In this document: piece after piece, positions 1 through 27,161 of the stretch
Layout: the number at the start of each line of letters is the position of its first letter
Numbering within the stretch: the stretch's first letter is position 1
Virus record (IMG/VR): IMGVR_UViG_3300029309_000287
Location: 1-27,161 of that record
Strand: one strand, 5' to 3'
From: a virus
Length of the DNA: 27,161 nt
The notes under the pieces: model-generated
Told to the model about the DNA's origin: nothing
The model's database searches: none
What the model saw: the letters and a program-made list of their open reading frames with translations, nothing else
Program-made: the position numbers and the translations under genes

Positions 1-180
1 TATTTAAATCTGACACAATGTCTGATGTAGCAAGTGTGTTAATATCACTTACAATATCGGATGTTGCGAGTGTATTTAAATCGCTCACAATATCGGATGT
101 TGCTAAAATGTTTAGATCTTCAATTACAGCCGTTGTTGCAACTGTGTTTAAATCACTTACAAAATCAGACGTTATCAAAC
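1..180 (-). repeat. 36-bp tandem repeat in the tail fibre gene
   Basis: Five consecutive 36-bp units start at 1, 37, 73, 109 and 145. On the minus strand they encode 12-residue units of the form (T/S)D-(I/F)-VSDLNTLA. The second and third units are the most alike; the fourth has diverged most (AVIEDLNILATT). Units run past the left edge. In-frame repeats of this kind normally form fibre shaft and can change copy number by slippage or recombination. Confidence 0.85.
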
Positions 181-1219
181 TAGATTTTGCAGCGACTGAA
201 TTTATGTTTGTTGCATTTCCAGCTACCGCATTTATATTAGCTTGATTGCTTGACGCTACAGTAATGGTTATAAACGCAGAACCATTAAAAACTTTCATCT
301 CACCATCTGTTGTATTAAAATATAGCGCTCCTGTTATCAGTGCATCACCGTCATTGTCAGTTGATGGGTCACTAGACTTTGCGCCTAAATACCTATCGTC
401 AAGATTATCAAAACTTGCAGCTGCATTTGTGGCTGACGTTGCAGCCTCACTAGCCTTAGTTGTTGCAGTCGTAGCGCTTGTTGCTGCCTCGCTTGCCTTA
501 GTCGTTGCCGTAGTCGCAGACGCAGCCGCAGCAGTTGCGGATGTTGTTGCAGATGCAGCATCAACCAACAAATCCCATTTTGCACTGTCGGTGTTTGTTG
601 TTAGTGGCTGTGAGCCAGAGCTAGTATGCGCTGTGTTCGCTATAAAGATATTGTTCGTGCTTGTATCTTTTACAATGTCTCGCACCACGTAGCTCGTAGA
701 TGCACCCCAGTTCCCTTTAAATATACCAATCGCTTGCGTAATGCTTACGTTACCAGATCCATCAAAAGCAAAGATTTTGTTTGCTCGATCTGTTGCAGAG
801 ATCGTAAACTCAGAACCAGTTAGCGTGTTTGTACGTGACGCCTTGATAGCACGTCCTAGCTCTTCCTCATGCTTTTGTGTCATAAAGACTAACTTATCTA
901 ATGCTTCTTCTAGCGATTGCGCCGGAAACGGATCATTAGGGACGAGATCTAGACCTTGCGTAAGAGGCTGCTCACGTATGATAACTACCGTAACACCGCT
1001 TGCTGGAGCAGAGCCAAACACCACGTTACCGCCGCTAGCTACGCCTACACCTGTTACTGTGTAGTGTGTCGTTATAGTTTGTGTTGTTTCAGTACCATCT
1101 GCTGCCCTAAGAATAACTGTTAAATCATCCTCGTCAAATATCTTGAACGTATAAGCAAACGTGGTTAGCGAACCGTTGCCACTGTAACTTACTTTGTTTG
1201 TGCTACTACTTACTGTCAT
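1..1219 (-). CDS. Tail fibre protein, T7 gp17-like N-terminus (partial, C-terminus off the left edge)
   Basis: Reading from ATG at 1219, the frame stays open for 406 codons to the window edge, so the C-terminal receptor-binding part is missing. Residues 1-125 (start MTVSSSTNKVSYSGNGS) have the pattern of the T7-type tail-fibre N-terminal domain that docks on the tail tube. Residues about 167-217 (W170, Y176, H197, W214) look like a small carbohydrate-binding-module fold. Residues 220-268 are an Ala/Thr/Ser-rich stretch with a 14-residue repeat, probably coiled coil. Residues 297-315 carry the common fibre motif LYFNTTDGEMKVFNGS. The end of the visible part repeats a 12-residue unit, T-S-D-I-V-S-D-L-N-T-L-A. 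A GAGG ribosome site lies 7 nt before the ATG. It follows the last internal virion gene after 51 nt, as gp17 follows gp16 in T7. Role: host receptor binding. Confidence 0.9.
   Translation of the reverse strand, partial: MTVSSSTNKVSYSGNGSLTTFAYTFKIFDEDDLTVILRAADGTETTQTITTHYTVTGVGVASGGNVVFGSAPASGVTVVIIREQPLTQGLDLVPNDPFPAQSLEEALDKLVFMTQKHEEELGRAIKASRTNTLTGSEFTISATDRANKIFAFDGSGNVSITQAIGIFKGNWGASTSYVVRDIVKDTSTNNIFIANTAHTSSGSQPLTTNTDSAKWDLLVDAASATTSATAAAASATTATTKASEAATSATTATTKASEAATSATNAAASFDNLDDRYLGAKSSDPSTDNDGDALITGALYFNTTDGEMKVFNGSAFITITVASSNQANINAVAGNATNINSVAAKSSLITSDFVSDLNTVATTAVIEDLNILATSDIVSDLNTLATSDIVSDINTLATSDIVSDLN
438..521 (-). repeat. 42-bp tandem repeat encoding an Ala/Thr-rich fibre segment
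   Basis: Two adjacent 42-bp units, 438-479 and 480-521, encode near-identical 14-residue blocks (ATTATTKASEAATS). They lie in a longer Ala/Ser/Thr-rich stretch typical of the coiled-coil linkers of phage tail fibres. Silent differences between the copies suggest the duplication is not very recent. Confidence 0.75.
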
Positions 1220-1270
1220 GTTACATCCTCTACTAAGAGTGTTTTACCACGAATTTAATGATTTGAACAG

Positions 1271-3793
1271 TCATCTAAAACCTCCACCTGTCGCAACGAC
1301 ACTTGATGGCGGTACTATAAAGTCTTGATTATTGTCGCGCCGTATTCTTTGTTCCATACGCTGTAGATACCCTGGGTTGATTGTTTCTTGCAACTGATAC
1401 CATATCATATAATCAAGTGCTTGTTGCGTATAAAATAAATTTGCCAGTGGCGTGTTGCTTTTTAAAAACCGTATTGCATCACCACGTACATCTTCATCAC
1501 CAGTTAGTAGCTGATCTCTTGTACGTAGCAATAAATCTATTCCCTCAAATCCAGCAGATATGCCCGGCCCTATCGCTGTTTCCAGTGTGCCACCACCAAA
1601 TCGAGTTGCACGACCAAACAAGAAATCGCCGTATATACCAAGCCCACCGCCTTGCAATGCAGCAGCTAAGAAAGCTTCTGGTGAAGCTGGTCTAGGCTCT
1701 CTGCCCTTCATAACCTCTTTTGCTTGCATAACAAAGTAACCCATAGTGGTAGTGCCAACTATCGTGTTTATTAAGCCCAGATTGCCACCCACACCTCTGG
1801 CAAAAATCTCACGTTTGTTTTTAGCTCCTGTGCCATACGCATGGCGTCCTATATTCTTAGTAATACCTAACACACCAAAAGATTTGAATTGACCGACAAA
1901 ACGTATTGCCTCACCAGCAAAAGTACCGGGTCTATATCCTTGTCGTAGTATTGCACGTTCTCTTGCGCCGGGAGATGGTACGGAAAACTCTGCTTCGTTT
2001 GTAAGCAAGTTAAACATATTCTCTCTAACGCTTTCGTCTGGTATTTCACCAGGCACAATGTAATCCCTACCGTCTGGTCCTTTCTTTACACCCTTGCGTA
2101 CCGCGTTCCATTTGACCGCATCTATGCCATAGATACTTAGCAGCCGTTGCAAATCAGGCGCAAGATTATCAAAAGTCTTACTAGCCTCTCTGCCTAGATC
2201 ATTAGCAATCATAAGCGTAACACCACGCTTGTTAGCTTCTGTCCAAGGCTGTAATAAGTTTAGCTTAAAGAATTTGTTTAACAGTTTTGATGTATTGCCT
2301 GGTATATCATCTGAGGCATTGAACCGTGACATAAAATCACCTAACTGACTTTCTAAGCCAACTCCAAGTCTATCTGCAAACTCACGCATTTCACCTTGGT
2401 TCATGCCTCGAAACAAAGCACTAAAGCTATCACCCCAAGCGTCCATAAGACTACGACCCTGATACATACGATTTGATGCCATAAACGCTACATCAGAAAA
2501 AGCAGACACAGCAGCACCACCTAGTTTTGCCATCGTTTGTATTGCTCTATATCCATGCAACCAACGAGCTAATTTAGTGTGAGATCCAATGTTTACGTCA
2601 CCTGTAACCTCGGCAATCATAGCGTCAAAGTTAAGTATTGAACCTTCACGTTTTAATCTTTTTACTTTTTTAGGATCACTTCGGTATTTTTTAAGAAGTT
2701 TCTTTTGCGCTTTTTTAAACATTGCTTCTGGGTTTGTGCCAAATTGTTCTAACAAAGCAATAGATCTAAATGATGATTGTAAATCTTGCACAAAAGCCTC
2801 ACGCAATGAACCACGTCCAAACTGTTGATCGTACTCATACCAAGTATCTGCATCTTTAAAAGTAAACACAGCACTTTCACTTCTAGCTTTTGCTAAGTTT
2901 TGTGGCCCTGTAAATGCTTTAGAAAGTTCTGTAGTATCGGTACTTAGCCTTACGCCTGTTGTTATAGCTTCATAAGATCTTTCAAGAAAAGCTTTTCTTT
3001 GAGCCGCAACTTTTCGCGCTAACGTTAAATCAGTGCTTTCATCCGAAAGATCAAAAGATCCTTTAGCTGTTTTTGACCAATTTATACGTTCCTCTTCTGA
3101 CATATACTTTACCCACGCATCTTTACCTACGTTTGTCATTTTACGCGGATCATGGCTTGCTCTAACAACACGACCTTCTTTTAATCGTATAAACGCACCA
3201 GCTTTGTTTTCTCGTTGCAAAGCAGTACGTTGATATTTAAACATAATCTTTGCAATTTTCTGTGCTTTAGGACTTGCATTAATATCTGTCTCTGGCACTT
3301 TTTTATTTAAATTTGCTAATGCTCTTGAGACTTCTAGTTCAAGATCTCCGCGCATTGTATTAAACTCAGTATGAAGCTTTGCTTTTTTTAAGTCGGCAGT
3401 AAAACCACCAAAGTATTGACCGCCTAGTGAGTTCATAAGGCTATCAACAGATCTAAGAGCGCCTTCAAAACCAGCGTTTACACCAACCAACGCCGCTTCT
3501 AATCCTAATGACGGATCGTTTACAGCTTTGTCTGCTCGATCTGCTAGTTCAAGCAAATTCTTTTCGCGTAAAATATTTATATAACGATTGCGTTTTTCTA
3601 TCTTAGCAGCAAGCTCTGCTTCTTTTATAAGATACGCACCACGCTCAAATATGTTTTCTTCTACGGACTCTAACTTACTTGCGGCTCTCTGTGCGTTTTT
3701 AGCAGATTGCAGATCCTCAATAATATCAGATAGCTCTTGATCTGTAAGTCTGCCGTTGTTTGCGTCATCTATAAGTTTTAAACAATCTGCCAT
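1271..3793 (-). CDS. Internal virion protein, C-terminal gp16-like
   Basis: The start chosen is ATG at 3793 (MADCLKLIDDANNG), giving 840 aa. It forms a TAATG overlap with the preceding gene and has GAGGG 5 nt upstream; an earlier start at 3811 would overlap that gene by 19 nt. The protein is large and mostly helical, with a few hydrophobic stretches (around AKLGGAAVSAFSDVAFM and, late in the protein, LINTIVGTTTMGYFVM). Near the C-terminus is the segment TPLANLFYTQQALDYMIWY followed by NPGYLQRMEQRIRR, a pattern seen at the ends of large podovirus internal or ejection proteins. It is the last of four internal virion genes, directly before the tail fibre. By position it corresponds to the C-terminal part of T7 gp16, which enters the cell and helps form the DNA-ejection conduit. 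No enzymatic domain is recognised. Confidence 0.8.
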   Translation of the reverse strand: MADCLKLIDDANNGRLTDQELSDIIEDLQSAKNAQRAASKLESVEENIFERGAYLIKEAELAAKIEKRNRYINILREKNLLELADRADKAVNDPSLGLEAALVGVNAGFEGALRSVDSLMNSLGGQYFGGFTADLKKAKLHTEFNTMRGDLELEVSRALANLNKKVPETDINASPKAQKIAKIMFKYQRTALQRENKAGAFIRLKEGRVVRASHDPRKMTNVGKDAWVKYMSEEERINWSKTAKGSFDLSDESTDLTLARKVAAQRKAFLERSYEAITTGVRLSTDTTELSKAFTGPQNLAKARSESAVFTFKDADTWYEYDQQFGRGSLREAFVQDLQSSFRSIALLEQFGTNPEAMFKKAQKKLLKKYRSDPKKVKRLKREGSILNFDAMIAEVTGDVNIGSHTKLARWLHGYRAIQTMAKLGGAAVSAFSDVAFMASNRMYQGRSLMDAWGDSFSALFRGMNQGEMREFADRLGVGLESQLGDFMSRFNASDDIPGNTSKLLNKFFKLNLLQPWTEANKRGVTLMIANDLGREASKTFDNLAPDLQRLLSIYGIDAVKWNAVRKGVKKGPDGRDYIVPGEIPDESVRENMFNLLTNEAEFSVPSPGARERAILRQGYRPGTFAGEAIRFVGQFKSFGVLGITKNIGRHAYGTGAKNKREIFARGVGGNLGLINTIVGTTTMGYFVMQAKEVMKGREPRPASPEAFLAAALQGGGLGIYGDFLFGRATRFGGGTLETAIGPGISAGFEGIDLLLRTRDQLLTGDEDVRGDAIRFLKSNTPLANLFYTQQALDYMIWYQLQETINPGYLQRMEQRIRRDNNQDFIVPPSSVVATGGGFR

Positions 3794-5634
3794 TACGCCC
3801 TCGCCGTACAAATAGCTGCAACTCTTGTAAGCTCTTGATATGCCTCAGCTTTTTCTTCTATCTGACGTATCTCTTCAAGCTCTTTGAGATCTTCTGCATC
3901 TAAATCGCCGTTTTCCTCATACTGTCTTATGATTGCTTCGTTTTGCTCTAACTCAGCATCAAACTCAAATTCATCTTGCACTTGCGGCAACAATTCGTCA
4001 AATCTTTCTGCCGAGTTTACATCTGCACCTACATCGTTTGTCGGTGATGCAGCATAGCGAGCTAAAAACTCTGCTTCTGCTTGTTCAAGCTTTATACCAA
4101 CATCATAAGCAGCTTCCTCAATATCATCACCAGTACGCATCATACGGTCTGATATAATCGCTACCTCTTCATCTGTAAGCTCACGACCTTGCGTTTCTTT
4201 AATCTGTTGACGTATGGCTTCTCGATTTGCCATTTCTTTTTCAAAATCATTTTGCGCTGCAACGGTAGATCGCCATTGTAACGCTAGGTCTTGATCTTGT
4301 TCTGCAAAAGTATAGTTGCCCTTTGAGGTTTCTCGTAGCTTGTCTATAAGCTCATTTGTATCTCTGTTTTTTAAATAACCAGCTTCATGTGCAAGCTCTG
4401 CCATTTGATCTAAACTCATGCCATCTGGGTTGCTTATACCAGAAACATACGTCTGACCTCTGTAGTAACCTTTGATACCTTTTACGTCAAAGCTTTTTAG
4501 CTCTCCACGAAACGTTGTATCCTGATCGTTTATACCGCCTTGTTGTCTTACAAATCTCCCTAAGTCCATTGGTTGTGGCATAGATTTTGGCAAAACAGGA
4601 CTTACATCTATTTCATTATCTGTCACAAACTGGCGCAAGACAGTATTGGCTACATTATGTTTTCCTAGTATCTTGTAGTTTCTAAGAATGTTTTGCCGTG
4701 TACGTTCTGACTTTGCTAATGCTTCTGCTTCGCTAATACGTTGTGGCTCAGGAAATATGTCATCTGGCACACCACTATCACGAGCAATCTCTTTTATATC
4801 TAGCCGTCTAGCGGTAAAGCCAGCGATAGTACCAATGCCAGACCCAAGCAATGTTCCTACGCCAACATTAAGCAATGCCTCGCCCATGCTATAATCAAGC
4901 TGTAGTTGTTGCGATAATCCGTAGTACAAAGGTTCTGTAACTAGAGATCCGGCAAGACCTTCCGCAGCACCTATAGCAGTACGCCCTTTTATTTTGCCAA
5001 ATCGAGCAACGGTAGCTGCACGTCTTGCTTGTCCAAAATACGGTATAAATGCTGCACCAAGTTCTATAGGGTCCGTTGCAGCCGCAAGCAATGCACCTCC
5101 TAGCAACGCAGTATAACCAGCAACACCATCTAAACCTTTTTCAAGTATTGCATTGCGTACAAGCTCTTCTCGTACATTCTTAACAAGCATTTCTGCTACT
5201 TCTCGTGACTCTGGTTTGTCAAACGTATAGAAGTCACCGTATTCTTCGTTTAATGCTTCAGTAGTAATCAACCTACCATCGTCAATCATTTTCTGAGAGT
5301 AATAATCGCGCTGTGTTTCTTTTTCTTTGTATAGCTGATCTATTTCACCAAGAAGCTGCTCTCTTTTAATAGGATCAGTTTCAATATCTAACTGCGCTTC
5401 AAGCCCTGACTTTCTTAAATCACGCTGTCTTTGTTGTTCTCTAAACTCTTCTTTTTCTTCTTCTGTCGCGTTGTTATATAAACTGTTAGATGTTTTGTAC
5501 GATTGAGACAGTAAGTTGCCCACGGTGGGAGCTTCGAGTGCTTGCTTAAATACTTGCCCAGCCGAAATACTTAAATCAGCAAACCCGGTAGCCCTGACTA
5601 CTGCACTATCTTGATTTAACGGACGTGGACGCAT
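3793..5634 (-). CDS. Internal virion protein with membrane-active segments
   Basis: 613 aa. Residues 55-115 are highly charged and coiled-coil-like. Three hydrophobic, Gly/Ala-rich stretches follow at about 169-199, 219-241 and 250-273, the kind expected of ejection proteins that insert into the host envelope. The second half is acidic and helical and ends in a Glu-rich coiled coil. It is coupled by TAATG to the 840-aa protein downstream. The two together (1453 aa) are about the size of the single T7 gp16 (1318 aa), which suggests a split gp16 equivalent; that is inference from order and size. I see no lysozyme or transglycosylase motif, although T7 gp16 has one. Role inferred: genome ejection. 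Confidence 0.72.
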   Translation of the reverse strand: MRPRPLNQDSAVVRATGFADLSISAGQVFKQALEAPTVGNLLSQSYKTSNSLYNNATEEEKEEFREQQRQRDLRKSGLEAQLDIETDPIKREQLLGEIDQLYKEKETQRDYYSQKMIDDGRLITTEALNEEYGDFYTFDKPESREVAEMLVKNVREELVRNAILEKGLDGVAGYTALLGGALLAAATDPIELGAAFIPYFGQARRAATVARFGKIKGRTAIGAAEGLAGSLVTEPLYYGLSQQLQLDYSMGEALLNVGVGTLLGSGIGTIAGFTARRLDIKEIARDSGVPDDIFPEPQRISEAEALAKSERTRQNILRNYKILGKHNVANTVLRQFVTDNEIDVSPVLPKSMPQPMDLGRFVRQQGGINDQDTTFRGELKSFDVKGIKGYYRGQTYVSGISNPDGMSLDQMAELAHEAGYLKNRDTNELIDKLRETSKGNYTFAEQDQDLALQWRSTVAAQNDFEKEMANREAIRQQIKETQGRELTDEEVAIISDRMMRTGDDIEEAAYDVGIKLEQAEAEFLARYAASPTNDVGADVNSAERFDELLPQVQDEFEFDAELEQNEAIIRQYEENGDLDAEDLKELEEIRQIEEKAEAYQELTRVAAICTARA

Positions 5635-5643
5635 TAGTTACCT

Positions 5644-8112
5644 TTATTGCTGAAAATACTGCTGTTGCGCTTCATCTATTCGTTTTTTTGCTTCTGCATC
5701 TAAATCACCCAACCCAGGCATATCCGTTTGTGTTGGTTCTACAATTAACGTTCCTGTGCCAGTGTATTGTGTCGGTCTGCTCTTGTATCCAATAGCAAAG
5801 TTTTCTTGTACTGTTTTAGGTGTAAGCTTTTCTTTGTTTGCCATAAGAGCCAACAAATCCATTTTTTCTAAATCTTTAAACATAAGCTCAAAAGCTTGTG
5901 TTCCATCGCCTATAAGAACAGGTATAAACGTACCCTCTAAGTTGTAATGCAATATAACACCGTCACCAGTGCCGTTGTTAAGCCACTTACCGTTGTTTAT
6001 TAATGCTTGTTGACTAACAGCAAGATTTTGAAAGCCCTCATATCTTGGGTCTGATAATGGCACAATATCAAATTGGCCTAATACATTTGGCTTCACGAGC
6101 GTTTGCAAAGATGTTGAAACATTCTCTGACTTAAATCCTTTTGGCACAATAAGGTTTTCATTTCTGCCAACCAAAACATCACCGGGGAAAATACTTTCTA
6201 CTGCTTTTTCTACAGCGTCAGCCACTTCCATATCTTGTGTTTTTACATAATAAAACGCAAGTTTTTCTGCCATATCACGTTGCTCATTTAGCAGTTTTAT
6301 AGAAGCTGCACCGTCACCACCTGTTACGTATGCAGCAGCATAATCTTCAAATAAAGGCAGATTGTTAAGTGTTTGTGTAACACCTGTAGTGCCTGATGTT
6401 TTAATAGACGGCAAACCTTTTTTGAGTTCTGCTAACTCTAAATCTTTAGTAGCAATCAAATCACCAGCAATCTTAAAATCATCAATAAACATCGCTTGTA
6501 CATATTCTTTTGATAATCCTTTGCGCCTTAAACTTTCAAAGAGAAATGCTCTATCCATTGGCGCAAGAAACAATTTCATGCGCTGTAAATACGCAACCGC
6601 ATCAGACGCCTCAACACCTTCAATGCTTTGTATCATTATATCTGCTTCTGCTTGAGAGAGTATTGGCGTATAGTTAAGTCCGTTTAAATCCTTAATTTTT
6701 TTACCAGCCTCTATTCTTTTTTCCAAACCACTTTGACCTGTGTTTATAGCTTCAATAGATAAATCCACAGGTTCTATATTTACGGTGTCCATCTTATTTG
6801 CCTCAGCAAAAGCAATAGCGTCACCTTTTACGTCAAGTTGCGTTGTTATGGCATCTCGCAAATCAACCGCCATTTTCAATGCTTTTTCTTCAAACTTCGT
6901 GTCAATACCTTCGCCACCACGCCCTTGCACTCCTTTTGCGTAGAAATCAACATAAGCGTCTATATTTTTTAATGTAGCTTCTCGCCCTAAACCAATTTTC
7001 AAAGAATTAAGTTGCTTTAAATCATTAAGATCTTCTACCATTTTAGCCCCCTTTTTGGGTTCTATGTTTGGCAGTATGCTTGCTACAGATGTTTCTAATT
7101 TTGTAATTGTTTCTTCAGATAAGGTTTGCGTAGGCAAATTGTCGGCATAAACACTTATTGATAATGATAATTCACTTCTATAAATTTCAGCAAGATCTTG
7201 TGCTTTTTGCTCTGCAATAGTTGGACCTTCTATAAAAGTTTGTTCACCACCAACAGCTTTTAACATCTTTACTTGATCTGATGGATCAAGCATTTTCATT
7301 AATCCGTAGACGTATGCAGCTTGAGAAGATGTTATAGCTTTTTCACCCATAGGCATTTCTTCTTGGCGTGGATCAAATAAGTCAGCAGGTAATCCATCAC
7401 GTAACGCACGTCTTACTTCATCAATAGCACGTACACCGCTTTCTGAACTATTAGCATAGTTTGTGAGCGCACGTACCGTACCGTTGTAAATCATAGCGTA
7501 TTGTTGTTTTGTAAGACTGCTAAGATCACCAGCCTTTATCTGTGCCATTTTCTGTGTATCGTTTACAACACCTTGCAATGCCATAGATATGACACTGAGA
7601 TCCTGACCATTTGCTATTTGGTTTTCAACGTCTGTTAGTTTTCTTTCTCTGTTTTGCAGAGAAGCAATCTCAACACGGCGATCAATGTCACCGCGTAATG
7701 CAAATCTATTCTGTATCTCTAACTGACGAAACTGCGACTGAAACTGTTGCTGTGCATATCTATCACGCCCTACTTTCTCAGATAAATCACGATACAGCTT
7801 ACTTGTTTCTCGCGTCCATATTGGATCATCACCATCAAGAACATTGCCATATTGATCTGATTTTGCAAGCTCTTCACGTCTCTCACGCAACGCCTCTTGT
7901 GCATCTAACAACGCATTATCAAGATTGTTCTTTGTTTCCATCTTGTAGCGAGTTGCTGCATACTCACCAACAGCAGCCAATGCAGCCTTTGCTGGTGCAG
8001 CCTTTGCCAACTCTTGTTCAGCTTCTCTAGCCACACTTCGCCTTGCACGTATAGGACGCCCCGGCATATCTGTACTAATTCTGCCTTCTGCTCGATATAC
8101 TGGTATTCTCAT
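5644..8112 (-). CDS. Internal virion core protein, gp15-like
   Basis: 822 aa, ATG at 8112 with AGGG 7 nt upstream. The N-terminus is basic (residues 18-30, RPIRARRSVAREAEQ) and is followed by long amphipathic helices rich in Gln, Arg and Glu (about 35-160). The rest is helical without signal peptide or clear membrane segments. Its position after the gp14-like gene and its size near T7 gp15 (747 aa) mark it as the second internal core protein, which in T7 forms part of the periplasmic tunnel. Identification rests on gene order, size and composition; no diagnostic motif is visible. Confidence 0.72.
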   Translation of the reverse strand: MRIPVYRAEGRISTDMPGRPIRARRSVAREAEQELAKAAPAKAALAAVGEYAATRYKMETKNNLDNALLDAQEALRERREELAKSDQYGNVLDGDDPIWTRETSKLYRDLSEKVGRDRYAQQQFQSQFRQLEIQNRFALRGDIDRRVEIASLQNRERKLTDVENQIANGQDLSVISMALQGVVNDTQKMAQIKAGDLSSLTKQQYAMIYNGTVRALTNYANSSESGVRAIDEVRRALRDGLPADLFDPRQEEMPMGEKAITSSQAAYVYGLMKMLDPSDQVKMLKAVGGEQTFIEGPTIAEQKAQDLAEIYRSELSLSISVYADNLPTQTLSEETITKLETSVASILPNIEPKKGAKMVEDLNDLKQLNSLKIGLGREATLKNIDAYVDFYAKGVQGRGGEGIDTKFEEKALKMAVDLRDAITTQLDVKGDAIAFAEANKMDTVNIEPVDLSIEAINTGQSGLEKRIEAGKKIKDLNGLNYTPILSQAEADIMIQSIEGVEASDAVAYLQRMKLFLAPMDRAFLFESLRRKGLSKEYVQAMFIDDFKIAGDLIATKDLELAELKKGLPSIKTSGTTGVTQTLNNLPLFEDYAAAYVTGGDGAASIKLLNEQRDMAEKLAFYYVKTQDMEVADAVEKAVESIFPGDVLVGRNENLIVPKGFKSENVSTSLQTLVKPNVLGQFDIVPLSDPRYEGFQNLAVSQQALINNGKWLNNGTGDGVILHYNLEGTFIPVLIGDGTQAFELMFKDLEKMDLLALMANKEKLTPKTVQENFAIGYKSRPTQYTGTGTLIVEPTQTDMPGLGDLDAEAKKRIDEAQQQYFQQ

Positions 8113-8116
8113 GTTA

Positions 8117-8704
8117 TTACCCTATTAAAGAACGTGAACGTGATGGTGGACGATATGTTGACGCAAAAGATTGACCCGAACCCAAAAAGTTTCTTTCATA
8201 TCCAAGTTGTGCTACTTGACCTAACCCACTTATCAAAGACGCTGTACCTTGAGCACGTAAACTAGCAGCAGCGCCGCCACCTTCCATACGTGCTAACTCG
8301 GCATTTAAACGAGCCTCTTCTTGAGCGTCACTTATTTGCAAGTTAACCATCTCATTATCAAATTCATTTTGAGCGTCAAAAAAATCAAACTCTCTTGCGT
8401 TAATTCGTAATAAAGCGAGTGGTGTGCCTCGGCTCATATCAAAGCCAGCGTACCCAGTATTAGCCCTTACTTCACTTTGTATAGTTCTTTCAAATTCTTC
8501 ACGATTTCTAATTTTATCAATAGCAAACTGTGCATTGATAATACCGCGTTGTCTTTCAAGCAAACCAATATCGCGCTCAATCATTTCTGCATTAAAGTTT
8601 GCCGCAGCTTGCGCTTTCTCAGCAGCTTTATCAGACGCATTTTTCTGTTTGATAGCGCCAGTTAATCCTGTGAAAACTTGTATTCCTGTGCAAACAGCGC
8701 CCAT
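8117..8704 (-). CDS. Internal virion protein, gp14-like
   Basis: 195 aa, almost exactly the size of T7 gp14 (196 aa), and in the same place between tail tube B and the gp15-like gene. GAGG stands 7 nt before the ATG. The N-terminus has a short hydrophobic stretch (MGAVCTGIQVFTGLTGAI), then a long helix rich in Ala, Glu, Asn and Gln, then GYAGFDMSRGTPLALL, a type of motif common in this protein family (new methylene-like GTP motif is not implied). The C-terminus is Gly- and Arg-rich, ending RPPSRSRSLIG. In T7, gp14 goes into the outer membrane during DNA ejection; the same role is inferred here. Confidence 0.75.
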   Translation of the reverse strand: MGAVCTGIQVFTGLTGAIKQKNASDKAAEKAQAAANFNAEMIERDIGLLERQRGIINAQFAIDKIRNREEFERTIQSEVRANTGYAGFDMSRGTPLALLRINAREFDFFDAQNEFDNEMVNLQISDAQEEARLNAELARMEGGGAAASLRAQGTASLISGLGQVAQLGYERNFLGSGQSFASTYRPPSRSRSLIG

Positions 8705-8712
8705 AATCTACC

Positions 8713-10716
8713 TCACAAATCAAATGTATTCATGCGTGGGAACAATGCCAACACCGTTAATGGCAGTGGTTGCGTTTGCCTCACAAAAATACGGTCATCA
8801 TCTTCAAACCCACCAGGAAACTCTATCTCTTTGTCTCCTGTAAATAATGGTATGGCAGTATCCATATCCATAGAACTATCTCTAAATGGTATACGATCTA
8901 AGTCATCAGCGCCATTACCAACTTCTACACCTACTGTTTCAAACAATCTTAATGTGATTGCATGAATACGCTTTGGTTTACCCTGACTTGTGCCGTCAAC
9001 AGAACCACTTTCAATACGTAATGTTTCTAGGTTGCTTGTGAACGAAAAGCCCACAGATGCACTTGTTGCAGAAAAATCAAGCGCAATACCACCAGATGCA
9101 ACCGTTTTATCAGGATGACTTGCACCATTCGCTAACACAGATACACTTTCACCCGGCAAATGGTATAACCCTGATAAACTACTCACTGCACCGCCACTAT
9201 ACGACAATCCACTATCAACAAAGAAAGCACCTGTTGTATTTGCGCCAAAGTCAAACAATTTAAGTTTTTCTACGTATCTTTTTGTTACACTGTTGATTGT
9301 ACGCTTCACAATCATGTACAATTCATCTTCACCACTATCAGACGGCAATGTTGCAATGCTTTCTACCACAGCTTGTCCACCGCTAAAAGCACCGCCGATT
9401 ACATGCTTATGCCAAGCAACAACCTCTTCTTCACGTCTATATGTCATTCCTAAAAGCGTACCGTCTGCTCTTGTAGCCCACACAACACTATCTGGCTCTT
9501 GTTGATACGCAAACTGTGTAAGACCGCCATCTGTGATATGCTCTGCAAGTATCGTCATATCAGGGGCAGAATACCCACCAGTATTAACATTACCAACAAA
9601 CTTAAACTCTCTAACTTTACGTGCGCCACGTTGCACAAACAACGTTACATCAGCAACTTGCACAGGCTCTATTGCCGCTGATCCATAGTTTGAATACTTA
9701 CGTATCAATGTTGTTGTGGGTGTTATAGGTCCATCATTTGTTGACGTAAGCACATATTCACCGCCAGATGTACCAATCGTAAGCACTCTTGTTGCCGAAA
9801 GATAACGAATTGCATTTACTTGATTTGACGCAATCGTATAGATTAGTGCGTCATCAGCGTTTGAGCCAACGGTAAAGTTTTCATAATTTCCGTTTTTACT
9901 AAACCAGATACTTTGCGGATTATTATTTGTACCTGCGAATACAAGTCTTTGCTCAAAAAACGAAACACAACTTGGCCTATTATCAGATCCACTCAATCCT
10001 GGTGAGGGAGACCCAGAAATAGAAAGTGTAGCGAAAGTCCAATTATTGTGATCCGATCTTGTTAAGGTGCGTATATCATATGATGGATGCACAATATACA
10101 TTGTATCCGCAGATTGAGCAAATCTAATATTAAACAAATCAGCCTCAGCATATGGCGTTGCTACTTCAAAGATTTCTGTTGCAGTGCCACCAGATGTATA
10201 CGTTGTAAAGCTCGTAGTATTTATGTCATTTCCAAAGAGATCTTGCAGAGAAAACGTGTTAGTGCTTGAATTTGCTACTAAATAATTCCTACCATTTACC
10301 TCTGTCATACCGCCTAAGCTATCAACAAACACTTCGTCACCATTGCTAAAACCGTGACTATTGCTTGTAAATACACCGGGGTTTGCCTTTGTTGCGGCAG
10401 TAATTGTTTTTGCGGAAGAGTTTAAGACCTGTAGATCATTACGAAACACTCGCATAATCTGATTACCAAACTCAAGAATATACGTATCACTTGTTTTAAA
10501 CTGAAACGGAATAAGCCGTGTTTTAACTGAGCTACTCTTTACCTCACCTAAATACTCAGTGCCGGGGCGTCTTGTAACGCCACCGTGCGGCATCACCACC
10601 ATGTTCGTAAGATCTGATAATCCTTCACGATATTTTTCAATATTCGTTCTACCCTCTAGTCTAGGGCTTATTTCACCAGCAGTAAAAGAACTAAGAGCAG
10701 GGGCGCTTCTTGCCAT
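8713..10716 (-). CDS. Tail tubular protein B (tail nozzle)
   Basis: 667 aa. The opening MARSAPALSSFTAGEISPRL, then EGRTNIEKYREGLSDLTN and MPHGGVTRRPGTEYLG, is characteristic of the nozzle proteins of T7-like and related podoviruses. The rest is beta-rich with repeated short strands, as expected of the beta-propeller nozzle (T7 gp12 is 794 aa). It starts two bases after the stop of tail tube A (TAGGAATG). Role: forms the distal hexameric tube and the attachment surface for fibres. Identification is firm from the N-terminal pattern together with gene order. Confidence 0.9.
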   Translation of the reverse strand: MARSAPALSSFTAGEISPRLEGRTNIEKYREGLSDLTNMVVMPHGGVTRRPGTEYLGEVKSSSVKTRLIPFQFKTSDTYILEFGNQIMRVFRNDLQVLNSSAKTITAATKANPGVFTSNSHGFSNGDEVFVDSLGGMTEVNGRNYLVANSSTNTFSLQDLFGNDINTTSFTTYTSGGTATEIFEVATPYAEADLFNIRFAQSADTMYIVHPSYDIRTLTRSDHNNWTFATLSISGSPSPGLSGSDNRPSCVSFFEQRLVFAGTNNNPQSIWFSKNGNYENFTVGSNADDALIYTIASNQVNAIRYLSATRVLTIGTSGGEYVLTSTNDGPITPTTTLIRKYSNYGSAAIEPVQVADVTLFVQRGARKVREFKFVGNVNTGGYSAPDMTILAEHITDGGLTQFAYQQEPDSVVWATRADGTLLGMTYRREEEVVAWHKHVIGGAFSGGQAVVESIATLPSDSGEDELYMIVKRTINSVTKRYVEKLKLFDFGANTTGAFFVDSGLSYSGGAVSSLSGLYHLPGESVSVLANGASHPDKTVASGGIALDFSATSASVGFSFTSNLETLRIESGSVDGTSQGKPKRIHAITLRLFETVGVEVGNGADDLDRIPFRDSSMDMDTAIPLFTGDKEIEFPGGFEDDDRIFVRQTQPLPLTVLALFPRMNTFDL

Positions 10717-10718
10717 TC

Positions 10719-11324
10719 CTAGAACCTACTCTCAATCAAGTCACTTGCTTCCAAGCGCTGTGTAGCGCTCTCTGTAGCGTCGTTAAATCTAGCTTCTTTA
10801 ACCTCAGCTTCATACTTGGCAAACATTGTTTGCACGACGCTGTTTGAACCTGTGATAGCATACGCAATGTTAGATGCTAGTCGAGCAGATAGCGCTTGTA
10901 TTAGGCTTGGATCATACTGTTGTGGATCTGTAATCTTTGCAATGTACTTTATCTTTGCTGTACCTTCGTCAGTCACAAGCTTTCTTCCCTCTATCGCAAA
11001 CACAGGACCGCCAGAATTGTTTGTCATGTTGTCTTGTGGATATGACAGAGAGCCATTGCTGAACTCTAAAACTCGTAAACAAAATGGATCTGCTGGAAGT
11101 GCGTACTGAAACGTATACCCAAAGTTAGGTGCTGTGCTATCTTGTGCAAGCTCTGCTCTGACAATCAAACAATTCCAAGGGTGTGATCTAAACACCGCAT
11201 CTCGCGTTCCTTCGTAAAACTGATTAACAACACGAGCCGCTTTACTGTTTTCAGAAAAGCTAGAAATGTTTGACGCTCCTAAAAGATTAAGTGCGTAGTT
11301 AGCTATATCAACCGTACTTGCCAT
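10719..11324 (-). CDS. Tail tubular protein A (adaptor/gatekeeper)
   Basis: 201 aa against 196 aa for T7 gp11. The start MASTVDIANYALNLLGASNI and the following helix with VVNQFYEGTRDAVFRSHPWN are the typical signature of tail tube A / head-completion adaptor proteins, where an Asn-Arg-Thr region precedes the conserved HPWN. A GGAGA ribosome site lies upstream, inside the trailing sequence of a hairpin terminator, so this gene is separated from the capsid genes by partial termination. Role: dodecameric ring joining portal and nozzle. Confidence 0.92.
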   Translation of the reverse strand: MASTVDIANYALNLLGASNISSFSENSKAARVVNQFYEGTRDAVFRSHPWNCLIVRAELAQDSTAPNFGYTFQYALPADPFCLRVLEFSNGSLSYPQDNMTNNSGGPVFAIEGRKLVTDEGTAKIKYIAKITDPQQYDPSLIQALSARLASNIAYAITGSNSVVQTMFAKYEAEVKEARFNDATESATQRLEASDLIESRF

Positions 11325-11330
11325 TAACTA

Positions 11331-11364
11331 TCTCCATATAAAAGAAGGGGCGGCGAACCGCCCC
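11331..11364 (-). terminator. Rho-independent terminator behind the capsid genes
   Basis: On the minus strand a perfect 7-bp stem GGGGCGG/CCGCCCC (11364-11358 with 11353-11347) closes a TTCG tetraloop and is followed by TTCTTTT. It sits between the 153-aa virion protein and tail tube A. Since the genes behind it are essential, it must let some transcription through. T7 has its T-phi terminator at the equivalent point after gene 10, which lowers tail-gene expression relative to capsid. Confidence 0.88.
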
Positions 11365-11371
11365 ATCCTAA

Positions 11372-11833
11372 TTAGTCAACCACATACTTGATGGTTAGCT
11401 CTATAGTACCAGTTCCGGCAGCGCCGCCCATAGTAACTGTAATAGCAACACCATCTTCATTGGTATCTGTCTCTGTGCCTGAGCCTAGAGCCAGTGTAGC
11501 AAGAATGTCTACCTTCTGCGCTGATGTAGATGCAGCCGCTGCTTTGTACGCTGCTGCTGACGCGCTGACTGCGCTTCCAGCTGCATTTGTATGTGCAGCA
11601 AAACCTACAGACAAGGTTGTAGATGAACCCATTGCATCATGTGCAAGTGATCCCTCTAACAATCTTGCTCCATCGGGCAAGATAAACATCTCGATAACAT
11701 CACCTGACGCTAAAGAAGAGGCTTCAAAAGTACCATGAGCAACGCGGATACGTCCACCTAGCTCATTAGCTTTGTTCATCACGGCTGGAGTGGCTCGTGA
11801 ATTAGTGCGTTGTGTCGAAAAAACAGTAGCCAT
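11372..11833 (-). CDS. Probable head decoration or minor capsid protein
   Basis: 153 aa, starting 13 nt after the capsid protein stop, with AAGGAGA upstream. The pattern is beta-rich: IRVAHGTFEASSL, then GDVIEMFILPDGARLLEGSL, an Ala/Ser-rich middle (residues 80-105), and a C-terminal strand pair (AITVTM, TIELTIKYVVD). The phrase ILPDGARLLEG recurs in small proteins encoded next to phage capsid genes. The location upstream of the terminator gives it capsid-level expression, which suits a decoration protein. A cement-type function is inferred from context; the family is not identified with certainty. Confidence 0.65.
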   Translation of the reverse strand: MATVFSTQRTNSRATPAVMNKANELGGRIRVAHGTFEASSLASGDVIEMFILPDGARLLEGSLAHDAMGSSTTLSVGFAAHTNAAGSAVSASAAAYKAAAASTSAQKVDILATLALGSGTETDTNEDGVAITVTMGGAAGTGTIELTIKYVVD

Positions 11834-11845
11834 TTATCAGTCTCC

Positions 11846-12706
11846 TTACTCGTTACAAGCAATTTCTACTACTTTTTCTTCTTCCATGCGAGTTGCCCCG
11901 ATAGACTGACAGTAGTAGACTTGCGTTGAATATGACTTGTCGGCTCGTTCATCAATACGTGCGGCTGGCTCTTTACCAACAGCAAGCTTAATACCATCTG
12001 ATGCAAACGCAATAACCTGACGGTCACTGTTACTGTCTGTGTTTAGACGGTTAGATACGATGAATTGAAAGCCCACAAACGAGTTGATTTCACCTTGAGC
12101 CAAAGCTTTTACGGTATTGAAATCACTTGAAGTCACGGTTGTGTTGTTCAACAAATCACTGATTTGCTTTGGAGATACAACGATGAAACGCGGTATTGAC
12201 GGATCAACACTTGCTGCATCAAGTAACTCTTTAGCACTTACTAGTTTGGCAATTGTCAAACCAGCAGAACCATGAGCAATTTTCTGACCTGATGGAAGCG
12301 CTGTAGAAGTGCTACCATCTTTACCAGTGTTTGAAGTACCAAGAGCCGCTGTGATGATTACATCATCCATAGCACGACCCATGGCAGCTGCTGCTGCACG
12401 GCTGTAGGTTGAAGTCGGATCAACAAGTAAACGCACTTTGTCCTGATCATCGATCAAGTCAGCGTACTCATAGTCTGACATTGTTACCATACGTCTGCTG
12501 TGTGGTGTTTCCACCAACGGCGTATCCGCATGGCGTGAAGTACGTAGGACAGCGGAAGCTGCACCCACTTGGTCAAAAAAAGCTTTTTCGCCATTCACGC
12601 TTTCTGAATCTACCGCTGTACGCAATAGAGAACCCATTTGCTGCGATAGCATTTGGACGTTTGAAGAAAACTGATTGACAAAAGCTGTAGTAATTTGGGT
12701 TGACAT
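11846..12706 (-). CDS. Major capsid protein
   Basis: 286 aa, preceded by a strong ribosome site (AAAGGAG) and following the scaffold gene. Features typical of HK97-fold capsid proteins in this phage group are visible: an N-terminal helix (ITTAFVNQFSSNVQMLSQQ), a GEKAFFDQVG segment, TPHSRRMVTMSDYEYADLID with the D(Q)DKVRLLVDP turn, and a late spine-like region (IPRFIVVSPKQISDLL). The C-terminal strand reads YCQSIGATRMEEEKVVEI, where an R(M/R)-E-E-E-x-VV-I ending is common in such capsid proteins. It is shorter than T7 gp10A (345 aa). No sign of an N-terminal maturation region. Confidence 0.92.
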   Translation of the reverse strand: MSTQITTAFVNQFSSNVQMLSQQMGSLLRTAVDSESVNGEKAFFDQVGAASAVLRTSRHADTPLVETPHSRRMVTMSDYEYADLIDDQDKVRLLVDPTSTYSRAAAAAMGRAMDDVIITAALGTSNTGKDGSTSTALPSGQKIAHGSAGLTIAKLVSAKELLDAASVDPSIPRFIVVSPKQISDLLNNTTVTSSDFNTVKALAQGEINSFVGFQFIVSNRLNTDSNSDRQVIAFASDGIKLAVGKEPAARIDERADKSYSTQVYYCQSIGATRMEEEKVVEIACNE

Positions 12707-12834
12707 TACGTCTCTCCTTTACAGTTTCAGTTTCGGGTTTGCTTCGCCTGGTTATCCCAGAGGGGCCAATGCTACTGCTTAGGGCAGCTATTCCGCTTGT
12801 CTACAAGCTTTCTCGTGGGCCTTGCGGTTATCCA
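12707..12834 (-). promoter_or_regulatory. Structured leader between scaffold and capsid genes
   Basis: This 128-nt gap is the largest inside the virion block apart from the one between the terminase genes, in a block where most genes touch. Minus-strand reading shows several hairpins: GTGG/CCAC (12835-12832 with 12818-12815) enclosing CC-GCAA-GG with a GNRA loop; GCTTG-TAGA-CAAGC (12808-12795); CTGC-CCTAA-GCAG (12787-12775); and CTGG-GATAA-CCAG (12760-12748). The octamer GGATAACC occurs twice (12833-12826 and 12757-12750). The last 30 nt are unstructured, purine-rich and end in a strong ribosome site. It may stabilise capsid mRNA, mark a processing site or hide a promoter. No poly-T follows the hairpins, so it is not a standard terminator, and it does not fold as a tRNA. 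Confidence 0.5.
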
Positions 12835-13662
12835 CTAAACATACTCCCTGAGACGTAACACTTCTTGAATGTAAGTGTCATGCTCTGGGTGCATCTTATC
12901 CCAATATGGCCCATCACGTCTAGTCATCTCTGAAATTTGACGTTGAGCCTCTTGTGGTGTCATTATAAGCTCTGATGGTGCGCCTTCAAGGTTATCTTCT
13001 CCAATCTGTTCCGCTAACTGCGAAAACATCTTTACAACCATTGGGTGATCCCCTAACATTCGTCCGTCCGATAAAGTGATATTATCAAATATTTCTGTAT
13101 CACCAAGCAAATCTCTTGCTGCCATTTGTGCAAGTTCAAGTCTCTGGTCAAACGCTTGACCAAACTCCTGACGTAATTCTTGCTCACCTTCATGCAAAGC
13201 TTTCTCTGTGGTCTCAGTCATATCAGTTTCCAAGCCACTAATTGTATCTCTGACAAAACCCATCATTTCATTTGCTTGTGCATTTGTAAGACCAGCAGTC
13301 AATGCGCGTTCACGAAAGTTTCCAACAAGATCCTCACTTACGGAAATTTCGCTTTCTGCAAACTCATAAGCATTTGCTTCTTGCGGTGCGCCAAGTTTTG
13401 AAAATACCTCACGCCATTCTTCTGGCGTTGCAGATTTACTAGGTATGGCTACCTTGTCGGCTCCAATCATGCGTTGTGCATGAACATAGCTTTTCGCTAA
13501 CGCACTAGGGTCCGTAAAGTTTCGTAGTGATGGTTCATTACGTAGCTCTTCTGGTAAGCTTTCTAAAAAGCCAACTGGTGCGGTTTCTGGTGCAGCTTCT
13601 GCTACAACAGCTTCTGGTACAGCTTCTTGAGATCCAGTATCTTGGATTGCCTCTTCGCTCAT
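12835..13662 (-). CDS. Capsid assembly scaffolding protein
   Basis: 275 aa, acidic. It begins with a disordered Glu/Ala/Pro-rich region (residues 1-30), then FLESLPEELRNEPSLRNFTD and an AKSYVHAQRMIG helix. This layout is typical of T7-like and related scaffolds, where the LPEELR..PSL..F.D..ALAKSYVHAQ pattern is well known. The remainder is helical and ends with a charged tail. The ATG overlaps the stop of the preceding 69-aa gene (ATGA), and the capsid gene follows after a 128-nt leader. Role: directs procapsid assembly and leaves before or during packaging. Confidence 0.9.
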   Translation of the reverse strand: MSEEAIQDTGSQEAVPEAVVAEAAPETAPVGFLESLPEELRNEPSLRNFTDPSALAKSYVHAQRMIGADKVAIPSKSATPEEWREVFSKLGAPQEANAYEFAESEISVSEDLVGNFRERALTAGLTNAQANEMMGFVRDTISGLETDMTETTEKALHEGEQELRQEFGQAFDQRLELAQMAARDLLGDTEIFDNITLSDGRMLGDHPMVVKMFSQLAEQIGEDNLEGAPSELIMTPQEAQRQISEMTRRDGPYWDKMHPEHDTYIQEVLRLREYV

Positions 13663-13868
13663 TGTGGTTCCTTCCCTTCAGACAACATCCTGACGATCAA
13701 CAGCACGGCTGCTCGTTGTCCTTCGTTAAATGAATTTTCATATGGATCGCCAGTAAACGTGGTTGCCTCAAATCCAAATCGGGACTTGAGATCACTCAAT
13801 ACTCTTTCGCCGTCCTCTGTATTAAACGTGCGTCTATAAGCCAATTTTAACTCTTCTATTTCTTTCAT
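13659..13868 (-). CDS. Bbp19-like small phage protein
   Basis: 69 aa. Residues 9-33 (LAYRRTFNTEDGERVLSDL then RFG) and later DPYENSFNEGQRAAVLLI match the pattern of Bbp19-like proteins of podoviruses such as Bordetella BPP-1 (R-x-F-x-x-x-G-x-x-V-L-x-D-L, then FNEGQR-x-V-V-x-x-I). These small proteins are regularly encoded next to portal or scaffold genes; their function is not established. It is joined to the portal gene by TAATG and to the scaffold gene by ATGA, so all three are probably translationally coupled. Confidence 0.75.
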   Translation of the reverse strand: MKEIEELKLAYRRTFNTEDGERVLSDLKSRFGFEATTFTGDPYENSFNEGQRAAVLLIVRMLSEGKEPQ

Positions 13869-15466
13869 TAGTCAACAGACCCTGCTGCTTTAATCAATGG
13901 CGCTACCTTCTGTGCTGTCTCAGCTTGCATCATTTGTTGCTGCATTGCTTGCTGCGCCTCTTCTTGCGCCGCCTTTTCTTCACGTAAACGCCTTACTTCT
14001 TCATTGCTTCTAATAACTCGTGCCGGGATACCTGTAACCTCTACAAGATACTGCACAAGCTTGTCATCATCGAGATAATCCATCACAGGCGCAATCTCTG
14101 CTACCTGCATCATTACCTCAAAGCCACGCAACATTGACTGTAAATCTGTAAGTCTCTGCGCCTTGGCAAGCGGTGAGACATACTCAATATCAATGTCTTG
14201 GCCTTGTAGTTGCTCAGGAGCAGCTGGGAGGAGACCATTCCTGAGCAGCAACGCAAAGGATCTGGAGATTAATGGCTGGAGCAATTCGGATTGGAGCCTA
14301 CCGAGAACTGGTCCTAAAAGCCGCATCTTTTCCTCGTTACGTTGCAACACTTCAGTTGCTGTCATCGCTGGCCCTTGCGACATCAACAACTGATCCACAT
14401 AGAAAGCCTGACGTATTGCATTACGTCTTTGCTCTTCCATGTTTAAACCGAGAGGATTGTTTGCTCCAATATTAAGAGGCTCTAGCCTATCTCTTGTACC
14501 TGTTCTGTAGAAATTTAACGCCCCCGGTGTTGTACGTACAGGCAACATAAATCCGTCATCTGGAACCATCAGAGGTGGGTCAACCTGTTTCTGACTTGCT
14601 CTAATTGTTATTTCTGACATTTTGTTTAGCATCTTTACATCTGGCAGTGCGTTCATTGCTGGACTTCTGCCATACGTACTTACGCTATCTTTTACGAAAC
14701 GCGGAACCATAAACGGAAAATCATCAAAGCCACCTTCAGACAATAACTGTCTAGTGTCTGCATGATAATAAACAGACGCTATTGCCTTGTTCTGTGCCTT
14801 ACGACCTTTTGTTTCTCCACGCGGATATATCGCATGAATTATCTCATGCTCTTTGTGTGGCTCATTTTTAAAATCTTTTGCCATCTGTGTTGGCAATGTT
14901 TCCTCACCAAAGCGCTGCGCCGCAGCACGAGCAGAAATCTTAAACTTTCTATAGATTGTATCTACTTTGCCATTTGCATCTTCTGCTACCGTAATCTCTG
15001 CAATATGCCTACATGAAAACCGCAAGCCCTCTTTGTCACCCTCAACATAGAAAGCAGCAGTGCCAAACACTACAAGATCATAATAAAGCTCATGTATCTC
15101 TTGCTGAAAGTTTGATCTGTTAAAAGCTTGGTACATTTGATCCAAGCACAATTCCAACCACTCATTTGCCATATCGTCATTTTGTAGTGATGGATCTCGA
15201 TACCGCATAGAAAACCAAGGGGTGCTAGGAGATGTAAGCATACCATGCAAGCTAGACGATAAAAGCTCAACAGCATGGATCGCTGTGCCGTCATAGATTA
15301 ACTCTGTACGTTTATCACCTTGCGTTCTTTTCTTGGTTATGTCTGCTTTACGCGGCAACATAAAATCAGCTAACTCTTGCCAATGACGTTCCCAATTAGA
15401 GCGTGAGCTTTGCAAAGATTTATAACGTCTATCAAGTTGCGCTATCAACGGTAAGATCTGTGGCAT
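13868..15466 (-). CDS. Portal protein (T7-like head-tail connector)
   Basis: 532 aa, compared with 536 aa for T7 gp8. The N-terminal helix has NWERHWQELADFMLPRKAD, then YDGTAIHAVELLSSSLHGML-type helix, SPSTPWFSMR, and a mid-protein segment with MSQGPAMTATEVLQRNEEK, all hallmarks of the T7-type head-tail connector family. The C-terminal 40 residues are Gln- and Ala-rich coiled coil. The ATG overlaps the stop of the previous small gene (TAATG). Role: dodecameric portal through which DNA is packaged and ejected; partner of TerL and of tail tube A. Confidence 0.95.
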   Translation of the reverse strand: MPQILPLIAQLDRRYKSLQSSRSNWERHWQELADFMLPRKADITKKRTQGDKRTELIYDGTAIHAVELLSSSLHGMLTSPSTPWFSMRYRDPSLQNDDMANEWLELCLDQMYQAFNRSNFQQEIHELYYDLVVFGTAAFYVEGDKEGLRFSCRHIAEITVAEDANGKVDTIYRKFKISARAAAQRFGEETLPTQMAKDFKNEPHKEHEIIHAIYPRGETKGRKAQNKAIASVYYHADTRQLLSEGGFDDFPFMVPRFVKDSVSTYGRSPAMNALPDVKMLNKMSEITIRASQKQVDPPLMVPDDGFMLPVRTTPGALNFYRTGTRDRLEPLNIGANNPLGLNMEEQRRNAIRQAFYVDQLLMSQGPAMTATEVLQRNEEKMRLLGPVLGRLQSELLQPLISRSFALLLRNGLLPAAPEQLQGQDIDIEYVSPLAKAQRLTDLQSMLRGFEVMMQVAEIAPVMDYLDDDKLVQYLVEVTGIPARVIRSNEEVRRLREEKAAQEEAQQAMQQQMMQAETAQKVAPLIKAAGSVD

Positions 15467-15672
15467 TACATCATTCCATAATTATTCATTAAAGAGCGTT
15501 TTTTCTTCTTGTTAGTCATTGCCAACCCTTCTGTGGAACCACCTTGCGTTCTACCAGCCATCTTTTGATTTAGACGCTCTAAAGGATCAACCGTCATATC
15601 CGCACGACGCTTTGCAGGTTGTGCCGACTTTGCACCCATCTCGCCAGCAATGTTTCTACGATACATAATCAT
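15466..15672 (-). CDS. Small basic protein with C-terminal RSLMN motif
   Basis: 68 aa, rich in Lys, Arg and Met. It runs from ATG at 15672, in an ATGA overlap with the upstream gene; a second ATG at 15666 is an alternative start. The C-terminus reads NKKKKRSLMNNYGMM. A (R/K)SLM(N/G) signature also ends the preceding protein (RRRRSLMGGGLIR) and appears in small basic proteins of the lysis-side cluster at 25 kb. The middle (DPLERLNQKMAGRTQGG) is probably disordered. Function unknown; lying between the terminase and portal genes, it may be a minor virion component. Confidence 0.6.
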   Translation of the reverse strand: MIMYRRNIAGEMGAKSAQPAKRRADMTVDPLERLNQKMAGRTQGGSTEGLAMTNKKKKRSLMNNYGMM

Positions 15673-16247
15673 CTGATTAAACCACCGCCCATAAGAGATC
15701 TTCGCCTACGAACTGTTCCAGCTGCGCCAGTGCCAAGCAATCCTTTTGCGCTTGTTGCAATCGTTGAAACTCTACCCTTGCCAGTACTTTCAATAGCGTC
15801 AGCCTCGGTTTCGCTCGTAACAACACGATTATCAATCACATCACCGACACCTACATCTCCACCCTTATATGTTGTATCCGCACCTGTATCTACCGTTTCT
15901 GTAAAGGGTGGGGGTGCTGGTGGGGGAGTGGGGGTAGTCGGCGCTGTAGGTTGTGTAGGTGTTGTTGGTGCAGTCGGCGTCACAGGAGCAACTGATTCTG
16001 TTGTTGTATCAGTAGTAGCTGTAGCTGCTCTTTCTCTTCTACGATCCCTACTTCTTCGTTCTCTAAGACGTTCTTGCTCTGCTTGTGCAGCCGCTGCACG
16101 TCCAGGCAATCGAGAATAGTAATCAGCGTCTTTTTGCTTTAGACCAGTATCCATCAAAACATCATCAGTAATTTTTCGTAAACCACTTTTGTTTGTTCCA
16201 GGTGGTCTTGCTCCGGGGCTTCTTCTACTGCCGCACAAACTACCCAT
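15669..16247 (-). CDS. Proline/threonine-rich phage protein with basic C-terminus
   Basis: The start chosen is ATG at 16247 (MGSLCGSRRSPGARPPG, 192 aa). AAGGAG lies just upstream, and the neighbouring gene stops at 16249, whereas an earlier start at 16286 would overlap it by 38 nt. Domain layout: Gly/Pro/Arg-rich N-terminus, a charged helix (about residues 40-70, ending RRSRDRRRERAATATT), a long Thr-Pro repeat region (about 75-110, P-T-x-P-T units ending PPPAPPPF), a Val/Asp-rich part, and a C-terminal GTVRRRRSLMGGGLIR. Most of it looks disordered. Short proteins of this kind often sit between the terminase and portal genes of podoviruses; their role is unknown. The Pro-rich region carries a G-rich tract on the opposite strand. 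Confidence 0.6.
   Translation of the reverse strand: MGSLCGSRRSPGARPPGTNKSGLRKITDDVLMDTGLKQKDADYYSRLPGRAAAAQAEQERLRERRSRDRRRERAATATTDTTTESVAPVTPTAPTTPTQPTAPTTPTPPPAPPPFTETVDTGADTTYKGGDVGVGDVIDNRVVTSETEADAIESTGKGRVSTIATSAKGLLGTGAAGTVRRRRSLMGGGLIR
15906..15934 (+). other. G-quadruplex-type sequence
   Basis: Four G-runs on the plus strand (15906-15908, 15910-15914, 15922-15926, 15930-15934) with loops of 1, 7 and 3 nt fit the G3+N1-7 pattern. It is opposite the Thr-Pro-rich codons of the gene on the minus strand, so it could simply follow from CCC/CCA codon use, yet it stands out in AT-rich DNA. Confidence 0.45.
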
Positions 16248-16248
16248 A

Positions 16249-16722
16249 CTATATCTCCTTCTGCATAAACGAACCCATAGGCTCAAAGCCTAAACGCATC
16301 ATTAACCTAGCAGCCCTGCTTGACGCAATACCAGACGTTGCACCTGTCATAATACGAACCGCACCATTCTCTTTAGCCCACGCTTCAAACATCTTCATAA
16401 GCCTTACACCAGCTATTCCACCACGCTCTTGAGGTACAACATACCAGATATAATCGCCCCCGACTAGTGTGTTACTATACGGAAACGAAAAAATCATCCC
16501 AATTAACACACCTATGACCTCTCCGTGCTTTTTTGCCAAGAAGATTTGATCCTCTTCATTTCGCACCCTCTCAACAATCCAACTCGTCATCTTATCATAA
16601 TCAAAGTCTGCAAACACCTGCCAACTCTCTTTATGAAACCTCGCACACAACTCAACCACCTCTGGCACGTCCGAAATCTGCGCTACGCAATATTGTTTCG
16701 GTTCAAGCTGCAAATGGGTCAT
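16249..16722 (-). CDS. GNAT-family acetyltransferase-like protein
   Basis: 157 aa. The acetyl-CoA-binding motif A is visible at residues 95-110 (VVPQERGGIAGVRLMK: a strand, then the Q/R-x-x-G-x-A loop and a helix). It is followed by a strand with MTGATSG and a closing helix SRAARLMMRLGFEPMG, the usual end of the GNAT fold. The first part (ISDVPEVVELCARFHKESW) is the typical first helix. The gene overlaps the TerL stop by 20 nt and has GGTGATGG upstream, so it is part of the packaging operon. Phage GNAT proteins at this position are seen in several podoviruses; the substrate is unknown and could be a virion or host protein. Confidence 0.78.
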   Translation of the reverse strand: MTHLQLEPKQYCVAQISDVPEVVELCARFHKESWQVFADFDYDKMTSWIVERVRNEEDQIFLAKKHGEVIGVLIGMIFSFPYSNTLVGGDYIWYVVPQERGGIAGVRLMKMFEAWAKENGAVRIMTGATSGIASSRAARLMMRLGFEPMGSFMQKEI

Positions 16723-17980
16723 AATCCATCACCGCCTGTACTTGTGGGGCCTTATTACTCGGCCCACTCTCTCTTAAACCTACCGCAAGGTATCGAAACG
16801 CATCGGCTGAGTGACTTGACCAGTCATGAACCGGGGTAGCTCGATACGTCCGCGTTCTATCGTTATACGACCTATGATACTGACGCAAACACTCCAACCC
16901 TTGCTTACACTTATCACGATCAAACCAAAGCCTTGGTATCAGCATCTGAGCCGCATGTATCCCATCCTCAACAGGAAGCTTAGGAACAACCCTAAAATTC
17001 AAACCCAGATCCCAAGCAACCTCTCGTCTACTCTTACCACTCCCCAACTCACGCACCTCTATATCATGCGGTGCATTATGCGTTCCATATAAATACTGCT
17101 TAGAATTAAGAAGCTGGCAATAATGCGGCAACCCCTCATTCCTATTCTCATAATAATCTATTACATGAACAGCACGACCCACGTTCTGCGTAAACCAAAT
17201 CGCCGTACTATCCCCAACACCTAAATCCCACCAGGTATCTACCTTGTGACTAGGATCATAGGGTACATTCGTTACACGACCCCCTATCGTAGCATCTTCC
17301 AACTCCTTGCCATAAATAGCACCAGGCACATTCGCGTTCCAACTACACTCAAACTCCTGAGCATACTGATCTACAGACATCATAGCACGAGCAGCATCCA
17401 ATTCCTCGTCATCCAATATCCCAGTCTCACTCGCCTTGTACACCGCCGACAACCAATCATCACTCGATGCAGCCTGTTCATAAAAATCAAAGAAAGCATT
17501 ATGCCCCTTCGGTGTTCCCACAAATATACAAAATCCCTTCCTATCAGATAATGCCGGCCTTAATACTTCTGGAAACACACTCTCCGGCATGTCAGCAACC
17601 TCGTCCATCACACACCCATCCAAATATATCCCACGTAAACTATCTGGGTTCTCAGCACCCAACAAACTTATCCTACCACCAGTAGGCAAGTCACACCGCA
17701 ACTCCGTCTCATGAAACTTCACATTCGGTATCTTACCAGCAAAATGCTTTAGATAATCCCAAGCCACATTCTTAGCTTGCCTATACGTCGGAGCCATATA
17801 CGCATACCTTGGGTTACTCTTGTTGCTAAGAAGAGAGTGCCTCAATATATGATTGATCGCCCAGACAGTCTTGCCAAACCTTCGATGACATACAACAACA
17901 CCCCACCGCTTCTCTTGCATCTCATTGTGCAACTCCATCTGCAACGGACGCGGCTGATACGGTATCTCTATATGCGTCAC
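16703..17980 (-). CDS. terL: Terminase large subunit
   Basis: 425 aa with both enzymatic domains. ATPase: Walker A CHRRFGKT (residues 31-38, lacking the usual first Gly), Walker B with D126-E127 in GCVMDEVAD, and coupling motif GTPKG (155-159). Nuclease of RNase-H type: D252 in TWWDLGVGD, D306 in HNAPHDIEVRELG, and D393 in SSHSADAFRYLA. Role: ATP-driven packaging motor and DNA cutter acting at the portal. At 425 aa it is shorter than T7 gp19 (586 aa). It starts in an ATGA overlap with the 64-aa gene upstream and overlaps the GNAT gene downstream. Confidence 0.96.
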   Translation of the reverse strand: MTHIEIPYQPRPLQMELHNEMQEKRWGVVVCHRRFGKTVWAINHILRHSLLSNKSNPRYAYMAPTYRQAKNVAWDYLKHFAGKIPNVKFHETELRCDLPTGGRISLLGAENPDSLRGIYLDGCVMDEVADMPESVFPEVLRPALSDRKGFCIFVGTPKGHNAFFDFYEQAASSDDWLSAVYKASETGILDDEELDAARAMMSVDQYAQEFECSWNANVPGAIYGKELEDATIGGRVTNVPYDPSHKVDTWWDLGVGDSTAIWFTQNVGRAVHVIDYYENRNEGLPHYCQLLNSKQYLYGTHNAPHDIEVRELGSGKSRREVAWDLGLNFRVVPKLPVEDGIHAAQMLIPRLWFDRDKCKQGLECLRQYHRSYNDRTRTYRATPVHDWSSHSADAFRYLAVGLRESGPSNKAPQVQAVMDYDPFAA

Positions 17981-18171
17981 TGCCGAACAATCCTCTCCTG
18001 ATCTTCATATATCAATATGCCATTTAACTCTAAGATAGCCTCGTACAGATCAATAAGCAATACCGCAGCCTCAAACTGCTCCCGATGGCTTTCGCCCTCT
18101 ACAACGCTTCTCCGCAGCTCTGAGAGATGACCTAGCATTGCGTGTTGGTCTGGGGTCAGTGTGTGTGGCAC
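17977..18171 (-). CDS. Small helical protein ahead of TerL
   Basis: 64 aa from a GTG start at 18171, with GGAG 8 nt upstream; an internal ATG at 18138 would give 53 aa. The sequence is acidic and helical: HAMLGHLSELRRSVVEGESHREQFEAA then LIDLYEAILELNG. The stop overlaps the TerL ATG, so translation is probably coupled. Family not recognised. Its place between TerS and TerL suggests a packaging accessory, but this is inference from position alone. Confidence 0.6.
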   Translation of the reverse strand: MPHTLTPDQHAMLGHLSELRRSVVEGESHREQFEAAVLLIDLYEAILELNGILIYEDQERIVRQ

Positions 18172-18362
18172 GGTAACTGCTCCGCAGGTATATTATGTAG
18201 TAAGAAGTGGCGCGGTGATTCTGGGAGGGTGGGGGGTCTGTATCGCCAAAAATGCGGCAAACTACAGCAAATACGGCGTTTTGTTAACATAATACATATT
18301 ATGCGAAAACGTTTTGCTCTTCACGCGCGTACCTCGGTCACTCAGGATGTTGGCTAGTGCTT
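18172..18362. other. Noncoding gap between the terminase subunit genes; candidate packaging site
   Basis: These 191 nt contain no credible gene on either strand. They hold the inverted repeat at 18277-18311, a palindrome AAAACGTTTT (18306-18315) overlapping its right arm, and a G-rich stretch GGGAGGGTGGGGGG at 18223-18236. Noncoding DNA inside a terminase operon is unusual and is a classic place for a pac or cos site recognised by TerS. No direct evidence of cutting can be seen here. Confidence 0.4.
18277..18311. repeat. Inverted repeat in the terminase gap
   Basis: Outer arms CGTTTT (18277-18282) and AAAACG (18306-18311) flank inner arms CATAAT (18288-18293) and ATTATG (18298-18303) around ACAT. 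Symmetry is nearly complete apart from a short asymmetric spacer. It could be a protein-binding site, for TerS or a regulator, or an RNA hairpin in the late transcript. It lacks a T-run, so it is not an obvious terminator. Confidence 0.6.
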
Positions 18363-18875
18363 TCAATGCAAGACCTCTTCATCATCATGTGCATTAACAG
18401 CGGTATCCCCTCCGCTCCATGAAATCGTGAAGGTCTGTGCTTGCGGTTGGTCCTCTTTCTTGTCACGTATTCCGAATGGCTGATTACGAGCCGTTGTCCA
18501 TTTCAGTGTATCTATTTCTAAACGCCGTCTGTTTACCTCAGCATTGAGAAACCGCACGTCTCCCTCAGGCAATGGTTCCATTGCAAGCCCATTGATTTTG
18601 TCCGCGTAATACTCAGCTTGGAGAATACGCCCTTTACGATAAAGCGACCACAATTCTTCATCAGCTGCAACAGCCCTGGTTACAGCCCGGTAACTTGGCA
18701 TTGCCTTATCTTTTGTGATGTCCACAAGCGTTTCGCCTGATGCCAGACGATCAACTATCTTTTCCATAATGACTGTGTTTACTGCTCGTCTACTCAATCT
18801 TGATCCCTTCAAAAAGGCCCCTACCGTCGCAGTGTTAAACCTAACCAGGTAGAGGCTAGTTATTGAGGCATACAA
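18363..18875 (-). CDS. Terminase small subunit
   Basis: 170 aa if started at ATG 18875, but that start has no ribosome site. An in-frame TTG at 18797, with GAAGGGA 6 nt upstream, would give SRRAVNTVIMEKIVDRLASGE as the N-terminus and fits the family better, because small terminases usually begin just before a first helix of this kind. The HTH region is about residues 37-75 of the long form: IVDRLASGETLVDITKDKAMPSYRAVTRAVAADEEL, with the pattern G-E-(S/T)-L-x-x-I-x-x-x-x-x-M-P-S. Then come RILQAEYYADKI and FLNAEVNRRRLEIDTLKW, typical of terS proteins of P22-like and other phages. Role: recognises phage DNA for packaging. First gene of the minus-strand virion block. Confidence 0.82.
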   Translation of the reverse strand: MYASITSLYLVRFNTATVGAFLKGSRLSRRAVNTVIMEKIVDRLASGETLVDITKDKAMPSYRAVTRAVAADEELWSLYRKGRILQAEYYADKINGLAMEPLPEGDVRFLNAEVNRRRLEIDTLKWTTARNQPFGIRDKKEDQPQAQTFTISWSGGDTAVNAHDDEEVLH

Positions 18876-18948
18876 AGTTAACAGGCGAAGAACTCTGTAT
18901 ATTTTCTATATAGATCATATCACAATCTAACACAATAAATAATTACTG

Positions 18949-18965
18949 TTGACACAATATGTCAA
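18949..18965. promoter_or_regulatory. Palindromic operator TTGACACAATATGTCAA
   Basis: Perfect 6-bp arms TTGACA and TGTCAA around CAATA; 17 bp in all. It covers the -35 box and part of the spacer of the promoter above. A copy with 15 of 17 identical bases lies at 21997-22013, upstream of the recombination module. This is a likely repressor site, most simply for the HTH protein encoded at 21753-21956. Confidence 0.7.
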
Positions 18966-18976
18966 TTATGTATTAT
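18949..18976 (+). promoter_or_regulatory. Near-consensus sigma70 promoter
   Basis: The -35 box TTGACA (18949-18954, perfect) is followed after 16 nt by -10 TATTAT (18971-18976, one mismatch). It points at the small-gene module that starts at 19006. The -35 box is one arm of a palindrome, so a bound repressor would block it. Transcription probably starts near 18984. Confidence 0.82.
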
Positions 18977-19005
18977 GAAGGCATAACAACAAAGAGGTAT
19001 ACAAA

Positions 19006-19317
19006 ATGAACTTATACAAAGAAGCAATGTCCATTGCAAAAGAAGCTTACGAAGAAACATGTTGCTTTGATGAAGCTTACGACAGAATACACGAAATCTG
19101 TGACAATCACGAAATCAGCATTTATTACGGCAAGGCCATAAACTTTTGCGCTGAACAACATACATATAGAGGTGAAGAATACCTAGAGGACTGTGGAGGC
19201 ATTGCACAAGACGGAGACACATTCGGATCTATCGCTTGTAGAATTGCTTTTGCTACTTTGTTGGTAGCGTCTCAAGATGCGCTTTCAGAATTACAAGATG
19301 ATATGGAGGCCGCATAA
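19006..19317 (+). CDS. Small acidic protein, early module gene 1
   Basis: 103 aa, acidic, mostly helical, with six Cys residues (C19, C20, C32, C48, C63, C78). It starts at the first ATG after the promoter, with AAAGAGG in the leader GAGGTATACAAA. It includes GEEYLEDCGGIAQDGDTFGS and a hydrophobic C-terminal helix (IACRIAFATLLVASQ). No family recognised. First position behind a strong, repressible promoter suggests an early host-takeover or regulatory protein; inference only. The stop overlaps the next ATG (TAATG). Confidence 0.75.
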   Translation: MNLYKEAMSIAKEAYEETCCFDEAYDRIHEICDNHEISIYYGKAINFCAEQHTYRGEEYLEDCGGIAQDGDTFGSIACRIAFATLLVASQDALSELQDDMEAA

Positions 19318-19547
19318 TGAACAGAAAAAAATACATTCTAAACAGAAACGAAGAGTCCAACACAGTTTTAGTTAATAAACTTTGTGCCATTTACGTCAGA
19401 AAATTACTTGATGAACAAAAAATAGTTCAAGAGCATTTTAAAAAAAAGGGTTTTGATGATCCAAAAACTATAGACGTTTTAGATACTTTTTTTTGGAAAT
19501 TCGAAAGTTATTTTCAAAGTTTTGCTACAGAAGAGGATATGTCATGA
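19317..19547 (+). CDS. Small protein, early module gene 2
   Basis: 76 aa, coupled by TAATG to the gene before and ATGA to the gene after. The sequence is rich in Lys, Phe and Glu, with a helix LVNKLCAIYVRKLLDEQKIVQEHFKKKG and a Phe/Trp-rich segment FFWKFESYFQSF. Function and family unknown. No membrane segment or signal peptide. Confidence 0.68.
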   Translation: MNRKKYILNRNEESNTVLVNKLCAIYVRKLLDEQKIVQEHFKKKGFDDPKTIDVLDTFFWKFESYFQSFATEEDMS

Positions 19548-19654
19548 CAATTTCAGAACTCATAACAATCATCAAGAACATCAAACTTACCGACGTTGCC
19601 ATATGCGTTTTAATCTTTGCAATGGTTATCGCATGGCAATTTATAACAATTTGA
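19544..19654 (+). CDS. 36-aa single-span membrane peptide
   Basis: MTISELITIIKNIKLTDVAI and then CVLIFAMVIAWQFITI; 36 aa with one transmembrane segment from about residue 18 to 36. The ATG overlaps the previous stop (ATGA) and has GAGGAT upstream, which supports translation. Short phage membrane peptides in early operons can act on the host membrane, for example in exclusion or lysis timing; nothing here shows which. The reading frame is too short for standard gene calls. Confidence 0.55.
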   Translation: MTISELITIIKNIKLTDVAICVLIFAMVIAWQFITI

Positions 19655-19666
19655 TTGTATCAGATA

Positions 19667-19704
19667 GCACCGTTTAGGCGGTGCGTTCTCATGCAATCGC
19701 ATGA
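19667..19704 (+). repeat. Two adjacent hairpins in the early-module leader
   Basis: GCACCG/CGGTGC (19667-19672 with 19679-19684, loop TTTAGG) is followed closely by TCATGC/GCATGA (19689-19694 with 19699-19704, loop AATC). They lie between the membrane peptide and the 88-aa gene. No T-run follows, so mRNA processing or stability is more likely than termination. Confidence 0.5.
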
Positions 19705-19746
19705 CTTGAGGTATACAAAGAAAGGAAACCAAATTGGAGGTTAAAG

Positions 19747-20013
19747 ATGACTAAACATAAGTTAAAAACACAATTTACAGAGAATGAGCTTTTAGAGCTT
19801 CTGGAGTTCTACAATACCACTAAAACAATCTTAAACGACATGTCAGAGAATTTTAGCACTGACACAAGCAACCTTCACAATTTACAATTTCAAATGCACA
19901 AGGTTCAACAAACGTTTAAGTTTAGGCCAAGAGCTGACGAACATGGCGAGCCTTTATATTATTACGCTGACCACGTTCTAGCTAATCATAAAAAAGCTTA
20001 CTACCCAGAATAG
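19747..20013 (+). CDS. Small charged protein, last gene of early module
   Basis: 88 aa. A GGAGG ribosome site is 7 nt before the ATG, and a GAGGTATACAAA leader like that of the first gene stands at 19709. The N-terminal half is helical (FTENELLELLEFYNTTKTI), then comes a basic stretch KFRPRADEHGEPLYYYADH. Family unknown. A strong terminator follows at once, so it closes the transcription unit. Confidence 0.7.
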   Translation: MTKHKLKTQFTENELLELLEFYNTTKTILNDMSENFSTDTSNLHNLQFQMHKVQQTFKFRPRADEHGEPLYYYADHVLANHKKAYYPE

Positions 20014-20035
20014 ATAACGTCTCAGAGCCACAGAG

Positions 20036-20065
20036 AAGCCCCAGAAATGGGGCTTTTTATTTTTG
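20036..20065 (+). terminator. Rho-independent terminator of the early module
   Basis: A 7-bp stem AAGCCCC/GGGGCTT (20036-20042 with 20049-20055), loop AGAAAT, followed by TTTATTTTTG. It ends plus-strand transcription from 18984 onwards. Read the other way the tail is TTCTCT, weaker, but it may also help stop the converging unit whose last gene ends at 20067. Confidence 0.92.
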
Positions 20066-20066
20066 C

Positions 20067-20513
20067 CTACCCTTGCCTATCTAAACTTAGCTCAAGCCAT
20101 TTCTCAAGCTTCTCCGCGAGTGCTACACGCTGCATAGGGTCTGACATAGTGAACTCTTGAGACACTTCTATAAAATTTTCTGTGGATAGCATCGGTCTTA
20201 GTCTACGTAGGATTTTTTCGATACGCCACGCCAGGGGATCATTCTTCCGTTTCGCCTTGCCAAGTTTGTACCGGGGCTGCATCCTGGTCAACGTCTGCTG
20301 CAGAGCCGACTTAGTCAACGTAGGCAAAACCGAATCACTTGGCTGCTGTAATACAGTGTCTGTGTATACACTGTCTGTATGTATTACAGTGCTATTACTA
20401 TGTATATTATTAGTAGTTTCAGTGTATACACTGTGATTAGCACTGTATTCACTTACACTGTAATCACTATCTCGGTCTGTAGACCTCGCGTTAGCGTACT
20501 TACGTATTGGCAT
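20067..20513 (-). CDS. Protein carrying an internal iteron-like cluster; possible replication protein
   Basis: 148 aa, starting at ATG 20513 and overlapping the previous gene by 14 nt. Residues 13-58 are low-complexity and rich in Ser, Thr, Asp and Tyr with repeated (S/D)SVYT(E/D). Residues 80-105 are basic (YKLGKAKRKNDPLAWRIEKI), and the C-terminal 45 residues are helical (MQRVALAEKLEKWLELSL). The basic helical C-terminal half could bind DNA. Dense repeats inside the first half of the gene recall the way lambda places its origin within gene O. No initiator family is recognised, so a replication role is only suggested by the DNA repeats. Downstream it ends next to the early-module terminator. 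Confidence 0.65.
   Translation of the reverse strand: MPIRKYANARSTDRDSDYSVSEYSANHSVYTETTNNIHSNSTVIHTDSVYTDTVLQQPSDSVLPTLTKSALQQTLTRMQPRYKLGKAKRKNDPLAWRIEKILRRLRPMLSTENFIEVSQEFTMSDPMQRVALAEKLEKWLELSLDRQG
20351..20464. repeat. Iteron-like CACTGT cluster around an AT-rich core; candidate origin
   Basis: Six exact copies of CACTGT or its complement ACAGTG lie at 20353, 20369, 20386, 20429, 20441 and 20456. They include the perfect 14-bp palindrome CAGTGTATACACTG (20420-20433) and a second GTGTATACAC (20362-20371). Between the two halves is an AT-rich stretch, 20392-20419. Iterons beside an easily melted core are the usual build of a theta origin. The repeats also dictate the low-complexity peptide, so a purely coding explanation remains possible. 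Confidence 0.5.
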
Positions 20514-20700
20514 TTGTCAACCCCATATTTTCAGAGTAGGTCAACGTAGGATTTTGAGCACGTTTCTGGATGTAATAATCACTGATCTTTTCCCAACATT
20601 CTGGCTTGTCTGCCGGGTCACAGATCAAATCCCCGGTGGCCAGAATAATCCAGCCACCTCGATTAACATCATGCTCACGACCACAAGCCCGGCAAGCCAT
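20500..20700 (-). CDS. Small Cys-rich, probably zinc-binding protein
   Basis: 66 aa from ATG 20700 (MACRACGREHDVNRGGW), which follows the previous stop by one base (TAGCATG). ATG 20709 would add three residues and overlap the upstream gene. C3-x2-C6, H10 and later Cys residues (ICDPADKPECW) could form a zinc site. The C-terminal third is polar. Phage proteins of this kind are common in replication regions, but the function is unknown. The longer upstream frame to 20781 overlaps its neighbour by 80 nt and is unlikely. Confidence 0.62.
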   Translation of the reverse strand: MACRACGREHDVNRGGWIILATGDLICDPADKPECWEKISDYYIQKRAQNPTLTYSENMGLTNANT

Positions 20701-20701
20701 G

Positions 20702-20899
20702 CTACTCATTCTCAACAACAGTGAAACCACTGCCTCCACACTCCTCACAACAGCGCCTCTCTTCTTTGAGAAAGCCACCATTGTAATAGTCTACGTAGGG
20801 TACTTCTGCCAGGTAAAAACCATCGCCACCGCAATACTTGCAATCCTCAGTTTGAACCTCATACTTTGTACCATTTGATAGCTGATAAACTACAGTCAT
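20702..20899 (-). CDS. Small DnaJ-type zinc-finger protein
   Basis: 65 aa with two CxxCGGxG motifs: CKYCGGDGFY (residues 20-29) and CEECGGSGFT (51-60). That is one complete zinc-binding module of the type found in the DnaJ central domain. There is no J domain. The N-terminal 18 residues form strands (VVYQLSNGTKYEVQ). Small proteins with this module are frequent in phages; a chaperone role should not be assumed, since it may be a nucleic-acid or protein-binding adaptor. Its start overlaps the preceding gene by 4 nt. Confidence 0.72.
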   Translation of the reverse strand: MTVVYQLSNGTKYEVQTEDCKYCGGDGFYLAEVPYVDYYNGGFLKEERRCCEECGGSGFTVVENE

Positions 20900-21123
20900 T
20901 TCGCGCCTCCAACTGTTTTCTTCACAACCACGCCAGCTTGCTCCATTTTACAACAAATCTCATAGATAAATTTCTGTAGTTTTTTTAAATCTTCATATGA
21001 AAGTTTCTCTTCATAATTAGTTTCTGGCCTACTTGTAAGATTTAATATTGATGGATTTCTACTATCATATTCAAACATTACTTGATCTTGTTCATCAAAA
21101 GAAAGTGTTTTGTATTCAAACAT
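20896..21123 (-). CDS. Small phage protein, possible paralogue of the protein at 24303
   Basis: 75 aa. The start at ATG 21123 is chosen because it makes TAATG with the upstream gene; the frame extends to 21147 but overlaps that gene. The N-terminal half looks like beta strands (YKTLSFDEQDQVMFEYD), then come PSILNL and a helix LSYEDLKKLQKFIYEICCKM. The same pattern (strands, YD, PS-x-L, then T/S-x-ED-x-x-K-x-x-x-F) is seen in the plus-strand protein at 24303-24533. Function unknown. Confidence 0.65.
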   Translation of the reverse strand: MFEYKTLSFDEQDQVMFEYDSRNPSILNLTSRPETNYEEKLSYEDLKKLQKFIYEICCKMEQAGVVVKKTVGGAK

Positions 21124-21410
21124 TATTTTGCCCTCCACTTTATACATGACTTACCCCATTTAGTTTTACCACGCTCACCACTGTCAACTACCTTGTCCTG
21201 GTTCTGTAGCTCCGATAAACGTGGCTGCACTGAGCCGTATGGTACGTTCAATAGCTCCGCTATATCTTCCGTTGATAATGATACTGATGTTTTCTCAAGC
21301 AACTGATACACTCGATCACGTATCGTTAGCTTGCCTTTAAAGTTACTGTTCGCCGCTTCTTTGCTTGTGTCGGTCTTTTGGTAACCTACGCCTGTTTGTG
21401 TATATGGCAT
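21123..21410 (-). CDS. Winged-helix DNA-binding protein
   Basis: 95 aa. Residues about 28-92 form a winged helix: KLTIRDRVYQLLEK, then STEDIAELLNVPYGSVQPRL as helix-turn-helix, then SELQNQDKVVDSGERGKTKWG as wing, and a final strand SCIKWRAK. The N-terminus MPYTQTGVGYQKTDTSKEAA is a leader often found in phage winged-helix proteins in replication or regulation regions. Likely a DNA-binding regulator or replication accessory. It starts directly beside the stop of the nuclease gene. Confidence 0.75.
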   Translation of the reverse strand: MPYTQTGVGYQKTDTSKEAANSNFKGKLTIRDRVYQLLEKTSVSLSTEDIAELLNVPYGSVQPRLSELQNQDKVVDSGERGKTKWGKSCIKWRAK

Positions 21411-21749
21411 TTATTCCTCCGTTGTTTTTTTCCAGCCAATCCATTCTAAGAATGTTTCATATGTTTCAATCGGCAGCACAACCAACGTGCGCCCCCGGTC
21501 CTTACGAACAAATAGCATATCGCTACCGTCCTGATCCAAAGCATCATACAAATCCTGGTATGCTCTGGCTCTTCGCTTGCACTCAGCAAGCAAAGCCTGT
21601 TGTGGGCCGATCTTCAAATCACCCGAATAATTCCCTTTGACAGCTCCTGACAACGGAATACGCTCCGCGTCTACACCCCATGATTTATGTAGGTTTACTA
21701 TCTCACGCTCGAAATTTGCGCCCTTATCTCTGCTCGCCTTGCCACCCAT
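21411..21749 (-). CDS. PD-(D/E)XK nuclease, Holliday-junction-resolvase-like
   Basis: 112 aa with AGGTGA upstream of the ATG. The catalytic pattern of the PD-(D/E)XK fold is visible: E14/E16 in FEREIVNLHK, the invariant-type D44 in YSGDLKI, and E56-C-K58 in LLAECKRRA. The N-terminal GKASRDKGANFERE is the usual opening of small archaeal-type and phage resolvase-like nucleases. Likely role: cutting branched recombination or replication intermediates before packaging. It works naturally with the recombination genes encoded in the opposite direction just to its right. Confidence 0.8.
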   Translation of the reverse strand: MGGKASRDKGANFEREIVNLHKSWGVDAERIPLSGAVKGNYSGDLKIGPQQALLAECKRRARAYQDLYDALDQDGSDMLFVRKDRGRTLVVLPIETYETFLEWIGWKKTTEE

Positions 21750-21752
21750 AAA

Positions 21753-21956
21753 TCACCTGTAAAAATCATTGGGCGTAACTTGCCCCATCGTTGCATCTTG
21801 TATTAAATTCATATACTTAGCAGATGGTATCTTGTAATCCTTGTGGTCGATAGGCAAACACCAACGCCGTACAACGGTAGCATGTGGAGCACCTACTTTC
21901 TCAGCTAACTGCTTCAATGTCATGTTCGCGTTTTTACGATATTCTTCTAATTTCAT
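21753..21956 (-). CDS. Small HTH regulator
   Basis: 67 aa. Residues 5-35 (YRKNANMTLKQLAEKVGAPHATVVRRWC) form a helix-turn-helix of the Cro/YdaS kind, and the C-terminal half (IPSAKYMNLIQDATMGQVTPNDFY) is like that of phage Cro-type proteins where the last helix contacts a second subunit. AAGGGG is 8 nt upstream of the ATG, and a TATAGT -10-like box is at 21978-21973. It is transcribed away from the recombination module and lies next to a 17-bp operator copy, so it probably represses its own and neighbouring promoters. Confidence 0.8.
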   Translation of the reverse strand: MKLEEYRKNANMTLKQLAEKVGAPHATVVRRWCLPIDHKDYKIPSAKYMNLIQDATMGQVTPNDFYR

Positions 21957-22025
21957 CTATAAAACCCCTTGACTATATTTGACATATCGTGCATCTTTAA
22001 CACAAAATGTCAAGAGGTATAACAA
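21957..22025. promoter_or_regulatory. Divergent promoter/operator region
   Basis: Between the HTH gene (minus) and the nuclease gene (plus). Plus direction: -35 TTGACA (21979-21984), 18 nt, then CAAAAT (22003-22008) as a weak -10. Minus direction: -10 TATAGT (21978-21973) with a poor -35. Two direct copies of TTGAC(T/A)TAT-type sequence start at 21969 and 21979, and the operator copy is at 21997-22013. The plus leader ends AAGAGGTATAACAAATG, like that of the early module. Confidence 0.65.
21997..22013. promoter_or_regulatory. Second operator copy TTAACACAAAATGTCAA
   Basis: Matches 15 of 17 positions of the palindrome at 18949-18965. It overlaps the candidate -10 box for the recombination module, so a bound protein would repress that promoter. 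Its left arm is degenerate (TTAACA), suggesting weaker binding than at the early-module promoter. Confidence 0.6.
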
Positions 22026-23000
22026 ATGGGCATACGAAAAACAGACTGGGCTGATAGGTTCAATTACAAGTGGCATAGCAATCCAAGCACACCTGATGCC
22101 TGGACATTCTTTGACAAATCAGTGCTGCGCCCAATGCGTGATAAAGCGTGGGCAATACTACGCGGTGACATTGAGGGCGATCAGGGTTGGGCAAGGAAAG
22201 TATTGTACGACAGTGCGTACTACAAAGACCCACAAGGCAAAACACAATACAGCGACAACACAAACATGGTCAGTGGTAGAGCCGTACAAGTCTATACAGA
22301 TATGTTGCTCGTGGAAGATGCAGACGTAACGGAAGCCTACGGTGAAGCAATCAATATGCTACACGGATACGAGCCACCCTATTGGCATGACCACGATGTA
22401 GACAAGGCTGTTTTAGCTCATAGAGAAAACATTTGCTATGACGCTGAAGGTAAGAAATCCAAAGAACCTACAATGGCTGAGTTTTCTTTGGTCTGTGAAA
22501 ACGCGGCTAGTGGCATACGTGAAGCAATGTCAGGTGCTAACCGTATTGGTGGAGAGATAGAGCTACACGGAAACATACCGCATTGTGAGCTACCGTACTT
22601 CGGCAAACCAGATTACGGAGAGGGTCGTGTAGAGCTAAAGACACAGTGGGATCAGCAAGCACATACGGACAGCCCACGAGCAAACTCATTGCCCAAGAAA
22701 ATCAAAGCACCGCATATTACACAGCTTGCCGGGTATTGGTATTTGTCAAAGATAGTGCCTAAGATTGTCTATGCTAATCGGTTAGGCTACGTAGTTTTAC
22801 AGCCTACAGAACAAGAGTTAGAACATGCGTTGCACGATATATCGGTTGCTTGCAGACGCAGAGAAAAATTAATGAAAGTTGCAGATGATGTAGTTGATCT
22901 GCTTAATTTAACTGATCCGCATTTTGCAGACAGTTTTGTGTGGCGTGATTTAGCGCCTGAGTTTTTTATGATGGCGAAAGGATTGTTTGGTAAAAGATGA
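22026..23000 (+). CDS. RecB/Cas4-like PD-(D/E)XK exonuclease
   Basis: 324 aa. The C-terminal half has the full RecB-family nuclease signature: D196 in YFGKPDYGEG, E203-L-K205 in RVELKTQWD, and the QxxxY motif at Q233-Y237 in ITQLAGYWYL. H120s residues and the N-terminal helical region (WADRFNYKWHSNPSTP) complete a domain of the usual size. Likely role: a 5'-3' exonuclease that makes single strands for the annealing protein encoded next (ATGA overlap). This nuclease plus annealase plus SSB-like set is the functional equivalent of lambda Red. Iron-sulfur cysteines of true Cas4 proteins are not apparent. Confidence 0.82.
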   Translation: MGIRKTDWADRFNYKWHSNPSTPDAWTFFDKSVLRPMRDKAWAILRGDIEGDQGWARKVLYDSAYYKDPQGKTQYSDNTNMVSGRAVQVYTDMLLVEDADVTEAYGEAINMLHGYEPPYWHDHDVDKAVLAHRENICYDAEGKKSKEPTMAEFSLVCENAASGIREAMSGANRIGGEIELHGNIPHCELPYFGKPDYGEGRVELKTQWDQQAHTDSPRANSLPKKIKAPHITQLAGYWYLSKIVPKIVYANRLGYVVLQPTEQELEHALHDISVACRRREKLMKVADDVVDLLNLTDPHFADSFVWRDLAPEFFMMAKGLFGKR

Positions 23001-23623
23001 CAGATTTAATTAAAGCAATGGCTGAGGTAAACGACCTCAACCGTACTCACGGTGTTACGCAACGTGGCGGTAAAAAGTACACAGAAGTATTTGTACGTGT
23101 TGAAGCTTTCCGAAAAGCTTTTGGTACTGATATGGGCATTGAAACGAATATCGTTGATGACAATGGACAACGTGTTATAGTGCAAGCCTTCATTAAGAAC
23201 AAAGACGGAATGATAATCGGTAGTGGGTACGCTGAAGAAATAAGAGGATCTTCAAACGTAAACAAAACAAGCGCTATAGAGAACTGTGAAACCTCAGCAA
23301 TAGGTAGAGCCTTAGCATCCATTGGGCTACACGGTGGTAGCTATGCTTCAGCCAATGAGCTTGTTGCAGCCAAGAGAAAAGAACAGGCGATAGATGACAC
23401 GCAAGCACAGACAAACGGCATGCCACAGAACCAAGGTGAGTGGGTAGCATGGTGTAAAAACCTTACCGAACAATATCAGGCGGCAAAGTCCAAACGAGAG
23501 CTTGCCGACGTTGATAGAAAAACTGATGATGCTTGGTTAGACGAGCTTAAAAATCAGTATCCACAATTATTTCAAAGGCTAGTGCAAAGATTAACAGAAA
23601 AGGAGAATAGCTTTGAGCAATAG
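22997..23623 (+). CDS. Single-strand annealing recombinase, ERF/Rad52-type candidate
   Basis: 208 aa, starting in an ATGA overlap with the exonuclease gene. The conserved core is at residues 88-120: VNKTSAIENCETSAIGRALA then SIGLHGGSYASANE, a pattern well known in phage annealing proteins assigned to the ERF or Sak-type groups. The N-terminal strands (TEVFVRVEAFRKAFG, IVDDNGQRVIVQAFI) fit the Rad52-like fold. The C-terminus is a polar linker plus a helical tail. Role: pairs complementary single strands, giving concatemers and repair. The exact subgroup cannot be set by eye. Confidence 0.78.
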   Translation: MTDLIKAMAEVNDLNRTHGVTQRGGKKYTEVFVRVEAFRKAFGTDMGIETNIVDDNGQRVIVQAFIKNKDGMIIGSGYAEEIRGSSNVNKTSAIENCETSAIGRALASIGLHGGSYASANELVAAKRKEQAIDDTQAQTNGMPQNQGEWVAWCKNLTEQYQAAKSKRELADVDRKTDDAWLDELKNQYPQLFQRLVQRLTEKENSFEQ

Positions 23624-23957
23624 ACCAACACTAGGAGTAAAGTCACTAACGATAGATGGCTTTATGAACAACGGACAGGCTGTAGAAATGAGAGCTTCAG
23701 CATGGATCAACGTGCCAAAGGACAAGCGCTTTGACCAGGCTACGCTTGCCGTAGCTGAGAGGGTAAAGAAAGCAATGATAGATCATGGCATATCTGTGAG
23801 CGTACAACTACAACATCGAAACGGAGATGATCCAAAAATGTGGCCTAAAGTTGCAAGCTTCCCTTTATTTCCTAATAAACCAATGGAAGAGCAACCAATG
23901 TTGCAACAACAACAAACAACTGAACCTCCCTTGGGAGAGGATGAAATTCCATTTTAG
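23613..23957 (+). CDS. SSB-like protein with DEIPF tail (TTG start)
   Basis: 114 aa. The start is TTG at 23613, overlapping the previous gene by 11 nt and preceded by AAGGAG at a good distance; the next ATG would remove 17 residues including the first strand. Residues 8-70 are strand-rich (LTIDGFMNNG, EMRASAWINV, VSVQLQH). A Gln-rich linker follows, and the last residues GEDEIPF are the acidic tip used by bacterial SSB proteins to recruit partners. Most likely a single-strand-binding or OB-fold accessory of the recombination set. The core fold is not clearly an OB fold by eye. Confidence 0.68.
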   Translation: MSNRPTLGVKSLTIDGFMNNGQAVEMRASAWINVPKDKRFDQATLAVAERVKKAMIDHGISVSVQLQHRNGDDPKMWPKVASFPLFPNKPMEEQPMLQQQQTTEPPLGEDEIPF

Positions 23958-23959
23958 CC

Positions 23960-24217
23960 ATGAAACCATACCCAGCTTTGAAAACTCGTTATTACTACGA
24001 GACAAAAGAACTTCTTGAGCAGTATAAAGATTATACTATAAAAACTGCTGCTGATAAATTAGGCATAGATCCGTCAAACCTACGCACACTTGCGTATAGG
24101 ATGGGTGTGGAGTTTCATAGGGCAAACGGTAAGGGTAAGACTACAATCAGAACTGTAGAGCGTAAGCGTCATATAACTTTACCTGTAGAGCCTTGGAAAG
24201 AAATCGTGGGGCAGTAA
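23960..24217 (+). CDS. Small HTH DNA-binding protein
   Basis: 85 aa. YTIKTAADKLGIDPSNLRTL (about residues 25-44) followed by AYRMGVEFH is a helix-turn-helix. The C-terminus is basic (GKGKTTIRTVERKRH). It lies two bases after the SSB-like gene and probably shares its transcript. It may regulate this module or later genes. The ribosome site is weak (GAGG about 18 nt upstream), so it may depend on translational coupling. Its last codons form one arm of the inverted repeat 24208-24268. Confidence 0.7.
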   Translation: MKPYPALKTRYYYETKELLEQYKDYTIKTAADKLGIDPSNLRTLAYRMGVEFHRANGKGKTTIRTVERKRHITLPVEPWKEIVGQ

Positions 24218-24268
24218 GGTTTTACAATATAGGATTAAGTAGCTTGCTTACGCTAGCTTTACTGCCCC
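24208..24268 (+). repeat. Large inverted repeat at the end of the HTH gene
   Basis: Perfect 10-bp arms GGGGCAGTAA (24208-24217) and TTACTGCCCC (24259-24268) separated by 41 nt, inside which TAGC and GCTA pair around TTGCTTAC. The first arm contains the stop codon of the HTH gene. No T-run follows on either strand. It could be an mRNA stability or attenuation element, or a DNA site for a dimeric protein. Confidence 0.6.
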
Positions 24269-24302
24269 TGACTGACAATAATAAAACTATGAGGTGATTA
24301 CA

Positions 24303-24533
24303 ATGATAAAAGAAGTACGTAGGTTAGAGTTACGAGAACACATTACTTTAATATATGATGAAGAAACGCCATCATTTTTAGGCATAAAACTTGGCGATTA
24401 TGTAGAAAATTTTACCCAAGAGGACGTTAATAAAATTAAAAGTTTTGTTACAACGGCTGCTTCAAAAATAAAAGATGCAGATTTTAAATTGAAAAATTCT
24501 AAGTTGCTGGAGTGGCAAAAACAAAATGATTAA
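24303..24533 (+). CDS. Small phage protein, possible paralogue of the protein at 20896
   Basis: 76 aa. The start is ATG 24303, with GAGGTGA 5 nt upstream; the GTG within that sequence (24294) is not used as start. It begins with strands (VRRLELREHITLIYDEETPS), then LGIKLGDYVENFTQEDVNKI and helix KSFVTTAASKIKDAD, with a polar tail. The arrangement resembles the 75-aa protein of the opposite-strand module at 20896-21123. Function unknown. Confidence 0.68.
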   Translation: MIKEVRRLELREHITLIYDEETPSFLGIKLGDYVENFTQEDVNKIKSFVTTAASKIKDADFKLKNSKLLEWQKQND

Positions 24534-24741
24534 AACGTATTTTACTTTTATGATGATAATTTACTCTGTTCAAGGTGAACAAGTAAAGACAAGCATACTG
24601 CTTCCAAGCTTTGATGATTGCTCATACAGTATAGATTATATGTCAAATATACTAGAGCCTTATGGCAAAGACGTAGCTATCTTCTGTAAAGGCACTAACG
24701 TAGTTTCCAAAGACTACGTAAAACCTATGCCAAGACCATAG
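24526..24741 (+). CDS. Small protein with N-terminal signal or anchor
   Basis: 71 aa, overlapping the previous gene by 8 nt. Residues 1-16 (MIKTYFTFMMIIYSVQ) are hydrophobic after a single Lys and look like a signal peptide or anchor. The remaining 55 residues, with C32 and C54, would then be periplasmic. It ends one base before the stop of the opposing minus-strand unit. Possible envelope-acting or superinfection-exclusion protein; no family is recognised. A GGAG sequence lies 13 nt upstream, a longer spacing than usual. Confidence 0.62.
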   Translation: MIKTYFTFMMIIYSVQGEQVKTSILLPSFDDCSYSIDYMSNILEPYGKDVAIFCKGTNVVSKDYVKPMPRP

Positions 24742-24900
24742 CTACTTCTTGTTCATCATCGACTTTGGTTTTTTATGCGACAAGACCTGGCTGCTTTTTG
24801 TATGCTTTGCTCCAGTGTGCAAAGAGCCGTCTGGCATCTTATGTGTAGCCCCGGTGTATTCTTTGCCATTAGGCAAGTAATGTTTAACCCCTTTTGCCAT
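24742..24900 (-). CDS. Small basic protein with C-terminal KSMMN motif
   Basis: 52 aa: a start MAKGVKHYLPNGKEYTG, a middle THKMPDGSLHTGAKH, and an end HKKPKSMMNKK. The internal near-repeat (P-N/D-G-x-x-x-x-G-A-x-H) suggests a small beta-hairpin duplication. GGGAG is 10 nt before the ATG. Last gene of the lysis-side unit; its stop directly abuts the stop of the plus-strand unit. Function unknown. It is too short for many gene callers. Confidence 0.58.
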   Translation of the reverse strand: MAKGVKHYLPNGKEYTGATHKMPDGSLHTGAKHTKSSQVLSHKKPKSMMNKK

Positions 24901-24906
24901 TAATAT

Positions 24907-24972
24907 TTAACTCCCTTTGCCATAGCCGCCATTCATCATAGACTTTTTAGGTTTACGTTTTTTTCCGTACAT
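24907..24972 (-). CDS. 21-aa peptide MYGKKRKPKKSMMNGGYGKG
   Basis: A short frame with AGGAG 9 nt before its ATG, inside the end of the preceding gene (20-nt overlap). The peptide is nearly all Lys, Arg, Gly and Met. Similar Lys/Met/Gly-rich mini-proteins are common in marine phages, which supports it being real, but at this length the call stays tentative. The KSMMN motif links it to its neighbours. Confidence 0.45.
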   Translation of the reverse strand: MYGKKRKPKKSMMNGGYGKGS

Positions 24973-25114
24973 TTCCAGTTTCTCCTGCTCGTTTACTTCC
25001 TTTTGGTCCGGCAACCTTAGTCAACGTACCATATACATACTTGTCTTTCTCTTTACCAGTAAGACCTTTTTTCTTTGCCTGGTTCATCAGGCTACGTTCT
25101 AATCTCTCAGACAT
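24953..25114 (-). CDS. Small basic protein with N-terminal RSLMN motif
   Basis: 53 aa: start MSERLERSLMNQAKKKG, then LTGKEKDKYVYGTLTKV and a basic tail. AGGA precedes the ATG by 7 nt. The fold Y-V-Y-G-T-L may be a strand. It carries the RSLMN motif at residues 7-11 and also contains the DNA motif GGTACGTTGACTA seen several times near 20.5 kb. Function unknown. Confidence 0.6.
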   Translation of the reverse strand: MSERLERSLMNQAKKKGLTGKEKDKYVYGTLTKVAGPKGSKRAGETGNVRKKT

Positions 25115-25123
25115 TAAATTTTC

Positions 25124-25420
25124 CTAACCAGTTTCTGAAGCTTTCCATTTAGTTTTGTTTGCCCAATATGCAGCAGAGCTTGGACCTTTAGCAATGTTCT
25201 GTGCATGACGCGATTTAAACGCCTCTCTTTGTTTAGCGCTTTTGTTTGTCTCCACACCTTCTTGTCCAAACTTAATATGTCTATACTTAGTTTGACCACC
25301 TTCTTTAATACGAGCCAAGACATGATGACTTTTATCTGTACTATCATTTAATCTCTGTGGCTGATTTACCTCTCGCAGTCCGTAGCGATTAAGCAATGAT
25401 TTAACATCTGTCTTAGCCAT
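25124..25420 (-). CDS. Basic phage protein with RHAQNIAKGPSSAAYWANKTKW-type C-terminus
   Basis: 98 aa, GGAG upstream of ATG 25420. Residues about 45-60 (YRHIKFGQEGVETNK) and 65-92 (REAFKSRHAQNIAKG, then SSAAYWANKTKW) match a pattern seen in many marine phage and algal-virus proteins of unknown function, where F-x-x-R-H, a short spacer and A-x-Y-W-x-x-K-x-x-W recur. The protein is strongly basic. A virion or DNA-binding role is plausible but unproven. Confidence 0.68.
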   Translation of the reverse strand: MAKTDVKSLLNRYGLREVNQPQRLNDSTDKSHHVLARIKEGGQTKYRHIKFGQEGVETNKSAKQREAFKSRHAQNIAKGPSSAAYWANKTKWKASETG

Positions 25421-25422
25421 AT

Positions 25423-25656
25423 CTAACTCCGATACTTTCTTGTCTTGTCTCTAATCTTCTTTGGCTGTGGCACAGTCTGACCAGTGCCACCACCAGCACG
25501 TTTAGCTCGTGTAGTCGCAGCATACTCTGCTGGGGTCAAAGCCTTGATTGCTTTCTCTGGCAAGTAACGCTCACCAGTTTCACTAGACTTTTTACCAGAC
25601 TTAGTACGCCAGTTTTGTTTTCCCCAATTCATCAGAGATCGTTGCGGAGCTTTCAC
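25423..25656 (-). CDS. Small basic protein with RSLMN motif (GTG start)
   Basis: 77 aa from a GTG at 25656 that overlaps the previous stop (GTGA). The sequence starts KAPQRSLMNWGKQNWRTKSG, then SSETGERYLPEKAIKALTPAEYAATTRAKR and a Gly/Lys-rich tail. The order R-S-L-x-x-W, W-R-T-K-S-G-K, ETGERYLP, KAL-x-x-x-E-Y-A-A-T-T resembles a family of small marine-phage proteins. Function unknown. A competing frame at 25601-25840 is a shadow. Confidence 0.65.
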   Translation of the reverse strand: MKAPQRSLMNWGKQNWRTKSGKKSSETGERYLPEKAIKALTPAEYAATTRAKRAGGGTGQTVPQPKKIRDKTRKYRS

Positions 25657-25832
25657 GACTTATATCCTCCACCAGCAGCTTTGTATCTTTTTGCAAGGAG
25701 TTGTGCTTTCCGAGCCGACCACTTTCCGGCGGCTGTTCCTTGAACACTACTATTAAGTATTGAACGAAATTGACGCTCACGCATCTTTGGCTTTGTATAA
25801 GTGTTAGATTTGTTGACTGTGCTTTTAGCCAT
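25653..25832 (-). CDS. 59-aa WSARKAQ-type phage protein
   Basis: MAKSTVNKSNTYTKPKMRER, and from residue 36 GKWSARKAQLLAKRYKAAGG followed by GYKS. The G-x-W-S-A-R-K-A-Q-L-(L/V)-A-x-x-Y-x-x-x-G-G-x-Y block is a well-known motif of phage and algal-virus proteins of unknown function, probably the domain catalogued as DUF5872 (identified from memory). GGTGG stands before the ATG, and the gene overlaps the endolysin stop by 8 nt. The larger overlapping frame on the same strand has no such motif and is rejected. Confidence 0.75.
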   Translation of the reverse strand: MAKSTVNKSNTYTKPKMRERQFRSILNSSVQGTAAGKWSARKAQLLAKRYKAAGGGYKS

Positions 25833-26436
25833 TTAACCACCCATATATTTTATGTGTTTCTTTCTGCCGATGTTTTAATCCATTATAACCGCCATTTACT
25901 TTTTTTGTAAGAGCTTTTACAGAATCATCGCTTGGCGTCACATCACAAATATCCCATAAATTATTACGCTTAAAAAACCACAATGCGCTTTCCATTGGAT
26001 AATCTGTTGCAACTAAGTCTGGGTCTGTCATAACCTCTGGCAAGTTCATATCATTAGCAAACATTGCATAATTTTCTTTAAAAGTGCATTGCAAAAATCC
26101 ACGCCCACGCCACAAGTATCCTTGTCCGTCGTTGCCGTATCGGTGTCCGTAAACTCGATCTGCTAATGCTTGTGGGTTTCTAGCGCACGTTTCCGCGTCA
26201 CTTTCGCTTTCAAAGTATTTACCAAATACTTTTAATATTGCTTCCTTGCTGTAATTTAGGTTTTCTTCTACATACCTAAACGTGCCGCTTTCATGTACTA
26301 ATTGCCCCAGAAAGTGAGCGCCACGTTCTGCATTTAAAACATAATGATTGCAAATAGCTTTTGCAGTATTAGGTCCAAAGCTTCCATCAGCATTAGCACC
26401 ACACTTTTCTTGAAGTTTTTTTAATGCTTTACTCAT
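25825..26436 (-). CDS. Endolysin, glycoside hydrolase family 19 (chitinase-like)
   Basis: The start chosen is ATG 26436 (MSKALKKLQEKCGANADGSF), giving 203 aa, with an 8-nt overlap with the upstream stop; the longer frame to 26538 would run through the neighbouring gene. Residues 3-30 resemble a short peptidoglycan-binding repeat (DGSFGPNTAKAI). Catalytic region: HFLGQLVHESGTFRYVEENL with E49 in HES as proton donor candidate, G104-Q-GYLWRGRGFLQCT (104-118) as the substrate cleft, and VNGGYNGL (180-187). This is the usual set for phage GH19 lysozymes, which cleave peptidoglycan glycan strands. No signal peptide, so release needs the holin. Confidence 0.9.
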   Translation of the reverse strand: MSKALKKLQEKCGANADGSFGPNTAKAICNHYVLNAERGAHFLGQLVHESGTFRYVEENLNYSKEAILKVFGKYFESESDAETCARNPQALADRVYGHRYGNDGQGYLWRGRGFLQCTFKENYAMFANDMNLPEVMTDPDLVATDYPMESALWFFKRNNLWDICDVTPSDDSVKALTKKVNGGYNGLKHRQKETHKIYGWLNG

Positions 26437-26689
26437 TAACAAACTCCTTTGTTCCGCACAATCTTTCGTACACCATATCACTTGTGTAAGCCTCTGCCCA
26501 CTTGTTTTCGGTAAAAGTACAGAAAGCCCACAGATCATTTACGTCTTGATCTATAATATTAAGCAAGTCTTGCTGCGCTGATACAGTACCTTGCAAATGT
26601 TCTAGATCATGCACAAGCCCGGAAATATACCACACTAATGCAACCAGCTGCACAATCATTGCAAATGCTAATCCAACATTTACCTTCAT
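26429..26689 (-). CDS. Membrane-anchored small protein, inner-membrane spanin candidate
   Basis: 86 aa with one transmembrane segment near the N-terminus (VGLAFAMIVQLVALVWYISG, about residues 5-24), then a helical periplasmic domain (HDLEHLQGTVSAQQDLLNII). Size, topology and place between holin and endolysin suit an Rz-like inner-membrane spanin, but the coiled coil is short, and no outer-membrane partner lipoprotein is seen nested in it. It could also be a holin accessory. TAATG overlap with the holin gene. Confidence 0.6.
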   Translation of the reverse strand: MKVNVGLAFAMIVQLVALVWYISGLVHDLEHLQGTVSAQQDLLNIIDQDVNDLWAFCTFTENKWAEAYTSDMVYERLCGTKEFVNE

Positions 26690-27072
26690 TATTTCTTACC
26701 CAAAAATTGTTTAAATCCACGCAAACCAAATGACGCTGATATTGCAGTTAACAAAGCGTACATATACCAATCCGGGGCCATAGACAGTTGCTCAAAACCA
26801 TGATGCACCACACCCTCTAAACCCGGAATAAAACATAAAATCATAGGAATACTTAGAACAATTACAAAAAATTCGTCTTTCCACGACCCGGCAGAGTTTT
26901 CTGCCATGATCCGTTCCCAATCAGCAACAGAAGTTTCTTTGCTTAGAAGTATCTTTGCTTTAGCCTCTGCCTCTGTAAGTTTTAGTTTAGCTTCCGCAGC
27001 TTGCTTTGTAGTCTTTGCGTCCAGCCAGCTACCAGCTAATTGAGCTATTGGTCCAATTACGCTTTGTAACAT
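26689..27072 (-). CDS. Holin, 3TM type
   Basis: 127 aa from ATG 27072; the TTG just before it is in frame but is part of the upstream stop overlap (TGATG). GGAGG sits about 10 nt upstream. Layout: a weakly hydrophobic N-terminus (VIGPIAQLAGSWLDA), a charged Ala/Lys/Glu helix (residues 20-60) with WERIMAENSAGSWKDEF, then two membrane segments (VIVLSIPMILCFIPG and WYMYALLTAISASFGL) and a basic end GFKQFLGKK. This is the pattern of the holin 3TM family of phages and gene transfer agents. Role: makes the inner-membrane lesion that lets the endolysin out. Confidence 0.83.
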   Translation of the reverse strand: MLQSVIGPIAQLAGSWLDAKTTKQAAEAKLKLTEAEAKAKILLSKETSVADWERIMAENSAGSWKDEFFVIVLSIPMILCFIPGLEGVVHHGFEQLSMAPDWYMYALLTAISASFGLRGFKQFLGKK

Positions 27073-27161
27073 CAATCTCCCTCCATTTGTATGCTTGCTT
27101 TCTTTGGCTCCGCTTTTGCAGCATACGCATTAAATCCCATAAATGCAGCAACCACACCTGA
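27072..27161 (-). CDS. C-terminal end of another protein (partial, runs off the right edge)
   Basis: The minus-strand frame is open from the window edge to the TGA at 27074-27072, which overlaps the holin ATG. The last 29 residues read SGVVAAFMGFNAYAAKAEPK then KASIQMEGD. The first part is hydrophobic, possibly the end of a membrane segment, followed by a polar tail. Overlap and SD placement show it is translated with the holin. It may be a further lysis or membrane protein; identity cannot be judged from this end. Confidence 0.55.
   Translation of the reverse strand, partial: SGVVAAFMGFNAYAAKAEPKKASIQMEGD

Follow-up and report, generated by a model that had tools for sequence, protein, structure and literature searches.

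A 17-bp Inverted Repeat at Distant Promoters of an Uncultured Marine Phage Is a Putative Operator for a Small Cro/CI-Fold Repressor

Two distant gene modules in a 27,161-nucleotide stretch of viral DNA (the window) are preceded by nearly the same 17-bp inverted repeat, and one of the two copies lies beside a divergent gene for a small helix-turn-helix (HTH) protein. Does a single regulator act through this common site, on which genes, and to what end? The terminase and virion genes relate the phage to HTVC010P-type pelagiphages (TerL ~57% identical over 98%). We looked at the locus both in the window and in related phages.

The Repeat and Its Promoters

A scan of the window sequence located TTGACACAATATGTCAA at 18949-18965 and TTAACACAAAATGTCAA, which matches it at 15 of 17 positions (2 mismatches), at 21997-22013, in agreement with the sequence-only reading that two modules share a 17-bp operator. 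The same reading had described the repeat as a perfect palindrome, which we reject: TTGACACAATATGTCAA differs from its own reverse complement at 3 positions, and perfect symmetry is confined to the 6-bp arms TTGACA and TGTCAA on either side of a 5-bp spacer (TTGACA-N5-TGTCAA). When up to 3 mismatches are allowed, the complete 17-mer occurs at only two places in the whole window (18949 on both strands, and 21997); these 3 matches compare with an expectation of 0.12, and none of 100 shuffled sequences gave as many. The degenerate arm pattern at up to 3 mismatches is not significantly enriched in this window (24 versus 18.7 expected), so the proof rests on the relatives. Two additional sites had been missed, one at 21969-21985 (TTGACTATATTTGACAT), whose position is kept in relatives in spite of 3 mismatches to the arm consensus, and one at 21637-21653 (TTGACAGCTCCTGACAA) with 1 mismatch, within the resolvase gene. 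We put a further 2-mismatch site, at 22101 within the exo ORF, down to chance in coding sequence, because it has decayed in near relatives. An Rfam search of the window gave no match. The features of the locus are listed in Table 1.

The first site had been placed over the -35 box of the early-module promoter, and its 5' arm is indeed the -35 hexamer of P_E, the best promoter-like site of its region (TTGACA-16-TATTAT, 11/12), an arrangement that is the same in relatives. As operator arm and -35 hexamer coincide, repression by blocking RNA polymerase is implied. At the divergent region, the HTH-ward arm TTGACA of OA (22013-22008, minus strand) forms the -35 of the HTH promoter. The proposal that the 21997 site covers the -10 of the recombination module is doubtful, since with a -10 at 22003-22008 transcription would begin within the ribosome site; in the geometry conserved in relatives, the 21969 site holds the -35 of this promoter, and the start point is covered by the 21997 site. 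The leaders said to be common to both modules are present (GAGGTATACAAA at 18994, GAGGTATAACAAA at 22014), and a third copy lies at 19708.

Table 1. Coordinates of the predicted features of the locus in the window
Feature	Position	Strand	Basis
O_E, putative operator TTGACA-CAATA-TGTCAA before the early/accessory module	18949..18965	+	Exact site; equivalents at terminase-small-subunit loci
P_E, sigma70-type promoter: -35 TTGACA 18949-18954 (operator 5' arm), 16-bp spacer, -10 TATTAT 18971-18976	18949..18976	+	11/12 consensus
Leader/ribosome site GAGGTATACAAA, early module	18994..19005	+	Kept only in nearest relatives
Early/accessory module: ORFs 19006-19317, 19317-19547, 19747-20013, no known family	19006..20013	+	ORF list
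Likely intrinsic terminator of accessory module, between converging operons	20033..20058	+	11-bp stem and T-run
PD-(D/E)XK Holliday-junction-resolvase-like gene, second in HTH operon	21411..21749	-	PF24608 1.3e-9, phrog_244 7.8e-15
O3, intragenic operator-like site (sense strand TTGTCAGGAGCTGTCAA) in resolvase gene	21637..21653	-	1 mismatch; +303 from HTH start codon
67-aa HTH protein, proposed repressor	21753..21956	-	AlphaFold2; weak HTH_3 and phrog_7950 repressor matches; co-occurs with operator
OB, second, weaker putative operator of divergent region (TTGACTATATTTGACAT)	21969..21985	.	3 mismatches in window, 0-2 at same place in relatives
OA, main putative operator of divergent region (TTAACACAAAATGTCAA)	21997..22013	.	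-56 to -58 from HTH start in near clades
Leader/ribosome site GAGGTATAACAA, recombination-side module	22014..22025	+	Sequence
Divergent module: ORFs 22026-23000, 22997-23623, 23613-23957; recombination-like by context	22026..23957	+	PHROG matches and context

Conservation of the Site in Related Phages

The motif was present at up to 2 mismatches in 28 of 31 promoter regions from 15 phage lineages, against a mean of 0.35 and a maximum of 4 for 179 permuted-arm controls on the same regions; the lineages share ancestry, and the motif counts are accordingly not independent events. Only the 5-bp spacer gave this result, other spacers being found in 0-3 regions. Sites with at most 1 mismatch numbered 29 in 353,631 bases, and 21 of these 29 fell inside the 4,370 bases of the promoter regions. 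In an independent search for the terminase small subunit, a site with at most 2 mismatches was found at 46 of 80 loci, compared with ~2% of shuffled upstreams, and the loci were bimodal, those with the site standing apart from a remainder at chance level. The site-less loci belong to two groups: HTH-positive phages that lack the divergent accessory module and keep the site at the HTH promoter, and HTH-negative phages, four of which are of 22-34 kb.

The motif recurs upstream of the HTH gene as well as in front of the early module that adjoins the terminase gene. In two relatives (G015 and G016) whose exo gene has been relocated away from HTH, this gene has its own 2-mismatch site. In line with a link between site and gene, the isolate HTVC010P, for which we found no HTH relative, has no operator at the equivalent places. 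On the other side, sites near the HTH gene exceed 2 mismatches in the most distant HTH relatives (e.g., L062, L070-L073, L078). Altogether, the comparison strongly supports the 17-bp inverted repeat as a genuine operator across related phages. The suggestion that one small regulator governs two distant units through a common site is strongly supported by this conservation, by the way the site and the HTH gene occur together, and by the integrase promoters of distant relatives: in 5/5 integrase-bearing relatives a site lies 10-53 bp upstream of the start codon of the first integrase gene. The units appear to be more than two, with the HTH operon itself as a third.

The HTH Protein and the Genes around It

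The divergent HTH ORF beside the 21997 site is real and encodes 67 amino acids. Its AlphaFold2 model (pLDDT 94.4) has five helices, with the HTH helices at 14-21 and 26-33, and this predicted all-helical fold is of the Cro/CI/XRE type. The nearest solved folds, CapH, SinR, C.BclI and P22 c2, are similar at fold level only (TM about 0.6-0.67, best E 0.08). The protein had been thought to match no known regulator, which holds at the sequence level (20.3 bits against Pfam HTH_3, below the curated cut-off of 23), whereas the predicted fold is ordinary. It shows weak similarity to Aca3 (9vt3; E=0.027 for the single sequence, 0.11 for the profile), and a PADLOC search of the HTH gene gave no match. 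Searching genome contigs with the HTH alignment revealed no chromosomal relatives or prophages. The octamer HATVVRRW was among the seeds of the HTH search, and its invariance is partly the product of selection by that search. The 67-aa protein is the likely operator binder.

The HTH operon also contains a winged-HTH gene (21123-21410). Matches in the divergent module comprise phrog_11717 (2e-26, unknown function) and a weak exonuclease match of the 22997 ORF, while the 22026 ORF gave no confident family match; in Pseudomonas phage ZRG1, an HTH homologue is encoded near PD-(D/E)XK nuclease and RecT genes. The ORFs of the early module had no confident PHROG, Pfam or PADLOC match. The first gene behind the early operator is hypervariable, being drawn from 17 different families in relatives, one of which is ArdC-like antirestriction, and the genes behind this operator change completely between otherwise near-identical phages.

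A Model for Early-Gene Shut-Off

Sequence and comparison support the site, its spacing, its location at promoters including those of integrases, its conservation and the predicted fold of the protein. On this basis we consider it likely that the 67-aa protein is a Cro/CI-fold repressor that acts on TTGACA-N5-TGTCAA, excludes RNA polymerase at the -35 and shuts off early genes. We infer that the protein, probably as a dimer, binds the 17-bp repeat and represses rather than activates. At the promoter sites the 5' arm is the -35 hexamer, so that bound protein and RNA polymerase would be mutually exclusive. Its targets would be P_E and the pair of sites at 21969 and 21997 over two overlapping divergent promoters. 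One of these promoters would drive the recombination-side module, and the other the operon of the repressor itself, whose members include the HTH, resolvase and winged-HTH genes. On entry there would be no repressor, and P_E and the divergent promoters would fire on host RNA polymerase; as the HTH protein accumulates, the accessory genes, the recombination module and the protein itself would be shut off. O3, in the second gene of the operon and ~360 bp from OA, would probably strengthen repression via a DNA loop or a roadblock.

An Operator-like Site inside a Gene

Random occurrence of the motif inside genes, which would have counted against the shared-operator reading, is not what is seen here: its single strong intragenic copy, O3, is set apart by a position that is fixed across the clade and by conservation at the codon level. 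O3 was initially read as a mere coding decoy, a view that was dropped after the codon test: among 43 degenerate codons with an invariant amino acid only five are codon-invariant, and three of these five write O3. In addition, the position of the resolvase gene can be taken by an unrelated DNA methyltransferase gene, and this gene carries a matching site (1 mismatch) only when it lies directly downstream of HTH, other homologues of this methyltransferase having 5-9 mismatches. The distance from OA is 359-360 bp for the resolvase site and 368-370 bp for the methyltransferase site, one helical turn more. From these comparisons O3 looks selected at the codon level. If the coding sequence of the resolvase or methyltransferase gene merely happened to contain such a site, this would fit with the location of O3 on the conserved protein motif PLSGAVKG and its absence from clades with PLSGAMKG, and the site-bearing methyltransferase copies may all stem from one event, but both the codon counts and the restriction of the methyltransferase site to copies next to HTH argue against it, and we regard coincidence as unlikely.

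We tentatively propose that O3 may be an auxiliary operator inside coding sequence, held by synonymous-codon selection, at which the 67-aa protein would form a helically phased repression loop and so constrain whichever gene sits there. In the lac system, the auxiliary operator O2 lies within a structural gene at a distance of a few hundred bp from its promoter. O3 would be analogous as an extra operator-like site within a gene at a comparable distance of a few hundred bp; it differs in that it appears to be kept by synonymous codon choice and in occurring in two unrelated genes able to occupy the position, and the loop is putative. Among the papers searched, we found no direct precedent for an intragenic phage operator that acts by looping.

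Alternative Readings of the Circuit

The locus had also been taken for a simple temporal or lysogeny-like switch. In the lysogenic version, the HTH protein would be a lysogeny repressor and the clade temperate or pseudolysogenic. The same site appears to control the integrase in the five relatives mentioned above, and one of them (G008) has a tRNA 3' end beside its integrase, as would suit this reading. Against it, no tyrosine or serine recombinase (PF00589, PF00239) was found in the window, which is an incomplete record, or in its near clade, including a complete-looking relative of 35.2 kb; the 67-aa protein lacks a C-terminal domain for cleavage or oligomerisation, and the contig search returned no chromosomal copies. 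Lysogeny is thus improbable for the clade of the window, and early-gene shut-off is the likelier role because this clade lacks an integrase.

It is very unlikely that a genuine operator is read by another protein, either the winged-HTH gene product or a host regulator. The HTH operon does encode this second DNA-binding-type protein, but tblastn failed to find it in G008-G011, G015 and G016, which keep the sites; the large HTH-less records have no site, and a host protein would leave the link to the phage HTH gene unexplained. Hardly credible is a chance occurrence of facing consensus -35 hexamers in intergenic DNA with no regulator, for although TTGACA matches the sigma70 -35 consensus exactly and stands at the -35 of predicted promoters, a bare -35 has no need of TGTCAA exactly 5 bp further on, a spacing singled out by the spacer and permuted-arm counts, and the site tracks the HTH gene across phages.

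Relation to Known Regulators and Significance

The proposed repressor of early genes resembles lambda-type Cro/CI and P22 c2 in being a small HTH protein that shares their fold (TM of about 0.67 against P22 c2), with palindromic operators of similar size, two of which lie over divergent overlapping promoters, its own included, with further copies at distant early promoters. In contrast to these systems, only one such regulator is seen here, it has no CI-like C-terminal domain and negligible sequence identity to known repressors, the operator arm is the -35 hexamer, and the same site stands on an accessory module and on the integrase of relatives. In the Aca families, inverted repeats lie in the core promoter and repression has been tested (PMC9410906). 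Our locus likewise combines a small HTH protein with an inverted repeat that lies in the core promoter of an early accessory module of hypervariable content, but the HTH gene stands outside the accessory operon, at a distance of ~3 kb, and is grouped with resolvase and winged-HTH genes in an operon of DNA-processing type; no known acr family was found among the operon and early-module genes with PHROG, Pfam and PADLOC; the operon organisation is accordingly not that of Aca. In archaeal viruses, one conserved regulatory sequence precedes the unrelated, fast-changing early genes of anti-defence regulons (PMC11065993). The same holds here, except that the promoter is of bacterial sigma70 type with an embedded operator, and that a likely cognate regulator can be named.

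These phages are widespread, uncultured and marine, with almost no known regulation, and the 17-bp site, which would mark all the promoters under one regulator, offers a sequence handle on their early genes. Since the genes behind the early operator swap completely and one of them is ArdC-like antirestriction, the operator can serve to collect candidate anti-defence genes, in the way that promoter motifs did in archaeal viruses. That temperate relatives carry this operator at their integrase suggests that a single circuit may be at work in lytic and temperate phages alike, and the intragenic copy, if true, would be a clear case of a regulatory sequence shaping a coding sequence.

Sites within the window and their conservation in relatives

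The sequence-only reading had proposed a 17-mer ahead of the accessory module and a 15/17 match beside the HTH gene (the site OA), and both proved to be present and rare in the window, a virus contig of 27,161 bases. The 17-mer was called a perfect palindrome, but its symmetry is limited to TTGACA-N5-TGTCAA. Searching the window with this arm pattern added a weak site, OB, and a further site inside the resolvase gene (see table). In the window alone, the frequency of the degenerate pattern at three mismatches or fewer was not above chance, so the decision had to come from relatives.

Features of the window and operator-like matches
Feature	Position	Strand	Remark
Terminase small subunit	18363-18875		virion genes run leftward from here
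Leader copy GAGGTATACAAA	18865-18876		extra copy
17-mer operator	18949-18965		ahead of accessory module
Small rightward (accessory) module	19006-20013	+	next after terminase small subunit
Leader copy GAGGTATACAAA	19708-19719		extra copy
Leftward operon	20067-21956	-	promoter-proximal end: 67-aa HTH gene and resolvase-like gene
Intragenic site	21637-21653		1 mismatch, inside resolvase gene
OB	21969-21985		weak, beside HTH start
OA	21997-22013		15/17 match to the 17-mer
Recombination-like module	starts 22026	+	
Operator-like match	22101-22117		2 mismatches, within ORF at 22026; quality not kept in relatives

A search with the HTH protein returned 80 loci (52 to 100% identity), and inverted repeats of the same kind precede the HTH gene in nearly all of them, usually as a main site near -57 accompanied by a second near -28. 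For seventeen relatives the whole record, complete or nearly so, was read, and most share the gene order of the window. In relatives the operator recurs both before the HTH gene and between the accessory module and the terminase small subunit, which makes the two sites first noticed members of a conserved set. Fifteen lineages supplied 31 promoter regions, of which 23 carry it with at most one mismatch and 28 with at most two, compared with means of 0.02 and 0.35 regions (maximum 2 and 4) for the 179 other arm permutations; as the lineages share ancestry, these counts are not independent trials. A spacer of 5 is the only one that works in the 31 regions, and 21 of the 29 sites with one mismatch or fewer in 13 records (353,631 bases) fall within 4,370 bases of promoter DNA. 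Such spacing and arm specificity cannot be produced by -35 hexamers alone.

An independent search with the terminase small subunit also gave 80 loci, 46 of them with the operator upstream at two mismatches or fewer; the others are at chance level, with 4-5 mismatches or worse, save one at 3. The HTH gene was found in 16 of 25 operator-positive records searched, and in the remaining nine the contig ends less than 4 kb from the terminase gene, short of the HTH location. One operator-negative group has the HTH gene and keeps the operator at its promoter, with no divergent accessory module, every substantial ORF before the terminase having one common direction. In a second group, including four records of 22-34 kb, neither HTH gene nor operator was found. 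By its large terminase, about 57% identical, the window is related to the HTVC010P-type pelagiphages; in the isolate HTVC010P, neither an HTH match nor an operator at the equivalent places was found.

Promoter architecture and the HTH protein

The accessory-module promoter uses the 5' arm of the operator as its -35, followed by a 16-bp spacer and TATTAT, an arrangement kept in relatives. At the HTH promoter the -35 is the outer arm of OA in nearly all near lineages, with the -10 at about -34, while the recombination-side promoter usually takes the outer arm of OB as its -35 and has its -10 in the same middle stretch. A -10 under OA, as originally suggested, is possible by consensus (TTGACA-18-CAAAAT), but its start point would fall inside the ribosome site. 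The divergent promoters overlap head-on, each operator spanning one -35 and the start region of the other, which predicts joint repression and autorepression by the HTH protein.

An AlphaFold2 model of this protein, built with 25 relatives, has five helices (pLDDT 94.4); the nearest solved folds are CapH, SinR, C.BclI and P22 c2 (TM about 0.6-0.67, all E >= 0.08). Sequence matches are weak: HTH_3 below cut-off, the phrog_7950 repressor at 2e-4 and Aca3 at E 0.027. The invariance of HATVVRRW in the alignment is partly search bias, because this motif was a search seed.

Altogether, on comparative sequence evidence the operator set is real and conserved, and the small HTH repressor is strongly implicated behind it. 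The circuit is of the known phage repressor-operator kind. What is new is the predicted regulon (the HTH operon itself together with the accessory and recombination modules, plus the integrase in relatives), the -35 hexamer serving as putative operator arm throughout, and a candidate operator copy within a gene.

The intragenic site

The 1-mismatch site in the resolvase gene is found at +302/303 relative to the HTH start in the window's clade. In a set of 12 resolvase genes, less than 95% alike and all with the valine of PLSGAVKG, just 5 of the 43 degenerate codons whose amino acid is invariant show no variation, and three of these (TTG, TCA, GTC) write the palindrome (hypergeometric chance about 0.0008). 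The same codons drift in resolvases with M or A in place of that valine. Some relatives carry a cytosine methyltransferase gene between HTH and resolvase; C5-cytosine methyltransferase insertions lie 6-8 bp behind HTH at loci L105 (9243-10385), L106 (1709-2461) and L162 (218-964), plausibly as counter-restriction genes placed under the HTH promoter. When next to HTH, the methyltransferase gene contains a site with one mismatch at +312/313, versions of which differ within the 5-bp spacer, and homologues elsewhere or further from HTH show 5-9 mismatches, with no intermediate values. In three comparable adjacent copies, possibly of one origin, all three site codons are invariant among 19 of 53, a modest result. 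OA is 359-360 bp away from the site in the resolvase gene and 368-370 bp away from that in the methyltransferase gene, a difference of about one helical turn. On balance, the intragenic site would seem to have been selected as an auxiliary operator, and we hypothesize DNA looping between it and OA.

Accessory genes

Across 45 sequences, the gene that comes first behind the early operator belongs to one of 17 unrelated groups, a grouping in which some short frames may be mis-called, and several groups occur among phages whose terminase small subunits are >90% identical. First genes named by Pfam include an ArdC antirestriction protein (PF08401 and PF18818), GP88 and Kyano_Gp96. At locus L175 an ArdC-type protein (ArdcN plus MPTase) stands immediately behind the operator, a position occupied in other relatives by GP88, Kyano_Gp96 or proteins without known function; the window's own accessory genes gave no family match. 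Such a module is reminiscent of the accessory early genes that shared promoters revealed in archaeal viruses (PMC11065993) and of the acr-aca design, which places an inverted repeat within the core promoter (PMC9410906). Of the window's extra leader copies, the one at 18865-18876 is an orphan (GAGGCATACAAA) with no gene behind it and the one at 19708-19719 precedes the third accessory gene; such copies could be recombination boundaries for accessory gene swaps. A second operator with 0-1 mismatches lies between accessory genes at L110:5224, L112:9072, L114:11913, L125:7046 and L208:4436, so the module of such relatives may have more than one controlled promoter.

Integrase and lifestyle

A tyrosine integrase is present in five relatives (G008, G009, G010, G015 and G016), and in all five an operator is positioned 10-53 bp upstream of the point where the integrase frame has its first start codon. 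In G015 and G016 the exo gene is relocated away from HTH, with its own 2-mismatch operator. In the G008 10022 region (L115), a tRNA 3' end (GGTTCGAGTCCCGTCACTCCCGCCA) is found just ahead of integrase and operator; this sequence is known chiefly from Alphaproteobacteria (SAR11, SAR116 and others), which points to a putative attachment site and to the host range of the temperate relatives. Neither tyrosine integrase nor serine recombinase was found in the window's clade. Relative G001 (L102, L103; 35,203 bases) is probably a complete genome, since one methyltransferase frame continues across the contig ends, which meet at a short repeat; this apparently complete 35.2-kb record has no integrase. 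We take the circuit to be common to temperate and integrase-less phages, and infer that the window's clade uses it for temporal control.
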